Below are positions 1 to 64,000 of a DNA stretch of 64,000 nt, in pieces. Every line of letters begins with the position of its first letter. Position 1 is the stretch's first letter. The position numbers and the translations under genes are program-made. The stretch is from an uncultured Actinomycetes bacterium (lineage in GTDB: Bacteria; Actinomycetota; Geothermincolia; Fen-727; JACVIW01), in NCBI GenBank assembly GCA_937127245.1, contig CAKZLU010000050.1, positions 1 through 64,000 on the forward strand, read 5' to 3'. A model generated the notes under the pieces. The model was not told the DNA's origin, ran no database searches, and was given only the letters and a program-made list of their open reading frames with translations.

Positions 1-79
1 GTGAAAATGTTTATGAAAATATATAATAATAGTTGAGCTATTAACCCATACCATCATAAGTCTTCGAGTTTTATCAGAG

Positions 80-1357
80 ATGAAATGCGATTTTTGCGGA
101 CTGACAAACCCGGATAACGCTCGTTTTTGTATGCAGTGCGGAAAGGATTTCCAAGCATCCAAAGACGATAATTCGCTTTTTGAATACACTGAGTCTGACT
201 CCTTTACCCCTTCTGGTTCACTCGAAGAGCTACCCCTGTCGAAGGAGAGGAGGAAACTTGCCACAGAATCTGAACAAAAAGAGCAGATAAGTCTCGAAGA
301 AAAAAAACGCGCTCTGGAGAATCCCCGAGTCATACTTCCCATGGGCAAACCTGATGAGGAAGAAAAAGAGAACTCTCTAGAAATATTTCAGCCCGAGGCA
401 AGCAAACTGACTGTTGAGAACAAGGTTTTCTGCAGTCTTTGTAGTTTTGGAAGCCCTGCCGACAGTAAATACTGCTTTAACTGCGGCGCCCCCATTGACG
501 AGGCTGAAGAACGAATCACAGATAATTTCGGGCAGGACGGTTCAATTCCGCTTGCTCCACCGGAGGAATATACATTCGACACGAGCACACTCGCTCCAAT
601 GAGGCCATCACATGATGAGGGTCTAACACCTGCGAAAAAAGAAAAGAAAATTAAAGTTAGGTGGGAGTTCAGATGGGGAATTCAGGAATGGATTGCCGTG
701 ATAATTGTTACCTGTGCGGTCGGTTTTGCGGTGTGGTTCTTCCTGCTGGGTGGAAGTGATATTTTCACCTACGAAGCCAAGAAGATCCGTCAAGCGGGAA
801 ATACGATGGAAAACCTCACGAGCTTCCAGTACGCCTCCCGTGGCGCGGTCGAAGGGAAAGAATCTGGCGTTTATGAATTATCCGGTCACGCGAATTACAT
901 AAAGCCCGAGAAATTCGAGGTATTTTTTAGCACTTCTCATCCACAGAAAGGTCCCCGCAGGTATCATCAGATTAGAATAAGCAATAAATCATATTCATTG
1001 AAGGAAGACAGGTGGGTCAAACTGAAAAGTGGCGAGGCGGTTTTTGGAATTGGCGGCCTCTGGAAAAGTTTCACCAGCGTTGAGAACCTGGGAAGGAAAA
1101 ATATCAACGGCAGGGAATTCCACAATTACCGTTACAGGGTGCCCGCCCGGAATCTGACTAGCATGTTTGGCGTGCAAAACCCCGATGCGGTTTCTGACGC
1201 TGTCGTTGAAATTTTCATAGATTCAACAACGCATTACATAAACAGGATCACCGCCGTTCTCTACAACTTTGAAATTGAAGTAGAGCGGTCAACATTGAAG
1301 CTCGAGTTCAATCTTGTGGCGGTTAACCAACCTTTTCAGATAACGAAACCGATCTGA
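80..1357 (+). CDS. Double zinc-ribbon, single-pass membrane protein with extracellular LppX/LolA-like domain
   Basis: A 425-residue protein with two cytoplasmic zinc ribbons (cysteines near residues 3, 6, 17, 20 and 118, 121, 132, 135), separated by a charged low-complexity linker. One membrane helix lies at about 203-226. The C-terminal half (about 235-425) should be extracellular. Its beta-rich pattern, with a GNTMENLTSFQY start, resembles lipoprotein-carrier-like domains (LolA/LppX type) used for lipid or polymer handling; this is fold-level inference only. Such zinc-ribbon plus helix plus exodomain proteins are common but uncharacterised in Gram-positive lineages. It stands alone, convergent with the next gene 32 bp away. 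No specific function is claimed. Confidence 0.75.
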   Translation: MKCDFCGLTNPDNARFCMQCGKDFQASKDDNSLFEYTESDSFTPSGSLEELPLSKERRKLATESEQKEQISLEEKKRALENPRVILPMGKPDEEEKENSLEIFQPEASKLTVENKVFCSLCSFGSPADSKYCFNCGAPIDEAEERITDNFGQDGSIPLAPPEEYTFDTSTLAPMRPSHDEGLTPAKKEKKIKVRWEFRWGIQEWIAVIIVTCAVGFAVWFFLLGGSDIFTYEAKKIRQAGNTMENLTSFQYASRGAVEGKESGVYELSGHANYIKPEKFEVFFSTSHPQKGPRRYHQIRISNKSYSLKEDRWVKLKSGEAVFGIGGLWKSFTSVENLGRKNINGREFHNYRYRVPARNLTSMFGVQNPDAVSDAVVEIFIDSTTHYINRITAVLYNFEIEVERSTLKLEFNLVAVNQPFQITKPI

Positions 1358-1389
1358 ATGGAGCGCACTGGGTATAACCCACGAGAAAC

Positions 1390-3198
1390 CTAATCAACGA
1401 TTTCAATTCCTTTGGGCGCTTTATACTTCTTCTTAAGAGAATCCCCTCTCCTCTCAACCCTTGCCTCTATAAACCCGCAGGGAGTGGGCACCCTTCCCTC
1501 GACCCACTCGAACCTTTCACATCTTGGATCAAATCTGCATTTCTTATACCCGACGCCCACAGGTCTTATTCCGAGAACGAACTTTGAAAGAAGCGGAACA
1601 ATCCCTGCAGAGGAGCCGTGACAAAGCGAGACCGGATGGCTAGGGATTTTGCCTCCCGTCTCAACCCACTCCCAGAAAGTGCTACCTGACTCATTTTCAA
1701 CCATATTCCCCCAGCAGCGCCTGATAAGCTCCATAGCCCCCTCATTATCTTTAGCCATGAACCTTGCAAGCGCTTCGAAATTGTTCATGAATGGTATTAC
1801 TTTTCTGTTATGGGGAATCAATGTGGAGCTTAAAAACGGAAAATATGGAGAGTCAACATTCATGGAGCCCCAAGGCTCCCACATTGATTTTCGAATGTAT
1901 CCAAGGATCTTGTTTGTCTCATCGGGCTCGTTTACAAGCCCTGATATTATGGACAAACAATTGGCATCTTGCGGGACTCTCCTCCTGTTCTCCGAGGTGT
2001 CTATGAAAACCCCGTTTCTTGAATCCCACAGTTCCCTGAATATCGCTTCCCCGAGCCTGTAAGCCCTCGAGACACAGCCTGCTGAAAAATCGCCCTCGTC
2101 AAGTTCGTACGCAAGAAATGACGCGCAATTCAAGGCCCAGTAATATAGGATGTTCGTGTAGGAAGGCTTACCTCGTCTCAACACAGAAAAGCACCACTCA
2201 GCGCTATTTGACGGCGACTGCCTGAAAAGACCCCCCTTAGTTTGCGAGTGAAGGTAAGAAAGCGCTCTCTTAACCACAGAAAACAGTTCACGTGTTGTCT
2301 CGATATCCGATGTGTGCAGGTAATATTGGTAAAAAGTTATGATCCACCAGGCAACGTAATCGCCGAAAAGCGAGCTCAGCATGGTTGTAAAGGGGCTTAT
2401 CATGCTGCATGCGGGAATGTATCCGTCTTTCCTTTGCCCTACCGCAAGAGAAATCAAAGAGTCCCTTACAGCATCGGTATTATAGACGCTCATGTACTGG
2501 GCTGCGCCCATCAGCGACAGGTCCGCGGACCAGATTAATCGGTCCCTTTTAGCGCCATTAATTAACACCCACTGTCCATCACCAATCCTTTTGCTTGAGT
2601 CTATCCCTCCAAGCCTCGGGTCTATGGTGCACATTTCAATCGTATGCAAACCGGCAAACCAAGCCTTGTTAAGGGTTTCATCATCGCACAGGAAATAACC
2701 GGTCAAATCCTGACTCTCCGGAATGTGGGCAGTGTACTCAACCCATGCCTCTTCTAGCCGTGCAGCTCCCGCTGAAAGGGGATACAGCCACAAGTACCTG
2801 AAACCCCCGCAGTGCTTAACTTCGGTCACCGAACCATTCTTTATCTTTACTCGGTAATCCCTGACGCCGGGGTCTTTCCCGGTAAGTGTGCGCGAGATAA
2901 TCGGTTTTAAGATGTGCTGGACAGACTCAACCGCCTGCAGTCCCAGGGTGTGACCGCCTTCTGATTTGATCAGAAATCTCGGATACCCTCCAACTTCCAC
3001 TCCGAAATCCAGGAGTAACCCATTTGCCCGGAGAGGTTTCAGAACAACCAAACGTTCGCGCCCGTTTGAGTACGATACCCATTCGGTGACCCTTCCCCGG
3101 AGATCCGTAACTCCAACCGCTTTGGGGTAAACCTTCCTCCGGGAAGGCTCAAGCCAAAAATCTTTTACAGCCTCTCTCTCTTTGAGTACCGTCCTCAA
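1390..3198 (-). CDS. GH78-like (alpha-L-rhamnosidase family) six-hairpin glycosidase
   Basis: A 602-residue (alpha/alpha)6-barrel enzyme of the bacterial alpha-L-rhamnosidase type. The N-terminal third is beta-sandwich and ends in FRYLWLYP, the counterpart of the GFRYV motif of GH78. The barrel starts near residue 180 and has acidic clusters in GAKRDRLIWSADL and EWCFSVLRRG at the expected catalytic face. There is no signal peptide, so it is probably cytoplasmic and acts on imported oligosaccharides. The start is TTG at 3198, preceded by GGAGAGGA about eight bases upstream. It is divergent from a fucose-isomerase-like gene, suggesting a deoxyhexose (rhamnose or fucose) theme. The exact substrate is not determinable. 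Confidence 0.8.
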   Translation of the reverse strand: MRTVLKEREAVKDFWLEPSRRKVYPKAVGVTDLRGRVTEWVSYSNGRERLVVLKPLRANGLLLDFGVEVGGYPRFLIKSEGGHTLGLQAVESVQHILKPIISRTLTGKDPGVRDYRVKIKNGSVTEVKHCGGFRYLWLYPLSAGAARLEEAWVEYTAHIPESQDLTGYFLCDDETLNKAWFAGLHTIEMCTIDPRLGGIDSSKRIGDGQWVLINGAKRDRLIWSADLSLMGAAQYMSVYNTDAVRDSLISLAVGQRKDGYIPACSMISPFTTMLSSLFGDYVAWWIITFYQYYLHTSDIETTRELFSVVKRALSYLHSQTKGGLFRQSPSNSAEWCFSVLRRGKPSYTNILYYWALNCASFLAYELDEGDFSAGCVSRAYRLGEAIFRELWDSRNGVFIDTSENRRRVPQDANCLSIISGLVNEPDETNKILGYIRKSMWEPWGSMNVDSPYFPFLSSTLIPHNRKVIPFMNNFEALARFMAKDNEGAMELIRRCWGNMVENESGSTFWEWVETGGKIPSHPVSLCHGSSAGIVPLLSKFVLGIRPVGVGYKKCRFDPRCERFEWVEGRVPTPCGFIEARVERRGDSLKKKYKAPKGIEIVD

Positions 3199-3412
3199 TA
3201 AATTTTCCTCTCCTCTTCTCTGTGCGAAATCATGCTCACCGAATTTTATTTATCATTCCTTTTTTTAGGCAACCGACAAAGCATGCCTACATTAGAAGTT
3301 TTGGAGGGAACGAGTATGTGTTAATAAAGTCCAGGAAATATATATCTCACAGATGATAGAATTTGTTCGCCGGGCGCAGTCTGATTAGTGGGATTTGATG
3401 GAGGCGGGACAA

Positions 3413-4975
3413 ATGGATGAGGAATTCACAATTGCGGTCTTTTCGCCAAACGACCCACGACCCTGGGTGAGAAAAGAAAACACTAAGATGATGCTCGATC
3501 ACGAAGCTAAATTGATTAACGCGCTTAAGGGTAAAGGATACAAGCTTGTGCGGGGAGGCGATGGGTTTATAGAAAGCGACCAGATCGCATGGAACACCAA
3601 ACTGGTTCAGGAGCATATTAAAAGGATATCTGAAAGCAATCCCTCTGTACTCATTGTCAATCAGGGCTCGTGGACTTTTCCCTACGACACCATTGATGCC
3701 GTAAAGCTTCTATCTGCGCTTTCCAAAGAAATTCCTCGGGTCATAATGTTTTGCTATAAGGACACCACGGTACCTGGACTAGTCGCCGGCATGTCTGCTG
3801 GAGGGGGTTTAAAGAGGATCGGCGTACCATTTGTGACCTGCTACGGCAAAATCGACGAAGATCCCAAAGTCTTGGATGACCTCGAGGAAGTGATCGGTTT
3901 CTATCGAAAGAGATGGGAATCGAAGAATGCCGTCCGTCGTGTTTTAGATGAACTCCCGTTTCAGAAGTACGTGGCATTCGGCGGAATGAGTCTTAAAATG
4001 GCCACAACCACAGCGGATGTCGATCAGTGGCAGAAAATTTTCGGGGTTTCCTATGAGGCGCTAGATCAATCAGTTCTCACTGACAGAGCACTTGAGATGG
4101 TCTCATGGGAGGGTTTTCCGGGAGCGAGCCCCTATCACATACACGATATAAGGATAGAAAAAGCGCTTGAATATACACTGAGCGGAGGGCACGGCGTATT
4201 TGATTTTTCAAGAGAGAAAATGACGGGACCTGAAAAATTTGTCCTCCAGATCGCTTATTATTTCGCTGCTTTCGACATTATCACCGACTCAGGCGCAACC
4301 TTTGCCGGCATAAAATGCCAGGATGAATTAAGCGCAAAATACTGCACAGTCTGCCCTGCTGCCGCTTTTTTGAATAACGATGTCGGTCCGGACGGCAGAA
4401 AAAAGCCAATCATACCGGTCGCTTGCGAAAACGATATGGACTCAGCCCTTACTCAGCTTCTTTTGCATCTCCTTTCAGGCCAACCCGCCGGTTTTGGGGA
4501 CTTTAGGGACATTGAGAACGGAGTCCTTGCGATAATCAACTGCGGTCAGCATCCTCCGTACTTTTTCGGTACACCCTCGGAAGAACCGGAAACAAAACTT
4601 AACAGGACAGAATACCTCGGTCAGGAATATTATTATCTTGCCGGCGGGAGCGCGGTCAGAGGGAGAACGCCGGGAGGACAGACCATCACGGTGGCGCGGC
4701 TGGGAAGACAAAACCTTCGTTATGAGCTCGTTGCCACGGTTATCGAAACCATAGACGTTCATCCATCGGAGTATGAGAAATATACGCCCTCATGGCCAAT
4801 CATAAAAGGAAAGACGCCCGTTGATGATGATGTGCTCATCGAGGCCTGGCCCTGTAACCACCTCGCTTTTACCTTCGGGGACTGGACAGCCGCTCTTGCT
4901 GAAATTTCGCAGAACTTGCAGATTGGTTTCAGAATTTTCGATAAGAACGGACGGGAATACAGGAACGCGCCTTAA
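3413..4975 (+). CDS. L-fucose/L-arabinose isomerase-like protein
   Basis: About 520 residues resembling the COG2407 fucose/arabinose isomerase superfamily, which interconverts aldoses and ketoses using a Mn2+-bound active site. The C-terminal region holds family landmarks: CQDELS, ENDMDSALTQLL, NCGQHPPYFFG and a late His in PCNHLAFTFG. The frame is open from a TTG at 3395. The ATG at 3413 has GGAGG eight bases upstream and is the better start, giving MDEEFTIAVF. It is divergent from the GH78-like glycosidase, and a shared 215-bp intergenic region could co-regulate release and isomerisation of a deoxyhexose. Some family members are not true isomerases, so the reaction is inferred. Confidence 0.75.
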   Translation: MDEEFTIAVFSPNDPRPWVRKENTKMMLDHEAKLINALKGKGYKLVRGGDGFIESDQIAWNTKLVQEHIKRISESNPSVLIVNQGSWTFPYDTIDAVKLLSALSKEIPRVIMFCYKDTTVPGLVAGMSAGGGLKRIGVPFVTCYGKIDEDPKVLDDLEEVIGFYRKRWESKNAVRRVLDELPFQKYVAFGGMSLKMATTTADVDQWQKIFGVSYEALDQSVLTDRALEMVSWEGFPGASPYHIHDIRIEKALEYTLSGGHGVFDFSREKMTGPEKFVLQIAYYFAAFDIITDSGATFAGIKCQDELSAKYCTVCPAAAFLNNDVGPDGRKKPIIPVACENDMDSALTQLLLHLLSGQPAGFGDFRDIENGVLAIINCGQHPPYFFGTPSEEPETKLNRTEYLGQEYYYLAGGSAVRGRTPGGQTITVARLGRQNLRYELVATVIETIDVHPSEYEKYTPSWPIIKGKTPVDDDVLIEAWPCNHLAFTFGDWTAALAEISQNLQIGFRIFDKNGREYRNAP

Positions 4976-5042
4976 TGGTTCCAGCCCGCATATGAAAATG
5001 CTTTGGCTCAAAATCCAAAGAGAAGCCTCATGGTTTAACTTG

Positions 5043-5825
5043 TCACCTACCCGCACGGCAAACAAACTGTATTCGTCTCGTATTGCGACTTACCCCACCC
5101 AGGTCATAGGCGTCAAAAGCGTAACATTCTTTAAATCCGGAGCGTAATATCACATCCTTGAGGTAATCGAGAGGGTATGCTCTTTCACAGTGCGTTTCTC
5201 TTTTCATCTCATCGCAATTCTTTCTGATACTTATGAAATTCGTCATCGAGATCGTGAGAATTTTCTTTTTCTCATTCCAGTCCGATTCCCATATCGATAC
5301 TCCCTGGCGGCACCTGTGAACCTGAAGGTCATTTCCATCCTCAATGCGAAGTTCATTCTCCGTGTTAACGTCAAAAACCGCCCATCCTCCACTGTTAAGG
5401 GAAGAGGCGAATTTCTCAATGGTCAATTCAAGTTCATTTTCCTCGAGTATGTAATTTATTGAATCGAAATTGCACGTCAGAAGGTCCACTCTCTCGGGCA
5501 AGCATATTTCAGTGAATTTCTGCTGGAGAAAAATTACATCCTCCGACCGAACTCTTCTTTTCGCGACGTCAAGCATCCACGCCGAACCGTCCACGCCGTA
5601 AACACGCTTGCATCGCGATTTAAGATATAAGACAGCAAGACCGGTTCCGCAAGCGATATCAGCCGCGGTATCAAAAGAAAACCCGAACCTGCTCTCGATT
5701 ATCTCGAATCTCTCCTTCCAGCATTCGAAAGCGTATTTCCCCACAGTGTCGTCATACAAAAGCGCGAACTCCCTGTACGGACTTTCAGATTGCACACCTC
5801 TTGAGCTCTTTCTTCCCTGCTCCAT
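5043..5825 (-). CDS. Class I SAM-dependent methyltransferase
   Basis: A 260-residue Rossmann methyltransferase. Motif I is AADIACGTG near residue 58, the acidic residue ending strand beta2 is in VYGVDGS, and the motif IV-like strand is VDLLTCNFDSINYI. An N-terminal YDDTVGKYAFECW segment matches the small-molecule methyltransferase cap. The soluble protein is expected to transfer a methyl group from S-adenosylmethionine; the acceptor is unknown. The start is ATG at 5825 with only a weak upstream purine stretch. It stands alone, convergent with the isomerase gene (67 bp). Confidence 0.8.
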   Translation of the reverse strand: MEQGRKSSRGVQSESPYREFALLYDDTVGKYAFECWKERFEIIESRFGFSFDTAADIACGTGLAVLYLKSRCKRVYGVDGSAWMLDVAKRRVRSEDVIFLQQKFTEICLPERVDLLTCNFDSINYILEENELELTIEKFASSLNSGGWAVFDVNTENELRIEDGNDLQVHRCRQGVSIWESDWNEKKKILTISMTNFISIRKNCDEMKRETHCERAYPLDYLKDVILRSGFKECYAFDAYDLGGVSRNTRRIQFVCRAGR

Positions 5826-6169
5826 TTTTACTCAGCCCGAAAACCTTGAAAAAACCTGCGACAACATGAATATAACAGAAAAACCATATTTTATTAGATT
5901 CAAATCACGTTGAAACCGTTTGAAAACAAAGCGGTAATAAAGTATAAATCTGCAGCCTCGGCATCTTTAAGGCTGTTAACAGGAAGCGTCCGGTACGTAC
6001 GGTAATTTCAAATCAAGTTCTCACACAGGCGTTTTTGAGAGCATAGAAGTGTGTTGCCCTTGTTGCGAATAAAAGTTAAGATTTATTCCGCCTCATCCCT
6101 GCGCGAATCGTGCATTTTCTAAGAGGCCAGCGAGATGAGAGGGTACCTTTTAAGTCACGAGGGGGTAAA
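5826..6169. other. Intergenic region, no gene recognised
   Basis: This 344-bp AT-rich stretch lies between the divergent methyltransferase and the small lysine-rich gene. It contains an 8-bp palindrome GTACGTAC near 5993-6000 and no recognisable RNA fold or tRNA. It presumably holds both promoters, but no convincing -35/-10 pair was found. Confidence 0.4.
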
Positions 6170-6304
6170 ATGAAGAAAAGAAAAGTAAAGAAGCTCGAAA
6201 AGAAAGCAAAAAAGCTTGAAAAGAGAGCCAAGAAGGCGAACAAGAAAGCGCAAAGAGCTTTGAAAAAGGCCGAAAAGGCAAAAAAGAAAATCTCCCCGGA
6301 ATAA
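6170..6304 (+). CDS. 44-residue lysine/alanine-rich basic helical protein
   Basis: The frame is open from an ATG at 6110. The ATG at 6170 has GAGGGGG four to eight bases upstream and is the likely start, giving 44 residues. Roughly half are Lys or Arg in repeating KKAKKLEKRAKK and KKAEKAKKK heptad-like units, so the peptide should be a single highly basic helix or coiled coil. Such peptides usually bind nucleic acid or polyanionic polymers and resemble histone-H1-like tails, but no family is recognised. The stop TAA at 6302-6304 is followed by an AT-rich tail. Function unknown. Confidence 0.55.
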   Translation: MKKRKVKKLEKKAKKLEKRAKKANKKAQRALKKAEKAKKKISPE

Positions 6305-6444
6305 AAAATCTTTTCGATTTCATATATTTATTCAACGCATCGGATATCCCGCTTCTGAGCGTGATCCTACAGCTGCTATATTAAAAGCAAGACAACATTA
6401 CCCAGCGGTCGGGGGTAACACCCAACCCTGATACCGCGTTTAAT

Positions 6445-7443
6445 TTAAGCCTGCGGGATGAAATCTGCGGGTCTGTGCTCGACGAGCGTAATCGCCTCAT
6501 TCTCGCAGACGACCTTGCAAAGACCGCAACCCATGCATTCCGCTGCGTTCACTTCCATAACGTTTGTTTTGGAGTTCAGTGAAAGCGCACCGAAATAGCA
6601 TCTTTCAAGGCAGGTCTCGCAGCCCTGGCAAAGATCGGGGTCAATCGACGCGACAAATCTGCTCGGATCGCACATTTTCAACTTTTTGTTTATCAGTACG
6701 GGAAACGTCATACAGCAATCCTCACAGCAGTTACAGATGAAGTGAGTATCTCCGGCACGGTTCATGGTCGTGTGAATCAAGCCAACCTCTTCTGCCTTTT
6801 TTATAAGGGAAAGCGCCTCATCTTTGTCAATTCGTCTCCCCGTTCCCCGGTCTATCGCGTATTGAGCTGCTTTGCCAATCTGAATGCATATCTCCACAGG
6901 GCGGTCGCACTTTCGCGCGGTAAGCCTGCACGTGCAATTCGTAACCGCAATGTCGCCAGCCTCCTCAATCATCTTGCTGACGTCTTCAAACGCGAGAATC
7001 TGCTGCTTTGCGTCTATTGATTCCCTTACGGGAACGATTCTCGTTACAGGTCGCGGCAGGACTTTTTCAGCCATCTCTGAAAACTGGGTCCACTCCTTTT
7101 CCATAAACTCCTGCCACAGATCAAGAAATTCCCTGGGAGCCTCAGGCCATAGAATAGTCGCATCATGAAACTGCATGAGATCGCGGCACATCCTATGAAG
7201 AACGCCCTCAGGCGTGGATTTCTTAAAAACAAGCCCTTTCCTGTAAAGTACGTTGAGCATTTCTTCAATCTTTTCGCTGTCCTTTCCTAAAGCCTGGGAA
7301 AGAGATTCTACGGTACCGGGAAGCGCGAGAAGCAGTTCGGCTTCTTCTTGATCCGCGATAGCGGCAAATATTTTCGGAATTATCTCGGAAGAACCCATGA
7401 AAATCTTCTCCGCGAGTTTCTTGTGAATATCAGCGACTTCCAT
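6445..7443 (-). CDS. Polyferredoxin-like 4Fe-4S protein with N-terminal winged helix
   Basis: A 332-residue protein. The N-terminal part (about 40-85) looks like a winged helix. It is followed by a CTCR...CDRPVEICIQ motif near 170, a cysteine cluster CNCCEDCC near 238, and two classical 4Fe-4S motifs, CQGCETCLERC and CMGCGLCKVVC, at about 272-315. This architecture is common in strict anaerobes as an electron carrier or redox sensor, usually unnamed. The start is ATG at 7443: AAGGAGGA sits seven bases upstream and overrides an in-frame upstream ATG. It is a stand-alone unit. An electron-transfer role is inferred from the clusters. Confidence 0.8.
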   Translation of the reverse strand: MEVADIHKKLAEKIFMGSSEIIPKIFAAIADQEEAELLLALPGTVESLSQALGKDSEKIEEMLNVLYRKGLVFKKSTPEGVLHRMCRDLMQFHDATILWPEAPREFLDLWQEFMEKEWTQFSEMAEKVLPRPVTRIVPVRESIDAKQQILAFEDVSKMIEEAGDIAVTNCTCRLTARKCDRPVEICIQIGKAAQYAIDRGTGRRIDKDEALSLIKKAEEVGLIHTTMNRAGDTHFICNCCEDCCMTFPVLINKKLKMCDPSRFVASIDPDLCQGCETCLERCYFGALSLNSKTNVMEVNAAECMGCGLCKVVCENEAITLVEHRPADFIPQA

Positions 7444-7553
7444 ATCCGCTTCCTCCTTTTGACAAAACACGATAACAACCGAAAATCGAGGCTAAACCAC
7501 GAAGAAAGAAGGATCTCTTATCCTGAAACTTGCCGACGCGATGCTTGAGGAAA

Positions 7554-8081
7554 TCATGTCAGCACTTCGTCAGCTATACGCCTGTAAATCTCATAATCCC
7601 TTTTACCAAAACAACAGCAGATAACTCTCTGTATCGAGTCGTCTTTTTCCAGAAAAGCTCTTATCTGTTCAAGCGCGATTCTTGTTGCTCTCTCAATGGG
7701 AAAACCGTAGGCACCCGTGCTTATAGCGGGAAAAGCTATCGTTTTCAAGCCATTTTCGACGGCGAGTTTCAGGCTGTTCCGATAGCAGTTGGCGAGGAGT
7801 TCGTCCTCGTTTTTCTCCCCTCCATGCCACACCGGACCAACCGTGTGAATCACGTGCTTCGCAGGAAGTCTATAACCCTTGGTTATCTTTGCCTCTCCGG
7901 TCTCGCAACCGCCGAGAGTCCTTGTTTCCTCCAGTAATTCAGGACCGGCAGCGCGGTGTATCGCTCCATCCACGCCTCCTCCACCAAGGAGCGATTTATT
8001 TGCGGCATTAACTATTGCGTCCACCTCTAACTTCGTGATATCCCCTTCAATTATCTCAACCCTTCCATTAAGGTAAGACAA
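7554..8081 (-). CDS. Macro-domain protein (O-acetyl-ADP-ribose deacetylase type)
   Basis: About 175 residues forming one complete macro domain. The ADP-ribose-binding signatures are all present: [16 protein letters not shown], the glycine loop [12 protein letters not shown], the GEAKITKGY strand, and the [13 protein letters not shown] loop. The family hydrolyses O-acetyl-ADP-ribose or removes ADP-ribose from proteins or nucleic acids. Two TTG starts are possible. The one at 8081 has GGGAGG eight bases upstream, while the one at 8087 would be only two bases from it, so 8081 is preferred. No toxin partner lies beside it. Confidence 0.88.
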
Positions 8082-8191
8082 TGCCAAAACCTCCCTTCAT
8101 ATTCGCTAAAAGTATATCAAAAGGTCTTGAATGAGCATTACTGTAAGATGGAAAATAGATTACAAGCGTCGAATGAGAAGGAGGTGCGCGA

Positions 8192-8332
8192 GTGGAAACA
8201 CCGGAAATTGAGTTCCTTCAGTATCTTCTCAGAAGATTCATTGAACTCAGGGATATTGATATCGAAAAAACAACGGTCAGGTCCTTATTCGCTCAGCTTG
8301 ATGACGAGCTCACCCCGATAGGAGGCGGATGA
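8192..8332 (+). CDS. 46-residue hypothetical protein (GTG start)
   Basis: A short frame hidden under a longer spurious one. A perfect AAGGAGGTG ribosome binding site at 8179-8187 precedes GTG at 8192, and TGA ends it at 8330-8332. The product begins VETPEIEFLQYLLRRF and ends in DDELTPIGGG. The central part is an amphipathic helix with strong charge patterning (FIELRDIDIEKTTVRSLF), followed by a Gly-rich tail. No family is recognised. The codon use and ribosome binding site make it a real gene in my view. It sits between divergent and convergent neighbours and is probably monocistronic. Confidence 0.65.
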   Translation: METPEIEFLQYLLRRFIELRDIDIEKTTVRSLFAQLDDELTPIGGG

Positions 8333-8377
8333 TATTTCCTTGAGTATTCACGTCTCGCTCATCACCTTATAAGCCCA

Positions 8378-9091
8378 TTAGTTCGTGTAATCAAGCGGGT
8401 CTGGTATTCCCGCTTCCCGAAAAGCTTTCTTCCTTAATAGGCAGCTTGCGCATTCCCCGCATGGCTTGCCGTTTACAGCTGGCTGGTAGCAGCTTGTGGT
8501 TAAGCTGAAATCAACGCCGAGGTCATGACCCACTCTGACGATTTCCGACTTTTTCATATTAATAAGCGGGGTCATAACCTTTATTGGGCTCCCCCTCACG
8601 CCTGACTTCGTGCCAACCTCAACAACCTTCCCGAAAGCGTCGATAAACTCCTGCCTGCAGTCCGGATAGCCTGAATAGTCAATCGCGTTTGCGCCAATGA
8701 ATACCGCCTCCGCGCCGAGCGCCTCCGCCCACGCGATAGCCAGTGAAAGAAATATGATGTTTCGCGCGGGAACATAAGTGGCGGGAATATCATCTACCTG
8801 AGTCTCTTTTTCCCCCTTAGGTATTTCCCCATCACCCAGGAGAGCCGAACCGCCAATCTTTTTTAGGTCCAAGTTGAGAACAAGGTGGCTCTTTGCTCCC
8901 ATCATCTCGGAAAGCCGCCGCGAAACATCTATTTCGAACCTATTCGTCTGTCCGTAATCGATGCTCAAAGTAAAGCATTCGTAACCATCCCTTAGCGCAA
9001 AAGCAAAGGTAACGGCGGAGTCCATTCCGCCGCTGAGAAGGACCACGGCTCTTTTTCTTACGGGTCCGGTAGTTGAGTTATTGTGAAGCAT
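8378..9091 (-). CDS. queC: 7-cyano-7-deazaguanine synthase QueC
   Basis: A 237-residue ATP-pyrophosphatase-fold enzyme converting 7-carboxy-7-deazaguanine to preQ0 with ATP and ammonia. This is the last step before preQ0 in the queuosine pathway. The PP-loop SGGMDS is near residue 20, the SIDYGQ strand follows, then YVPARNIIFLS, GANAIDYSGYPDCR and the C-terminal zinc site SCYQ...PCGECASCLLRK with four cysteines. Length is typical. The start is ATG at 9091. No other queuosine genes lie in the window. It is followed upstream on the same strand by a PfkB kinase 20 bp away, so the two could be co-transcribed. Confidence 0.95.
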   Translation of the reverse strand: MLHNNSTTGPVRKRAVVLLSGGMDSAVTFAFALRDGYECFTLSIDYGQTNRFEIDVSRRLSEMMGAKSHLVLNLDLKKIGGSALLGDGEIPKGEKETQVDDIPATYVPARNIIFLSLAIAWAEALGAEAVFIGANAIDYSGYPDCRQEFIDAFGKVVEVGTKSGVRGSPIKVMTPLINMKKSEIVRVGHDLGVDFSLTTSCYQPAVNGKPCGECASCLLRKKAFREAGIPDPLDYTN

Positions 9092-9111
9092 CGACGCTCG
9101 CCATCCAGAGA

Positions 9112-10044
9112 CTATCCGGTTAAACTCGTTATACGAACTAACCTCGAAGCCTCTTCGTAAAACTCAGGAGTAGCCAAGGCTGGACCTTTGGACATAACCG
9201 AGGCAAGAGCGCAACAAAGTCCTCTGTGAAATATCTCCTCGTCGGACTCATCCCGCATGATTCCCATAACAATGCCAGCAACCATTGAATCACCCGCGCC
9301 GACGGCGTCTTCTTCCAGCTTGGGTACCCAACCCCTGAGCAAACCCCTGGAAGTGACCCACAGCGCCCCCTCATCCCCCATTGAAACAACGACGACCTCG
9401 ACGCCTTTAGCGATTATTTCCCTTGCGACTTGGATTAATTCGCTTTCATCCGAGAGCGCTCTACCCGCGAACATCTCGATTTCGGTTCTATTCGGCTTAA
9501 TAATGTGCGGTTTCGCCTCTATGCCGATTTCGAACGGATCTCCCTCGGCATCAAGTATTACCTTCGAGCCTCTTCTCTTTCCCTCAACGACAAGCTTGTA
9601 ATATATATCCTCACCTATTCCCGGCGGAAGCGAACCCGAGATGACAAGTACCTCAGGATTTGTTGTCATCCTAAATATCAGCTTATTTATTCTCTCTGTT
9701 TCCGTGTCTTTAACCCGAGGTCCCGCCGATCTGATTACGAGTTCCTGCCCGTCGTCCTTGCCCCTTATTATCACATTTGTTCTTGTCTCATTTTCGATTT
9801 TCACGATTTGCAGTATCAGGCCCTCTTCGTGAAGAAGATTCATGACCTCCTCGCCCGTGTATCCACCTATTAAGGTTATAGCTATCGAGTCGGTCCCCAT
9901 CGCGCGCAGAACTCTCGAAACGTTTATACCCTTCCCCCCGGGAGTCTTGACAACATCCAGCGCTTTGGTCGTTTCACCAGGGGTAATCCTTTTTACGAGA
10001 TAGGTTATGTCCAAAGTTGGATTAAGCGTTATCGTGTAAATCAT
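9112..10044 (-). CDS. PfkB-family sugar-phosphate kinase, 1-phosphofructokinase/tagatose-6-phosphate kinase type
   Basis: A 310-residue ribokinase-like kinase. It starts MIYTITLNPTLDITY, as in FruK/LacC/PfkB enzymes. It has the substrate motif TPGGKGINVSR near residue 34, the strand VLVISGSLPPG, and the catalytic anion hole DAVGAGDSMVAG with its Asp near residue 245. These enzymes phosphorylate fructose-1-phosphate, fructose-6-phosphate or tagatose-6-phosphate. No PTS genes are nearby, so a glycolytic or salvage role rather than PTS fructose use is likely. Start ATG at 10044. Confidence 0.88.
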   Translation of the reverse strand: MIYTITLNPTLDITYLVKRITPGETTKALDVVKTPGGKGINVSRVLRAMGTDSIAITLIGGYTGEEVMNLLHEEGLILQIVKIENETRTNVIIRGKDDGQELVIRSAGPRVKDTETERINKLIFRMTTNPEVLVISGSLPPGIGEDIYYKLVVEGKRRGSKVILDAEGDPFEIGIEAKPHIIKPNRTEIEMFAGRALSDESELIQVAREIIAKGVEVVVVSMGDEGALWVTSRGLLRGWVPKLEEDAVGAGDSMVAGIVMGIMRDESDEEIFHRGLCCALASVMSKGPALATPEFYEEASRLVRITSLTG

Positions 10045-10150
10045 AGTTTCTTATTCTCCGCTCGCTTGACCACTGAAACGCGATTAACTGTCGAAAAGGA
10101 ATACGACACCAAGGAAAATTTAAAACTACCAAAAACTCCTCCGTTCCATG

Positions 10151-11257
10151 TTACCTAATGCCAACAACCCCGACAGTCCTTATTCCTTTTGGAAGTCCAA
10201 TAAAATTGTTGATTGCCTCTTCGTCAATACTCTCTACCGCCAGGCGGAAGGGGCAATCCATTGAAGCGAGAAGGAGCGTGAAATGAGATAATGCAATCAG
10301 CACATCTATCATCCAGAAAGGTTTTTCGAAAATCTTTGTTTCAACTGACCTTGTCTCGCCCGCCGCAACGACGAGAGCCCTCCAATCCCCCACCATTTGG
10401 CATAAAGAACGGAGCGTCTCAAGTCTTTTCTTATCCCTTACCACTATGAAGTGCCACGGCTGCATGTTGCCGGCGCTTGGAGCCAACCTCGCCGCTTCAA
10501 TGCTTGCCTCAACGGTCAAACCAATAGGGGGCTCCGTAACATTCCACTTTTCAAGGGCAATCTTTTCAACAAGCCCTCTTGCATCCTGAATATCGGAGAC
10601 TCTGAAGATGGGATAATCCACAGTCCGGACAAAATGACGGTTCCCGTAGTATTCCATATGAGCAATCTTTGAATACGGTTTTCTCCTCTTTGTGAGGGTC
10701 ATTGACGCAACGCGGTCATAACTCAAACCGTTTTTCTGGGCGGGTCTGCCAAAACATATCACGGCAGGAACGTATTTATCGCTATTAAGACCCAGTATTC
10801 TTCTAATTTCCCGCATGTTAACGCCACCCAACCAGCATGACCCGAGACCGTTTTCGGTGAAGAAAAGGACGGTATCCTCACAAGCCATGGCTGTCAGGGC
10901 AAGCTTCTCAGGCCTGTCGGTCTTTACGTCTTCCTCATCCATAAGCATCACAAGAAATCCTCCCGGCTTGTTGCTATTCAGCCAGGCGTTAATTCTGTTT
11001 GTAAGCCCCTTGTATATCGACTTGCTCAATGCTTCAACCGTTTCGCTCTCTTCGATCAGGACCACGCTCCCGCGAGGATTCTTGCGCGCGGCGCAGGAAA
11101 GCTGGATAAAATCCTGGATTTCCCTAAAGAATTGGCTCTCAAGTGGGATATCCGCATACTTTCTATGAGACCTCCTCGAAACAAGAATATCCCAGAAGGA
11201 CCACGGATTTTCCGACATTTTCTTGTAATCCCTAAAAATTCCCCTTCTCAACTCCAT
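10151..11257 (-). CDS. Two-domain (tandem-fused) nitroreductase-family protein
   Basis: A 368-residue protein that appears to contain two nitroreductase folds. The first (about 15-200) begins SRRSHRKYADIPL and ends with GLGSCWLGGV and CFGRPAQ. The second (about 215-368) has the hallmark APSAGNMQPWHFIVV FMN-binding segment and ends with GIRTVGVVGI. Ordinary nitroreductases are 180-220-residue homodimers with FMN at the interface, so this looks like a covalent pseudo-dimer. The first half lacks the APSAGN-QPW stretch and the second lacks the RRS start, so perhaps only one complete FMN site is rebuilt. Start ATG at 11257; an internal ATG (MSENPW) is possible. Substrate unknown. Confidence 0.78.
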   Translation of the reverse strand: MELRRGIFRDYKKMSENPWSFWDILVSRRSHRKYADIPLESQFFREIQDFIQLSCAARKNPRGSVVLIEESETVEALSKSIYKGLTNRINAWLNSNKPGGFLVMLMDEEDVKTDRPEKLALTAMACEDTVLFFTENGLGSCWLGGVNMREIRRILGLNSDKYVPAVICFGRPAQKNGLSYDRVASMTLTKRRKPYSKIAHMEYYGNRHFVRTVDYPIFRVSDIQDARGLVEKIALEKWNVTEPPIGLTVEASIEAARLAPSAGNMQPWHFIVVRDKKRLETLRSLCQMVGDWRALVVAAGETRSVETKIFEKPFWMIDVLIALSHFTLLLASMDCPFRLAVESIDEEAINNFIGLPKGIRTVGVVGIR

Positions 11258-11690
11258 TGTTTATCCAACCTCTCACAAAAAGAGACACATAAAGCCGGCA
11301 TCTCAGCGCTTATTCAGAAAACTTATTCAAGAAAGTCCTTTTTCGGACACATCAGAAAAAGAATGTAAAGACAAAATCATTTAAAAATCAAGCGCGGGCT
11401 TAGCAAAAGCCATCTTCACGCATGATTTCGAAGAGAAACCTCCCCTTTCTTTGTCTCATAAATATTGATATAAACTGAAAGTGCGAAAAGCCTAAATCCC
11501 AGGTTCATCACCAGTTTTAAGTTTGGCTTATCTTTAACCGATTTTTCAAACAAAGGATTTGGAAAAGTAGTCACAAAAGAAATAGTAGGGTTTCAAACAT
11601 CGACAGTTAACGGATAATTTAATCGATGTTCCGCTGAGCAAAATAAAAGTTTCATGGGAAATTTCGCATTCTGCACGTAAGGAGCCTGTC
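11258..11690. promoter_or_regulatory. Intergenic region with a stem-loop ahead of mgtC-like gene
   Basis: No gene was found in these 433 bp. An 8-bp inverted repeat AACATCGA/TCGATGTT (11596-11603 and 11623-11630) with a 19-base loop lies about 60 bases before the MgtC-like start. It could be part of a leader or an operator. It does not match the Mg2+ riboswitch consensus as far as I can tell by eye. Confidence 0.3.
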
Positions 11691-12350
11691 ATGAACGACG
11701 CAATGGAAATAGTAGTGAGGGTACTTGTGGCCGCGGCTTTCGGCGGACTTGTCGGATTGGAAAGAGAACTCACGGGACGCCCCGCTGGAATAAGAACCCA
11801 TATCCTCGTGACCGCGGGAGCATGCATATTTACCGCTATCTCAATTTTTGGATTTCCCGGACTCAAGGAAACTGACAGGGTCGCCGCGGGGGTCGTAACG
11901 GGTATCGGTTTTATAGGAGGCGGCGCGATACTCAAAAGCGAAGGTGGTTACGTTACTGGCCTGACAACCGCCGCAAGCCTTTGGAGCTGCGCTGCGATAG
12001 GTATGCTTGCCGGGGCTGGTTTTTTTCTCGTTGGACTGATAATAACCGTTCTGGACCTCTTCGTTCTTGAGTTCATAAACTGGGTTGTGGAGTTCTTGGC
12101 GCCGAGAGCGAAAAGGAGCAAACTTCTTCTCTCCATTTCCGGGGATTTTCATCCAGGCACGCTTGAGAGCGTGAAGAAAATTCTTTCCGAGCGCGGTTGC
12201 TATCCCGAACTCCTTCGCTACGGAAGGACAGAAGTGGGAAGAAAATTTGAAATGTGTTTCATCACCAGGATTTCAGCAAGAACCAGTCTCGAAAACCTTG
12301 CCGAAGAGATATACAGGATCGAGGGAATTGAAAAGATGGTTTGGTCATGA
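11691..12350 (+). CDS. MgtC/SapB family membrane protein
   Basis: A 219-residue protein. The N-terminal 135 residues carry several membrane helices and the MgtC signatures GGLVGLERELTGRPAGIRTH and GIGFIGGGAILKS. The C-terminal 75 residues form an ACT-like soluble domain ending EGIEKMVWS. MgtC proteins modulate adaptation to low Mg2+ and bind or inhibit ATP synthase in pathogens; environmental members are of unclear role. The ribosome binding site AAGGAG lies seven bases before the ATG at 11691. It is transcribed alone. Confidence 0.9.
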   Translation: MNDAMEIVVRVLVAAAFGGLVGLERELTGRPAGIRTHILVTAGACIFTAISIFGFPGLKETDRVAAGVVTGIGFIGGGAILKSEGGYVTGLTTAASLWSCAAIGMLAGAGFFLVGLIITVLDLFVLEFINWVVEFLAPRAKRSKLLLSISGDFHPGTLESVKKILSERGCYPELLRYGRTEVGRKFEMCFITRISARTSLENLAEEIYRIEGIEKMVWS

Positions 12351-12380
12351 TCTAAAGATGTTGAAACGTCTTTACAGATT

Positions 12381-13253
12381 TCATGCATGATTTCCGCAAT
12401 CCCACCCAAGCCAATTTTCAAAATCTTCGTTCACAAGGCATAAATCACCCAGGAGCTCCTTCATGATGTTCTTTTCGCTTGGCGAGAACCCGAGATGTGA
12501 GCGCATGGTCCAGCCCTCCGCAAACTCAAAACGCTTAGACATTTTACCCAGGGTTCGGCACATCTCCTCAACAAAACTTGTGTATGCGCCTTTTCCTTGG
12601 CTCCTCTCAAGCCAATCCCTTTGGCTTACGTGCTTTGAAAGCATTGAGACTTTCTTTTTGAAAACAGGCCCGATATCCACGAACATGCCCGGGAACACGA
12701 CTCTGCGCAGGGGATCAGTAAGCCCGTAAGGCATGGCGTGATAGATATAGACCCATTTATTGAAAGGCTCAACCGCAGGTTCGGTGCTGAAGTTCGGCAT
12801 ACCCCTTGAAAACGCCGCGGAAACTACAAGCCTTGCGGTGTTTGTATGGTCCTCCATGTAATCGAAGGGTGAGGGTATTAAAAGAATATCTGGCTTTACG
12901 CTTCTTATAACGGCGGAAACCCTTGCGAGAAGGTTGAGGTCATACGTGATCGACATATCTTCTGCGATAGGTTCATGCAAAATAGCACCTGCTTCCATGG
13001 CTGACCGCAGTGCTTCCTCCCACCTTAGGGATGCGATCTCCTCCCTTGAAAGAACGTCAGATCCGCAGCATCCATTCGCGATGCTCCACATATGGATTTC
13101 CGCCCCCCGCCTCGCGAACAACAGAAGAGTGCCCGCCATCATGAACTCGATGTCATCGGGATGAGCGCCAACCGCCATCACGGTAAGACTATCTCCGCTT
13201 AAGTTCAACACCCCCAAACAATATTCAGCAGAGCACTTTACGGCTATTATCAA
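12381..13253 (-). CDS. PIG-L/LmbE-family N-acetylglucosamine deacetylase-like protein
   Basis: A 290-residue member of the PIG-L zinc-dependent deacetylase family, which removes acetyl groups from GlcNAc-linked small molecules. The zinc motif AHPDDIEF lies near residues 30-37 and the third zinc ligand is in YMEDHTNTARLV. The strand SVKPDILLIPSP is typical. The conserved domain starts at about residue 25. The true start may therefore be a downstream GTG or ATG just before MAVGAHPDD, and the first 25 residues should be treated as uncertain. The intracellular substrate is unknown. Confidence 0.82.
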   Translation of the reverse strand: MIIAVKCSAEYCLGVLNLSGDSLTVMAVGAHPDDIEFMMAGTLLLFARRGAEIHMWSIANGCCGSDVLSREEIASLRWEEALRSAMEAGAILHEPIAEDMSITYDLNLLARVSAVIRSVKPDILLIPSPFDYMEDHTNTARLVVSAAFSRGMPNFSTEPAVEPFNKWVYIYHAMPYGLTDPLRRVVFPGMFVDIGPVFKKKVSMLSKHVSQRDWLERSQGKGAYTSFVEEMCRTLGKMSKRFEFAEGWTMRSHLGFSPSEKNIMKELLGDLCLVNEDFENWLGWDCGNHA

Positions 13254-13592
13254 TAACCGGTCTTAAATCAAGGCAAAGAACCAAAGTGTCGGTTCAATTC
13301 ATGATTCCCAAACATCTTCCATACCCAAAATTTACAACCCGGTGCCATTTCTTTTCTTTTTTAAATACTTGAGATTTCATTGTACTCTGAGTAAATCCTC
13401 AACTGAACAAAGAAAAGCGCAAAAAAGAGGAAAAAACCCCAACACGCCTCGAACACTTTCGGCTTTGCGGAGAGCTAAACCTCATACGGCGCAATCTGAA
13501 CCAATCAAGACTTAATGAATGCACACGGAGACCTAAGGCGGGCGCGGGTATTCCTTTGATTAAAACCTGCAAAGAAATATTTCTGGTAAAAA
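13254..13592. other. Intergenic region, nothing recognised
   Basis: 339 bp between two minus-strand genes (radical SAM upstream, PIG-L downstream). It is AT-rich with scattered purine runs. No tRNA, terminator with a U-tract or riboswitch was recognised. It presumably contains the PIG-L promoter. Confidence 0.35.
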
Positions 13593-14699
13593 TCAGGAAA
13601 GAAGGTGGATGTTTCCAACACTTACGTTTTCAAGCCCAGCACTCCGGGCGGCCTCAAGACATTCAATGGCCGACTTTCTTGTCGTTGTCCCCAAATCATT
13701 CATCAAATAATCAGGGTGGAAGGCAAGAAGGCTGTGTGGAATTTTCGGATCAACTGATGCGATGAAACGAGCGATTTTGAGAACTTCTTCCGATTCCACG
13801 TATCCAGGCACCATGAGCGTCGATGCGACCAAAGGCGGCGGTTCCGGGCGCGATTTCATGATTTCATATGAGAGCTGGAAATTATAGAGGGTTTGTTTGT
13901 TGCTAACGCCAGTGAGCGCTTTGTGCAGATTCTCATCAAAAGCTTTCAGGTCGAATTTGACGCAGCCTCCCGTGTGAAGAGAAATCTCGCAAATCCTTTT
14001 TAAGAGCCTCTGGCTCATCAAACCGTTTGTCTCCCAGCAGACCCTAAAAATCCTTCCCTTTACGGCTTGGAGGATCCTCCTCGCTGACGCAATGGCGAAC
14101 GGCGCCTGCGCAGAGGGATCCCCACCGAAAAAACAAACACATGAGTCTTTTCTGGTAACCATATCGACGAGATTTTCGGGCGACCTGACCGGATATAGAT
14201 TCGCGGTGTTTTCCCTGAAAGTGTGGTTTTGGCAAAACAAGCAGTCGAAAGTACAGGCCGCAAGAAAAACGGCAAGGTTTGTGTACCCTATTTCGGCAGA
14301 CGGCGCATACGAGAATTCAGGAAATCCAGAATTGCTCGAACCGGGGCAAACCCAGGCTGCGACGCAGTTAGTAGGCAGTGGGTCGTGGTAGGCGATCACA
14401 AGCCCGCTCCTTGCCGTCCCGGTAAGATTTCTTATCCTCCCGCCGGAGTTAATCCTCAATCCGCAGAACCCTTTTTCACCTTCTCGAATCACGCAGGAGT
14501 TTCCGCACAGGCGGCAAGGCTTCCTGTTTTCGGATCGTGGTGGGCACGCTGGAAGACCGTATTTCTTTCTTGCTTCCGCCCTGGCTTTAAGCACTAACTC
14601 GGCGGACGACTCTCCTCCCTCGATAATGCAGTACCTGCATACGCTTAATATAGATGAGACGGGCAAGTCATCCCTGCCGCATACAGCGCAGCGCGTCAT
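13593..14699 (-). CDS. Radical SAM protein, PFL-activating-enzyme-like (COG1180 type)
   Basis: A 368-residue protein. Two small Cys motifs open the chain (CAVCGRDDL, CRYC), followed by a second zinc-like site CRLCGNSC. The radical SAM motif is in AACTFDCLFCQN near residue 153, a CxxxxCxxC-type spacing as seen in the PflA/AmmeMemoRadiSam relatives. Further landmarks are FFGGDPSAQ (GGEP-equivalent), RVCWETNG and VKFDLKAFDENLH. It should carry a 4Fe-4S cluster and cleave SAM, but no partner glycyl-radical enzyme or Memo-type gene is adjacent, so the substrate is unknown. Start ATG at 14699 after GTGAGGCGAA. Confidence 0.85.
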   Translation of the reverse strand: MTRCAVCGRDDLPVSSILSVCRYCIIEGGESSAELVLKARAEARKKYGLPACPPRSENRKPCRLCGNSCVIREGEKGFCGLRINSGGRIRNLTGTARSGLVIAYHDPLPTNCVAAWVCPGSSNSGFPEFSYAPSAEIGYTNLAVFLAACTFDCLFCQNHTFRENTANLYPVRSPENLVDMVTRKDSCVCFFGGDPSAQAPFAIASARRILQAVKGRIFRVCWETNGLMSQRLLKRICEISLHTGGCVKFDLKAFDENLHKALTGVSNKQTLYNFQLSYEIMKSRPEPPPLVASTLMVPGYVESEEVLKIARFIASVDPKIPHSLLAFHPDYLMNDLGTTTRKSAIECLEAARSAGLENVSVGNIHLLS

Positions 14700-14912
14700 T
14701 TCGCCTCACGTCTTTCATTCTTTGAAATTAGACAGCGCTTCTAAGCCACGCAAAATGTTTTCATAAGTTTATTTTAAGCCGGTCCCTACCGATAAGCATA
14801 AGAATATTTGCGCTCATTTCCTGCAACGACTCTGCAAAGCGTCTACGATTTAAATTTCAAAGCAAACAGTGATATAGTCCTATTTTTAGAGGAAGACTAA
14901 GGGAGGTTAAAA

Positions 14913-15617
14913 ATGGGAGATGAATACTCTTACGATGAGATAATTAGCCTCTGCGAAAGGCTCGAGAAACTCTACACACCCGCAGTTGCCGACACCCTTG
15001 ACGATATGGGTTTCATGAACCAGACAATGGAATCAGGATTTTCTCCCATTATTCCTAACGCGGTGATAGCCGGTCCCGCATATACCCTCGATGAGGCGAG
15101 AACCAAGAAAAGCAAAAGACTTTCGGACTATGACCCGCAGTTCGTCGCTCAGGCCCTTACCGCGATATTTGACAACATGAAGAAGAGTCAGGTGATTGCC
15201 GTTAACACGAACGGCTTCTGGGGGGCGGGAGCGTTTGGTGAACTCATGGCAACCACATCGAAGTATTATGCGGGCGTGAAAGGGGCGGTGGTGGACGGCC
15301 CGATCAGAGATATTGGGCGAGTGCTGGACATCGACTTTCCCGTCTGGGCAAGGGGAAACATACCAACGGACTCCATCGGGAGAGTTGACCTTGTGGGAAT
15401 AAACACGCCGATTTTCTGCGGGGGAGTGAGGGTAAATCCAGGCGATGTCATATTCGCTGACATAGATGGCGTGGTTGTGATTCCTCTGGGGGAAGTCGAT
15501 TTGGAAGAGGTCGTCGTAAAAGCAGAGGAGGTCGTCGCCGCTGAGAGGCGTTCACGGGAAGAAATAAAGAATGGCAGTTCCCTCCTTGACGTTTACAAGA
15601 AATACGGCAAATTATGA
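14913..15617 (+). CDS. RraA-family protein (HMG/CHA aldolase or dimethylmenaquinone methyltransferase-like)
   Basis: A 234-residue protein with the RraA fold: TPAVADTLDDMG at the N-terminus, GAFGELMATTSKY, and the metal/pyruvate-binding GAVVDGPIRDI. The homologues with an intact GxxGE...DGxxRD set are Mg2+-dependent aldolases cleaving 4-hydroxy-4-methyl-2-oxoglutarate or oxaloacetate. The stop overlaps the next gene, a KDPG-aldolase homologue, by four bases (ATGA), and a sugar-acid kinase follows, so it likely handles a 2-oxo acid in the same pathway. A strong GGGAGG site precedes ATG 14913. Confidence 0.85.
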   Translation: MGDEYSYDEIISLCERLEKLYTPAVADTLDDMGFMNQTMESGFSPIIPNAVIAGPAYTLDEARTKKSKRLSDYDPQFVAQALTAIFDNMKKSQVIAVNTNGFWGAGAFGELMATTSKYYAGVKGAVVDGPIRDIGRVLDIDFPVWARGNIPTDSIGRVDLVGINTPIFCGGVRVNPGDVIFADIDGVVVIPLGEVDLEEVVVKAEEVVAAERRSREEIKNGSSLLDVYKKYGKL

Positions 15618-16252
15618 AAAGCGGTCCGGATAGAACAATAAGTTTAATCGGCAAAGAAAAGATCATAGCGATTATCCACTCCGACCTTGACCATGCACTT
15701 ATCTTAAGGGCAATCGAAAAGTTGAAAGAGGCGGGTATTAAAATTTTTGAGATAACGATGAGGGTTCCAGGCGCTGTTGAACTGGTAAAGAATCTCACCC
15801 CTTACAGAGATATCATAGTGGGCGCCGGTACGGTCCTAGATAAAGATTCCGCAGAAAAAATGGTAAAAGAAGGAGTTTCTTTCATCGTCTCCCCCATTAT
15901 AGTCGAGGACGTAATGATGGTATGCCAAAAGAACGGCGTTGCCTGGATTCCGGGCGCTCTGACGCCAGCGGAAATATATCGCGCTCACTTGTTGGGGGCT
16001 GCGGCAGTGAAAGTTTTTCCCGCGAAATTTTTCGGACCCGAATATATCTCGGCAATAAAAAAGCCCCTGGGAGATATAAAACTCATACCTACCGGAGGAA
16101 TCGATTCTCGTCTTGCGGGAGAGTTTATAAGGGCCGGCGCCCACGCCGTGGGCGCCGGCTCAGACCTTTTCGATAAAGAAGCGGTAAGATTGGAAAACTG
16201 GACCGTTATCAGGAAACGTGCTGAAGAATACATACGGTCTGTAAGCCTTTAG
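15614..16252 (+). CDS. eda: 2-dehydro-3-deoxy-phosphogluconate aldolase (KDPG/KHG aldolase)
   Basis: A 212-residue class I aldolase that splits KDPG into pyruvate and glyceraldehyde-3-phosphate. Seen are the Glu-bearing FEITMRVPGAVE segment, GAGTVLD, SPIIVEDVM, the Schiff-base lysine in AAAVKVFPAKFFG, and the phosphate loop LIPTGGID. It overlaps the RraA gene by four bases and is followed 22 bp later by a KDG kinase. Together they form an Entner-Doudoroff-type lower branch for uronate or gluconate breakdown. Length is normal for the family. Confidence 0.92.
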   Translation: MKSGPDRTISLIGKEKIIAIIHSDLDHALILRAIEKLKEAGIKIFEITMRVPGAVELVKNLTPYRDIIVGAGTVLDKDSAEKMVKEGVSFIVSPIIVEDVMMVCQKNGVAWIPGALTPAEIYRAHLLGAAAVKVFPAKFFGPEYISAIKKPLGDIKLIPTGGIDSRLAGEFIRAGAHAVGAGSDLFDKEAVRLENWTVIRKRAEEYIRSVSL

Positions 16253-16274
16253 GCGAAACGGCAATTCAGTCAAA

Positions 16275-17279
16275 ATGGAAAGCGAGAAGAAAAACCAAAA
16301 GGTAATAGCGTTCGGTGAGGTCCTGCTCAGGTTGTCCCCTCCCGGCTGTCAAACGATCAGGTCTGCGGAGTCATTCGACATCCACATAGGTGGCGCTGAA
16401 CTGAACGTATGCTGCGCGCTTTCATGCATTGGGCTTAGGTCATCCATTCTTACGACGCTTCCCGATAATTCTCTTGGAAGAAGAGCGCTCGCCTTTATCG
16501 AAAGCGCCGGCGTTGATACCTCAAAGATCAGAATGAGAAAAAATGCCAGGATGGGGCTTTATTTTCTTGAAATCGGGCTTTCCCCGAGACCATCCAGAGT
16601 GACCTATGACCGGAAGGAATCATGCTTTGCCCAAGAGGATTTTGAAGAAATCAACTGGGCATACGAATTGGAAGGTTTTTCTCACTTTCACACGACAGGC
16701 ATCACCCCGGCATTGAGCGTCTCGGCGATAAGCGCGATAAAGGAAGCGGCTTGCCAATTCAGGGAAAAAGGAATCTCGAGCAGTGTCGATGTCAATTACA
16801 GATCGCAGCTGTGGAGCGTTGAGAGCGCAAAACAGGTTTTACATGAATTGACGCGAATCTTTGAGCACTTGATTGTCCCGCGCTTCGAGCTTGAAAGAAT
16901 CTTCGGACTGAGCAAGGATACCCCGGAGAAATCAGCCCTCGAGCTTCTCAAGCGTTTTAACCTCTGTTCGGTCGCGGTGACATCTCGCGAAGAGGTCTCA
17001 CCGGGGATCATGAAATGGTCAGCTTTCGCGCTGGATTCGTCTGGCTCTTATCCCAGAGTGGAGAGAACGGCGATAGTCGCAGATCCGATTGGGGCCGGCG
17101 ACGCTTTTTGCGCCGGCTACATCAAGGGAATAACCGAAAGGGATATCGCGCTCGGGCTGAAGCTCGGATGCGCCATGGCAGCGCTCAAAATGACATTAAA
17201 AGGGGACGTCCTCTTATACGAAGCCGAGGAGATAGAAAGAATCTCTGATCATGAGGACGGGTCCTTTCTAATCAGGTAA
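16275..17279 (+). CDS. kdgK: 2-keto-3-deoxygluconate kinase (PfkB/ribokinase family)
   Basis: A 334-residue sugar kinase. VIAFGEVLLRLSPPG, the substrate loop GGAELNVCCALS, SSVDVNYRSQLW and the catalytic DPIGAGDAFCAGY are all typical of KDG kinases, which make KDPG from KDG and ATP. It lies immediately after the eda homologue in the same operon, making the assignment strong by both sequence and context. Start ATG 16275; the upstream purine signal is weak, consistent with translational coupling. Confidence 0.88.
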   Translation: MESEKKNQKVIAFGEVLLRLSPPGCQTIRSAESFDIHIGGAELNVCCALSCIGLRSSILTTLPDNSLGRRALAFIESAGVDTSKIRMRKNARMGLYFLEIGLSPRPSRVTYDRKESCFAQEDFEEINWAYELEGFSHFHTTGITPALSVSAISAIKEAACQFREKGISSSVDVNYRSQLWSVESAKQVLHELTRIFEHLIVPRFELERIFGLSKDTPEKSALELLKRFNLCSVAVTSREEVSPGIMKWSAFALDSSGSYPRVERTAIVADPIGAGDAFCAGYIKGITERDIALGLKLGCAMAALKMTLKGDVLLYEAEEIERISDHEDGSFLIR

Positions 17280-17309
17280 CAGGCAATATGGACCTGCGTT
17301 ACATGAACC

Positions 17310-17648
17310 TCAGTTCAATCCCTCTATTGGAATCCCGTACTTTCGCGCAACCGCTTTAACCACGGCTACCGGGACTTGGAGCTTTGCCGCAACGTCGCTG
17401 ACTGTCGCTCCGGCACTCGCAAGAAATCTAACCTTATCATCAAAGCGCTGTCCGGACCTATCGCCGTTTGGCTTCCGTCCTCTCGATGCTTCCTTCATCG
17501 GGATATTGTATCTATCCCTGTATCTGTAAACCGTCACAGTTGATATCCCTAGCGCTTCCGCTATCTCTGAAGCCACCATCTTCTCCTCGGCAAGCATGGT
17601 TATTCTTCTCTTTATCTGCTCTTCTTGATTCTTGGAAATTCTACCCAC
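17310..17648 (-). CDS. Small double helix-turn-helix DNA-binding protein
   Basis: About 112 residues with two HTH segments: VASEIAEALGISTVTVYRYR (about 25-44) and VSDVAAKLQVPVAVVKAVAR (about 86-105), joined by a basic GRKPNGDRSG linker. It resembles resolvase- or transposase-type HTH modules reused as regulators. The frame is open from a GTG at 17663, but GAGGTG seven bases upstream favours GTG at 17648. It is convergent with the RraA-Eda-KdgK operon (30 bp) and may regulate it, which is inference. Confidence 0.65.
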   Translation of the reverse strand: MGRISKNQEEQIKRRITMLAEEKMVASEIAEALGISTVTVYRYRDRYNIPMKEASRGRKPNGDRSGQRFDDKVRFLASAGATVSDVAAKLQVPVAVVKAVARKYGIPIEGLN

Positions 17649-18101
17649 CAGAAAACACCTCACTGACCGTAGATTCTTTAGCTGATTACAGCAAGGAACG
17701 TCGAATCGTTATTGCGGCGTGTTTATACTACAAAAATGCAAATAAAATTTCAACAAGATTGCAAGTTTTCAATATTCTTGCGGGTCATGCTTTAATTCAC
17801 TACCATTTGAGGACAATTAACAAAACCCAGTAAGAGCTCGATTGCAAGAGGCCTCGCAGGAAGACAACGCAGGTGGAATCTTTTCGCGGCGCTAAATCCC
17901 GAAGCGGGGTAAACGAACTTAAAAAAGTGTTGGAATTTTCTAATTCTTTCATGAATTCTGAAAGAAATCGTCGGGAATACTTCAACTCAAATTCCCTCAT
18001 ATAAGAAACTTAAAAATTATCACGTTCTTACGGGAGGCTCTGCCGAAAAGAAATCACATACAAAAGACTCATTCCGCAATTTCCTTCATATTAGTCCGTA
18101 A
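17649..18101. other. Intergenic region with one stem-loop, no gene recognised
   Basis: About 450 AT-rich bases. An 8-bp inverted repeat TTCTTTCA/TGAAAGAA (17944-17951, 17959-17966) is the only clear structure. A 66-codon minus-strand frame here has no ribosome binding site and no convincing composition, so it is not called. Confidence 0.35.
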
Positions 18102-18139
18102 AGATCAGAATCCGTCCCAGGCGGGACGGATTCTGATCT
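18102..18139 (-). terminator. Strong hairpin terminator of the metallophosphoesterase gene
   Basis: A perfect 17-bp inverted repeat (18102-18118 and 18123-18139) with a four-base loop starts 25 bp past the stop at 18164. The following minus-strand bases are only TTTACGG, so the U-tract is short. It may act as a terminator or as a 3' stabilising hairpin. Confidence 0.7.
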
Positions 18140-18163
18140 CCCCAGCCGCATCTTTGACCCGTT

Positions 18164-21100
18164 TTAAAGCGCCCCTATCGAGTCATGCGCCGCCTGCCTG
18201 AACACTCCGTTTGCCGAGTTCCAGTAAACAGCGCGTTCGGCTATTACCGGCTCATCGGATGTGACAACGGTCGATACGCTCCACTCGTTTTCCACCGTTT
18301 CAGCAACGGACACGCTCTGCCTGGTTTCAGGACCGAGTTCAATGGTCGGACCCTCGACCCTTCCGCCCGGGGTCAGGTAGGTTATCTGAACTTTCGCTTT
18401 CTTCTTTCCAGGGTTCTGCACGAGAACCCATGTCTCGAATGAACCGTCATCGCCCACACCCGTTGAGCCTTCGGCAAGATACCAGGTCTTGGCTGGCTGT
18501 GTAACCCCTATCGAGTCATGCGCCGCCTGCCTGAACACTCCGTTTGCCGAGTTCCAGTAAACAGCGCGTTCGGCTATTACCGGCTCATCGGATGTGACAA
18601 CGGTCGATACGCTCCACTCGTTTTCCACCGTTTCAGCAACGGACACGCTCTGCCTGGTTTCAGGACCGAGTTCAATGGTCGGACCCTCGACCCTTCCGCC
18701 CGGGGTCAGGTAGGTTATCTGAACTTTCGCTTTCTTCTTTCCAGGGTTCTGCACGAGAACCCATGTCTCGAATGAACCGTCATCGCCCACACCCGTTGAG
18801 CCTTCGGCAAGATACCAGGTCTTGGCTGGCTCAGGTTCAGGCTCTGGCCTCGCTCCAGGTTTGTACAGAATGGAATCACTTACTATCTCAGATTCGATAT
18901 CCGCTCCGTCTTTGAACATCGCATAAACATGGGCGACACCCTCATCATCAGGAGAGATCTTCCAGGAGCGCTCCTCCTTGAACTCTTCCCAATCGCCGTC
19001 AGCGAGGTCGGTAAGATTGCCGATCTTCATGAACTTGACCCCGGCGGCGTCGCTTGCTTCGATGTTCAATTTAACGATTCTTTTATCTACCGTCTTCGCT
19101 CCGCCATTTATGGTGATCATGCCTCTGGGGGGTCCGTCCACATCGTAGGCGATCGAAGCCTCGACGACATCGGAAACGTTTGAAGGCATCGCGGCGTCCT
19201 TCACCTGCAAATACACTTTCTTTCTCCCGTAGGAGTTATCCTCTCCAGAGAGCCTCCATTGAAGGGTCGTTGATCCCTCATAGAACATCCATTCCGCATC
19301 CGCAAGCGCGTCTTTATCATTTGCGATTCTGTATGCGATAACTCCTGCGCCTCCCAAGTCGTGAGCCTCGAAATCAAGAACAACATCAAGGCTATCAGTC
19401 GTTTCAGCTCCATTGTTTATGAGGAGTTTGTCAATGAGGGGCTTGGCGTTGTCGGTGCCGCCCACTCTTACCCTAACCGGAACAATCCATGAACCTGAAG
19501 AATCAGGAACGTCGGTCTCGACGGTAAGCATTCGCTCGTGGGTGTCGGTGTCATACTGCTCAACAATCCTCCCGTTTTCGACAATGTAGTAAGCTTTATT
19601 ACCCTTAAGCCTCATGGGGACCTCCAGCCTGCAGCCCGCAAGATGCAGTTCAGCGCCAGTTGAACCGTCAATCGTGTTTTTAATCTTGCAGGTCACCTCC
19701 TCAAATGGTCCCTTCTCGTTTAAGGGAAGCGGTACCTGTCCAGGCAGGTCAGGGGTGGAGAATGTCCCAATTCCATCAACTATTGGAGGCCTAAGCGGTG
19801 ATGAGTCCTGCTCCATCCACTGTATGGATGGTCTTGAGGTCTGATACATCTGCCATGTGTTGGGGTAGGGATTTTCGGGGGTGGCGGTACCAATGCCGAG
19901 GCCCTCCCAACCGGGAATAGACCACTTCATCGTTGGGTCGTTGTCAGCACCAGGGAAACCCCACTCAATCAGCTGTCCGTCTCTTATTTTTATAATCCTG
20001 TATCCATTGAAATCCGCCTGCGCTGCGGGTAGGAGAAACTCGGGACCAACTCCCGGTTCCACTGCCGTGGAGTTGATAGAGACGACCTGTCCGGTACCAT
20101 CATACCAAGGTACACCATCTATCCTGTCGTGGTGTTCATGCCCTGTTGCCACGAAATCCACATTATATGTCTTCATAAGATGCACAAGCGACTGTGAGCC
20201 CTCACCCTCTCCTGCGGGAAGATAAAGGAAATGCCTTTCGGTCATCCCTGGATGCGCCCACATTTCCGGGTCCGAACCGCTCGGCTGTATCGGGTCATGA
20301 TGCATGAAAACACCTTTTAGCGTCTTATCAGGATTTGCTTGAAGAACTCTTCTTATCCAGCCCAGCTGCCCGGTATACTGATCAGGGTCTTTGGGGTCCC
20401 ATCTCAATCCAGAACCTGGCGGTGGATCTCCTGTCTTCCATTTATCCCCGTTTCCTCTCAACTGCCCGTGCCACTTGTGGGGATTGGTCACGTAGGCAAG
20501 AATGTTCTCGCCGTTTCTGTCTCTGGGTTCCCGCACCGGCGCGGGATCAAGTTTGGGCCAGTCCATCGTGTTCAGCGAGAAGAAAAGGGAATTTCCGTAT
20601 TCCCAAGCGTAATATACAGGTCCGAAAAGGTCCTGCCAGATCTCCAGACCGTCATCGTGCTCGACGCCGCCTTCATCGACATGACCATCCCAGCAGTACC
20701 CGTCGTGATTCCCGGTGGAAAGATAAACTGGAACGTTGAGCGCGAGCAACTCATCATAGAACCAGGTGAACTCAAATCTGTATTCTGTGCCCATATCACC
20801 GGGAGTCCCGATCCAGGGCCATGCGTCCCTCGGATAGGTGTTCCAATTTTTCTGACCGTAAACCGAATCGCCTGTGAAGACCACGAAATCAGGATTTATG
20901 AGGTTTATAGCCTGAATTACTTCCTGGAAATACATCGCGCCCTCATTTGGTATTCCATCGCCGTCAGTATCGAGGGGAAAATCTTGATATCCGGGCAGAA
21001 GAGCGCGGTGAATCTCGTTAAGCATTCTATCGGGAGTACCCGGTCTGGGCTCTCGCAAAACAAAAGACAGGTAATTTAAACCGAAAGCGTTCTGTATTTC

Positions 21101-21838
21101 TTGACCGTAGACGTGAACATCGGATATCTGTAGAACTTTTATCTCATTCTTAAACTCCTTTATAACCTGCACAGCGTGTGGTTGACAGTCTTCCCGTATC
21201 GTCTCACGCCTCTCCACTGGCACGAGTTCCAGATAACCGCTCGGGATCTCGCCTTTAAATCTGACATGCAGGTCATAAAGGTCGAGTGGTACGCTCCTCG
21301 GGATTTCCACGTCAATCCTGTCAACCACAAACCGCTCCTGACCGAAGACTTCCGGCCAGCTGACACTCTCTTCTCTTCTAACATCTAATACCTTCAGTCT
21401 TCTTGTGTTCCGCACGGTGTGAACAGGGTTGTCATACTGACCGTAACCATAAGGGTCGGCCTCATTTTTGTACCAGTAAAAATCTTTCTCGCTACCATAT
21501 CCGTTGTAACTCTGCACGTTGGCGGCTATAGAACTAACGAGAAAAACTTCCCATTGTTCAACGTCACTTTCAGGAAGGGCGCTTAAAGGTATCGTTCCGT
21601 CGCTCAGCCTCCAGTCCCATTCAATGGTAAAAACATCACCGCGCCTGGCTATGACGGGGTTTCCCAGCGTGGGATAAATTAGTTGATTGACCTTTTTTGC
21701 GATTTCCGGAAGGGACCCCGCAGGGTAAAACTCCTGAGCGCTCGCTTTTTCGATACCGAAGCCTGCGGGAACCAAGGAGAGAGCGAGGAAAAGAAGTGCC
21801 GCAATAGAAGAGAAAATCCGAAACTTTTTAAGTAACAA
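18164..21838 (-). CDS. Secreted metallophosphoesterase with two identical C-terminal AEG-W modules
   Basis: 1224 residues. A signal peptide (1-35, cleavage near KASAQ) is followed by an N-terminal beta domain. A calcineurin-type phosphoesterase has its full metal set: QISDVH (235-242), FTGDSVYG (about 320), GNHDG (376), MHHDP (about 512) and GHEHHD (566). Then come beta-sandwich repeats (about 700-985) with Asp/Gly-rich IDKLLIN and KRIVKLNIEASD strands. A PEPEPEP linker is followed by two 109-residue modules identical at protein level, beginning KTWYLAEGSTGVGDDGSFET. No sorting signal or anchor helix is seen. The start is TTG 21838 with GGGGG eight bases upstream. The leader carries a predicted regulatory RNA. 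Substrate unknown: phosphate ester, nucleotide or phospholipid. Confidence 0.85.
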   Translation of the reverse strand: MLLKKFRIFSSIAALLFLALSLVPAGFGIEKASAQEFYPAGSLPEIAKKVNQLIYPTLGNPVIARRGDVFTIEWDWRLSDGTIPLSALPESDVEQWEVFLVSSIAANVQSYNGYGSEKDFYWYKNEADPYGYGQYDNPVHTVRNTRRLKVLDVRREESVSWPEVFGQERFVVDRIDVEIPRSVPLDLYDLHVRFKGEIPSGYLELVPVERRETIREDCQPHAVQVIKEFKNEIKVLQISDVHVYGQEIQNAFGLNYLSFVLREPRPGTPDRMLNEIHRALLPGYQDFPLDTDGDGIPNEGAMYFQEVIQAINLINPDFVVFTGDSVYGQKNWNTYPRDAWPWIGTPGDMGTEYRFEFTWFYDELLALNVPVYLSTGNHDGYCWDGHVDEGGVEHDDGLEIWQDLFGPVYYAWEYGNSLFFSLNTMDWPKLDPAPVREPRDRNGENILAYVTNPHKWHGQLRGNGDKWKTGDPPPGSGLRWDPKDPDQYTGQLGWIRRVLQANPDKTLKGVFMHHDPIQPSGSDPEMWAHPGMTERHFLYLPAGEGEGSQSLVHLMKTYNVDFVATGHEHHDRIDGVPWYDGTGQVVSINSTAVEPGVGPEFLLPAAQADFNGYRIIKIRDGQLIEWGFPGADNDPTMKWSIPGWEGLGIGTATPENPYPNTWQMYQTSRPSIQWMEQDSSPLRPPIVDGIGTFSTPDLPGQVPLPLNEKGPFEEVTCKIKNTIDGSTGAELHLAGCRLEVPMRLKGNKAYYIVENGRIVEQYDTDTHERMLTVETDVPDSSGSWIVPVRVRVGGTDNAKPLIDKLLINNGAETTDSLDVVLDFEAHDLGGAGVIAYRIANDKDALADAEWMFYEGSTTLQWRLSGEDNSYGRKKVYLQVKDAAMPSNVSDVVEASIAYDVDGPPRGMITINGGAKTVDKRIVKLNIEASDAAGVKFMKIGNLTDLADGDWEEFKEERSWKISPDDEGVAHVYAMFKDGADIESEIVSDSILYKPGARPEPEPEPAKTWYLAEGSTGVGDDGSFETWVLVQNPGKKKAKVQITYLTPGGRVEGPTIELGPETRQSVSVAETVENEWSVSTVVTSDEPVIAERAVYWNSANGVFRQAAHDSIGVTQPAKTWYLAEGSTGVGDDGSFETWVLVQNPGKKKAKVQITYLTPGGRVEGPTIELGPETRQSVSVAETVENEWSVSTVVTSDEPVIAERAVYWNSANGVFRQAAHDSIGAL
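18172..18498. repeat. 327-bp direct repeat, copy A
   Basis: Appears identical by eye to 18505-18831 and separated from it by six bases. It encodes one AEG-W module of the metallophosphoesterase. Identity in two reading frames supports near or full nucleotide identity, pointing to recent duplication or an assembly duplication. Confidence 0.9.
18505..18831. repeat. 327-bp direct repeat, copy B
   Basis: Partner of 18172-18498. The flanking bases diverge immediately on both sides (GTGTAACC against TCAGGTTC at the proximal junction), so the repeat boundary coincides with the protein module boundary. Confidence 0.9.
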
Positions 21839-21901
21839 TTTTAATACCCCCTAAGACCTAAGATGACCCCGAATTCGCCTGTGACCCCGTCTTCATCCAA
21901 C

Positions 21902-22000
21902 AAAAAAACCGATCTCAACCGGTCGGTTTCACCACTGGCTCCTCGAAAACCCATAGGTGACCATCTTTGGGCTTCCGAATCGTCGCCCCCGGTCAAATAG
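21902..22000 (-). ncRNA. Candidate terminating riboswitch-like leader of unknown class
   Basis: On the minus strand a P1 helix pairs TTGACCGG (21989-21996) with CCGGTTGA (21915-21922), closing a domain with a GGGC/GCCC hairpin and a TCACC/GGTGA helix. The P1 3' strand lies in the loop of a terminator, AAACCGA...GATCGGTTTTTTT, ending at 21902. P1 and terminator therefore cannot coexist fully, the usual design of a transcriptional switch. The element sits 63 bases before the phosphoesterase start. I could not match it to GEMM, TPP, cobalamin, glycine, fluoride or ZTP signatures. Confidence 0.55.
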
Positions 22001-22020
22001 AAGAACATTTTTGCAGATTA

Positions 22021-22067
22021 ATTATACACGCAAATGTGGCATATGCTCAATCAACCAAAAGGTTGAT
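22021..22067 (-). promoter_or_regulatory. Promoter and palindrome of the metallophosphoesterase transcript
   Basis: A perfect minus-strand -10 TATAAT lies at 22021-22026, about 20 bases before the leader RNA. The -35 zone is weak. A 7-bp inverted repeat ATCAACC/GGTTGAT with an AAAA loop (22050-22067) covers the -35 zone and could be a repressor or activator site. Confidence 0.5.
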
Positions 22068-22243
22068 ATGCTTACATTTAAGGAAAACCAGTCTAAATGA
22101 GCATTTTTGCCCAACTGAGAGCGTTTGAAAGTGAAGTGAAACCTGTCTCTTGGCATTTTTCGCGAAGATAACAATCCTTTTAAGCTTAAAAAAGTTCTAA
22201 ACTTTAATGTATGTAAAATGCGGGTCACGGAAAGGAGGCAATA

Positions 22244-23185
22244 ATGATAATCGACAGCCATGTTCACCTTGTTGACCAAGGGTGGATACAAAGGGAATTC
22301 TTCATTGGGATGGGCAGGATGGCTGCGGCGATGGCCGGCAAAAAAACAGGCGAACCCCCGGATCCGGAGGTGATTGTCGATAATCTCCTTCCGGTTATTG
22401 TCGATCCAACTGGAGACAAGCTCATCGATTTGATGGACAGGAGCGGAATTGACAAATGCTGTATCTTTGCTGTGGATTACGGACTTGCAACCGGAAAGGT
22501 GGAGGTCCCGATAGAAGAACAAAACCTGGCGATAGTCAAAGCTGCGGAAAAATATCCTGACAGACTTATACCCTTCTTCACCATTGACCCGAGAAGGGAA
22601 AACTCGGCGAAAATCTTCGAGAGATTTATAAAGGACTACGGCGTCAAAGGCTTAAAACTTCATCCGACTTCCGGTTATTTTCCGTATGAGGAATGCTGCT
22701 ACCCGCTTTACGAGATGTGCGTGAAATACTCACTACCGGTTATCTTCCATACGGGAAGCCAGCCGGCGCCGTTGAAATTCAGGTTTACCCAACCCATAAT
22801 GGTTGACGATGTGGCGGCCGATTTCCCCGAACTTAAGATAATAATGGCGCATGTCGCGCACGACATGTGGAATGAGGCGCTTTTGGTTGCCTCCGTCAAG
22901 ACGAACGTATATTTCGACATCTCAGGCTGGCAACTCAGGTTTAGAAGCAGACCGGCGGATTTCTACAGAATGCTTAGGTCGGTTCTCGACGAGGTGGGAC
23001 CGTGGCGCGTTTTCTTCGGAACGGACGGTCCTTATCTGAATGTAATTGTTCCCCCTGACGAGTGGCTTAAAGCCGTTCTTGAGCCTGATCTTTCGTCCTG
23101 TCCGGAAATTGAATTCACAACAGAAGAACTTAAGATAGTCGCCGGAAGAGCGTTCGCCAAGTTTATCGGACTTGAAAATTATTGA
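22244..23185 (+). CDS. Amidohydrolase-2 family metal-dependent hydrolase
   Basis: A 313-residue TIM-barrel hydrolase. The metal motif DSHVHL opens the chain. GVKGLKLHPTSGYFPY, PVIFHTGSQ, IIMAHVAHDMW and FFGTDGPY follow in the canonical order of the amidohydrolase-related (ACMSD/decarboxylase-like) family. These enzymes hydrolyse or decarboxylate cyclic or aromatic acids; the substrate here is unknown. AAGGAGG lies five bases before ATG 22244. A gamma-carbonic-anhydrase homologue follows on the same strand 79 bp later, so the two may form an operon. Confidence 0.85.
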   Translation: MIIDSHVHLVDQGWIQREFFIGMGRMAAAMAGKKTGEPPDPEVIVDNLLPVIVDPTGDKLIDLMDRSGIDKCCIFAVDYGLATGKVEVPIEEQNLAIVKAAEKYPDRLIPFFTIDPRRENSAKIFERFIKDYGVKGLKLHPTSGYFPYEECCYPLYEMCVKYSLPVIFHTGSQPAPLKFRFTQPIMVDDVAADFPELKIIMAHVAHDMWNEALLVASVKTNVYFDISGWQLRFRSRPADFYRMLRSVLDEVGPWRVFFGTDGPYLNVIVPPDEWLKAVLEPDLSSCPEIEFTTEELKIVAGRAFAKFIGLENY

Positions 23186-23264
23186 AAATCGAGAAATCCG
23201 ATCTCCAAAATATTTGGACTCAAATCCGAGCGTTCAGGCTGAACAGGCAAAAACGGAGGAAGAG

Positions 23265-23798
23265 ATGCCGGTATACATTTTCGAGGGAAGAAAACCCAAG
23301 CCTGACGCTTTTGTTTGCCCGGAAGCCGTTATTATAGGCAAGGTAACCATAGAAAGCGGCTGCTTTATCGCGCCTGGCGCAGTCCTTCGAGGTGACTGGG
23401 CCGAAATCGTTGTATGCGAAGGGTCAAACATCCAAGATAATGCCGTCATCCACGCAAGACCCGGCTCGAAGGCGTACCTGGGAAAAGGCTCTCACATTGG
23501 GCACGGTGCGATTATTCACGGATGCACGATCGCAGGACATGCGCTCATCGGGATGGGAGCCGTAGTCAATGATGGGGCTATCATTGGAGAACGCTCTGTG
23601 ATAGCCTCCGGGGCTCTCGTTCCGCCTGGAATGGAAATCCCTTCAGGATCCGTTGCCATGGGCATACCCGCGAAGATAACTAAAGCGCTGAACAAGGATA
23701 TGGAGAGTTTCCTCACAATCGGGACCGGCTTATATCAGACGCTTCCGAAAAGGTATGATGATTCACTTATTGAGGTCTCCCTATCCGATTGTACTTGA
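23265..23798 (+). CDS. Gamma-class carbonic anhydrase / PaaY-like hexapeptide protein
   Basis: About 177 residues of left-handed beta-helix repeats. Zinc ligands typical of gamma carbonic anhydrases are seen in VIHARPG and SHIGHGAIIHG; GMGAVVNDGA and MGIPAKI follow. These trimers bind Zn or Fe and may hydrate CO2, though many homologues (PaaY, CaiE) hydrolyse CoA thioesters. The frame stays open back to 23172, but GGAGG five bases upstream places the start at ATG 23265 and gives the usual family length. Confidence 0.85.
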   Translation: MPVYIFEGRKPKPDAFVCPEAVIIGKVTIESGCFIAPGAVLRGDWAEIVVCEGSNIQDNAVIHARPGSKAYLGKGSHIGHGAIIHGCTIAGHALIGMGAVVNDGAIIGERSVIASGALVPPGMEIPSGSVAMGIPAKITKALNKDMESFLTIGTGLYQTLPKRYDDSLIEVSLSDCT

Positions 23799-23829
23799 AC
23801 AAAGCGCGAGGTATAAAAGAGCCTGATAT

Positions 23830-24249
23830 TTAACAATCCGGCGGCAGAATATCAATGAGAGTCCGCACAAGGTCAGTTTCCGCGATTATCCCAACGAGTC
23901 TGTTTCCCTGAACAACGGGAAGACTTCCTACCTTGAGTTCGAGGATCAACTTCGCGGCATCCCTGAGATCAGTGTCGGGCGTCACGGTCTTGGGATACTT
24001 TGTCATAGCCTGATTAATCGGGACCGTTTCCATCAGAAAATCATGATATTTTTTCTCTGACAGGAGAACGGCCGATGCCGTCGCATAAAGCCTCAAGTCC
24101 CTGTCAGTGATTATGCCCACGAGCTCACCGTTCTTCAAAACCGGCAGGTGCCTCAGCTTCTGTTCCCTCATGATCTGCCATGCCTTCTTGATCGGCCAAT
24201 CAGCCTCGACTGCCACGACATCCTCGGTCATTCTATCCTTTACCTTCAT
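23830..24249 (-). CDS. Tandem CBS-domain protein
   Basis: 139 residues making one Bateman module. MTEDVVAVEADWPIKKAWQI and LVGIITDRDLRLYA form the first CBS domain; YPKTVTPDTDLRDAAKLI and LVGIIAETDLVRTL form the second. Such free-standing modules bind adenine nucleotides and regulate partner enzymes or channels. GGAAAGGTGAGTC precedes ATG 24249. It follows a baeRF-family gene by 56 bp in the same direction, which is the only contextual hint. Confidence 0.9.
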   Translation of the reverse strand: MKVKDRMTEDVVAVEADWPIKKAWQIMREQKLRHLPVLKNGELVGIITDRDLRLYATASAVLLSEKKYHDFLMETVPINQAMTKYPKTVTPDTDLRDAAKLILELKVGSLPVVQGNRLVGIIAETDLVRTLIDILPPDC

Positions 24250-24304
24250 GACTCACCTTTCCTTTCACCGTAAATACCCTTGAGCAAATTTTCAGATGAA
24301 TCGG

Positions 24305-25465
24305 TCAAAATCTGAAAATAGCCGCGACAGGTGTACCAAGGGGCATCTCATCTCTCCTCAGAGCGAACACTTTCGCCCCGTGGAAATAAGACTCAACAGC
24401 GCATATGTCCAGTAAGTCCTCAGAATCGGGAAGACGCTCTTTGTGGATTGTAAGTTCCTTGCTGCGCTCGTCATAGAAACCCCAGACTGTCGAATCAACG
24501 TCAACGAAAAGGGTATCAACCAGCCCTTTATGAGCCGCGGGTAGAATCTCCTTCGGCTCTGTGGAAGTATGTCCAGTTCCGATAAGTTCCCTATACCTGT
24601 CAATCGCGCGCTTAAAGGGTTTTGAAAAATCCTCAGATACGATTTCCCAGGCGCGCCTATGAATCTCCTGGATGCTCAATTCATCGGGATTCCCGGTTAT
24701 GGCGCGATCTGCTATTCGGTTTAAATCCGTAACCTTCTTATATATCGGAATCAGATAATCAACGGCGCATAAAACCACCGGCGCGGCGCTGTCCTTCAAA
24801 TACTCTCTTAAGACCTTATCAACCTCTGAGAAATAACGCAGTATTTTGTCTTTCTTATCCTCTTTGCCGGGTCCGTGACCGTGGAAAATCGGAACCCGCT
24901 CAAAACCGCCAGCGGTTTTCTCGGCTGCCCCGGAATGGAATTGTAGTTGTCTTTCTTCCTTTGAGAACTTGAGAATTTTAGAGAACCTTTCAGCGAGATT
25001 TCCCGTGTCAACCTCCCCTATCCCAAAGTCGCTCCCCTCAAGAAGTCTCACTCCCTTTTGGCTAAACGCGATAACAAAAAACCTTTCATTCCCTCTGAGC
25101 GCTGGGAGAATTGGTTTTATGTAGAATCGGTCCGACACCAGACATTTTTCTTTGAAATTGAGCGGCAATCTGTAAACTCTGTAAAAATCCTTCGCGGAAA
25201 AGATGGCAAGACCGTCGCTCTGGTAATGCCAGAACAGCCCGTCTTTTAATAACCTTCTGGGTTTTTCGAGTATCTTCCTGGCATCCGGTGCTCTGATCCC
25301 CCGCTTGACAAGTTCTTGCTCCGCCATTGCGGTCAGGTTCTTCAGCCTGATCGGGTCCTCCAAAATCTCCGCCCCAGCTCTATGAGTTGGCAGAAAGAGA
25401 GAAACGCAAGAATCGGACCTGAAAGATGCGATAGTTTTTAGTTCATCGCGGCTTATCAATTCCAA
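24305..25465 (-). CDS. baeRF-family (bacterial archaeo-eukaryotic release-factor-like) protein
   Basis: About 386 residues. SVSLFLPTHRAGAEILED-type sequence with IRLKNLTAMAEQELV matches the N-terminal signature of the bacterial eRF1-like families described from genome comparisons. A middle eL30/pelota-like part follows (FFVIAFSQKGVRLLEGSDF), and the C-terminal domain begins near VDTLFVDVDSTVWGFY. They are thought to act on ribosomes or in stress responses, without firm experimental proof. An upstream ATG (25540) exists, but AAGGAAGGTG five bases before TTG 25465 marks a better start. Confidence 0.75.
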   Translation of the reverse strand: MELISRDELKTIASFRSDSCVSLFLPTHRAGAEILEDPIRLKNLTAMAEQELVKRGIRAPDARKILEKPRRLLKDGLFWHYQSDGLAIFSAKDFYRVYRLPLNFKEKCLVSDRFYIKPILPALRGNERFFVIAFSQKGVRLLEGSDFGIGEVDTGNLAERFSKILKFSKEERQLQFHSGAAEKTAGGFERVPIFHGHGPGKEDKKDKILRYFSEVDKVLREYLKDSAAPVVLCAVDYLIPIYKKVTDLNRIADRAITGNPDELSIQEIHRRAWEIVSEDFSKPFKRAIDRYRELIGTGHTSTEPKEILPAAHKGLVDTLFVDVDSTVWGFYDERSKELTIHKERLPDSEDLLDICAVESYFHGAKVFALRRDEMPLGTPVAAIFRF

Positions 25466-25789
25466 TCTATCACCTTCCTTTAATTGACCGAACTTACTCC
25501 TCAAAAAACACCGGAATTCCAAGCGATCCGGGAATTCCATCGTTCATTCGTTTGCCTTTAAATCAGGTAACCTAATAATACAGGAATTCCGTTTTTCATT
25601 TGTATAAGGGAGCAATTCCTCCCTGTTCCGCATGAGAAAATGAAAAACTGTATTTTGACCATTTCACGTAGATGCAGACTAGGTCTGCGAAGCGTAAATA
25701 TCGAAAAGTAAATGTGATAGGATTATAAAGGCTTTGACACAAGGTACAGTTGTTAAAAGGCGTTCGTTTTCGGAAAGGAGTGCCCCGAA
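25466..25789. other. Divergent intergenic region with inverted repeats
   Basis: 324 bp between baeRF and a radical SAM gene. An AGGAATT/AATTCCT pair and a GCAGAC/GTCTGC palindrome near 25675-25690 are visible. A possible plus-strand promoter is TCGAAA, 17 bp, TATAAA. No coding frame or RNA gene was found. Confidence 0.35.
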
Positions 25790-27112
25790 ATGCGAGAAGA
25801 TTCTTCGATAAGACGGGCCGCTATCAGGGCAATTCTCACGGGTGGACTCTTATCGCTAAAAGCAACGCCCGACAGCGCATTAATGGCTATTGCTGACTGG
25901 TGTCTGAGGGACATTGACTACCCTGAAGGTCGCGATTTTTTGAAGACCATTCTGCTTTTGACGAAAAAGCACCTTCATCAGATGTCCCCAGCCGTCCAGA
26001 AGTCAATCTTGAACTTTGTAGCAAACATTCTTGTCAAAGGGGAGCGCAAAAGGAAACGTTTCCGCAAGGAGGTTGGCTTCGACCCGCCGGTTCTTATGGT
26101 GATCAGCCCGACCATGAGGTGCAACCTCAAATGCTACGGATGTTACGCGGGTAAATACTCAAAAGACCACGATCTGGGGCTGGGAACATTCGAGCGGCTC
26201 TTATACGAAGCAGAGCGGATGGGCATCTATTTCCTCACTATCTCCGGAGGCGAGCCGTTCATACTGGGCGACGAGTTCATAGATATTTTGGGAAGGCACC
26301 CCTTGATTCTCTTTCAAATCTACACCAACGGAACTTTAATAGACCGCCATGTGGCAAAGAGACTTGCGCAGATAGGGAACGCTTATCCCTGCATAAGTGT
26401 AGAGGGGTTCGAAAAAGAAACCGATTCGAGGAGAGGCAAAGGAACATATGCCAAGATTTTAAGCGCGATGGATCACCTTCGCGAGGAGGGTGTGCTGTTC
26501 GGTTTCAGCGCGACAGCAACAAGGGAAAACAACGAGCTGATCGTCAGTGATGAGTTCATAGATTTTTACCGCGACAAAGGTTGCCTCATCGGATGGTATT
26601 TCCACTACGTCCCCGTCGGAATGGAACCTGGATTGGAACTGATGCCAACCCCGGAGCAAAGAATTTTCAGAAGAGAGCAGCTCATAAAGAGAAGGGCGAG
26701 ACACGACATACTGCTCGCTGACTTCTGGAATGACGGTCCAATGGTTGGAGGCTGTCTCGCGGGAGGAAGAACCTATCTTCATATCAACTCCGATGGCGAG
26801 GTGGAGCCCTGCGTGTTCACTCATTTTGCGGTTGACAACATCAGAAACAAACCTCTGCAGGACATACTTCGCTCCCCGTTCTTCACAGAGATCCGCAAAA
26901 GACAGCCGTATGATAAGAACCTTCTGCGTCCTTGCATGATAATCGACGTTCCGGAAGTTCTAAGGGAAGTGGTCACCATATGCGGGGCACACCCGACGCA
27001 TAGGGGGGCAGATGCGGTAATAAACGAGCTTGCTCCTCAGATTGACGATTACTCGGAGCGCTATCGCCTCATAGCGGAGAAAGAATGGAATTCATACGGC
27101 AAGAAGACATGA
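25790..27112 (+). CDS. Radical SAM/SPASM-type protein
   Basis: 440 residues. An N-terminal helical domain (1-95) precedes the radical SAM barrel with CNLKCYGCYAG (CxxxCxxC, about residue 110), ISGGEPF and YTNGTLID. The C-terminal CLAGGRTYLHINSDGEVEPC is a SPASM-like auxiliary-cluster segment, with further cysteines at RPCMII and ICGAH. SPASM enzymes modify peptides or anaerobic sulfatases. No precursor peptide or sulfatase gene is adjacent, so the target is unknown. GGAAAGGAG precedes ATG 25790, and a clear terminator follows the stop. Confidence 0.88.
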   Translation: MREDSSIRRAAIRAILTGGLLSLKATPDSALMAIADWCLRDIDYPEGRDFLKTILLLTKKHLHQMSPAVQKSILNFVANILVKGERKRKRFRKEVGFDPPVLMVISPTMRCNLKCYGCYAGKYSKDHDLGLGTFERLLYEAERMGIYFLTISGGEPFILGDEFIDILGRHPLILFQIYTNGTLIDRHVAKRLAQIGNAYPCISVEGFEKETDSRRGKGTYAKILSAMDHLREEGVLFGFSATATRENNELIVSDEFIDFYRDKGCLIGWYFHYVPVGMEPGLELMPTPEQRIFRREQLIKRRARHDILLADFWNDGPMVGGCLAGGRTYLHINSDGEVEPCVFTHFAVDNIRNKPLQDILRSPFFTEIRKRQPYDKNLLRPCMIIDVPEVLREVVTICGAHPTHRGADAVINELAPQIDDYSERYRLIAEKEWNSYGKKT

Positions 27113-27139
27113 TTCCTTTGACCCGTTTTAACCCGTAAG

Positions 27140-27170
27140 AATAAGCAGGGGACTTTCCCCTGCTTATTTT
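27140..27170 (+). terminator. Intrinsic terminator after radical SAM/SPASM gene
   Basis: A 12-bp perfect stem (27140-27151 with 27157-27168), a five-base ACTTT loop and a trailing TTTTGTT. It sits 28 bp past the stop codon. Confidence 0.9.
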
Positions 27171-27278
27171 GTTCCATTAAATCTCAATCCTGCGCCGCAA
27201 AAAGACAAACGGCGCATCAGGGCTTCCTTCTTTATGACCTCCAAGCTCTCTTTCGGGAAATCACCAATAGATTTCCTC

Positions 27279-28397
27279 CTAAATTTCCAACGGTTCGGTC
27301 ATTTCTTGGCCGCGGTAAATTCTGACGCCCCCAGCTGCAAGCCTTCTTAAAAACTCCTCGGGCGGAATACAGCCTTCGGGCGCAAGCGCCCCCTTTTCGG
27401 TGATCAATCCTTCACCAATCATCTGGACTGCGATCGAAGCGGGCATTCCGGTCAGAAGATCCATGTGCGCGGCAGCGCCGTAGGCTATATGCTGCCATTT
27501 TCCGTCTTTTTTCCCTGTAACGTCAGTTCTGCAAGCGGAACAGGTCTCCGGAGGCTTTCCTATGTTCTCCAGATACGGAAGGATCCGGTTGAAAATTCCG
27601 CCTATAACGTCTTTCTTCCTGACGGTATCAGTTAGTTTCAGTCCTACAAGCAGGTTTGCAAGCCCGACAAGAGCGGCTTCCTTTAAACCGCCCTTAAGAG
27701 TAACGGTTCTCGCGTTTATATATTTTGGGATAGTCACAGGCTCGGGGTGACCGGCGTGAAATACATTCATTGACCCGAGAGGTTCCGGAAATTTTATCTT
27801 TTCCAAACCGGAGCCAGCTTCTATCCATGTAATCCTTCCGTCGATGTAACTTGGTATCATACCAGTTACCGCGTGTACGTAATGAAGCACAACGGCTTTT
27901 CCTTCCGTATCACTTGCGTGACATCCCCATGAGGTGGCGATCTCATCCACCTCATCTAACTCAGACGCCGCAAGTCTGGCAAATACGTTCGTTATTCCGG
28001 GAGTCCAACCAACACCCGTTATCGCGGTAACTCCCGCTTTTTTCGCTTCCTCGTCCAAAGCCATAAACTCCATTGCCGCGTCGTAGTCATCACAGATGCT
28101 CACGTAGTTCACGCCTGCCTCAATGCATGCTTTAGCGACCTTTCCTTCGTACTTGTAAAATGGTCCTATTGTCCCGAGAGCCACATCGTATCCCTTTACC
28201 GTTTCCACAAGAGAAACATGGTCGTTCGCGTCCACTTTGACCGCTCTGCATTTCTCCCCCAGCTCTGAGGCAAGCTTCTCTGCGGCTTCGAGGTTGTAGT
28301 CCGCAATCAAAATTTTCTCCACGGTGTCTTTTGCGGCCAAATCAATTACGGCTCTACGACCCATGGCGCCCGCTCCACCCAATGCGACGATCTTCAC
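27279..28397 (-). CDS. Saccharopine dehydrogenase-family oxidoreductase
   Basis: 372 residues. The Rossmann motif GGAGAMGR is at residue 7. DVALGTIGPFYKYEGKVAKA and GVNYVSICDD are typical of the saccharopine dehydrogenase/carboxynorspermidine family, and GVGWTPGITNVFA continues the match. It should reduce or oxidise an imine-linked amino acid with NAD(P), but the substrate is not determinable. The GTG start at 28397 follows GAGG. The TetR regulator lies 15 bp upstream in the same direction, so the two are probably one operon with autoregulated expression. Confidence 0.85.
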   Translation of the reverse strand: MKIVALGGAGAMGRRAVIDLAAKDTVEKILIADYNLEAAEKLASELGEKCRAVKVDANDHVSLVETVKGYDVALGTIGPFYKYEGKVAKACIEAGVNYVSICDDYDAAMEFMALDEEAKKAGVTAITGVGWTPGITNVFARLAASELDEVDEIATSWGCHASDTEGKAVVLHYVHAVTGMIPSYIDGRITWIEAGSGLEKIKFPEPLGSMNVFHAGHPEPVTIPKYINARTVTLKGGLKEAALVGLANLLVGLKLTDTVRKKDVIGGIFNRILPYLENIGKPPETCSACRTDVTGKKDGKWQHIAYGAAAHMDLLTGMPASIAVQMIGEGLITEKGALAPEGCIPPEEFLRRLAAGGVRIYRGQEMTEPLEI

Positions 28398-28412
28398 AGA
28401 ACCTCACTCCCT

Positions 28413-29018
28413 TCAATCATCAACCTTCTTTAAACCTTCGACAATTAGACTATACGCGTCAACCAAAGCGCGTTTTATTGGAAAGGACTCCTCGTTTTCA
28501 AGCCACTCAAGCTCAATGCCCTCGGTGGCTCCCAGTATCAACAAAGCGGCGTACTCGGGATCAACAGGCGCGATCTCTCTGTTTTTTATGGCTTTAATGA
28601 CCATCTCTTTTATCGATTTCCTTGTCTCCTCATAGTATTTTACGACTTTCTCCTTGTAATCAGATGTGAAAATGTAGTGCCGGTCAGCCCTGAACTTCCA
28701 CAGTAATCTGCAGTGCTCCTTTTCGCTTTCATAGAGTTCGCCCAAAGATTCAGCCAATTCTTTCAAATTTTTGATAATAGGTTCGTTCCGGCCGGAGAAA
28801 TATTTGAGGATTCCAACGAACGACTCGAGCATGTCTGACACAAGTGAAAAAGCGAGATCCTCTTTACTTTTCCAGTACCAATATATGCTTCCCTTTCCAA
28901 CACCGGCGGCATTGCTAATTTCGGTTGTGCTCGTCTGGTGGAAACCTTTTTCCGAAAAAAGTCTCAGCGCCGCCTTTTTTATTCTCTCCTCAGTTGAGAC
29001 GTCTTGTTTTCCCTTCAT
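28413..29018 (-). CDS. TetR/AcrR-family transcriptional regulator
   Basis: 201 residues. The N-terminal HTH runs from RIKKAALRLFSEKGFHQTST to GKGSIYWYWKSKEDL (about 12-60). The helical C-terminal ligand-binding domain includes a Tyr-rich central helix. A 22-bp palindrome overlaps its own promoter 46-75 bases upstream, indicating autoregulation. It most likely controls the dehydrogenase gene immediately downstream. The ligand is unknown, but FadR/AcrR-like members often sense acyl-CoA or hydrophobic amines. Confidence 0.9.
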   Translation of the reverse strand: MKGKQDVSTEERIKKAALRLFSEKGFHQTSTTEISNAAGVGKGSIYWYWKSKEDLAFSLVSDMLESFVGILKYFSGRNEPIIKNLKELAESLGELYESEKEHCRLLWKFRADRHYIFTSDYKEKVVKYYEETRKSIKEMVIKAIKNREIAPVDPEYAALLILGATEGIELEWLENEESFPIKRALVDAYSLIVEGLKKVDD

Positions 29019-29063
29019 TCCCAGCCCATACTGTTTCTGTCCTTACGAGGTTATGGCGTAATA

Positions 29064-29093
29064 ATAACATACTTGACCGGGCGTTCGGTCAAG
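29064..29093 (-). promoter_or_regulatory. TetR promoter and palindromic operator
   Basis: Minus-strand -35 TTGACC (29087-29092), a 17-bp spacer and -10 TGTTAT (29064-29069). The inverted repeat CTTGACCG-N6-CGGTCAAG (29072-29093) covers the -35 and the spacer. It is a typical TetR-family operator, placed so that binding would block RNA polymerase. Confidence 0.75.
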
Positions 29094-29202
29094 GGCTTCA
29101 GTATAAGTAAGAAGAGTTTATATAACTTGGCACGTGATTATAGAATTTAACGGAACCGTTTTGCTGGATTCCCCAAAAAAGCATAGGCAGAAGTGTAAAG
29201 AG

Positions 29203-30291
29203 ATGAAAAAGGTAAAAGTAAACGAAATTAAATTTTACGGAGAAATAGAAAATCAAAGTGTCTTGAAGCGTTTGGAAATCTTGTTGTCTGGCATAAGGTC
29301 GAAATTTACATTTCCAGGTATACTCATAGGGATATTCTTCGATGACGGTTCCAAAATATTAATCACATCAGGATACGCTGACATTTTAATAAAAAGACTC
29401 ATCAGCCCTTCGGACCACTTCAGAATCGCAAGCGTGACGAAAACATTCATCGCCACTTTGACCATGTTGCTTTCAGAGGAAGGCAAACTTGAACTTGACA
29501 CGCAGGTTTCAGAGCTTTTAACCATCGGTGATTATTTTCACGGCATAAGCGTGCGTCATCTTCTAAATCACACAAGCGGTCTTTTCAATTATTTCGACGA
29601 TAAATACTTCCAGGAAACTATTCACAAATCGCCAGCAAGAATCTGGAAACCGCATGAGCTTGTTACCATTGGAACATCCCACGAACCATACTGCAAACCA
29701 GGAAAATCTTACAATTATTCAAATACGAACTACATTATCCTCGGGCTTTTAATAGAGTCCGTGACTGGAAATAAACTCAGAATTGAGTTAGAGAAAAGGA
29801 TATTGAATCCCCTCGGCTTAAGTGGAACCTATTTTCCGGAAAATGACCCCTCTTTGCCTGAACACCACATAAAGGGATACGTCTTGTCACCGGAAAGCGG
29901 CGATTACGTAGACCACACTTTTTTAAACCCGTCTTTCTCATGGGCAGCAGGTGGGATGGTCTCCAATGTATACGACATGTGCAGATGGGCTCTTGCCCTT
30001 GGGCGCGGAGAACTCTTAAGCGACCGGTCGCGCTCTGAAATGCTCACCTGCGTGGACGCCTCATCAGGCGGCGTTCCGTTCGCGCAGTACGGTGCGGGTA
30101 TTACGAAGATAGGTAATTTCATAGGACATGAAGGCGAGTTGCTCGGGTACAACACAGCCGTTTATGGCCACATCGAAGGTAAGTTCTCTATCGCAGTAGT
30201 GGTAAACAGATTTTTCGGAAAACCGAGCGTCGCCGGCGAGACGTTCATCTACCTTGCGAAATCACTCTCCCCAAAAGATATTCCCTTTTAG
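29203..30291 (+). CDS. Serine beta-lactamase-like / class C penicillin-binding-like hydrolase
   Basis: About 362 residues of the beta-lactamase (AmpC-like) superfamily. The catalytic SxxK is in FRIASVTKTF, the second motif is YSNTNYIILG, and the third is HEGELLGYNT in place of KTG. Such enzymes are D-alanyl-D-alanine carboxypeptidases, esterases or peptidases. No signal peptide is visible, so it may be cytoplasmic. The frame is open from GTG 29134; ATG 29203 gives MKKVKVNEIKF and is preferred only on composition. Divergent from the TetR gene, 185 bp apart. Confidence 0.8.
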   Translation: MKKVKVNEIKFYGEIENQSVLKRLEILLSGIRSKFTFPGILIGIFFDDGSKILITSGYADILIKRLISPSDHFRIASVTKTFIATLTMLLSEEGKLELDTQVSELLTIGDYFHGISVRHLLNHTSGLFNYFDDKYFQETIHKSPARIWKPHELVTIGTSHEPYCKPGKSYNYSNTNYIILGLLIESVTGNKLRIELEKRILNPLGLSGTYFPENDPSLPEHHIKGYVLSPESGDYVDHTFLNPSFSWAAGGMVSNVYDMCRWALALGRGELLSDRSRSEMLTCVDASSGGVPFAQYGAGITKIGNFIGHEGELLGYNTAVYGHIEGKFSIAVVVNRFFGKPSVAGETFIYLAKSLSPKDIPF

Positions 30292-30313
30292 CAAGATTCG
30301 AGTGGCCAAATGT

Positions 30314-31225
30314 TTACATCCGGCTTGGCTCAATGACCCTGAGCGTCCATCCCTTAGGCTGGTGGAATGGTTCTTTGCCCGCCAGCGCGTCCAAAGTCGC
30401 CTGGACTGCCTCATCTGTTAATGCTTTCAGCATCCTTTCGCCCGCTCCGGCGCAAGCCGCTTTAGGTTCCCCGATATATGTCGGCGGCAACTTCTCCGTA
30501 ACCCAGCAAAGCAGCATACTGACATAATCGATGTCATCGGCAACCTGTCCTAATCCCACAAGCCTCATAAGGAAGCTGACTGGTCTTAAAAGAAGCGCCG
30601 GCCACTTCCCCTTATTTATGGTGGTTCGCTCAAGGCTCTTATACCTTTCGTTTACCGCGTCCTCGTTAATGCACAGCATAAGCGAGGTCTCATTCTGACC
30701 GGCGTGTGAGTCATCAACATCTCCGCATGAACCTGCACCGAGTTGTACCTTTTCAAGCAGTACAGGGTCATTTTCGACCATTTTTCTGTAAAATGAGAGA
30801 AATGGGGCGGCTATATAAACGCCATACTTAGAATATGCTTTCCTGACCGCTTTAGCCGTGGCGATCTGATGCCTCGGTCCCCCGTGATTATCCAAAAGTA
30901 GTAAGTATTTAAATCCTCGCAGCTTCAGAAAAAGCGCAGTGGCCTTTAAAAGGTAATAGAGCGCTTTAGAGTTCACGTCAACCGAGCCGGGAATCGTATC
31001 GCTGCCGATATAGTAGGGCGGAAACGCCACAAATTCCAAAGAAGGGTCAATTGATTTCAGCCTTTCGACAGCCCTGTCTCTTATTTCGGTGGCCACCATC
31101 ACGTCGGTTCCAAGAGGAAGATGAGGACCGTGTACTTCGACGGGACTCATGACCATAACAAAAATAGTCTTATCAGACTGAAGCGCATCCAGTTCGGAGC
31201 TTGTAAGAACCTCGAGATTAAGCAT
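30314..31225 (-). CDS. Creatininase-family amidohydrolase
   Basis: 303 residues. The metal-binding set PVEVHGPHLPLGTDVMV, LLLLDNHGGPRHQ and HAGQNETSLML is that of the creatininase family (creatininase, FAPy deformylase, MftE). These zinc enzymes hydrolyse cyclic amides or peptide bonds. A GGAGGAGAA site precedes ATG 31225. No mycofactocin genes are present, so MftE function is not supported. It is convergent with the beta-lactamase-like gene (22 bp). Confidence 0.85.
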   Translation of the reverse strand: MLNLEVLTSSELDALQSDKTIFVMVMSPVEVHGPHLPLGTDVMVATEIRDRAVERLKSIDPSLEFVAFPPYYIGSDTIPGSVDVNSKALYYLLKATALFLKLRGFKYLLLLDNHGGPRHQIATAKAVRKAYSKYGVYIAAPFLSFYRKMVENDPVLLEKVQLGAGSCGDVDDSHAGQNETSLMLCINEDAVNERYKSLERTTINKGKWPALLLRPVSFLMRLVGLGQVADDIDYVSMLLCWVTEKLPPTYIGEPKAACAGAGERMLKALTDEAVQATLDALAGKEPFHQPKGWTLRVIEPSRM

Positions 31226-31368
31226 TTCTCCTCCCCCCTCATACTGCTGACAATGCCGAACACCGCTCAGGTAAATTTCTGGTCAAGCTCTCCAATTTCT
31301 GCGGCGTTAGCCTGCTCTTCTTCACGAGCTTCCGCAATGCTTACGCAATCGAAAATATATTATCGCGC

Positions 31369-34041
31369 TTAAGAAGTCATTTTGGGTTTATTCTTTTTTG
31401 AAAGCCTTTGAACTATCTCCTCGGAGGGCTCCCTTCTTTTTCCCCTGAACGTGAAGTAAGGTAAAACTTCCGTATTCAAAAGGTACTCCGGTCTTCGACC
31501 AAGTAAGAGTTTATTTAATTGGTCAAAAGCTATCATCCCCTGATGCTCGCTAACCTCAAACGTATCCCCGCCGACATGCGGAGTGGTTATCACATTTTCA
31601 AGTCTCACGAGCGGATTGTCGCTTCCGGGGGGTTCTGTTGAAAAAACATCGAGAGCCGCTCCAGCGATTTGACCGGTTTGGAGGGCACTTAAAAGAGCCT
31701 CTTCGTCCACAATGGAGGCTCTTGCAGTGTTTATTAAATAAGCGCTCCTCTTCATCATCGAAAGTGCCCTGTAATCAATCATTCTTTTTGTTTTCTCATT
31801 TGCAGGAACGTGAACGGTCACAAAATCCGATTGGGAGAGAACCTCATCAAACGAGCATTTCTCCGCGTTCTCCGCAGCCGCGGTGTATTCATCCACGTAT
31901 GGATCGTAAAACAGAATACTTGCCCCGAAGGAACGCGCTCTTTTTGCCACAGCTTTTCCAACATTCCCAAAACCTATTATTCCAACTTTCTTGCCCCATA
32001 ACTCATTTCCCCTGAATCTCTCGTAGGCTTCGGCAAGTCTTATCAAATCACCCTCTGCGACATTACCCGTTTTCAGAAACGATAAAGCTCCTATCAATTT
32101 TCTCGAGAGGATGATCATGAACGCCAGGACAAGATCAGCGACAGCATCCGCATTTCTCCCGGGCGTGTTGATAACTGCGATGCCATACTCGGTCGCCGAC
32201 TCAATATCGACATTCACCGGATTTCCCCTGCAGGATATTATCACGCGTAGCTCGGGAAGATTTTGGATCGCCTCAAAATCAATAACGTCCATTTCTGTTA
32301 TAAAGACCTGATAGCCGCGGAGCGCCCTGGCAAGCTCTTTGCCGCCCTGGTAAACTCTATGAGTTTCCCACCAAGGAGCGTATTCCACATCGGCGAACTC
32401 TTCCATCATTCCCAACGCCTCTCTGCCAAACGGCGCGGTTATCAAAACACGTGGGCGAAAATCTTTTGTTCCGTCCAATTTCATAATCTGGGCCTGGGAG
32501 GCAAGCAATTGACTCGCCATATGTCCGATAACGGAGAGCTCGCGACCACCTCCTGAGCAGCTTACATTGTTCCAGGACGCGTATAAATCAGAATACTTGT
32601 TGCTTGAGGGACTGGGCTCGAGAGTATTCCTTATTCGGCTCAAAATTTGGCAAACCTCGCCAAAATTCTCGAAGACGCCCGCGCCCACGCCGGCCAAAGC
32701 GCACGCTCCTAACCCTGAGACTTCAGGCGTTTTAGGTGCCTCCACCTTCATATTCACGACGTCACATACGATCTGGGTCCAAAGCGGACTTGTGGCCATT
32801 CTGCCGGCGACTTTTAATGTCTCAGGGCTTTCCTTCGAGCAAGCCAGAATTTGCTCCAGATTGCACTTTAGCGAAAAAGCGATGCCTTCAGCCACCGCAC
32901 GGCAGACATGCTCTCTTCCTTCAATGCCAGAGGGGGTAACCATATGTGATAGTGTGATATCACCGAAAGAAATGTTTAGCGACCGGGCATCAAAAAGACA
33001 TGTCCCAAGCGTTGAGAGAACTCCACCGGCGCCGGGCGAGGATTTTCCCGCCTCATAAAGCAAAGCCGCAACAGGTTTGTCGTAGTCCGGAAAGAGTATC
33101 TTTGAAAACCACTCGAGCGCCGTTCCCGCGGCAAGTCCGTTGCTTTCGAGCACAAACATGCCCGGCAAAACATGTAATCCGCTCCAGAGCTTTCCTTCCT
33201 CGTCTAAAACGAACTTTGTGGTGACCTGCTGAAGGGGCATCGTCGTACCAGCGACTGCGCAAACATCACCCTGAGTCACCGCCCCCGCCCCAAGGAGAGC
33301 GCATTGAGTATCCGCGCCCGATGTTACAACCGGTATCTTTTTCTTAAGCCCCACAAACTCCGCTATCTCATCTAACAGGTAGCCAACCACATGACCAGAA
33401 GGCACCACATCCGCAAACCATTGTTTTCTCGCGCATACGATTTCCATAAGTTCATCAGACCAGCACCTCTTCTCCAGGTCGAAAAGCATGGTCTCGCCAG
33501 ACTGTGTAGCATCTGCGGCGATTTCTCCAGTAAGCAGATAACAAACCCAGTCAGTTAGAGTCATCACCAACCTGGTGCGTTCAAATATCTCCGGTTCGTT
33601 TGCGGCAATCCATTTTAACCTCGGGGCAGTGAAAATGGGCGCCGGGTAATGGCCGGATATTCGGTGGAAGAGCATACCGAACCCCGAAGCAAGCTCGGCG
33701 CTCTCGCCAACCGCCCTGGCGTCCTGGTTAGGCACTGCGAATACAACATTCATTTCATCATCCAGGATAACAGTTGTATTTCTCATCCCCGTGACGCCTA
33801 TGGCCGAAACAGTCTCCTTCCCTAAATTGCCTTTATCAACCAATTCCCTCAACGCGTTTAGGATTGATGTTCTCACCCCATCCAAATCCATGTCGTAACC
33901 TAAACCGGGAGCTTTTCTCGAGGGAAGATGAGACCAGCGTCTCAGACTTACAAGAATCTGGTTTTCAGATGGATTCCATGCCACGCATCGCCCGGAACCT
34001 CCGCCTATGTCAAGCCCGATTAAATACGCGCGGTCTTCCAC
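31369..34041 (-). CDS. Fusion of LsrK-like FGGY kinase and D-2-hydroxyacid dehydrogenase
   Basis: 890 residues. Residues 1-515 form an FGGY sugar kinase (LIGLDIGGGSGRCVAW, NQDARAVGESAEL, GADTQCALLGAG, AVAGTTMPLQQ). The resemblance to LsrK, the autoinducer-2 kinase, is closest in the NQDARA and WSHLP regions. Residues about 525-870 form a D-2-hydroxyacid dehydrogenase: NAD motif GIIGFGNVGKAV, catalytic Arg in NTARAS, Glu in FSTEPPGSDN, His in TTPHVGGDT. The GTG start follows GGGAGGCATA. Separate neighbouring genes of these families are known to me; a single chain is unusual. A phosphorylated sugar or AI-2-like ligand followed by oxidation is inference. Confidence 0.82.
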   Translation of the reverse strand: MEDRAYLIGLDIGGGSGRCVAWNPSENQILVSLRRWSHLPSRKAPGLGYDMDLDGVRTSILNALRELVDKGNLGKETVSAIGVTGMRNTTVILDDEMNVVFAVPNQDARAVGESAELASGFGMLFHRISGHYPAPIFTAPRLKWIAANEPEIFERTRLVMTLTDWVCYLLTGEIAADATQSGETMLFDLEKRCWSDELMEIVCARKQWFADVVPSGHVVGYLLDEIAEFVGLKKKIPVVTSGADTQCALLGAGAVTQGDVCAVAGTTMPLQQVTTKFVLDEEGKLWSGLHVLPGMFVLESNGLAAGTALEWFSKILFPDYDKPVAALLYEAGKSSPGAGGVLSTLGTCLFDARSLNISFGDITLSHMVTPSGIEGREHVCRAVAEGIAFSLKCNLEQILACSKESPETLKVAGRMATSPLWTQIVCDVVNMKVEAPKTPEVSGLGACALAGVGAGVFENFGEVCQILSRIRNTLEPSPSSNKYSDLYASWNNVSCSGGGRELSVIGHMASQLLASQAQIMKLDGTKDFRPRVLITAPFGREALGMMEEFADVEYAPWWETHRVYQGGKELARALRGYQVFITEMDVIDFEAIQNLPELRVIISCRGNPVNVDIESATEYGIAVINTPGRNADAVADLVLAFMIILSRKLIGALSFLKTGNVAEGDLIRLAEAYERFRGNELWGKKVGIIGFGNVGKAVAKRARSFGASILFYDPYVDEYTAAAENAEKCSFDEVLSQSDFVTVHVPANEKTKRMIDYRALSMMKRSAYLINTARASIVDEEALLSALQTGQIAGAALDVFSTEPPGSDNPLVRLENVITTPHVGGDTFEVSEHQGMIAFDQLNKLLLGRRPEYLLNTEVLPYFTFRGKRREPSEEIVQRLSKKNKPKMTS

Positions 34042-34297
34042 TATGCCTCCCAGTTTATTACAAATAGTCGCTCAAGTTCTTGTTGTTCCAATGGCTTAAC
34101 CTTTCGAGTTCATCCTCGCCCGGCACGAGGTTGCAACTAATAACCCAGGTTCTAATTGTTCCGCCAGTCGTTCAATTACGATTTTACTCCAGCGAATTCA
34201 TTTAGCGTTCGAATTTCTAAAATGCATACGAGTAGATGAATAGCTCTGTTAAATTGACAAAAGAGTCTTGAGATAAAATACGTACGAAGCGCGTGAG

Positions 34298-35119
34298 TTA
34301 GAAATTTAACACCATGCCGCTCTGTCCGGGAGCGTAGCGCTCGCCAAACTCCGACATAAAAGCACCTATCAATCGGATGCCCGTGCAGTGAGTAAAGATG
34401 AGCTTTTCGCAATCGATGTCTTTGAGAACTTTGATTGAAGGCTCTAATTGTTTGGGGTCGGTAAGCCCGAGGTGAGTTCCGCCTATGATCGCTCTTATTT
34501 TGCCAAACCTGGCGCCCACGTACTTGACGGTGTTGGCTATCCCTGCGTGCGCGCAGCCGGTGATGAGAATCATTCCGTCTTCAGTTTCAACCACCAGCGC
34601 CTGGTCATCCCTAAAATCATCTAGCGTGAGCTCTCCGTCTCTCTCAACATACAGATTCGGTTCAACGTAGGTGTATTCAGGGATTCTCTCTATCTCACCG
34701 GTAAGGTAGACCCCGCTTATGAGTTCGACCTGCTCTTTGCTCAACATCAGCTCTTCACAGGATGAACGAACGGCAGCATCGTTGAAAGGGATCCCTATAT
34801 ACCTCTTTATCGGTCCCGCTTGAAAAAACCTGGGCAGGAAAGCATCCGGGTGAGCGAATACTTTTTTCCTGCCTGTCTCTAAGAGAACGTGAAGCAAACC
34901 GGCTGTATGGTCATAGTGACCGTGTGACAGCGCTATGCATTCAACCTTCTGCAAATCTATGCCAAGTATTCTTGCGTTTCTTACGGCTACATCAGACTGC
35001 CCGCAATCGAATAGGACTGAACCATTTGGTGTTTCAATCATTATGGAAAGTCCGTGTTCGCCCATAAAGGCTGGGGCAGAAGCGACATTGTCCGAGAGGA
35101 TGCTCACCCGAATATCCAT
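34298..35119 (-). CDS. Metallo-beta-lactamase-fold hydrolase
   Basis: 273 residues. The metal motif SHGHYDHTAG near residue 64, LFDCGQSD, GCAHAGIAN and FTHCTG match the MBL family most often annotated near beta-ribofuranosylaminobenzene 5'-phosphate synthase, though that name is rarely verified. It has two metal sites and should hydrolyse a phosphoester or thioester. AAAGGGG precedes ATG 35119. It stands alone, upstream of the kinase-dehydrogenase fusion on the same strand with a 256-bp gap, so co-transcription is uncertain. Confidence 0.82.
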   Translation of the reverse strand: MDIRVSILSDNVASAPAFMGEHGLSIMIETPNGSVLFDCGQSDVAVRNARILGIDLQKVECIALSHGHYDHTAGLLHVLLETGRKKVFAHPDAFLPRFFQAGPIKRYIGIPFNDAAVRSSCEELMLSKEQVELISGVYLTGEIERIPEYTYVEPNLYVERDGELTLDDFRDDQALVVETEDGMILITGCAHAGIANTVKYVGARFGKIRAIIGGTHLGLTDPKQLEPSIKVLKDIDCEKLIFTHCTGIRLIGAFMSEFGERYAPGQSGMVLNF

Positions 35120-35166
35120 TTAAAACCCCTTTCTTGATGCTAAAATCAGCCGCCGCGGAATGTTTG

Positions 35167-35394
35167 TCAGTAGAGTTGCCTGATCTCTTTAATCACTCTA
35201 ATGACGTCGATCGTGACCAGCGCGCCGTTAGATATGATCGAAGACCAAGACCGTCTTGTTTCCTGTTCCTCTGATGAGTCTTCATTCTTATTTTTATCTT
35301 CCTTCTTATCGCTCTTAGCAGAATCGAGTTAGGTTTGCGATAGACCCGCACATCTTCTCATCTGACCGTAACCTTTTACCATCTTCAACCCCAT
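35167..35394 (-). pseudogene. Small acidic protein gene interrupted by an in-frame TAA
   Basis: ATG 35394 with AAAGGA eight bases upstream begins MGLKMVKGYGQMRRCAG and hits TAA at 35329-35331 after 21 codons. The same frame continues open for 53 codons (a charged segment with KSDKKEDKNKNEDSSEEQ, then WSSIISNGALVTIDVIRVI) to TGA at 35167-35169. No start codon follows the stop. Either one stop was gained in a 75-residue gene, or two small frames coincide. No family recognised. Confidence 0.4.
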
Positions 35395-35519
35395 CTCTCG
35401 AATCCTTTTATCAAACAAATTTACGCGCGTAAGAAAAAACGGTCTTGTCAGGTGTCACGCTCCTCAGGACCGTTTTCCCAATCCTTACTCTCCTCAAAGC
35501 TCCGTCCGGCGCAGCACCT

Positions 35520-35963
35520 TCAGCCATAAGTACGCCTGGCGCCCGGGTGAGCTCTCCGCAAGGTTTGTAAACCGCAATTCGGGCAAGAATATTCAAATGC
35601 CCGCTTTCCAGTTCCGAATGGTTCTCGCCATGTATGCCCGCATGACAAGCATTCGAGCAACCTCTCCTCTCCTGCAATAACGTGACAACCGCCTTCTATA
35701 CTCAAAGCTTTCCCATTCACTAAAGAGGAAGCGACTTTCCTCCTGGCTGATTTGACTATCCTCTGGAAAGTCTGTCTGGATATCTCCATCCTTTCAGCAG
35801 CTTCTTCCTGGTAGAGCCCTTCAAGGTCGGCAAGTCTGATCGCTTCAAGTTCCTCTACCGTGAGTGTTTCATGCTGCGCGCTGTTCCCCGCAAGACCCTG
35901 CGGTCCGAATCGGGCGAAAACTGGACCGCAGCTTACAAACCTCGGCTTCTTCGGGCGTGGCAC
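35520..35963 (-). CDS. DUF134-family HTH protein with C-terminal zinc ribbon
   Basis: 147 residues. The N-terminal PRPKKPRFVSCGP and LTVEELEAIRLADLEGLYQE with the HTH AAERMEISRQTFQRIVKSAR are diagnostic of DUF134. The C-terminal half adds a zinc ribbon (CLSCGHTW...CPNCGLQT). DUF134 genes typically neighbour MRP/NifX-like iron-sulfur or dinitrogenase-cofactor proteins; none is intact here. The GTG start at 35963 follows AGGAGGAAGGA. It is a putative regulator. Confidence 0.85.
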   Translation of the reverse strand: MPRPKKPRFVSCGPVFARFGPQGLAGNSAQHETLTVEELEAIRLADLEGLYQEEAAERMEISRQTFQRIVKSARRKVASSLVNGKALSIEGGCHVIAGEERLLECLSCGHTWREPFGTGKRAFEYSCPNCGLQTLRRAHPGARRTYG

Positions 35964-36060
35964 TCCTTCCTCCTAAATACGGGCATTTGTCTTTTATACA
36001 CGGTCACACATCTCGTTTCAAAAAAATTAAGCATGCCTCAAATGGATTATCTCTTCGGTG

Positions 36061-36166
36061 GGTCTTCCAGATAATTCTGATACGATATTTCCTGTCTCCC
36101 TCCCCACCATCTGCTTTACTTTCGCTAGCAAGGTCTTCCAGATAATTCTGATACGATATTTCCTGT
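36061..36166. repeat. 35-bp direct repeat pair with 36-bp spacer
   Basis: GGTCTTCCAGATAATTCTGA opens a 35-base sequence at 36061-36095 that recurs exactly at 36132-36166, separated by 36 bases. The spacing is CRISPR-like, but only two copies exist and no cas gene is near. It lies just after the ABC ATPase stop. Confidence 0.7.
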
Positions 36167-36183
36167 AGAAAAAGACAGGATAA

Positions 36184-36885
36184 TCAAGCCGAGACTCTGT
36201 GAAACCTGAGCTTTCCGTCCTCCATCCTATAGGCTCTATCTGACATCTCGACAATCGTCTCATCGTGAGTCACCACAATAACGCATTTTCCGTCTTCATG
36301 TGCAAGCGAGCGAAGGATTTCAATCACCACCTTCCCTGTTTCGCTATCGAGATTACCCGTTGGCTCATCGGCGAGTATGACATCCGGGTCGTTGGCAAGC
36401 GCCCTCGCGATAGCGACCCTCTGGTTTTCTCCCCCGCTCAACCTCGGGGGTCGTCTGTTGAAAAGGCTTTCGTCTATTCTCGTCCTTTCAAGGAGTCCTG
36501 CGGCGGTCTTGTTCTGAACGCCTGCCGGCACACCGGCCAGATCCATCGGGAGCGTAACGTTTTCAATTGCGGTAAGTGACGGGATCAGGTTAAAGAATTG
36601 AAAAACAAAACCAACTTTGGTGCGCCTGAACTCTGTCAAATCCACAGAGGGATCAAGCAGGTCCACTCCAGCCACATTGACCTTTCCTTCATCCGGTCGC
36701 TCAAGCGAGCCCAGTATATAAAGAAGGGTAGTCTTTCCGGCACCGGAAGGCCCGAGTATGGTCGTGACCTCGGCCCTGCGCACCGACATGGTCACATCGT
36801 CAACCGCTTTGACTACCCCTCCCTTTGTTGAGTATGTCTTTGAGACTCCCTCGATATCAACAGCTAACTTTCCCTGTAATTCCAT
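36184..36885 (-). CDS. MacB/LolD-type ABC transporter ATP-binding protein
   Basis: 233 residues. Walker A GPSGAGKTT, Q-loop FVFQFFNLIPSLTAIENV, signature LSGGENQRVAIARALA, Walker B VILADEPTGNLDS and switch His in VVTHDE are all intact. The FNLIPSLT and NLDSETG sequences are those of the MacB/LolD/FtsE subfamily, which exports lipoproteins, peptides or drugs with FtsX-like permeases. It is the last gene of a minus-strand operon with the frameshifted permease immediately upstream (83 bp). GAGGTG precedes ATG 36885. Confidence 0.92.
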   Translation of the reverse strand: MELQGKLAVDIEGVSKTYSTKGGVVKAVDDVTMSVRRAEVTTILGPSGAGKTTLLYILGSLERPDEGKVNVAGVDLLDPSVDLTEFRRTKVGFVFQFFNLIPSLTAIENVTLPMDLAGVPAGVQNKTAAGLLERTRIDESLFNRRPPRLSGGENQRVAIARALANDPDVILADEPTGNLDSETGKVVIEILRSLAHEDGKCVIVVTHDETIVEMSDRAYRMEDGKLRFHRVSA

Positions 36886-36968
36886 ATAAGCACCTCACAA
36901 AAACTCCTCGCCCGACGGAAAAATAGTCTTTCTGTCACGAAACCGCTTCCTTAATGGGAGGAAAGATT

Positions 36969-38494
36969 TCACTCCATCCTCAGGACCTTCACGGGCTCTA
37001 ACCTTACGAGCCTTACGACAGGAATCGCCATGCCAAAAAGACTCAACACCAAGAGCATCAAAGCGGCGTAAACGAAAAGCACTCCCCGATAGGTCACATC
37101 AAGGGTCGCAAAGCTCTCGTTTGATTCAGAGCTAACCCCTTGGAATCCGCTGCCCTCTTTATAAAGCGACCTATCCCTTGCAAACATCGGCATCGCTTTC
37201 GAGGGGGCTTGCAAAACACTTCCGTTTTGCATGGTAGTCTCGGGCAGAAGCCAGTCTCCCATCTTTTTGGCCGTAAAGCCACTGGCCCCGGAGGCGAGAA
37301 CAACAGCGAACAAACATATGAGCACGACCTCAACCGCGTATTGGCCGATCACCTGCAAGTTTTTCGCTCCGATAGCCTTAAGAATGCCGAGTTCTTTCGT
37401 CCTGTATCCAATTATTATCACCATTGAAAGAATGACGATGAGAACACATGCTCCCAAAGTCGCCGCAAGACCGATACGGGATGAGTTTCCCGCTTTAACG
37501 AGCGGGTCGGCAATCGATTCGTAATCGGAATAGTCCGTTGCTATTTCGTATTTGCCGTCTTTGTTTATTTCGGAGACCTCGGATTTAAAAGCGCTTTTGA
37601 TAACTTCGGTGCTGTCGACGCTATCGAAATAATACGAACCCAGAGTCACGTAACCATCGGTCCCGTTGAGTTTCTGGACAACGCTTAGGGGCCCATAAAA
37701 AGTGTCGCCAGCCGGGTTAAACTGCTGGCTTGACGCTTGTTCGCTTTGCTCCTCGGCCTCAACTGACTCATATATTCCTATTATTTTAAGCTTAAGCGTG
37801 CTTCCCGCGCCGCTAATCCCGCTTATTTTAGCTTCGATCTCATCTCCTATACTCAGGTCATTCTTTTCAGCAATGTTCTTCTCAACAACAACGATAGGTT
37901 TTTTTCTTTGTACTCTTGGTATGTGAACAGCCTCCCCTTGATAATCTTCTTATTGCCTGACGCAAAATCAGCTATGCTATCTCCGTTTGTGTTTCCCTCA
38001 AATCGAAATCTGTTTGCCTGCGTCTGGGCGGTCATTGTTCCGGTCTCACCTTCGTCAGGTCGTCTCATTACAAAGGCGCGCGCGATCTCCTGTGATTCTA
38101 TTCCCTGAATTTCCAGTCTCGCCTCAAGAACCTTGTCGTAGGTTTTTATCCTGTCGTAGCGGGAAAACTCGTCAGTTAGACTCTCGGGAACGAGAAACCT
38201 GACCCTGTCAGCAAACTCTTCCTCCTCGCTCATCTTCCGAGCTTCCGCCTGCCTTTGAGCCGCAGTTTTTTTCCTTTCCTCCTCAAAGATGTTCATCATG
38301 TATTTTGAACTGACCCTTATCTCACAGTAATTGCCAACCCTCGCTTTGACCTCTCTGATCTGTGCGTCTGACGCAAGCTTTATGCTTAACATGGATATCG
38401 CGAACGCAAGACAGATAAAAAGTAGAAAAATAACAATCAAGTTTGTTTTGATGTGTCTTATGAAAGATCTTGCCCCGCGCTTGAGAACCCGCAC
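36969..38494 (-). pseudogene. FtsX/MacB-like permease with a single -1 frameshift
   Basis: Two frames make one permease. 38494-37853 encodes helix 1 (IVIFLLFICLAFAISML) and most of the extracellular domain. The rest continues in the -1 frame from about 37898 to 36969, with helices in IVILSMVIII, VVLICLFAVVLASG and LFVYAALMLLVLSLFG and a closing VRLEPVKVLRME. The break is at A7C (37905-37898), in phase as A AAA AAC. One more A would restore a continuous 508-residue FtsX-type protein. It may be a sequencing undercall, a disrupted gene or a -1 ribosomal frameshift. GTG start after AAGGGG. Confidence 0.8.
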
Positions 38495-38520
38495 TTTAGA
38501 CCCCTTCTCTCGCCTCTTCC

Positions 38521-39303
38521 CTATTTATCCGGATAGCCGGTAAGGGAAATCCTTACCGTGGTGCCATAACCGGAACCTGAGACCTTCTTGATTACGAGTT
38601 CGGTGTTTTCCTTCGTCACGTTAGGATTTTTCCCCGCCCTCTTAGGGTTTAAGTCGAAGAAAAGGAAAACGTCAGAAAGGGTTTCCCCTATTTTGAGTTT
38701 CCCCGAAACAGAATTAAGAGTCGAATAGTCCAGAAGAGTCCCGGATATCACATGGCTCGAAACGTACCTGCCGTATAAGCCAATGTCGCCGTAATAATCG
38801 TAATAATTGGACGCCACAATCCCGGGGCTTGAAAGCCTGAAAGCGTAATCGGAGATTTGAGCAAGGTCAGCGGACGAATTTGTGATTTCGAGTTCGATTT
38901 CGAGATAATCCCCCTTGACCTCGCGGGAACTGGAAGAAATTACGCTCGAGTTCGAATCGGGTCTGGTTGCGTTAATAACCGTAAATATGACCCCGAGGAG
39001 GTTCACGGATGTCTTTGGTGTGGTAGCAGAACTGCCCTTATCATTCTCCTGCGCAGTCTCTTCGGTGCTTACCTCCTCTTTTGATGAATCTCCCGCAGCC
39101 TCCGAGACGTCGCTACCTTCTGATTTCGAGCTCTGCGAGACGGATTGCGTTATACCCGGGGGCTTTTTAACGGTTGTGCTCTTCCTTATGGCGTTGTTTG
39201 AACCTGACGCGCACGAAACAACGCAGAGCGCCGCCGCAATAAGGGTTAGCGCTGATATTACTGCTTTGATATCTCTGCGATGCGCTTTTTCTTTTCCGCT
39301 CAC
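38521..39303 (-). CDS. Lipoprotein with DUF4352-like domain
   Basis: 260 residues. The signal peptide and lipobox end VVSCAS near residue 31. A Ser/Glu-rich linker (about 35-95) follows. The C-terminal immunoglobulin-like domain (about 98-260) has DYLEIELEITNSSADLAQIS and GETLSDVFLFFDL strands typical of telokin-like DUF4352. The GTG start follows AAGGAG. It is the second gene of the export operon. A substrate-binding or partner-lipoprotein role for the ABC exporter is inferred. Confidence 0.72.
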   Translation of the reverse strand: MSGKEKAHRRDIKAVISALTLIAAALCVVSCASGSNNAIRKSTTVKKPPGITQSVSQSSKSEGSDVSEAAGDSSKEEVSTEETAQENDKGSSATTPKTSVNLLGVIFTVINATRPDSNSSVISSSSREVKGDYLEIELEITNSSADLAQISDYAFRLSSPGIVASNYYDYYGDIGLYGRYVSSHVISGTLLDYSTLNSVSGKLKIGETLSDVFLFFDLNPKRAGKNPNVTKENTELVIKKVSGSGYGTTVRISLTGYPDK

Positions 39304-39376
39304 GATAGACTCCTTGTGAAATCAATTCAGGCGCGCTTGCAAAGTTAGATAGAATTCCTCTGATATCCTTTAGCCG

Positions 39377-39985
39377 TCATCTCAAAAGAGAGCGTATTAA
39401 CACCGCTTCAAGCTGACCGTCCTCTCCCTCGTGAGCAAGCACTCGCACCTTGTCGCCCTGCTCAAGCTTTGGTTTGCCGAGTTCTTCCCCCCTTTTCATC
39501 CTGCCTTGTAATGTGTATCTGGTCTTATCGGTGGTTTTTATTTTCACTTCGCCTGAGGAAGTCTTTATCGTCAGCGCTCCCTCCTCAACCGAGAGAACCT
39601 CGCCCGTAAATTCCTTGATTCCAACGGCTTCCTTGAACTCATCCAACCTTTCAAGCATTTTCTCTCTTCTCTCGAGGAAAGGTCTTTGAAATCCCTCAAA
39701 CCTCGGGGCAGGTTTTACCGGGCTTCTGCCAGTCCTCGCGATCAGAATCGCACTCAAAGCGACTACGGCTGCGAGAAGAATCACAACCGCGATAAGCAGG
39801 GGAACAACAAGCTTCTCTTTTTTTCCGCTAAAGCGCTCGCCCGAGCCCTTCTTTCCAGCCTGCTCCGTGACCGATGAATCCGGCGCCTTCGCCTGTTCGC
39901 TGGTATTCTCATGAGCTGTACTTTCGATCTCTTCGGCCGTCCGGGCTTGCTCTTCTTTATCCCCGGCGTTTTCCCTCTCATCCAT
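39377..39985 (-). CDS. Membrane-anchored DUF5666-like protein
   Basis: About 202 residues. A disordered acidic N-terminus is followed by one membrane helix (VVPLLIAVVILLAAVVALSA) and a short extracellular beta domain of the DUF5666 kind (FTGEVLSVEEGALTIKTSSG, GDKVRVLAHEG). GAGGAG eight bases upstream favours ATG 39985 over an upstream GTG. It is the first gene of the minus-strand operon leading to the lipoprotein, permease and ATPase genes. Confidence 0.7.
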   Translation of the reverse strand: MDERENAGDKEEQARTAEEIESTAHENTSEQAKAPDSSVTEQAGKKGSGERFSGKKEKLVVPLLIAVVILLAAVVALSAILIARTGRSPVKPAPRFEGFQRPFLERREKMLERLDEFKEAVGIKEFTGEVLSVEEGALTIKTSSGEVKIKTTDKTRYTLQGRMKRGEELGKPKLEQGDKVRVLAHEGEDGQLEAVLIRSLLR

Positions 39986-40296
39986 CACAAACACTCCTCT
40001 TTGAAAACATTTAACCCTCGCTTCCTTTTAAAAAAATCATGAGCTTGATCTCTTTTGTCGGTATAATTTTCCCAAATCTGTGTTAAAGAATCTTTTATCC
40101 CCGGTTAATTTTCCGTAAAAATAATTTGAGCTCATTCCTGCGGTGCTCATGAACCGGAAAGCTTAAAATCTTTCGATGCGTTCAGCAGCACGATTCCTTC
40201 GTTCATCAGATAAGACATAATTTCTTACCCACAAAACAAATGGATTGATGTAAGATTACTTGGGCGAATCTATACTTGCGGATGAGAGGGGGAACC
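39986..40296. other. Divergent intergenic region, nothing recognised
   Basis: 311 AT-rich bases between the export operon and the FAD oxidoreductase. No RNA structure or clear promoter pair was found, although both divergent promoters must lie here. Confidence 0.35.
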
Positions 40297-41565
40297 ATGG
40301 AATTCGACATCATAGTGGTCGGTGGAGGTCCCGCCGGTGTCGCAGCTGCGCGCGCCGCCTCCGAAGAAGGCATAAAAGTTCTTCTCGTCGAGAAGTGCGG
40401 TTTTCTCGGCGGCAATCTCACTTCATCGCTTGTGGGGACAATTGGCGGCCTGTTTGTGAGGAACCAAGACACAATCGATTACGCTGTTGGTGGCATTCCC
40501 AGGGACTGCGCGGAGACCCTCAAATCAAGGGGGCTCGCTTACGGGCCCATTCCATGGGAACAAACAGCCGTGCTTCCTCACGCGCCGTGGGGAGTAAAGA
40601 AACTTTTCGACGAATGGATTGAAAGCGCTGAAAATGTCAAACTTATGCTTCATACATGCCTTGTGGGCGCAGAATTGGAAAGTGGAAGGATACAGAATAT
40701 CACCCTTCAAAGAAGAAATGCTCAAATGAAGGTATCCGCAAAAGCATTCGTAGACGCAAGCGGTGACGGCGATCTTTCTTTCCTTTGCGGCGCCGCGATG
40801 GAAGATGCGCCGGTGCAATTTCCAACACTCAATTTCTACATGCATAACGTGAACGTAGTCGAAGCCCTAACAGCCGGGCTTGCCACACTCCAAACGCTCA
40901 TACGCGAAGCGGTGGAAACCGGGGAGTTCGACCTACCGCGCGCGGGAGGCGCCGTCATCCCCACGATGCGACCGGGCGAAGTTATTGTTGCGATGGGAAG
41001 GGTTTCCATCGACGGTAAACCGGTTGACTGCACCGACCCCGAGCAGCTCACCTACGCAGAGATGGAAGGCAGAAAGCAGGCGGTACTTCTCGCTGAGTTC
41101 CTCAAAGCGAAAATGCCAGGATTCTCCGAGGCGTATCTTTCCGACACCCCCTGCAGAATCGGGATCCGTTCCACGAGAAGAATTTCGGGTCTTTATCGCC
41201 TGACTGGTGAAGACGTTCTCGGTGCGGCTGATTTCGATGACGGCATATGCCGTTCGGCCTGGCCAATCGAACTGCATCTTGAGGGAAAAGACACGGTCCT
41301 GGAATTTCCTCCACCGGGAAAGACTTATGCTGTTCCCTACCGCTCCCTCCTTCCAAATGGAATCGATAACCTCATAGTCGCGGGAAGGTGTCTGTCCGCC
41401 ACCGTTGAGGGTCAGGGGAGCGCAAGGGTGAGCGCCACGTGCATGGGCATGGGTGAAGCGGCAGGTGTCGCTTGCGCGATCGCGGGCAAGAACAATATCG
41501 GCATGGCTGACATCGACGTTCGCGCTCTAAGAGAACGCCTCAAGGAAAGAGGCGCAATACTGTGA
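40297..41565 (+). CDS. FAD-dependent oxidoreductase (FAD_oxidored family)
   Basis: About 422 residues. The dinucleotide motif VVGGGPAGVAAARAASEEG and LVEKCGFLGGNLTSS bind FAD; DASGDGDLSFLCGA and the C-terminal LIVAGRCLSATVEGQGSAR complete the family pattern. The family contains uncharacterised dehydrogenases with an unknown substrate. GAGGGGG just before ATG 40297 overrides an upstream ATG. It is convergent with the last gene of the cobalamin-regulated operon (12 bp). Confidence 0.85.
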   Translation: MEFDIIVVGGGPAGVAAARAASEEGIKVLLVEKCGFLGGNLTSSLVGTIGGLFVRNQDTIDYAVGGIPRDCAETLKSRGLAYGPIPWEQTAVLPHAPWGVKKLFDEWIESAENVKLMLHTCLVGAELESGRIQNITLQRRNAQMKVSAKAFVDASGDGDLSFLCGAAMEDAPVQFPTLNFYMHNVNVVEALTAGLATLQTLIREAVETGEFDLPRAGGAVIPTMRPGEVIVAMGRVSIDGKPVDCTDPEQLTYAEMEGRKQAVLLAEFLKAKMPGFSEAYLSDTPCRIGIRSTRRISGLYRLTGEDVLGAADFDDGICRSAWPIELHLEGKDTVLEFPPPGKTYAVPYRSLLPNGIDNLIVAGRCLSATVEGQGSARVSATCMGMGEAAGVACAIAGKNNIGMADIDVRALRERLKERGAIL

Positions 41566-41577
41566 AACATGCGCTTC

Positions 41578-42906
41578 TTACCACTGAGCATAAAGGGCCG
41601 AGATCACCAAATAAGCAAAGAGCATAAGCCCTCCGTATCCGAGGCAGAGGGCAAGGAATAATTCAAAGCTTCCCTTTTTTTCCCGAGCCGCGACCGCTTC
41701 TTGGAATTCACTTCCGGCAGTTGCGAGTTTACCGTTACTTGAGTCTTGTGGTGACCTATCTCGGCTACGGGACGAATCACCGCTTATAGATGATTCTTCT
41801 TCTACCGTTACATCTTCTTGCTCATCTTCGGTGAAGCCTTCCTCATCAGCTGAGCTCCCGTAAATTTCTTCCTCCTCGTCTTGAGCATTCGCTCCAGCAC
41901 TATAAGATGGAGCTGGAATATCGTTTTGATGCTCGGGTCTTACGATTGGAAACGGCCGCTTTAAGAGGGCCGGTATGACCTGAACGGTCATCCAGCATGG
42001 ATAAGAATCCAGGTTCTGGCTGTGCCTGTAATGTCCGTCCTCCTCCTGCATAGAAAGCAAGTATTCGATCGGCGTCCCCTCAGATGACCTCCATGACTCC
42101 GAGCCCGGGTCCTCCCCTGACGCCGCAAGTCCCTGTACCGCCCAGGCAGTTGAAGCAACGTTTGAGGCCTCGCCCTGCCACGAAAAGCCACCGTCTTCTG
42201 CTTGACAGAACCTTAAATACATTACCGCCCTTTTTATGACCTGATCGCTTTTCTCCATACCAGAGGCCACCAGTGCCTGGATAACAGCTCCAGTGTCATC
42301 AGGGTCACTTCCGGATTGCTCGGAGTATCCGAAACCGCCATCGATATTCTGCCTTGCAGCAAGCCATTCAACTGCGGTTTTGGGAACGGGCTCGCCAGCG
42401 GCAGCGAGGGCGATAAGCGCCCAGGTGTGGTCATTAATCATGCTTCCGATATGGCCGTCGGGATTAAGATTGGATTTTATCTTCGACACAAGGTTCACAC
42501 CGCCGAAAGATTTTGGATTTTCTCCAGCAGCGCTTACCGCGAGGCACAAAACCGAGAAATCCGTAAGCCTGGATGCGCTTTTGGCGCGTTTGGAAAGATA
42601 GTCAATCGGGGATATCTCATTGGTCAAAAAATTTTTTGGATCGAAGCCAGCAGCCGAAATGGCGCAAACCGCCCAGGCAGTGAGTTTTTCAGAGGATTGA
42701 GAGCCAGGTTCTGCAAACCCACCATCGTCCTGCTGCCTTGTCTTTAAATACATTAACGCTTTCGCCACAGACTGGCCTATTGCGTTTTGCGCACAAGCGC
42801 GATTAAACCTAGAGATAACTGAGAGAAAAACGAGGACCGGGATTATCATTGAAACCGCCGCTCGAACCAAAACAAGTGCTGTCCGGCTACTCGACCATCT
42901 CATCAT
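41578..42906 (-). CDS. Membrane-anchored alpha/alpha-barrel (prenyltransferase/transcobalamin-like) repeat protein
   Basis: 442 residues. An N-terminal signal or anchor segment precedes five or six helical repeats, each with a turn such as DGGFAEPG, DGHIGSM, DGGFGYSEQSG, DGGFSWQGE and DGHYRHSQ (residues 45-310). A long acidic Ser/Glu linker (about 325-410) and a C-terminal helix (ELFLALCLGYGGLMLFAYLV) follow. The repeats are those of squalene cyclases and of the transcobalamin/intrinsic-factor alpha domain. Secretion plus cobalamin control favour the latter. It is the last gene of the operon; its start overlaps the S-component stop by four bases (ATGA). It is proposed to present corrinoid at the cell surface. 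Confidence 0.78.
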   Translation of the reverse strand: MMRWSSSRTALVLVRAAVSMIIPVLVFLSVISRFNRACAQNAIGQSVAKALMYLKTRQQDDGGFAEPGSQSSEKLTAWAVCAISAAGFDPKNFLTNEISPIDYLSKRAKSASRLTDFSVLCLAVSAAGENPKSFGGVNLVSKIKSNLNPDGHIGSMINDHTWALIALAAAGEPVPKTAVEWLAARQNIDGGFGYSEQSGSDPDDTGAVIQALVASGMEKSDQVIKRAVMYLRFCQAEDGGFSWQGEASNVASTAWAVQGLAASGEDPGSESWRSSEGTPIEYLLSMQEEDGHYRHSQNLDSYPCWMTVQVIPALLKRPFPIVRPEHQNDIPAPSYSAGANAQDEEEEIYGSSADEEGFTEDEQEDVTVEEESSISGDSSRSRDRSPQDSSNGKLATAGSEFQEAVAAREKKGSFELFLALCLGYGGLMLFAYLVISALYAQW

Positions 42907-43658
42907 CTTACCAGGGCATCTCCTTTGCTCATTCCAGACACATTTCGCAACAAATCCCCGCCCTGAGTTTCCGTTTCAAAAAACAACCTCGACTTGTATT
43001 TACGAAGCATTTCCATGAAAGCAAGCCCAAAACCATAAGCGAATACGAAATTGCCGAGAGCGTGAAGCGCGTCAAACCCCACCGAGGAAGAATAAGCGAG
43101 GAAAAATGACTTAAAGGTAAGAGGCTTTATAAAACCCAGCACAAAATAAAGATTCATTATCCAACCGAATAGGAAACCCCAAATCGCGCAATAGATGGCA
43201 AAAACGAATCGATTCTTCATAAGACGACCCCTGCCCAGTAACCCTGAAACCAGCCCGCACAACCCCCAAGCGAGCATCTGCCATATAGTCCAAGGTCCCT
43301 GTCCGAGGAAAATATTTGAGACCACCGCCGTGGTCGAACCCACCATAAAGCCGGGCAGCGGACCGAACACGACACCGCTCACCGCTATCACGAAAGTCGC
43401 GGGTTGAACGTTCGGTATGACCGCGAAAAGAACGCGACCGCCCGTGGCTATCGCGGACAGACTCGCTATCATGGCTATTAGCTTTACGTCGTGTTTCTTA
43501 TCTTCATAATAAGCGTAAAAGAAAAAAACCGTAAGCGCCACGAACGTGACGCTGATTACGGCGGGATCCTTGAATATATCCACGTCAAGGAAGGCACCCG
43601 CTAAAAAGAGAGCCAGTGTGCCTGTAAAAATCATTATTGCCGCCAACGCTTTTCTCAA
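42903..43658 (-). CDS. ECF transporter S component, CbrT-like (cobalamin)
   Basis: About 251 residues with several membrane helices. The segment GGRVLFAVIPNVQPATFVIA followed by SGVVFGPLPGFMVGSTTAVV resembles CbrT-type substrate-binding subunits. The neighbouring EcfA and EcfT genes supply the energising module. An upstream frame exists, but AGGAG five bases before TTG 43658, which overlaps the EcfA stop (TTGA), marks the start. The cobalamin riboswitch at the operon head supports a corrinoid substrate. Whether it is CbrT in the strict sense is not certain from sequence alone. Confidence 0.78.
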   Translation of the reverse strand: MRKALAAIMIFTGTLALFLAGAFLDVDIFKDPAVISVTFVALTVFFFYAYYEDKKHDVKLIAMIASLSAIATGGRVLFAVIPNVQPATFVIAVSGVVFGPLPGFMVGSTTAVVSNIFLGQGPWTIWQMLAWGLCGLVSGLLGRGRLMKNRFVFAIYCAIWGFLFGWIMNLYFVLGFIKPLTFKSFFLAYSSSVGFDALHALGNFVFAYGFGLAFMEMLRKYKSRLFFETETQGGDLLRNVSGMSKGDALVR

Positions 43659-45376
43659 GCGAACTCCTTTAGAACTTTCAAAGCGTCTGCTTTTGTGACG
43701 ACGCCGCTCGCAAAACCCCTGAAACACCTGTTGTACTGCGTGGTGTAGAAAAGCGAATCGGAAAGCACCTCTCTCATTTCCCCTTGGGCGATTATGCGTC
43801 CTTCGGCAAGCATGATCACTCTGTCGGAAAACTCGGCAACAAACTCGAGGTCATGAGTGACAACGATTGTGGTCTTCCCTTGAGATTTGCGTCTTGCAAG
43901 CAGGGAAGCGATTCTCTCTTTAACAGAAGAGTCAAGCCCCCTGGTCGGCTCGTCCAAGATTAATAGATCAGGATCGCGAACAACCACGGATCCAATCGCA
44001 ACCAGTTCCCTCTGCCCGCATGAAATTTCCTCAACGGGGGTTGAACGGAGAGATTCGATGTCGAGCGTGCTTAGAGTTTTGGATACCCTTTCCTCCGTTT
44101 CTTTTTCGCTGAAACCTGCGGATTTACAAGTCAGCCTCAGCTCCTCCTCTGGCGTCTTCGAGATAAGGTGTGATTCCGGGTTCTGCATCACCATGCCGCA
44201 AAGAGCCGCAATCTCGCGGCGATTCATTTCAGCAATATCTCTCCCGTAAAGAATCACTCTTCCCTTTGATGGTTTGAGAATTCCAGTGATATTTTTGACA
44301 AGTGTCGTCTTCCCGGACCCGTTCTCACCTACAATTGCCACAACCTCGCCGAAACCGAAATCCGCGTCCACGCCTTTGAGGGAAGGGTTTCCATCGCCGT
44401 ATGAATGCCACAGATTCTCAACCTTCACGGCAGCATCCCTTTCGGTTATCTTCTCCGCGAAAGCTTTACTTGAATTTTTCTCTTGCTTTCCAATCATCCC
44501 GGTGTGACTATAGTCAGGCCGTTCGAGCTTGTGACGATTAGGGATGCCGTCGATACCGGAGAGAATCATTCTGCCCTCTTTTACGTTAAGCGGGATTTCC
44601 GTATACCCCGCCTCAAGAAAAAGTCTTGAGATCGGCGGCAGTAGTCTCATGCCAACTGCATGGTCGGTTTTAGCGATATCTTCAGCTGTGCCTGAAAAAA
44701 CAACCCTTCCTCCGTGCAAAACGACAATTTTGTCAGCAAGATGGAAACAGCGCTCCAACCTGTGTTCTGCAAGGATAACGGATATGCCGAGCTCACTGTT
44801 TAGAGATTTCAACGTGACCAGAAAATCCTCAGCGCTGACCGGATCCAGCTGGCTCGTTGGCTCATCCAAAACTATGACCTCAGGCTGCATAACAAGCACT
44901 GATGCCAGAGCGATCTTTTGTTTCTCTCCGCCGGATAAATCCGTGACGCGCCTGTCACGAAGAGAGGCAAGCCTCAAACAGGAGAAAACCTCCTCGATAC
45001 GTTTGATCCCGCGTATCGGCTCAATCGCGAGATTTTCAAGCCCGAAGGCAATCTCGCGCTCCGGGTCCTCGAAAACGAGTTGCGCCTCGGGGTCCTGAAA
45101 GACGAGTCCCACGTACCTTGCAAGCTCCCCAACGCTCGCCTCAAGAGTGGATATGCCCTTAACCCGCACGTTGCCTGATATCTTCCCGCCGTAAAAATGC
45201 GGAACGAGACCATTTACGGCCCTGCATAAGGTGGATTTGCCTGAGCCGGTCAAACCAGCAATCAGCATAAATTCACCGGGCAGAACCTTAAGGCATATAT
45301 CCCTCAAGGCAGGCTCTCCGCAACCCGGGTACGTATAATTTAAATCTTCAATTTCAACTAACGGGAATTTTTCCAT
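43655..45376 (-). CDS. Double-ATPase energising subunit of ECF transporter (EcfA-EcfA)
   Basis: 573 residues from ATG 45376. NBD1 has Walker A GLTGSGKST, signature LSGGEKQKIALASVL and Walker B VIVLDEPTSQLD. NBD2 (about 325-560) has GENGSGKTT, a degenerate signature ISCGQRELVAIGSVV and LLILDEPTRGLD. Most ECF systems use two separate ATPases; here both are in one chain, like the CbiO duplicates in some actinobacteria. An upstream ATG would overlap the EcfT gene further, so MEKFPLVEIED is taken as the start, overlapping EcfT by 19 bases. Confidence 0.88.
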   Translation of the reverse strand: MEKFPLVEIEDLNYTYPGCGEPALRDICLKVLPGEFMLIAGLTGSGKSTLCRAVNGLVPHFYGGKISGNVRVKGISTLEASVGELARYVGLVFQDPEAQLVFEDPEREIAFGLENLAIEPIRGIKRIEEVFSCLRLASLRDRRVTDLSGGEKQKIALASVLVMQPEVIVLDEPTSQLDPVSAEDFLVTLKSLNSELGISVILAEHRLERCFHLADKIVVLHGGRVVFSGTAEDIAKTDHAVGMRLLPPISRLFLEAGYTEIPLNVKEGRMILSGIDGIPNRHKLERPDYSHTGMIGKQEKNSSKAFAEKITERDAAVKVENLWHSYGDGNPSLKGVDADFGFGEVVAIVGENGSGKTTLVKNITGILKPSKGRVILYGRDIAEMNRREIAALCGMVMQNPESHLISKTPEEELRLTCKSAGFSEKETEERVSKTLSTLDIESLRSTPVEEISCGQRELVAIGSVVVRDPDLLILDEPTRGLDSSVKERIASLLARRKSQGKTTIVVTHDLEFVAEFSDRVIMLAEGRIIAQGEMREVLSDSLFYTTQYNRCFRGFASGVVTKADALKVLKEFA

Positions 45377-46260
45377 AGCGCAGAAAACACTGAGAAAACA
45401 ACAGAAACAAGGATAAAAAAAACGAAACAAGCGTAACCCTGGGCCTGGGTCGACACTCTTATACTCGGATAGAAATCAAAACTTGTTAGTTTCATGGCGG
45501 AAACGGCGATAACGAAAACCAATCCAGCGGCAAAAACAGCGATAACACCAAAATCAGCCGGTGAAAAAACGTAGCTTACAAGCCTGCTTCTCGGACCCGA
45601 CCCGTAAGCGCGTGACTCCATAGCCTCCGCGAGCGATATTCCCCGGTCGAGGAAATCTCGCGCGAGTTTCCTCAAAAGCGGAACTCGATTGTTCATCCGC
45701 TTTATGTAACCGCCGCTGTCAAGGTCGATACCCCTTGCTGCCTGCGCTTCAAGAATTTCTCTTGAATCTTTTGCCACAGCCGGAACCATTCTCATCGTCA
45801 TTGCGGTAAGGAGAGCGGATTCTGAACTTCCTGGTGAGAGCAGATTCAAAATCCTGTCAGGGTCAACCGCTACCGCCCAGAACGCGAAGACAAGAATAAT
45901 GGACGAAATCCTCAAGCCCATTGAGGCGCCGAAGAATAATCCCTCAGCTGTAACAACGATTCTCCCAAATACAGGCAATCCCGAATATTTTAAAAGAACC
46001 GTCGAGCCGTTTGATGACACGAACGCGTTTATCACCACCGACAAGACAAAGATGAAAAGACAAAATCTCCACCAGGAGATCCAGTCAGCGAAAACACCCG
46101 ATGAACCCGCAATGATTCCAACAGACAATAAAGCGCTCAAAGAAGCGAAAGGATTGGAGTTCAACAAGGGTAACACTAAGATCGCTGCACAAATAATCAT
46201 CTGAGAAACCGGATGCAGGATATGAAAAAGTGAGTCATTTTTCTTATAAGCAATCTTCAT
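45358..46260 (-). CDS. ECF transporter transmembrane subunit EcfT
   Basis: 300 residues with several membrane helices and the coupling-helix motifs EAQAARGID and AMESRAYG that dock on the ATPases. The start ATG overlaps the DUF4430 gene stop (ATGA), and the stop overlaps EcfA. It is part of the B12-riboswitch operon and forms the membrane scaffold to which the S component binds. Confidence 0.9.
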   Translation of the reverse strand: MKIAYKKNDSLFHILHPVSQMIICAAILVLPLLNSNPFASLSALLSVGIIAGSSGVFADWISWWRFCLFIFVLSVVINAFVSSNGSTVLLKYSGLPVFGRIVVTAEGLFFGASMGLRISSIILVFAFWAVAVDPDRILNLLSPGSSESALLTAMTMRMVPAVAKDSREILEAQAARGIDLDSGGYIKRMNNRVPLLRKLARDFLDRGISLAEAMESRAYGSGPRSRLVSYVFSPADFGVIAVFAAGLVFVIAVSAMKLTSFDFYPSIRVSTQAQGYACFVFFILVSVVFSVFSALWKNSR

Positions 46261-47228
46261 CGGTTTTCCCCAAAAGGCAACGCCCTTATCTCTCCCCTGC
46301 TGTCAATTACCAATCCGACTTTATGCTTTAACACTCGGGTTTCACCCGTGAGAATTTTCACAATCTGGTTTTTTGATTCGTCATTAAGAAACAACAAGAA
46401 CCAGATCGGGGACGCGTCGCCCATTCCCACGCCAGCGCAGACAACTGCGCCCGTAACCTCGACATCGACGCTCGATGGATTTGCCTCCTCATCCAAAACG
46501 ATTATTTTCTCACCCTCAACCCTTATGAAAGTTCCGCTCAAGTTCAAATGTCTCAAAATATTTTCCTTCAAACCCTTAAGATGCAACGCGGGGCTATTCA
46601 GGATAACGATAACGGGACCATTCTTTTTCGCGTCTTCAAATTTTGATAAATCTTTTGAATAGAGTACACGGGCGCCTTCGGCGCCTAAGTATTTTCCGAT
46701 GGCTCTTGCCTCATTGTGAAACTCAGAAGAGTAGACGATTGTGGTTGGGCGCTTCTTTCCGCCGTATCCAACCGTAAAAGGCTTCGGGTAAGAACCAATG
46801 ACCGTGGGGATAAACGTGTTACGCCCCCAGGCGTGATAATCCCACCATATCTCATCTTTAGCGCCCGTTTCATAAAGTGCCGCTCCTACATCTGCAAGGG
46901 TTCCGTTTACATAGTAAAACCAATCTTTTCCTTTGGCAGAAGCTATCCCGTCAATAGCCTTGACAAAACCACCTCCGTAAGCTTTTTCGACCCTGCAAAT
47001 TTTCTCAAGGGCATCCATCACCGTGCTACTTTTCCGCCACCTCACTTGAGCTTCCTTAAGAAAAACCTTTCCGAATTCTTTCGTGACGCCAATAGATATG
47101 AAATCTCTGTCGACATTCTTTCCGCTTTTCTCTTGATCAACACTTAAACGGGCGCACCCTTGAAAGAGAAGCGACAAAAATAAGCAAGCAAGGATTAAAC
47201 GAAAACATATCGAAATTCTTTTACTCAT
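46257..47228 (-). CDS. Lipoprotein with DUF4430 (transcobalamin beta-domain-like) domain
   Basis: 323 residues. The start ATG 47228 has AAGGTG eight bases upstream, overriding a long upstream frame. A signal peptide (LILACLFLSLLFQGC) with lipidated Cys leads to DUF4430 (about 40-135): TVMDALEKICRV, GKDWFYYVNGTLADVGAA and DEIWWDYHAW. This fold is that of the C-terminal domain of transcobalamin and intrinsic factor. The remaining 185 residues form a second unassigned domain (TTIVYSSEFHNEARAIGKYL, VEVTGAVVCAGVGM). It lies between the propeller protein and EcfT, so a ligand-delivery role for the ECF importer is inferred. Confidence 0.8.
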   Translation of the reverse strand: MSKRISICFRLILACLFLSLLFQGCARLSVDQEKSGKNVDRDFISIGVTKEFGKVFLKEAQVRWRKSSTVMDALEKICRVEKAYGGGFVKAIDGIASAKGKDWFYYVNGTLADVGAALYETGAKDEIWWDYHAWGRNTFIPTVIGSYPKPFTVGYGGKKRPTTIVYSSEFHNEARAIGKYLGAEGARVLYSKDLSKFEDAKKNGPVIVILNSPALHLKGLKENILRHLNLSGTFIRVEGEKIIVLDEEANPSSVDVEVTGAVVCAGVGMGDASPIWFLLFLNDESKNQIVKILTGETRVLKHKVGLVIDSRGEIRALPFGENR

Positions 47229-47249
47229 CTTCATATCACCTTGAAGGAT

Positions 47250-47280
47250 GACCGGGACCGGAAAACATCCGGCCCCGGTC
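47250..47280 (-). promoter_or_regulatory. Intercistronic hairpin
   Basis: 13-base arms (47250-47262 and 47268-47280) pair fully on the minus strand with one G-U. There is no U-tract, so it probably protects or processes the mRNA between the propeller and DUF4430 genes rather than terminating. Confidence 0.6.
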
Positions 47281-47298
47281 GCCCCGTTTACCGATAAT

Positions 47299-49920
47299 TC
47301 AAGGTACCGTTGGATAACCGAATGAGACGCCTCCACCTGTATATGCCGAATAACTGAAGTAAATCGGTCTTTCGACAATCACTGGTGCGTCGCTAACAAC
47401 AGATACCGACACGTCACATCCGGACCCAACGGACCTGTTCACAAAAACGGTTTCTCTGCTTGAAGCGGGAACCTTTATCTGTTCCTCCTTAACGTCAGTC
47501 GCACCGGATACTCTTTTAATGAAATATCTGATCTTTACACTGGCAGTCCTATTACCTGGGTTTGCGATGCATAAAAACATCTCGAATCCATCTCGCGTGG
47601 AGCCTTCCGCGAAATCCCATCTGTATGCAGCATCAACGGCTCCGGGAGAGTTGTGACCACCAGACCAGATTTGAGAGCTCCCCGCCGTAAGCGGCAAGTA
47701 CTGGAAATATACGGGTCTCTCAGCAACAACGGGTAAATCTGAAGCAACGATAAGGCCAATGTCTTTGTCAAAGCCGAGGTCCTCAAAAGCGCTTTCGGTA
47801 TGCCTCGAATAAGCGGGAATGACCCTGTTAAAGGTTTTTCTCTCCCCTGCGGATCCAACATATGTAATGGTGACATTGGCTTTTGTGGAGTTAGGATTCA
47901 TGATTGAGACCCATTCCCTGAACTGCTTTCTCGTTGTTCCCTCCGCGAACAACCATTTCTTATGAGGCTCAGGAACGCCCACGCAGTTGTGAACGCCATT
48001 GGCTGTCGAACCCAGTATCTCGAAGGGAGTGTTGAAATAAAGCACTCTCTCCGAGCAAATAGGCTTGTTTGCTGATATTGATACGCTTACGTCTTTATTG
48101 ACCCCAACAAGTGAATTGACGTCCACGGTGTCGCGGCTCTTTCCTTTGACTGACCTCAATACCTGAACGGGTGAACTTCCATTCGCGAAGAGAAAGGTAA
48201 GGATTACCTTTGCCTCGGAGGCATTCGGGTTTTGCAGCGCGAGCCACATCTGAAAACCATCCCTGGTCGTGCCCTCGGCGAAGTAAACCTTATTGAGCAA
48301 TTGTGTCGAGCCAAGTACCTGCTCTCCTCCGCTAAGACCCCAGTTCTGGAAATACATAGCCCTCTCGGCAATGAAATATCCATCGCCTGTTACCTTCGCT
48401 GAAACGTCCTTATCCGGACCAACAAAATCATTCACAAAAACCGTCGTTCTCGATTTGGGGGGAAGCGCGACTTTCTGGGTAAGGTTTGTTCCGTTGCTGA
48501 GCATATAATTGATGGTGACGTTAACTTTATCATTCTCCTGGTTTCCAAGGCAGAGCCACTCCTGAAAGCCTTTTCTCGTGCACCCCTCAGCGAAGTAAAA
48601 CTCCGCGGGAGCGCGCTTTCCGGTACCGAAACAGACAAGCTTCCCGCCACCGATGCTTAATATCCCGTATTCGCTTAAAGATACGGAGCCTCCTCCTTCG
48701 CCACTTCCCCATATCGTTTTTCCGTCAAATAAATTGAGCACGGATATGCCGTCTCCCACTATCGGCCATGCGGCCGGATCAGTACTTCCAACAACAACCT
48801 TACTTCCGGCTATCGCGGGCGAAGAATTAAAGCCTCCTATTCCCTTCCGCTCCCATGCTCTCGCGATCTTCTTACCCTTTTCCGTATCGGCCTTGAAAGC
48901 GCAAACCCAGTTAGTGCCGGGCTCAGGCCAGGGAGCCGGCTGCTGTCCAGCGGTAACTACCCATCCCTTGGTTACCGCTGGCGTACCGTCCGAGCCATAA
49001 ACCTTATCTTTCCACGCGAGTTTTCCAGTATCTTTATTAACGCAGTAAATGTGGCAGTTGTAAGACGCGGCAGGATAAAAGGAATAATCGGTGAAATATA
49101 TGTAATTTCCGTAAACGGTCACAGATCCGTTCACGTCATTCCTAACGTCCGTGACAAACGCTCCGTTGGTGCCCCAACTTGTTATAGGCTTTCCCGTTTT
49201 CCTATTTAGACACCACACCTTCCCGTTCGGCGTAACGCTCGCGCCGAATGCGGCTCCCTGCCCGACAAAGAGCTTTTCCCCGTCCACACAGGGAGTCGAG
49301 AACGCGATTGTCTGACTGTCGCATGAAAACACCCAAACAAGCGCGCCTTTTTTAGTTACGTCAAGGCAGTAGTAGCAACCGTTCGCGTAATCGCCTATAT
49401 AGAGGTGATTTCCAAAAACGGTGGGAGAGGCGTTTACGATTTGAGCATTGCTTCTAATTGTTGACAGGTCCTTTGTCCATAATATCTTACCGCTTTTGCC
49501 GTCAAGAGCCTGAACTTTAGAACCAGAACCAATATAGACCACACCATTTGAAAAAGCGGGGGATGACCAGCTGTCAAACGCTGTTACGGGCTCAATTGAA
49601 TTTTTCCAGAGTTCTTTTCCCTCAGGTAGCTTGTAGCAGTGTATCGCGCCTGAGACACCGGGTTGTCCGGCGTAAACATACACCCTGTCTCCCGCAACGA
49701 GAGGCTGACTCCCATCCTTCGCGTAGATGTTCTTGCTTCTGAAAAGAACGTTTGCGTTCTTTGGCAGACTTACGTTCGAAAACCCCGAGTTGCGCTCATC
49801 CTTTTGAAACTGGCTCCAATCGTTTAAGGCGCCTCCGAGCGCAACTCCGGGCGCCAGCGCGACGAGAAGCGCCACAAAGGTGATTATTAAAACCCGTTTT
49901 GAAATCTTGAACGCTTCCAT
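47299..49920 (-). CDS. Secreted PQQ-like beta-propeller protein with four AEG-W modules
   Basis: 873 residues. A signal peptide (1-29, ending GVALGGA) precedes an eight-bladed-type PQQ/WD-like propeller (about 35-435) with repeated KVQALDGKSGKILWTKD and VYCVNKDTGKLAWKD-like blades. Four imperfect modules follow (about 440-873), each opening with FAEG[CTS]TR..F..W and ending SERVLYF or AERPVYF. The same module is in the phosphoesterase at 18 kb. GGGAGGAGTT precedes ATG 49920. As first gene after the cobalamin riboswitch its expression is B12-controlled. It might bind corrinoid or organise the surface complex; this is inference. Confidence 0.8.
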   Translation of the reverse strand: MEAFKISKRVLIITFVALLVALAPGVALGGALNDWSQFQKDERNSGFSNVSLPKNANVLFRSKNIYAKDGSQPLVAGDRVYVYAGQPGVSGAIHCYKLPEGKELWKNSIEPVTAFDSWSSPAFSNGVVYIGSGSKVQALDGKSGKILWTKDLSTIRSNAQIVNASPTVFGNHLYIGDYANGCYYCLDVTKKGALVWVFSCDSQTIAFSTPCVDGEKLFVGQGAAFGASVTPNGKVWCLNRKTGKPITSWGTNGAFVTDVRNDVNGSVTVYGNYIYFTDYSFYPAASYNCHIYCVNKDTGKLAWKDKVYGSDGTPAVTKGWVVTAGQQPAPWPEPGTNWVCAFKADTEKGKKIARAWERKGIGGFNSSPAIAGSKVVVGSTDPAAWPIVGDGISVLNLFDGKTIWGSGEGGGSVSLSEYGILSIGGGKLVCFGTGKRAPAEFYFAEGCTRKGFQEWLCLGNQENDKVNVTINYMLSNGTNLTQKVALPPKSRTTVFVNDFVGPDKDVSAKVTGDGYFIAERAMYFQNWGLSGGEQVLGSTQLLNKVYFAEGTTRDGFQMWLALQNPNASEAKVILTFLFANGSSPVQVLRSVKGKSRDTVDVNSLVGVNKDVSVSISANKPICSERVLYFNTPFEILGSTANGVHNCVGVPEPHKKWLFAEGTTRKQFREWVSIMNPNSTKANVTITYVGSAGERKTFNRVIPAYSRHTESAFEDLGFDKDIGLIVASDLPVVAERPVYFQYLPLTAGSSQIWSGGHNSPGAVDAAYRWDFAEGSTRDGFEMFLCIANPGNRTASVKIRYFIKRVSGATDVKEEQIKVPASSRETVFVNRSVGSGCDVSVSVVSDAPVIVERPIYFSYSAYTGGGVSFGYPTVP

Positions 49921-50000
49921 AACTCCTCCCTGATAGTTCCATTCATATGCTTATCTACTAACATCCTCAGCCCTGAAAACTAACGCTCACAACCTTGCAT

Positions 50001-50041
50001 GACCCGGCAGCACCCCCTTTCCCTTCGAACAATGCCGGGTC
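50001..50041 (-). promoter_or_regulatory. Second leader stem-loop
   Basis: 9-bp arms GACCCGGCA/TGCCGGGTC (50001-50009 and 50033-50041) lie between the riboswitch terminator and the first gene. There is no U-tract, so it is an mRNA-structure element. Confidence 0.45.
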
Positions 50042-50046
50042 TAAAA

Positions 50047-50085
50047 CCAAAACAAAAACCGCCCCTCGATCTCGATGGGCGGTTT
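50047..50085 (-). terminator. Riboswitch-controlled intrinsic terminator
   Basis: A 9-bp stem GGGCGGTTT/AAACCGCCC (50077-50085 and 50056-50064) on the minus strand is followed by TTTTTGTTTTGG. It lies right after the cobalamin aptamer and is expected to form when B12 is bound. Confidence 0.85.
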
Positions 50086-50124
50086 GGTTCAGGTTGACCC
50101 GACTCTCCCATGCGCGAGGGATAT

Positions 50125-50285
50125 CAGGCGACGCACACAGGCAGGTCTCCTGGCTCGGTTCACAGCTTCCCGCCCTTCCCGGCTTTTAGCCAGTGGTTAT
50201 GCGGGTCGCTCCCCATCACAGTGGCGCGTCCGCGCCGGATTCTCACCGGCTTCCCTATTAAGGCAGATTGCCACCTGCGCGCCAT
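50125..50285 (-). ncRNA. Cobalamin riboswitch
   Basis: On the minus strand the aptamer begins GCAGGTGGCAATCTGCC, continues with a GGGAAGCCGGTGAGAATCCG block, the invariant B12 box GCCACTGTGATGGGGAGCGA (50210-50230), AAAGCCGGGAAG and ends GCCTGTGTGCGTCG. All are canonical. It binds adenosylcobalamin or relatives and turns off the operon 49920-41578 through the adjacent terminator. Confidence 0.95.
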
Positions 50286-50312
50286 GTTATTCATTTTTCA
50301 AAGTGCGCATTT

Positions 50313-50341
50313 ATTATATTTCCGCAAAACGCAAGGGTCAA
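50313..50341 (-). promoter_or_regulatory. Sigma-70-type promoter of the cobalamin operon
   Basis: Minus-strand TTGACC (50336-50341), a 17-bp spacer and TATAAT (50313-50318), close to consensus. Transcription would start about 20 bases ahead of the riboswitch. Confidence 0.88.
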
Positions 50342-50450
50342 ACCGCGTAATCGGTCTTAATTGTACAATTTGACCATTATTCTCATTTTAAGTCGATAAG
50401 CTTTTTTGAGGCGATAAGCTTTCGATCCAAAAAGCGGCAGAAATCTTTTC

Positions 50451-50980
50451 TTACAGAACGGTAAAAGCCTTTCCGGCTGATACTCCCCCGGATGTCCTCA
50501 CAGTTATGTATATTCTGCCCTTTACTCCGGTGGGAACCTTCACGGATATCTTCGTGTTCGCCCAAGAAACATAAATCGAGGCACGTTTTGAACCGAAATA
50601 CACAAATGTTGTCCCGGAGGCCCACTTTCCAAAACCGTTACCGTAGATTGCTAAGGTTGCCCCGGGCTTTGCCGATGTTTTGCTAAATGTGCTTATGTTG
50701 GGAACGATTTTAAAGCATACGCCGTTTGATGTTCCGCCCGCTGTCCCGATTTTGACCGTGACCTTACCTCCTATACCTCCCGGTACCTTTACCTTTATCG
50801 TGCTGCTACTCCATGAGATGTAATCGGTTGACGCGCATTTGACCCCCCCGAAGGAAACATATGAGTTGGCGTCCTTGTATGGAAATTGCTCCCGCTTATC
50901 GTCACCTGCTTTCCTTTAGTTCCACTCGTCGGAGTCATAAGAGAGAATAAACGCAGTGATACCTGAACTGGATGAATCGA
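50451..50980 (-). pseudogene. Remnant of a TIG/IPT-domain surface protein
   Basis: Two Ig-like TIG domains can be read: TPTSGTKGKQVTISGSNF ... VKVPGGIGGKVTVKIG and ISTFSKTSAKPGATLAIYGN ... VKVPTGVKGRIYITVR, ending TAA at 50451. A one-base deletion in a T-run near 50885 splits the first domain. There is no start codon or signal peptide upstream of 50980. It is the 3' end of a longer lost gene. It stops just before the cobalamin operon promoter. Confidence 0.7.
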
Positions 50981-51271
50981 TCAAAAAGGTATGCTGATCT
51001 TAGAAAACGTTGACGTAATTTTTTACAGGAGCGAAAAGGACGAAAATTTGTGAAGGCTCAAATGGCGCTCTAAAGAGAGTCGGTAAAGTGACAGCATCGG
51101 AAATTTCATTCTGTTTTATTTTTAAGGTCTTGAAAAATTCCGCCGGAACGCTTTTAGCCTGAAGCACTTGCCTTCTGTGGAAATATTTGCCTGAGAGAAT
51201 CGAAACCGCGATACACACAGAGTATTCCGATTACAAAGGATTTAAGAATGGGTGTTTAAAAGATTGTTCTG

Positions 51272-51457
51272 ATGCCCGGTTTTATATTTTGCGCGCTCGC
51301 CTCCGCGTGCGCATTTTTAATTACTTACGGCGAATTTGTAAGACATTCCCCCGATAGAAGGAAACCACTGAATTTGGCGTTAGGTTCAGCCGCTAAAGCT
51401 TTCGTCTTTTTCTTAACTCTTGTTCTCGCCGCCTCTTTCTTGATTCGAAATTTTTGA
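51272..51457 (+). CDS. 61-residue predicted membrane protein
   Basis: Two hydrophobic helices (GFIFCALASACAFLITYGEF and FVFFLTLVLAASFLIRNF) flank a basic loop (RHSPDRRK). There is no clear ribosome binding site. Composition supports a real membrane peptide, but the family is unknown. It is the only plus-strand gene in the degraded block. Confidence 0.45.
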   Translation: MPGFIFCALASACAFLITYGEFVRHSPDRRKPLNLALGSAAKAFVFFLTLVLAASFLIRNF

Positions 51458-51486
51458 GATTCGAAGCGTTCTCTAAAGCTCATTCG

Positions 51487-52079
51487 TCACCGGGCTTCCA
51501 GACCTCCCAAAACCTTTTTCGCAAGATCAGGTCCGGGCTTCAGGGTTTTCTTACCCGGAAGCCAGCCAGAGGGAGTCACTTCGCCTGTTTTCGCCACGTG
51601 CTGGAAAGCTTTTATTTGGCGAATCAACTCATCAACAATCCGCCCCACCATGGGCGCGAGAACCTCCTTCGCCTGCAGTATTCCATCGGGGTCAATGATG
51701 AAGCGACCGCGTATGTCCACCCCGGCATCCGTGTCATAGAAACCGTAAACTTCTCCGATGCGCCCCTGGGATCGGTAAGCATCGGTTATGCAAAACCACC
51801 CTCAACCATCTTGGAAAGTTAGGTGTCTTGCCATATCTTATTGACGAACCTGCCGTCAACGCTCATCGCGAGAACCTGGACCCCGAGTCGCTCGAGCTCG
51901 TTTTTCCGCACGGCAACTGCCGCAAGCTCGGTCGGTCAAACAAAGGTGAAATCTCCGGGATAGAAGCAGAGGACCACCCACTTTCCCCTTTAGTCAGACA
52001 GACGAACATTCTTAAATCCTGTGCCCACAAAAGCACTCGCCTCGAAATCAGGGGCTTCCTTTCCAATCCTTCCGAACAT
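51487..52079 (-). pseudogene. AhpC/TSA peroxiredoxin with stop codons, TGA at the peroxidatic Cys position
   Basis: The reading frame from ATG 52079 (GGAGG five bases upstream) gives FGRIGKEAPDFEASAF, GKWVVLCFYPGDFTFV, then PTELAAVAV and, after a one-base deletion near 51750, VDIRGRFIIDPDG and PGKKTLKPGPDL. This is a full 2-Cys/1-Cys peroxiredoxin of normal length. In-frame stops are TAA 51990-51992, TGA 51936-51938, TAA 51819-51821 and TAA 51786-51788. The TGA sits at FTFV[x]PTE, the catalytic Cys codon. It may be a nonsense mutation or a relic selenocysteine site. An in-frame ATG at 52184 would add 35 residues. Confidence 0.8.
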
Positions 52080-52376
52080 CTTTCTTTCCTCCTTGCCTCT
52101 GACCCCAAACATCCTGGCGCCTCCCGGCTCCTCGAGGATAGGTCCTTTGGCAGGCTGAACGCAGGAATTTTCGTTTTCCGCCATCTTCCTCACTTTCTTT
52201 TGGCAAATTGCCACACTCACAATTGCGCTGTTCTTTCAATTTCAACCGAAACTCATGAAACCTTTATTTCGTGACCCCTTGTGCGCCATTTATGCGAAAT
52301 CGCAGGCTTTGCGACCAAGTGGCGCCAGAAGAAGTGCTTTTAGCGGATAGGACGGACAGCAATTTCATGCAAGTCC

Positions 52377-54693
52377 TCAGTCAGCAATGGAGCAGACTTT
52401 TGAGAAAAACTCGGATAGCACGGGATAACTAAGATTCTTGCGCTCAATATAAAGGGGCCTGTTCCAAGTTTTCCAGGAAAATCTCTTCACCCTTTTGTCG
52501 AATTTGTTTCCGCTTCTCGGGCAAAAATCGCTGAGCTTCCCATCTATCAGAAGGGCGGCATAAAACTTAAAACCCTTTGTTCTTACGGTGCCGATTGAGT
52601 TCATTCCGAGAAATGCTCGGATTCCCGCGGGTCCTTTCGGCAGGTCTGTTCTCAAATCATGCAAAACCGTGCGGGAGGAAGGATCGCTTACGTTTAGGAG
52701 AAGCCAGGGAACTCGAACGTAAAGACATTCTTTCGCTTCATCAACATACCAGTGCGCAAGGGAGTTATAAGTTTTGCTCATCGGACGAAAATTGCCGTAA
52801 TTAAGAGAGCTTAAGTCCGTGTAAATGCCGGGAAATATTGTTCCATCCTCGCTTGAGACCTGTTCTCGATTCACCAAAAGCTTAACTCTCACGAAATCCG
52901 CATCAAAAGCCCTTTGTGCTGAAAACAGAGACTCTCCCCTGTTGTAGTCGGGTCTTGAAAGCAGAGAAGCTCGATGCTTCGAGTTAATCCTCAGAAGAAA
53001 CTCAACACCGGTTGGCAGCGCGGGAAGAGAATCAACAGGAAGCCTGTTCGTTCCGTTTCTATCGCCAAAAGTGTCAATACCAATCAAGATCTCTGCGTCT
53101 TTTTTGCTGCCCGATATAAAAGCGCCACATAAATCTTTGTTGAGCTTTATTCTCAAAAACAAGAAGGCTTCGTTGTGGTCAACATCAAGACCTTCGATGG
53201 TCCAATTCTTTTCTTTGAGTCCCTCGGACTCCGACCGTCTAAAATATACCCTCTCGCCACCGCTGAACGGCTTCTTCTTAGGCTCGTAGGAAACAATTCC
53301 AAAGTTCTGTTCAGGGTCAAGAACATTGTGCCAGTATATGTGTCTTTCATACGGAATCATGTAATCCATTTCAACCCATGACCTTTTGGCCCATTCATCG
53401 TGCCATTCAAAAACCATAGCCCCGGCATAACCCGCGCGTTGTATTGCCTCATACATTCTGGTAAGCATTTCCCCTTGCTTTCGTTCCTCGATCCCCCCGT
53501 GATGAAAGCCCTCAGGGTGAACGTGGGCAATACCCAGCGATGTTGGCAAACCAAACTCCCCCACAAGGGCAGGGTAATCTGGATGTTGGCTGATGAAATG
53601 CTTGAGATAGCCGCCGTAACGAAGGATTCCATTTCCGTCGCGGTAAGTGGCGTACTGCGGTTCTCTGTACATAAAATCCGGATAATAAGGGTATATATGG
53701 TAGCAACCAAATACCCCCCCCCCCGGCAAAGGCTTTTGATGCGGTGATATGTTTGGGATCGAGCACCTCGATGTCCTCATGTTCCTTTTCCTCGGGAAGA
53801 CCGGATGTGCTTTCCGTGGGGTGAGTCATTGGATCAAGCGTCGGCCAGCTCACAAAGCCAACCGGAGTCTGAAGACCGCTTTCTCTAAGTTTTCGCGCGG
53901 CATGGTCGCACATTTCCGCAACCCAGGACTCGTGTGCCCGTGAACCTTCCGCCGCGGAAACATACCTGCCGCGATAGCCACTACGATCTTTATTCAATTG
54001 GTTTGTCTTGTTTGCCACCTCCCAGGTTATTTCCCTGCCGATTACAATACCGAGGAGGTATTTCGATACATCCGTGTCATAATTTCCCCACGCCCTTCCC
54101 GAGCGCTTTGGAATCCTTGCCTTACCCGTAAGCGCTTTGATATCAGTCTCGATTTCTCGCTTGTATCGATTGGCATATTCTGAATGAAAGAGGTTGTTTC
54201 CGGGAGCTTCATCATCGGGCCACACTTCCTGAATTAGCAGCAATTTTTTCGCTGAAGACCTGTTGAATTCGTCGAGTGTTTTGTAAAAGAGCGGGTCGAG
54301 AAGCGTATAAACTCTAACCACGTTTGCATTCATTCCCGCGATGCCCTCGAGCCAGCTCAAATAGGTATCTCTGCTTGAGGGAAACTCAGAAAACCATTTT
54401 CCCGGAAGAGCGATTCCAAGATTAACTCCCTTTATGTTGAGTTTTTTCCAGCCTCTGAAAGTTCTTATCTCAAAATGCTTCCTCCTTGCGCGCGCAAATA
54501 TTTTAAGTCCGCCAGCTTTCGCCAGGGTGGGCGTCTCCGAAAGGAAGTCTCCTTTTTTGTCTCCTAAAAGCCGCAACAGGGAAAAGAAAATCGCAAAGAT
54601 AATGACAATGACAAAAATTACATAAACATATATGCGCAAGCGCCCGAGAGCGCTTCTGCTTGACGCAGGGTTCGCGCTTTTCAAGGCCGCCAT
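52377..54693 (-). pseudogene. Membrane-anchored glycosidase-like TIM-barrel protein, frameshifted at a G11 tract
   Basis: From ATG 54693: helix IYVYVIFVIVIIFAIFFSLL, then a GH5/GH2-like barrel with IKGVNLGIALPGKW, NVVRVYTLLDPLFYKTLDEF, EVWPDDEAPGNN, later GEFGLPTS and VFEWHDEWAKRS, and a beta-sandwich C-terminus to TGA 52377. The frame breaks at a run of 11 G (53714-53724); ten would fuse both halves. The preceding frame runs in from the GT2 gene without a stop, so the two may be one GT-glycosidase fusion. Possible role: trimming a secreted polysaccharide. Confidence 0.7.
53714..53724. repeat. Homopolymer of 11 C (11 G on coding strand)
   Basis: Poly-G tract inside the glycosidase-like coding region, of the kind that changes length by slippage. 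Its current length puts the gene out of frame by one base. Confidence 0.85.
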
Positions 54694-56109
54694 TGACTCC
54701 TCGGCATATCCTCTTCTTTTAATCACGCCCCATTTACGCCTGCGGGTAAACGTGGTCACAAACGCTTTCGCTCGCCACCACGCGTTTATCTGACGGTGCC
54801 CGAAGTTCTCAAGCACGCTGTATATGCTTAGCCTTAAAAGCGCTTTGATCCTCGGATAATGCTTTAAAGCTATACCCTCCAGAACGACAGCAATCATTGA
54901 AATAGCAATCGCGTAAATGAAAGCGAGCGCCAGCCAAAGTATAAAAACCTTATGTTTACTATGCCTAGGATGAACGTGAGCACCACCGCGACATATCCCG
55001 AAAGTTCAATGACCGGACCGAGCATCTCGAATAAGAAGAAATAGGGCATGCCTACCATACCTATGACGCCATATCTCGGGTTCAAAAGCATGCTCAAGTT
55101 CGAAGTGAGTGTTTCTATGAGACCCCGCTGCCAGCGGTCTCGCTGCTTTGCGAGGTCACGCCATGTCTTAGGGGGCTTGGGTCCAGCAAACCGGATCGGG
55201 CACGAACACAATCCGGTATTTTCGCCTCTGTTTGCGAAGGAATTTGTGGATGCGGAGAACAAGGTCCATATCCTCTCCAACGGTATCCTTGCGGTACCCT
55301 CCCACCTTTATGACAACTTCTTTTTTGAAAAGACCGAAAGCGCCTGAGATTATCAACAGGCTTCTGAAAGCGCTCCATCCGATTCTACCCCCGAGAAAAG
55401 CTCTTAAGTATTCCACATCTGCATGTTCGGCCAGTAACCTTTAGGGAGGCGTACTTCCGTGACCATTCCCCCTTCCACTTTGCAACCGCTCACAATTCGC
55501 ACAAGACCGCCAACCCCAACAGTGCGCGCTGGATCTTCTATGAACGGTCTTGCGACTTTCAAAAGACCCTCCGGCTCGAGTATAGAGTCGGCGTCAATAA
55601 CGCAAACAAGATCGTGTCGGCTCACATTTATCCCAGCATTCAGCGCGTCGGACTTGCCTCCGTTTACCTTGTCCACAACGACTAAATTGTCATACTCTGG
55701 GGAAATATAGACCCCCTTTATCTGACCGCATTGAATCTTGTAATCAATAGCCTTCGATACTTTTCGCAAACTAAATCTATTTTTCAAAACCTCAAGAGTG
55801 GTGTCCGTGGAACCATCATTTATCACAATAACCTCAAACCTTGGATACCTAAGTAGAAGCGTTGATCTCACGGGGTCACCTATTGTCTTTTCTTCATTGA
55901 AAGCTGGGATGAGTTGATATCGAGGGAGTAAGCGGCGAGCGGAAGACCTCATATAAATCAACAAGTTTTCTTCTCCGGTTATACCTGACTGATTCAATGA
56001 AGGCAGCAAAGAAGAGTGCGAGGTACATGCTGTTTATGGCGGCGAAATAGAAGAGAACAAACAGGTTGAATATTATGATGGTGGTGCTTACCCAGCCTCT
56101 AAAATCCAA
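54694..56109 (-). pseudogene. PgaC-like family 2 glycosyltransferase with several frameshifts
   Basis: Pieces in three frames read as one GT2: N-terminal helix FNLFVLFYFAAINSMYLALF, LIPAFNEEKT, EVIVINDGSTDTT, NGGKSDALNAG, CVIDADSILE, TVGEDMDLVLRIH, KQRDRWQRGL (QxxRW) and C-terminal helices. These are the D, DxD, ED and QxxRW motifs of poly-beta-1,6-GlcNAc or hyaluronan synthases. Single-base indels near 55910, 55410, 55185 and 54945 disrupt it, mostly in short homopolymers. TTG start 56109 follows GGGAGGCGAG. It directly follows the HEAT-repeat gene. Confidence 0.78.
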
Positions 56110-56112
56110 CCG

Positions 56113-57304
56113 TTACTCGCCTCCCGAGTTCTTCTCACTTGAGTAAATTTCCTCACGCTCAAGCACCTCTGTTGCCACAGTCCTTTCTTGAGCATCGAGT
56201 GCTGTTAAACCTTCCGACAACACCTGCTTGCCCTTATCTCCCAGCCTCGAGAGGGCAATGGCTGCGTTCATTTTTACCGAAAGATCCGGGTCCTCAAGTG
56301 CTTTTGCCAGCACGTTCATCGCTTCTTCTGATTGAAGTCTCCCTAAAGCCTCCGCGGGGTTAGCTCTCACGTGCGGGCTCGCATCCTCCATCAGGTGAAT
56401 TAGCGGAAAAGATGCCTCGTGGTCACCTATAACCCCGAGCGCGAAGGCGGCTTTAGCCCTAACGGCCTCATTGGCGCTATCGAGAATTTTTATCAACAAA
56501 GGGACTGGGCTTACCTCTCTCATCGCGCCAACTAAATCAACTGTGAGTCCGAGGCGCTCCGGGTCAGAGGAAGTGCGCTCTATCCAGTTTTTCGCATAGC
56601 TTGAAAACTCTTCCCTTTTTTCAAGAACAACCTCCGCAAACCTCACGGTCTCAATCTTCGGCGCTGACATAAGATAGTCCGCCACGGCATTCAAAGCGTC
56701 AGGTGTCCCTATTTTCGAAAGAGCGTTCAGGCAGCAGAACTCAAGCTCTTTTTTTCCGCTCCCGAAAGCGTATTTATTGAATACGGTGTCGCCTTTGCGA
56801 TTCTCATCACGCCAAGTCTTACGGCAGCCTCGGCTTTTTTGAGCATTCTTCCCTTTTGTAGCGCTCTTATGTCTTCGTCTACGAAACCCAATTCTTCGTA
56901 AACTGTTGAAAGGTGCTCCCTTTCGCTTCCCTTTAAAGAGCGCGCACTTTCTATGAGCACATCCCTTAGATGCTTCCTGTCACCTTTGACAACTTCCCGG
57001 GAAAGCGTTTGAACAGCCTCCTGGGGGATTGTTCGCCAGCCACTATCTTGTAAATGAGCAGCCTTATATTTTGCCTCTTCTTCTCCGCGAGCTTTTCTTT
57101 TTTTGAGCCTGAAAGCCTTAAGACAATGAGCCCCAGGAAAAGCAGAACAGTAAATGCGAACACACAAATTACGGCGATGGTAACGACCCTCACCGCTCCC
57201 TCGCCATAAGTCTTGGGCAAAGCAGCAAGAAAGAGGGGCAAAACGGTTTCCTTTCCACGCGGTAAATCACTAATTTTCCTTTCGTGATTTCCAATGTTCA
57301 TCAT
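56113..57304 (-). pseudogene. Membrane HEAT-repeat protein with two frameshifts
   Basis: A membrane helix (VVTIAVICVFAFTVLLFLGL, about residues 40-60) is followed by helical repeats such as KGDRKHLRDVLIES, AAVRLGVMRIAKA, AVRAKAAFALGVIGDHEASF and VRANPAEALGRLQSEEAM, typical of HEAT/PBS lyase repeats. Frames join at ATCCCCCAGG (near 57030, one C short) and at the A7 run near 56745 (one A short; in phase as A AAA AAG). It lies between the response regulator and GT2 genes and may scaffold the synthase. Confidence 0.7.
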
Positions 57305-57315
57305 TTAAATTAGCC

Positions 57316-57687
57316 CTAAACTCCGACAGTTCTTCTGACTCGCGCCAGGAGTTCTTAAATGCTGAATGGTTTTATTACGTAGTCTTCAGCGCCGAGGTCA
57401 AAGCCTTTTAAGACATCCTCTTCCATTCTCTTTGCTGTAAGCATGATCACCGGAATGTCTTTCGTTTCTTCTTTTCCTTTGAGGCTCTTGAGTACCTCAA
57501 AACCGTCCATCACGGGCATCATCACGTCGAGAATCACAAGATCAGCACCGTGTTGGTTCAGGATCTCAAGCGCTTTCTTGTCGTCTGCTCCCCACAAGAC
57601 TTCGTAACCTGATTTCTCCAATTTGTACTTGATGAGATTTGCTATTTGCGGTTCGTCTTCGGCAATGACTATCTTCTTCTTGCTCAT
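57316..57687 (-). pseudogene. Response-regulator receiver domain with a late TAA
   Basis: Start ATG 57687 (GGAG six bases upstream). AEDEPQIANL, phospho-acceptor Asp54 in LVILDVMMP, MLTAKR and DYVIKPFSI are intact. TAA at 57355-57357 then interrupts; the same frame continues ELLARVRRTVGV to TAG 57316, exactly the usual last helix. The stop removes helix alpha5. No output domain. It is the probable partner of the kinase just upstream (13 bp). Confidence 0.75.
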
Positions 57688-57700
57688 TTGAACTCCGTTG

Positions 57701-58870
57701 TCAGACACTCTTTCCACCTCCTTTTGTTTCCACATCTTCCTCTTTTTTTGGCTCTATCGGAAAAATCACCGTAAAGGTCGATCCAATCCCCACCCTGCTT
57801 TCTATCTGCAGTAGCGCCTTGTGTTTACTCAGGATCTCTTTTGTTATCGCCAAACCGAGTCCGCTACCTTTTTTATTTGAAACATCGGCGGTGGAGGCGC
57901 GAAAGAATCTCTCCCCAAGGTGTTCCAATTCCTCTTCCGGAATGCCAACGCCCGTATCCCTAACCTCAAAGAAAATGGATTTATCATCGGCCTTTACGGT
58001 GATCTCCACCTGTCTTTCGTTCGTATATTTGATCGCGTTACTTATGAGGTTTGAAAACGCCTGATAAAGCAGCTTTCGATCGCCAGTTATGATAGGAACA
58101 GGATAGAGGTTGAACTTAAAGGAAAGCTCTTTCTCTATAGCGAGCGGTTTGAACTCCTCAACAAGCTGCGTCGTTATCTCTTTTAAGTCGAGCTCATCTA
58201 AATGTAGCACCAGGCGACCGCTTACTATCTTTTCAAGATCAAGCAAGTCGTCCACGAGCGATTCGAGCCTCTCGGTGTTTTCACGGACAGTCTTGATCAT
58301 CCGGAGCTGCTCATCGTTCATGTTTGGCGCTTCCTCATCTAAAAGTGTCTCGAGGTAGAGCTTTATTACCGTAAGAGGAGTCCTCAGTTCGTGAGCAACA
58401 ACCGAACACATCTGAGTCTTCATTCTGTCAATCATCTTCTCTACGGTTGCATCAGAAAAAACCTCGACCGCACCGTATAAATTGCCATCCTCGTCTAAGA
58501 GAGGGGCGCAACTTACGTTCACGGGCTTTTTCTCTTCTTCTTTCGTTTTAGCCCATACGGTGCCGGCGAAAACCGTCCGCGAATCGTTCATTGATTTTCG
58601 AAGCGGACATTCGGTGTCGCAGAGGTTGTTCCCCTTATCATCCGTGTGGCTTATGAACTCCTTGCAATCCAGGCCCAACGCGTCCTGCGAACTCCATCCA
58701 AGGATGTATTCTGCCGCCTTGTTCCACATGTAAATCTTTCGATCCGAATCAACCACGTACATCCCGTGACCCAGGCTTGAAAATATCCTGCTCAGTTCGC
58801 CCTCAAGCTTCGAATCATGGACGCTGTCAATCCGGCCTACCTGTCGCGAACCTTCTTTGTGCTCAATCAT
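57701..58870 (-). CDS. PAS-domain sensor histidine kinase
   Basis: 389 residues, soluble. A PAS domain (about 25-140) with MYVVDSDRKIYMWNKAAE and a Cys-bearing CDTECPLRKSM insertion is followed by HisKA with His160 in CSVVAHELRTPL. The ATPase domain has NLISNAIKYTN, RDTGVGIPEEE and GSGLGLAITKEIL. No membrane segment is present, so it senses an internal signal; the CxxxC in the PAS may bind a metal or redox group. It heads the operon with the damaged receiver, HEAT, GT2 and glycosidase genes. Confidence 0.9.
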   Translation of the reverse strand: MIEHKEGSRQVGRIDSVHDSKLEGELSRIFSSLGHGMYVVDSDRKIYMWNKAAEYILGWSSQDALGLDCKEFISHTDDKGNNLCDTECPLRKSMNDSRTVFAGTVWAKTKEEEKKPVNVSCAPLLDEDGNLYGAVEVFSDATVEKMIDRMKTQMCSVVAHELRTPLTVIKLYLETLLDEEAPNMNDEQLRMIKTVRENTERLESLVDDLLDLEKIVSGRLVLHLDELDLKEITTQLVEEFKPLAIEKELSFKFNLYPVPIITGDRKLLYQAFSNLISNAIKYTNERQVEITVKADDKSIFFEVRDTGVGIPEEELEHLGERFFRASTADVSNKKGSGLGLAITKEILSKHKALLQIESRVGIGSTFTVIFPIEPKKEEDVETKGGGKSV

Positions 58871-59148
58871 CAGTCCTCCGTTAAGGAACGATGAAACTGG
58901 CTCTCTTTATGTATTTCTGATGGGGCTTGTGAAGGCTTTAATTAGAAGCCCTGAGGCTATTCAAGGTTTCCAGTTATTTGACTATTTGACGCCATATTTT
59001 GAGACATTTGAGAATTTTGAGAATTTTGAGTCTGCCTTCAGGAAAAATTCGTCAGATGGGGTAGAAACTTTATCGGTTAAACTAACGTCTTATAATATGA
59101 AAAAGTTATCAACGGGTTGGGCTTATTGCAAGGGGGTGAACCGGGAAA
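58871..59148. repeat. AT-rich region with short tandem TTTTGAGAA repeats
   Basis: About four imperfect 8-10-base units of ATTTTGAGA type lie at 58996-59031 in the divergent region between the kinase and the DUF3221 lipoprotein. A TTATTTGACTATTTGAC doublet precedes them. They could be regulator binding sites or a slippage-prone tract. Confidence 0.5.
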
Positions 59149-59787
59149 ATGTAATTTGTTAAAAAGCAAGCGGTAACCCGAAAGAAGGTTGTTTGTTTTT
59201 TCTCGGCGCTTTTCATTTTGTGTTCCTTTTTTTCCGTCACGGGGTGCAAATCTTCCCCTGAGAAATCCGGATCTAAAACAGTACATATCAGGGGCTTTAT
59301 CTCAAACATTCAGATTGTAAGAAAGCCTTCAGGAGACTATACGGGCTCCATTCTCGTGGAAGGTGAGAAAGAAACTGATACCGAGTTTGACAAAGCGAGC
59401 GTGTCGGTCATGAAGAAAACGAAGATCACCTCGATAATCTCGGGAGGTCAAGAGAAGTTGGAGTTTAAAGATTTGACGCTCGGTGACAGAGTCGAGGTCG
59501 TGTTCACCGGACCGGTTATGGAATCATATCCGGTTCAAGCAACCGCTGATTCGATTACGGTTATAGAGCATTCCCGGATTGTTTCCGCGAAAAACAGGCT
59601 GGAAGGTGAGATCATGTCAATCCCGGGCGTTACCGGGATCGGCGTTTCAAGCAAGAGCGGAAAGCCCGTTATCGTTGTATATCTTGAAAACGACTCGGAA
59701 GACCTCCGCATGAAAATACTAAAGGAGTACGAAGGATTTGAAGTAATAACGGAAGTAACGGGTCCTATCGAAGCTCTTCCCCGCTGA
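59149..59787 (+). CDS. DUF3221-like lipoprotein, with TAA as apparent second codon
   Basis: The frame after 59154 encodes a complete signal peptide (RKKVVCFFSALFILCSFFSV) with lipobox Cys in SVTGC, a DUF3221-type beta domain (GSILVEGEKET, TEFDKASVSV, RVEVVFTGPVMESYPVQA) and a C-terminal alpha/beta domain ending EALPR. The only start with a ribosome binding site (AGGGGGTGA) is ATG 59149, but its next codon is TAA. The longest ATG/GTG/TTG-initiated frame starts inside the signal peptide. Either the gene is silenced by one base or the base is wrong. The stop overlaps the nadE stop by 23 bp. Confidence 0.65.
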
Positions 59788-61531
59788 TTAAAAATTCCAA
59801 AATGGTGCCTGGCACCAAATAGGAAATTGGCATGCGCCAGTCGCGACCGAAAGCTCTTTTTGTAACCTTTAACCCAACCGGCGCCTGCCGCCTTTTGTAC
59901 TCGTTTAAGTCAACTCTTGTGACAATCCCTTCCACGACCGACCGGTCGTATCCCATCCTCACTATCTCATCCACAGGCATACAACCCTCTATATACGCCT
60001 CGAGCACCGGGTCGAGAATAAAATATGGGGGAAGCGAATCCGTATCGAGCTGTCCCGGTCTGAGCTCGGCTGTCGGTTCCCTTTCTATTATCCCCTCAGG
60101 GATAACATCCTTTCCGTGTTTATAGTTCAAGTAACGGGCAATTTCATACACTTGCGTTTTGAACACGTCTTTCAAAAGGGCGAAACCTCCTGCCATGTCA
60201 CCGTATAACGTGCAGTACCCCATGCTGAACTCGCTTTTGTTTCCCGTCGCCAAAACAAGCCAACCGTATCTGTTTGATAAAGCCATCAGCATATTCCCGC
60301 GAATACGCGCCTGGATATTCTCATCTGTAGTCCCTGAGATCCCCTCCTCTACCACTCCCTCAAGAGACTTACGGTAAGACTCAAGGGCGTCTTCTATTGG
60401 TATTTCGATGAGCTCTATTCCAAGATTCTCTGCAAGGGAGGACGCAAGCGCGCGGCTTAGCGCGCTCGTGTATTTCGAGGGTAGAAACACACCCGTGACT
60501 TTTTCAGGCCCTAACGCTTCCACCGCGAGCGCCGCGGTCAGCGCGGAGTCTATCCCCCCTGAAAGACCTACCACCACCTTCTCAAAACCGTTCTTCCTTA
60601 CGTACTCACTTAAACCGAGCGTCAAAGCCTCATAGAGTTCCTCGACCGCGCCGTACTGAACTGGCGCGCCCCTCACCTCGAGCTCGGGCTTTTCACCATC
60701 AAGAATTTTTTCGATCCTCAAAAGCTGAACCGGCAATGCGGGTGAGTACTCGGCATATCTGTGCGTGGGTTCTAACAATTTTTGCGAATCAAAACCAATC
60801 TCCACATCGCAGAATAAAACATCCTCTTTGAAGCGTGGCGCTGAAGCGATCAAGCCTTTTTCCGGATGGTAAACGCAGGATCCGCCATCAAACACGAGTT
60901 CATCCTGCGCACGAACCGTGTTCACGTAAACGAAAACGGCTTTCGAATCGACCGAGCGCGCTTCCAAAAGCCTCCGCCTTCGTTCATGCTTTCCCCTCTC
61001 GAAAGGCGAAGCGGAAAGATTCAGCATGATTTCTGCGCCACCTGCGGCGATCGCGCGCTCCGTCGTGCCCCCAGTATGCCAGATATCCTCACAGATGCCG
61101 ACCCCTATTCTCAACCCGCCATAATCAATCACGCAAGCCCGGATGCCCCTGCCAAAATAACGCCTTTCGTCAAACACTCCGTAGTTCGGCAGAAAATGCT
61201 TCCTGTAAGTTCCGGTCACTTTGCCGTCAAAGATCACCGCAGCAGAGTTGAAAATATCAACCTCTTTTTCAGCGAATCCGAGGACAACCACGATATCCCC
61301 AACATTTTGGGCGATCTCCCGGAGCGCTTTCATCCCTGACTCGAGGAACTCAGGCTTCAAAAGCAGGTCCTCTGGAGGATAACCGTTTAGGCAAAGTTCT
61401 GGAAAAACGATGAGATCTGCGCCCTTTAATCGCGCGTTTTTGACGCATGAAAGGACCTTCTTAGCGTTAACCTCAAAATCACCTATGTCCGTTCCTATCT
61501 GCGCAAGCGCAACTCTTATCCGCTTCATCAC
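59765..61531 (-). CDS. nadE: Glutamine-dependent NAD+ synthetase
   Basis: 588 residues. The N-terminal nitrilase-type glutaminase (1-260) has Glu in VFPELCLNGYP, Lys in YRKHFLPNYG and Cys in GVGICEDIW. The C-terminal synthetase has the PP-loop GLSGGIDSALTAAL, LATGNKSEFSMGY and TLYGDMAGGFALLKD. It makes NAD from NaAD, ATP and glutamine. GTG or ATG start at 61531/61528. A near-perfect palindrome TGGTGCC/GGCACCA lies in the last coding stretch (59800-59818). Confidence 0.96.
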   Translation of the reverse strand: MMKRIRVALAQIGTDIGDFEVNAKKVLSCVKNARLKGADLIVFPELCLNGYPPEDLLLKPEFLESGMKALREIAQNVGDIVVVLGFAEKEVDIFNSAAVIFDGKVTGTYRKHFLPNYGVFDERRYFGRGIRACVIDYGGLRIGVGICEDIWHTGGTTERAIAAGGAEIMLNLSASPFERGKHERRRRLLEARSVDSKAVFVYVNTVRAQDELVFDGGSCVYHPEKGLIASAPRFKEDVLFCDVEIGFDSQKLLEPTHRYAEYSPALPVQLLRIEKILDGEKPELEVRGAPVQYGAVEELYEALTLGLSEYVRKNGFEKVVVGLSGGIDSALTAALAVEALGPEKVTGVFLPSKYTSALSRALASSLAENLGIELIEIPIEDALESYRKSLEGVVEEGISGTTDENIQARIRGNMLMALSNRYGWLVLATGNKSEFSMGYCTLYGDMAGGFALLKDVFKTQVYEIARYLNYKHGKDVIPEGIIEREPTAELRPGQLDTDSLPPYFILDPVLEAYIEGCMPVDEIVRMGYDRSVVEGIVTRVDLNEYKRRQAPVGLKVTKRAFGRDWRMPISYLVPGTILEFLISGEELR

Positions 61532-61647
61532 ACCATATTCTCCCGAAATATGTCTGAATCAAGTGAGCTGATCGGACCCGCTTAAGTCCCGGTTCCCATC
61601 TTACCTCCGACAATCTGCGCTGAACAGTCCAAACGTTCGCGGTATGC

Positions 61648-61986
61648 TCAGATCGCACGTATGCCTGACTCCCCTGTCCTCACGCGAACCGCTTCCTCTA
61701 TGTCGGATATGAAAACCTTCCCATCCCCTATACTTCCGGTCCGCGCTGCATTTACAATAGCGGAGACCACGCGCGGAGCGTCCTCGTCAAGCACCACAAT
61801 CTCAATCTTCACCTTCGGCAAATACTTAATCTTGTATTCAGCGCCCCGCCACATATGGGTCACGCCCATCTGCTTACCGTGACCGCGCACGTCGGTAATG
61901 GTAAGACCCGGATACGTAAGTTCAGTAAGTTTCTCAACAACTTTATCGAGTTTCTCAGGTCTTATAATCGCCTCTATTTTCTTCAC
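61648..61986 (-). CDS. glnB: PII nitrogen regulatory protein
   Basis: 112 residues: MKKIEAIIRPEKLDKVVEKL, T-loop GVTHMWRGAEYKIKYLPKVK with the conserved Tyr in GAEYK, and GSIGDGKVFISDIEEAVRVR. It senses 2-oxoglutarate and ATP/ADP, and as a GlnK-type partner inhibits the Amt channel encoded immediately upstream. The GTG start lies one base past the Amt stop, so translation is coupled. Confidence 0.95.
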   Translation of the reverse strand: MKKIEAIIRPEKLDKVVEKLTELTYPGLTITDVRGHGKQMGVTHMWRGAEYKIKYLPKVKIEIVVLDEDAPRVVSAIVNAARTGSIGDGKVFISDIEEAVRVRTGESGIRAI

Positions 61987-61987
61987 C

Positions 61988-63364
61988 TTACGCTACCCCC
62001 TTCTCGCTTACGGAAGCCTGGAAATCAGGATAGGCGTTAACGTTGTGTTCCGTTATGTCAAGACCAACCCTCTGGCTCTCTTCATCCACCCTGAGCCCAA
62101 CGGTCTTCTTCAGCGCTAAGAACATAAGCCCAGATGTCACGGCAACCCAAACCACAGTGGATAGAGATCCAAGAGCCTGCAGACCCAGCTGCTTAAAGCC
62201 TCCCCCGAATAACAGACCGTTGATCGCCGCCACGCCATTTGCATTCCCCACGCTCGCCTGAGCGAAAAGACCCACGGCAAGCGTACCCCAAATGCCGTTT
62301 ACCGCGTGCACGGACACGGCGCCAACAGGGTCGTCAACCTTCAAGACCTTATCAATGAACTCGACCGAATAAACAACGAGCACCCCCGCCACCAAGCCAA
62401 TTACAAGCGATGATACGGGGCTTACATTCGCACACCCGGCAGTTATTGCGACAAGACCGGCAAGAATTCCATTTAAAGACATGCTCACATCAGGTTTGGA
62501 GTATCTAGCCCATGTGAAGAACATGGCCGCAGCGCCTCCCACCGATCCCGCAATCGTGGTGGTAATCGCGATATGCGCGATCGCAGGAGATACCTTAAGC
62601 GTGCTCCCCGGGTTAAAACCGTACCACCCCAGCCACAGGATGAAAGTTCCGAGCGCCGCCATGGGAATGCTGTGTCCGGGAATCGCGTTCACTTTACCGT
62701 CGGGGTCGTATTTACCGATTCTGGGGCCAACCATCATCGCTCCTATAAATGCGCACACGCCGCCGACGGTGTGGACAACAGTTGAGCCGGCGAAATCCAC
62801 CATCCCAAGTTTTCCAAGCCATCCGCCTTCAGCCCATATCCAGTGTCCTACGAACGGATATATGAGCCCCGTTATGCAAACCGTGGCCACCACGTAAGCG
62901 CTGAACTTGAATCTCTCTGCGATCCCACCGGCAAGTATCGTCGCTGCCGCTCCTGCAAAAGCTATCTGAAAGAACAGGAAAACGTATAAAGGTAAGCTAT
63001 CTCTCATTGGACCCGCTGCGTTGGCAAAGAAATTACCCGTGCCAATAAAGCCGCCTTTATCCGGACCAAACATTATCGCAAAACCGATTGCCCAGAAAAT
63101 TATTGCCCCCAGGCAGAAGTCCATGGCGCCTTTCAGCATAGCATTCGAGACGTTCTTGGCTCTCGTGAGTCCTCCTTCCAGAAAAAAGAAGCCCGCCTGC
63201 ATGAAGAATACAAGCGCCCCCGCAAGGAGCACCCACAATGTATCCATCGACGACACAATTTTTTCAACCATTCCGCTTGCCGCTTCCGCCCTGACCCCGC
63301 CTGAAAGTAGAAGCAGGAAAACCAAAGGCGGAACAACTGGCAGCATTTTCCGAAATCTTCTCAA
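61988..63364 (-). CDS. amt: Ammonium transporter Amt
   Basis: About 458 residues with 11-12 membrane helices and a possible N-terminal signal sequence. AGALVFFMQAGFFFLEGG, GAGVGLGG-like GGIAERFKFSAYVV, GHSIPMAALGTFILWLGWYG and DDPVGAVSVHAVNGIWG carry the twin histidines and the Phe gate of the Amt/Mep/Rh family. GGAGG nine bases before TTG 63364 favours that start over a GTG nine bases upstream. Lies between glnA and glnB. Confidence 0.94.
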   Translation of the reverse strand: MRRFRKMLPVVPPLVFLLLLSGGVRAEAASGMVEKIVSSMDTLWVLLAGALVFFMQAGFFFLEGGLTRAKNVSNAMLKGAMDFCLGAIIFWAIGFAIMFGPDKGGFIGTGNFFANAAGPMRDSLPLYVFLFFQIAFAGAAATILAGGIAERFKFSAYVVATVCITGLIYPFVGHWIWAEGGWLGKLGMVDFAGSTVVHTVGGVCAFIGAMMVGPRIGKYDPDGKVNAIPGHSIPMAALGTFILWLGWYGFNPGSTLKVSPAIAHIAITTTIAGSVGGAAAMFFTWARYSKPDVSMSLNGILAGLVAITAGCANVSPVSSLVIGLVAGVLVVYSVEFIDKVLKVDDPVGAVSVHAVNGIWGTLAVGLFAQASVGNANGVAAINGLLFGGGFKQLGLQALGSLSTVVWVAVTSGLMFLALKKTVGLRVDEESQRVGLDITEHNVNAYPDFQASVSEKGVA

Positions 63365-63413
63365 AGGATTCACACCTCCAATCCTGCTTCAAGAAACATT
63401 TGCTCACTCACGC

Positions 63414-64000
63414 TCATAAAACCTGAAGGTAATTGTCGAGCTCGTAATCCGAAACGTGAGCCCTGTATCTCTCCCACTCGATCTTCTTGTCCTTGATGAG
63501 TATGTCGAAAACGTGCTTTCCGAGGCATTCCCTTAAAAGCTCGCTTTCCTCCGCGAGCCGTATCGCCTCGTAAAGATCGGCGGGAAGGCTTCTAATACCT
63601 CTTGCTTTCCGCTCCTCTTCGCTCATCTCGTAAATGTTTTGCTCAATCGGCTCACCCGGATCGATTCCCTCCTCGATTCCTCTGAGACCAGCGGCAAGCA
63701 TAGCGGCAAATGCAAGGTATGGATTGCATGCAGGATCAGGTGAGCGGAACTCTATTCTCGTGGCGGATTCCTTACCCAACTTATATACTGGCACCCTGAT
63801 CATGTCGGAGCGGTTTCTCCGAGCCCAGGAGATATAAACCGGCGCTTCGTACCCAGGGACAAGCCTCTTGTATGAGTTGACCCACTGGTTGGTCACAAGA
63901 CATATCTCAGGCGCGTACTTCATCAGGCCGCCGATGAAACCCTTTGCCTCTGCTGACAGGTAGTACTTGTCGTTCGGATCGAAAAACGCGTTCTTGTCTC
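63414..64000 (-). CDS. glnA: Glutamine synthetase type I, C-terminal part (cut by window edge)
   Basis: About 195 residues to the stop at 63414; the 5' end is beyond 64000. FFDPNDKYYLSAEAKGFIGG, VNSYKRLVPGYEAPVYISW, IEFRSPDPACNPYLAFAAML and a C-terminal MSEEERKARGI are GSI-alpha-like. The NLYDLPP adenylylation tyrosine motif of GSI-beta is absent. It assimilates ammonium next to Amt and PII. Confidence 0.95.
   Translation of the reverse strand, partial: DKNAFFDPNDKYYLSAEAKGFIGGLMKYAPEICLVTNQWVNSYKRLVPGYEAPVYISWARRNRSDMIRVPVYKLGKESATRIEFRSPDPACNPYLAFAAMLAAGLRGIEEGIDPGEPIEQNIYEMSEEERKARGIRSLPADLYEAIRLAEESELLRECLGKHVFDILIKDKKIEWERYRAHVSDYELDNYLQVL

Follow-up and report, generated by a model that had tools for sequence, protein, structure and literature searches.

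ECF transporters are usually regarded as the ABC importers that need no external binding protein. Among the closest known systems is ECF-CbrT of Lactobacillus delbrueckii (6FNP, PMC5997447), which transports cobalamin and cobinamide. Bacterial transcobalamin-like domains were described by Burroughs et al. 2007 (PMC1796856) as fused to alpha/alpha toroids and beta-propellers and encoded in operons with CbiO and CbiQ, for which B12 scavenging was proposed. The defining trait of this transcobalamin-like SLBB clade is a beta-hairpin after the helix of the beta-grasp domain (PMC1796856). For the human protein, the alpha and beta halves of transcobalamin, when made separately, assemble only with cobalamin (PMC5599065), which provides a direct precedent for a two-piece form.

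The window, i.e. the complete 64,000-nucleotide stretch of DNA analysed, carries six packed genes on its minus strand, preceded by a promoter, a cobalamin riboswitch and a terminator; the gene order is propeller/AEG protein, DUF4430 lipoprotein, EcfT, EcfA–EcfA', S component and toroid (Table 1). Every element listed in a preliminary description of this operon was thus found. The position of the promoter-like site agrees with the start of the riboswitch, whose score exceeds the 31.5-bit gathering threshold of the RF00174 covariance model and which is accompanied by an expression platform, the terminator folding with −24.8 kcal/mol (z −4.6 versus shuffles). Neighbouring genes from 2 to 6 overlap by 4–19 bases, so that their translation is likely to be coupled.

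Table 1. Features of the putative corrinoid uptake operon, in window coordinates.
Feature	Position	Strand	Evidence
Sigma-70-type promoter-like site, TTGACC-17-TATAAT	50313..50341	(-)	Consensus matches 11/12
Cobalamin riboswitch aptamer, RF00174	50123..50293	(-)	Full-length model match, 107.8 bits, E 5e-26
Intrinsic terminator (expression platform), AAACCGCCC...GGGGCGGTTTTT	about 50047..50086	(-)	Hairpin + T-run
Gene 1: exported PQQ/BamB-type beta-propeller + four AEG-W/DUF5719 repeats, 873 aa	47299..49920	(-)	PF13360 9e-23, PF18986 4e-16
Gene 2: DUF4430 lipoprotein, 323 aa, transcobalamin-like beta domain + second alpha/beta domain	46257..47228	(-)	PF14478 9e-18
Transcobalamin-like beta-grasp (SLBB) domain of gene 2, residues 43-133	46830..47102	(-)	Model secondary structure
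Gene 3: EcfT (CbiQ family)	45358..46260	(-)	PF02361 8e-18
Gene 4: EcfA-EcfA' double ATPase, single chain	43655..45376	(-)	TIGR04520 1e-112, TIGR04521 4e-108, two domains
Gene 5: CbrT-type S component	42903..43664	(-)	Best PDB match 6FNP CbrT
Gene 6: exported alpha6/alpha6 toroid, signal peptide, acidic linker, C-terminal TM	41578..42906	(-)	PF13243 8e-15

Genes 3–5 are predicted from their sequences to form an ECF transporter for cobalamin/cobinamide uptake, comprising EcfT, two EcfA ATPases and an S component homologous to CbrT. Gene 4 most likely starts at ATG 45376 rather than at TTG 45430. The reading frame of gene 5 is open up to 43727, and its product has an N-terminal extension with extra hydrophobic segments by hydropathy. 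The sole significant PDB match of the S component was CbrT of the Cbl/Cbi transporter 6FNP, both with the sequence alone (8e-15) and with class or three-phylum profiles (1.3e-23 to 1.3e-25), which supports both the CbrT-like assignment and the corrinoid import proposed earlier. The host genome encodes 15 B12-binding domains and one CbrT; no corrin-ring methyltransferases were found in it, the sole TP_methylase being RsmI by sequence. As part of the explanation that we favour, the host would be a corrinoid-auxotrophic, deep-branching actinobacterium, and the operon would encode a corrinoid importer repressed by cobalamin via the riboswitch.

The lipobox cysteine of the gene 2 product (Cys25) is kept in 76/80 homologues. 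The DUF4430 domain named in the preliminary description is present; it covers the first half only (residues 43–133), and a second alpha/beta domain spans residues 150–323, which we count against the favoured explanation. Since neither phmmer nor profile searches found a sequence link from DUF4430 or the toroid to transcobalamin, a comparison of folds was needed. The AlphaFold model (pLDDT 90.9) matched the beta domains of transcobalamin, intrinsic factor and haptocorrin with a Foldseek probability of 1.00, and isolated transcobalamin-beta with a TM-score of 0.66, bearing out a likeness to transcobalamin and intrinsic factor that had first been suggested from the letters of the DNA. In the model, the beta domain consists of E43–50, E55–63, H70–75, E80–83, E88–92, E101–107 and E126–133, with a beta-hairpin insert (residues 80–92) after the helix, as in the transcobalamin-like SLBB clade, and with that clade the protein also shares export and an operon with CbiO/CbiQ homologues and an alpha/alpha toroid. 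Conserved positions comprise the hairpin tip, Tyr84-Gly-Gly-Gly-Phe88, and Asp102-Trp-Phe...Asn108-Gly. A literature search found no experimental work on DUF4430 or SCO2322 in connection with B12 transport.

The gene 6 product was modelled by AlphaFold (pLDDT 83.5) as a toroid of 12 helices, in agreement with the alpha/alpha barrel of the preliminary description, and an acidic disordered linker (residues 327–403) leads to the C-terminal TM anchor (residues 413–441). The lipobox of gene 2 and the signal peptide and anchor of gene 6 mark both as exported surface proteins, as had been assumed. PDB profile searches gave no match of the toroid sequence to transcobalamin, the likeness lying in the predicted fold only. 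At the barrel mouth, W78, N158, D203 and T205 are invariant in 37/37 operon toroids, and N158 and D203 are missing from two paralogues outside such operons. The host genome encodes one further toroid (L121, at G000:C2), likewise counted against the favoured explanation; it has no ECF homologues nearby, nor does its counterpart L122 in a genome lacking the operon; both were left out of the system because of this and of the loss of the two mouth residues.

The gene order is conserved in 22 relatives and in 80 named loci from Actinomycetota, Bacillota and Chloroflexota, which excludes chance, and the six-gene order is kept among Ca. Geothermincolia relatives. Among the 60 adequately long loci from these three phyla, EcfT, EcfA and the S component occur in all, the toroid in 57, and the core DUF4430–EcfT–EcfA–S–toroid in 57. 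All 60 carry the CbrT-related S family, and not the non-corrinoid S components whose prevalence would have spoken against the preliminary description. The cobalamin riboswitch looked for in these neighbourhoods lies upstream in 41/50 loci of the three-phylum set and in 16/17 operons of class relatives having upstream sequence; none was detected in the remaining class locus (L040), which we also count against our explanation. Ten loci have natural fusions of the S component with the toroid, and in 8/8 inspected a TM separates the two domains; six loci have single chains joining toroid and DUF4430, within the same operons.

The locus is likely to function as a corrinoid importer whose capture device has two parts and resembles transcobalamin. 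As a whole, the explanation that we favour and consider probable is a riboswitch-repressed ECF corrinoid importer, in which two separate transcobalamin-like halves clamp the cargo and hand it over. The lipid-anchored DUF4430 protein would represent the beta domain and the membrane-tethered toroid the alpha domain of transcobalamin, made as two proteins. One half would most likely bind the corrinoid first and the other would close over it as in transcobalamin, after which the cargo would be delivered from the clamp to the S component, given that the toroid is tethered beside it and, in relatives, covalently joined to it. The loaded S component would then topple and release its cargo inside with ATP. 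We infer that the two surface proteins bind a corrinoid, close in response to the ligand and hand it on, and we see even chances for a naturally split transcobalamin in the strict sense, with membrane-attached halves closing on a corrinoid and passing it to an S component to which the alpha half is fused or tethered. CbrT of L. delbrueckii alone binds cobalamin with nanomolar affinity and without an extracellular partner (PMC5997447), so that capture proteins are not strictly required, a further point against this explanation.

Unlikely, in our view, is a corrinoid importer without a clamp, whose DUF4430 lipoprotein and toroid act singly with no shared ligand pocket, for example with one protein binding the corrinoid and the other attached to the S component for docking or as a scaffold. 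The S–toroid fusions would also fit such a structural role, and some actinobacterial loci have a toroid and ECF genes without a detectable DUF4430, their small aromatic-rich protein (the SCO2322 family in Streptomyces) matching DUF4430 without significance. Against this stand the toroid–DUF4430 single chains in the same operons, the domain pairing of transcobalamin and the invariant barrel-mouth residues.

Gene 1 precedes these components in every class locus covering that position, and its product, which has an N-terminal signal segment, may perhaps be a surface receptor or scaffold, any role in uptake being conjectural. It is rather improbable that the propeller is the primary corrinoid receptor, akin to BtuG of Bacteroides, with the DUF4430/toroid pair merely relaying cargo. 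BtuG is indeed a surface beta-propeller with sub-picomolar B12 affinity (PMC10404256), the related locus L101 encodes a single DUF4430–propeller chain, and a chain of this type in Clostridium was noted by Burroughs 2007 (PMC1796856); the window propeller, however, is of the PQQ/BamB type without a lipobox, and among the loci compared a propeller as gene 1 was seen solely in the window's class.

Very little probability attaches to the toroid being a type II terpene cyclase-like enzyme that modifies a lipid or the ligand. Squalene-hopene cyclases are its best sequence and fold matches and in both respects nearer than transcobalamin, which we count against the split-transcobalamin explanation (Foldseek, terpene cyclases 7e-8, transcobalamin 6e-5), and the window copy has a DPDD motif. 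Yet the catalytic DxDD is found in just 25/37 operon toroids, in which D203 and T205 are invariant, and is replaced by NPDM in 12/21 rows of the class alignment, while the toroid is exported and membrane-tethered in a corrinoid-regulated transporter operon; the enzyme reading was rejected because DxDD is not conserved. That the transporter carries cobalt or another vitamin is the least credible alternative, suggested by an EcfT of the CbiQ family and a riboflavin-like Pfam label on the S component and opposed by the absence of a CbiM-type subunit from the six genes, by CbrT as the only significant match, and by the aptamer and host B12-binding proteins, which indicate corrinoids.

To our knowledge, no ECF system has previously been shown with dedicated extracytoplasmic capture proteins, and this one, if the split-transcobalamin reading is true, would be the first. 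In that case the transcobalamin domain pair would have served membrane import in bacteria before it was adopted as a soluble carrier in animals. With the operon present in three phyla and the toroid covalently part of the S component in some relatives, the capture-and-hand-off step is directly testable, and the locus provides a specific bacterial system to set beside the proposal that animal B12 carriers arose in bacteria, with small, easily expressed proteins for testing that origin.

Compared with known systems, BtuB–BtuG of Bacteroides (PMC10404256) likewise has a propeller protein taking B12 at the surface ahead of membrane transport, but is a TonB system of the outer membrane, and its propeller is a seven-bladed lipoprotein, the comparison with the window propeller being one of analogy. 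The Streptomyces SCO2321/SCO2322 families (NF053823, NF040672) are similar in that EcfT, EcfA and a CbrT-like S component have as neighbours a membrane protein with a toroid and a small secreted one; the window toroid scored 98.7 bits against SCO2321 (NF053823), below the curated cut-off of 300, and SCO2322 and DUF4430 are collinear without significance (hhalign P 0.039). Animal transcobalamin, intrinsic factor and haptocorrin combine an alpha6/alpha6 barrel with a beta-grasp domain, which the window beta domain matches by fold. These carriers are one soluble chain, whereas the window encodes two membrane-attached proteins, the toroid without a sequence match; the single chain of transcobalamin and intrinsic factor, barrel followed by beta domain, is absent here, single chains occurring in related operons. 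ECF-CbrT of L. delbrueckii shares the S family, EcfT and two ATPases, but uses a shared ECF module, with no capture protein described, while the window groups all subunits within one riboswitch operon, plus two to three surface proteins. The SLBB proteins of Burroughs 2007 are likewise exported members of the beta-grasp clade with the hairpin insert, in CbiO/CbiQ operons with toroid and propeller partners. In view of this precedent (PMC1796856), and of an arrangement widespread beyond this genome, the "distinct" machine of the preliminary description was an overstatement. That work focused on single-chain fusions and identified no S component; in the window, the alpha and beta parts are separate, the S component is of the CbrT type and a cobalamin riboswitch leads the operon, with S–toroid fusions in relatives. 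The general idea is already published, and what is new relative to 2007 is the link to CbrT, the S–toroid fusions and the conserved two-protein form.

The promoter, cobalamin aptamer, terminator and six genes listed in the preliminary description were all found on the minus strand (table). The first gene encodes a propeller/AEG-repeat protein and the second a DUF4430 lipoprotein; EcfT (T), a double EcfA (A) and an S component (S) follow, and the sixth product is a toroid whose C-terminus carries a transmembrane (TM) segment. Consecutive genes overlap by 4 to 19 bases from gene 2 to gene 6.

Coordinates of features in the window and in related loci (L numbers)
Feature	Coordinates	Strand	Remarks
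Operon	50341-41578	minus
Promoter-like site		minus	5' of riboswitch; 11/12 match
Cobalamin riboswitch, full-length		minus	between promoter-like site and hairpin; 107.8 bits, E 5e-26
GC-rich hairpin and T-run		minus	3' of riboswitch, 5' of six genes; z -4.6
Broken open frames	50430-50960	minus	directly 5' of promoter; resemble IPT/TIG-repeat surface protein remnants
DUF4430 lipoprotein, residues 150-323	46257-46781	minus	second, C-terminal alpha/beta domain
c-di-GMP-II riboswitch	21912-21999	minus	58.1 bits; 5' of gene for 1224-aa protein
1224-aa secreted protein	18164-21838		looks like metallophosphoesterase with AEG-W repeats
Second exported, TM-anchored toroid	L121:8949-10181	minus	adjoins glycyl-radical-enzyme-like gene
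1537-aa actinobacterial surface protein	L101:4836-9449		two DUF4430 domains and PQQ-type propeller; same operon type
Second cobalamin riboswitch of host genome	L125:5521-5685 (G000:C4:15520-15684)		82.2 bits

The lipobox of the DUF4430 protein contains Cys25, which is conserved in 76 of 80 homologues. In the AlphaFold model computed with these 80 homologues as input (mean pLDDT 90.9), residues 43–133 are predicted to form a beta-grasp with a beta-hairpin immediately after the helix, the defining feature of the transcobalamin-like clade (Burroughs et al. 2007, PMC1796856). Foldseek matched the model to bovine, human and rat transcobalamin, intrinsic factor and haptocorrin (probability 1.00, ~100–120 columns), with a TM score of 0.66 against the isolated human beta domain; full-length matches to BcsB had poor rmsd. 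The most conserved residues, comprising the hairpin tip Tyr84-Gly-Gly-Gly-Phe88, Asp102-Trp-Phe, Asn108-Gly and Trp129-Asp-x-His132-x-Trp134, map to the cobalamin-contacting regions of transcobalamin (regions according to PMC1796856). The C-terminal domain is conserved across three phyla and matched no Pfam family.

In the toroid model (pLDDT 83.5), twelve helices build the toroid itself, followed by a disordered, acidic linker (residues 327–403) and a TM helix (413–441). Its best fold matches were squalene-hopene and related cyclases (7e-8), followed by transcobalamin (6e-5); the DxDD motif of the cyclases is kept in 25/37 operon toroids and so is not conserved. All operon toroids share W78, N158, D203 and T205, and nearly all share D116; the secondary-structure helix pattern would place these five residues at the starts of inner helices, at the barrel mouth. 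Both N158 and D203 are lost in the non-operon paralogues L121 and L122, and no ECF homologues were found near the L121 toroid.

For the S component, the only significant Protein Data Bank match was 6FNP, the CbrT subunit of the L. delbrueckii cobalamin/cobinamide transporter, deposited as ECF-CbrT (PMC5997447). Its E-value improved from 8e-15 with the single sequence to 1.3e-23 with a class profile and 1.3e-25 with a 41-sequence profile from the three-phylum loci, for which the second-best match had E 0.15. On this sequence evidence, the Pfam label "riboflavin" is misleading.

The order riboswitch, propeller/AEG, DUF4430, T, A, S, toroid recurs in 22 class relatives, with all six genes in 18 and the remaining four cut by contig ends; the propeller part is divergent there and was detected with a profile. 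A riboswitch precedes the operon in 16 of the 17 class relatives with contigs reaching that far, the sole locus without a detectable one being L040/L182. The named search yielded 80 loci across Actinomycetota, Bacillota and Chloroflexota, selected via the DUF4430 protein itself, so that the counts describe its orthologues rather than all DUF4430 proteins. Where the downstream sequence extends for 5.2 kb or more, all 60 loci contain T, A and S, and 57 contain a toroid. With at least 5 kb upstream, 41/50 had a same-strand riboswitch. This figure is a minimum, since the profile used for the search came from actinobacterial sequences and, in at least one listed exception (L140), the aptamer overlaps an over-extended start; a full-model search found cobalamin riboswitches in 47/50 sampled genomes. 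The closest named relative is Ca. Geohydrothermomicrobium daggyaiense (57% identity).

Gene fusions of the kind found here are standard evidence for parts working together. S component and toroid form one chain in 10 loci, seven named (mostly Solirubrobacterales/Thermoleophilaceae) and three in phylum genomes (L095, L103, L109); a hydrophobic segment separates both parts in 8/8 inspected, so the toroid would be outside. Toroid and DUF4430 domain share a chain in six loci, mainly of Bacillota, with a separate DUF4430 lipoprotein in the same operon; the 522-aa chain of locus L142 has the transcobalamin domain order. The L101 protein links propeller and DUF4430. In Streptomyces, T, A and S have two neighbours: a toroid of the SCO2321 family and a small secreted protein of the SCO2322 family, the latter possibly a divergent beta domain.

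In the host genome (94.9% complete), the only tetrapyrrole-methylase match was an RsmI-like rRNA methyltransferase, so that the genome lacks the corrin-ring methyltransferases. It encodes 15 B12-binding domains, which, as read from their sequences, appear to include corrinoid proteins of the methyltransferase type and a subunit of the methylmalonyl-CoA mutase type. CbrT and the DUF4430 protein are each single; a FecCD permease is encoded elsewhere, so the host may have a second importer. All that lies 3' of the L125 riboswitch is a set of short, interrupted frames with resemblance to a peptide-type substrate-binding protein; an uptake operon may have decayed here or been misassembled.

Separately expressed alpha and beta domains of human transcobalamin co-eluted only with cobalamin present, and the isolated beta domain bound cobalamin and cobinamide in crystals (PMC5599065). 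By analogy, the bacterial halves could work likewise as separate anchored proteins. The data show which genes are present, how they are regulated and fused, and which folds are predicted; from there we infer corrinoid binding, closing and hand-off by the surface proteins: one half would catch the corrinoid, the other would close over the cargo, and the flexibly tethered toroid would carry it to the S component.

A literature search, with most subscription journals outside its coverage, found no experimental study of the system. Burroughs et al. 2007 (PMC1796856) described bacterial transcobalamin-like domains fused to toroids and propellers, as well as operons with CbiO and CbiQ, and put forward the B12 scavenging idea. 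The present analysis adds to this by assigning the S component to the CbrT type, by counting the associated riboswitches, and by describing the S-toroid fusions, the conserved arrangement as two proteins with an extra domain, and the conserved signature of the putative barrel mouth.
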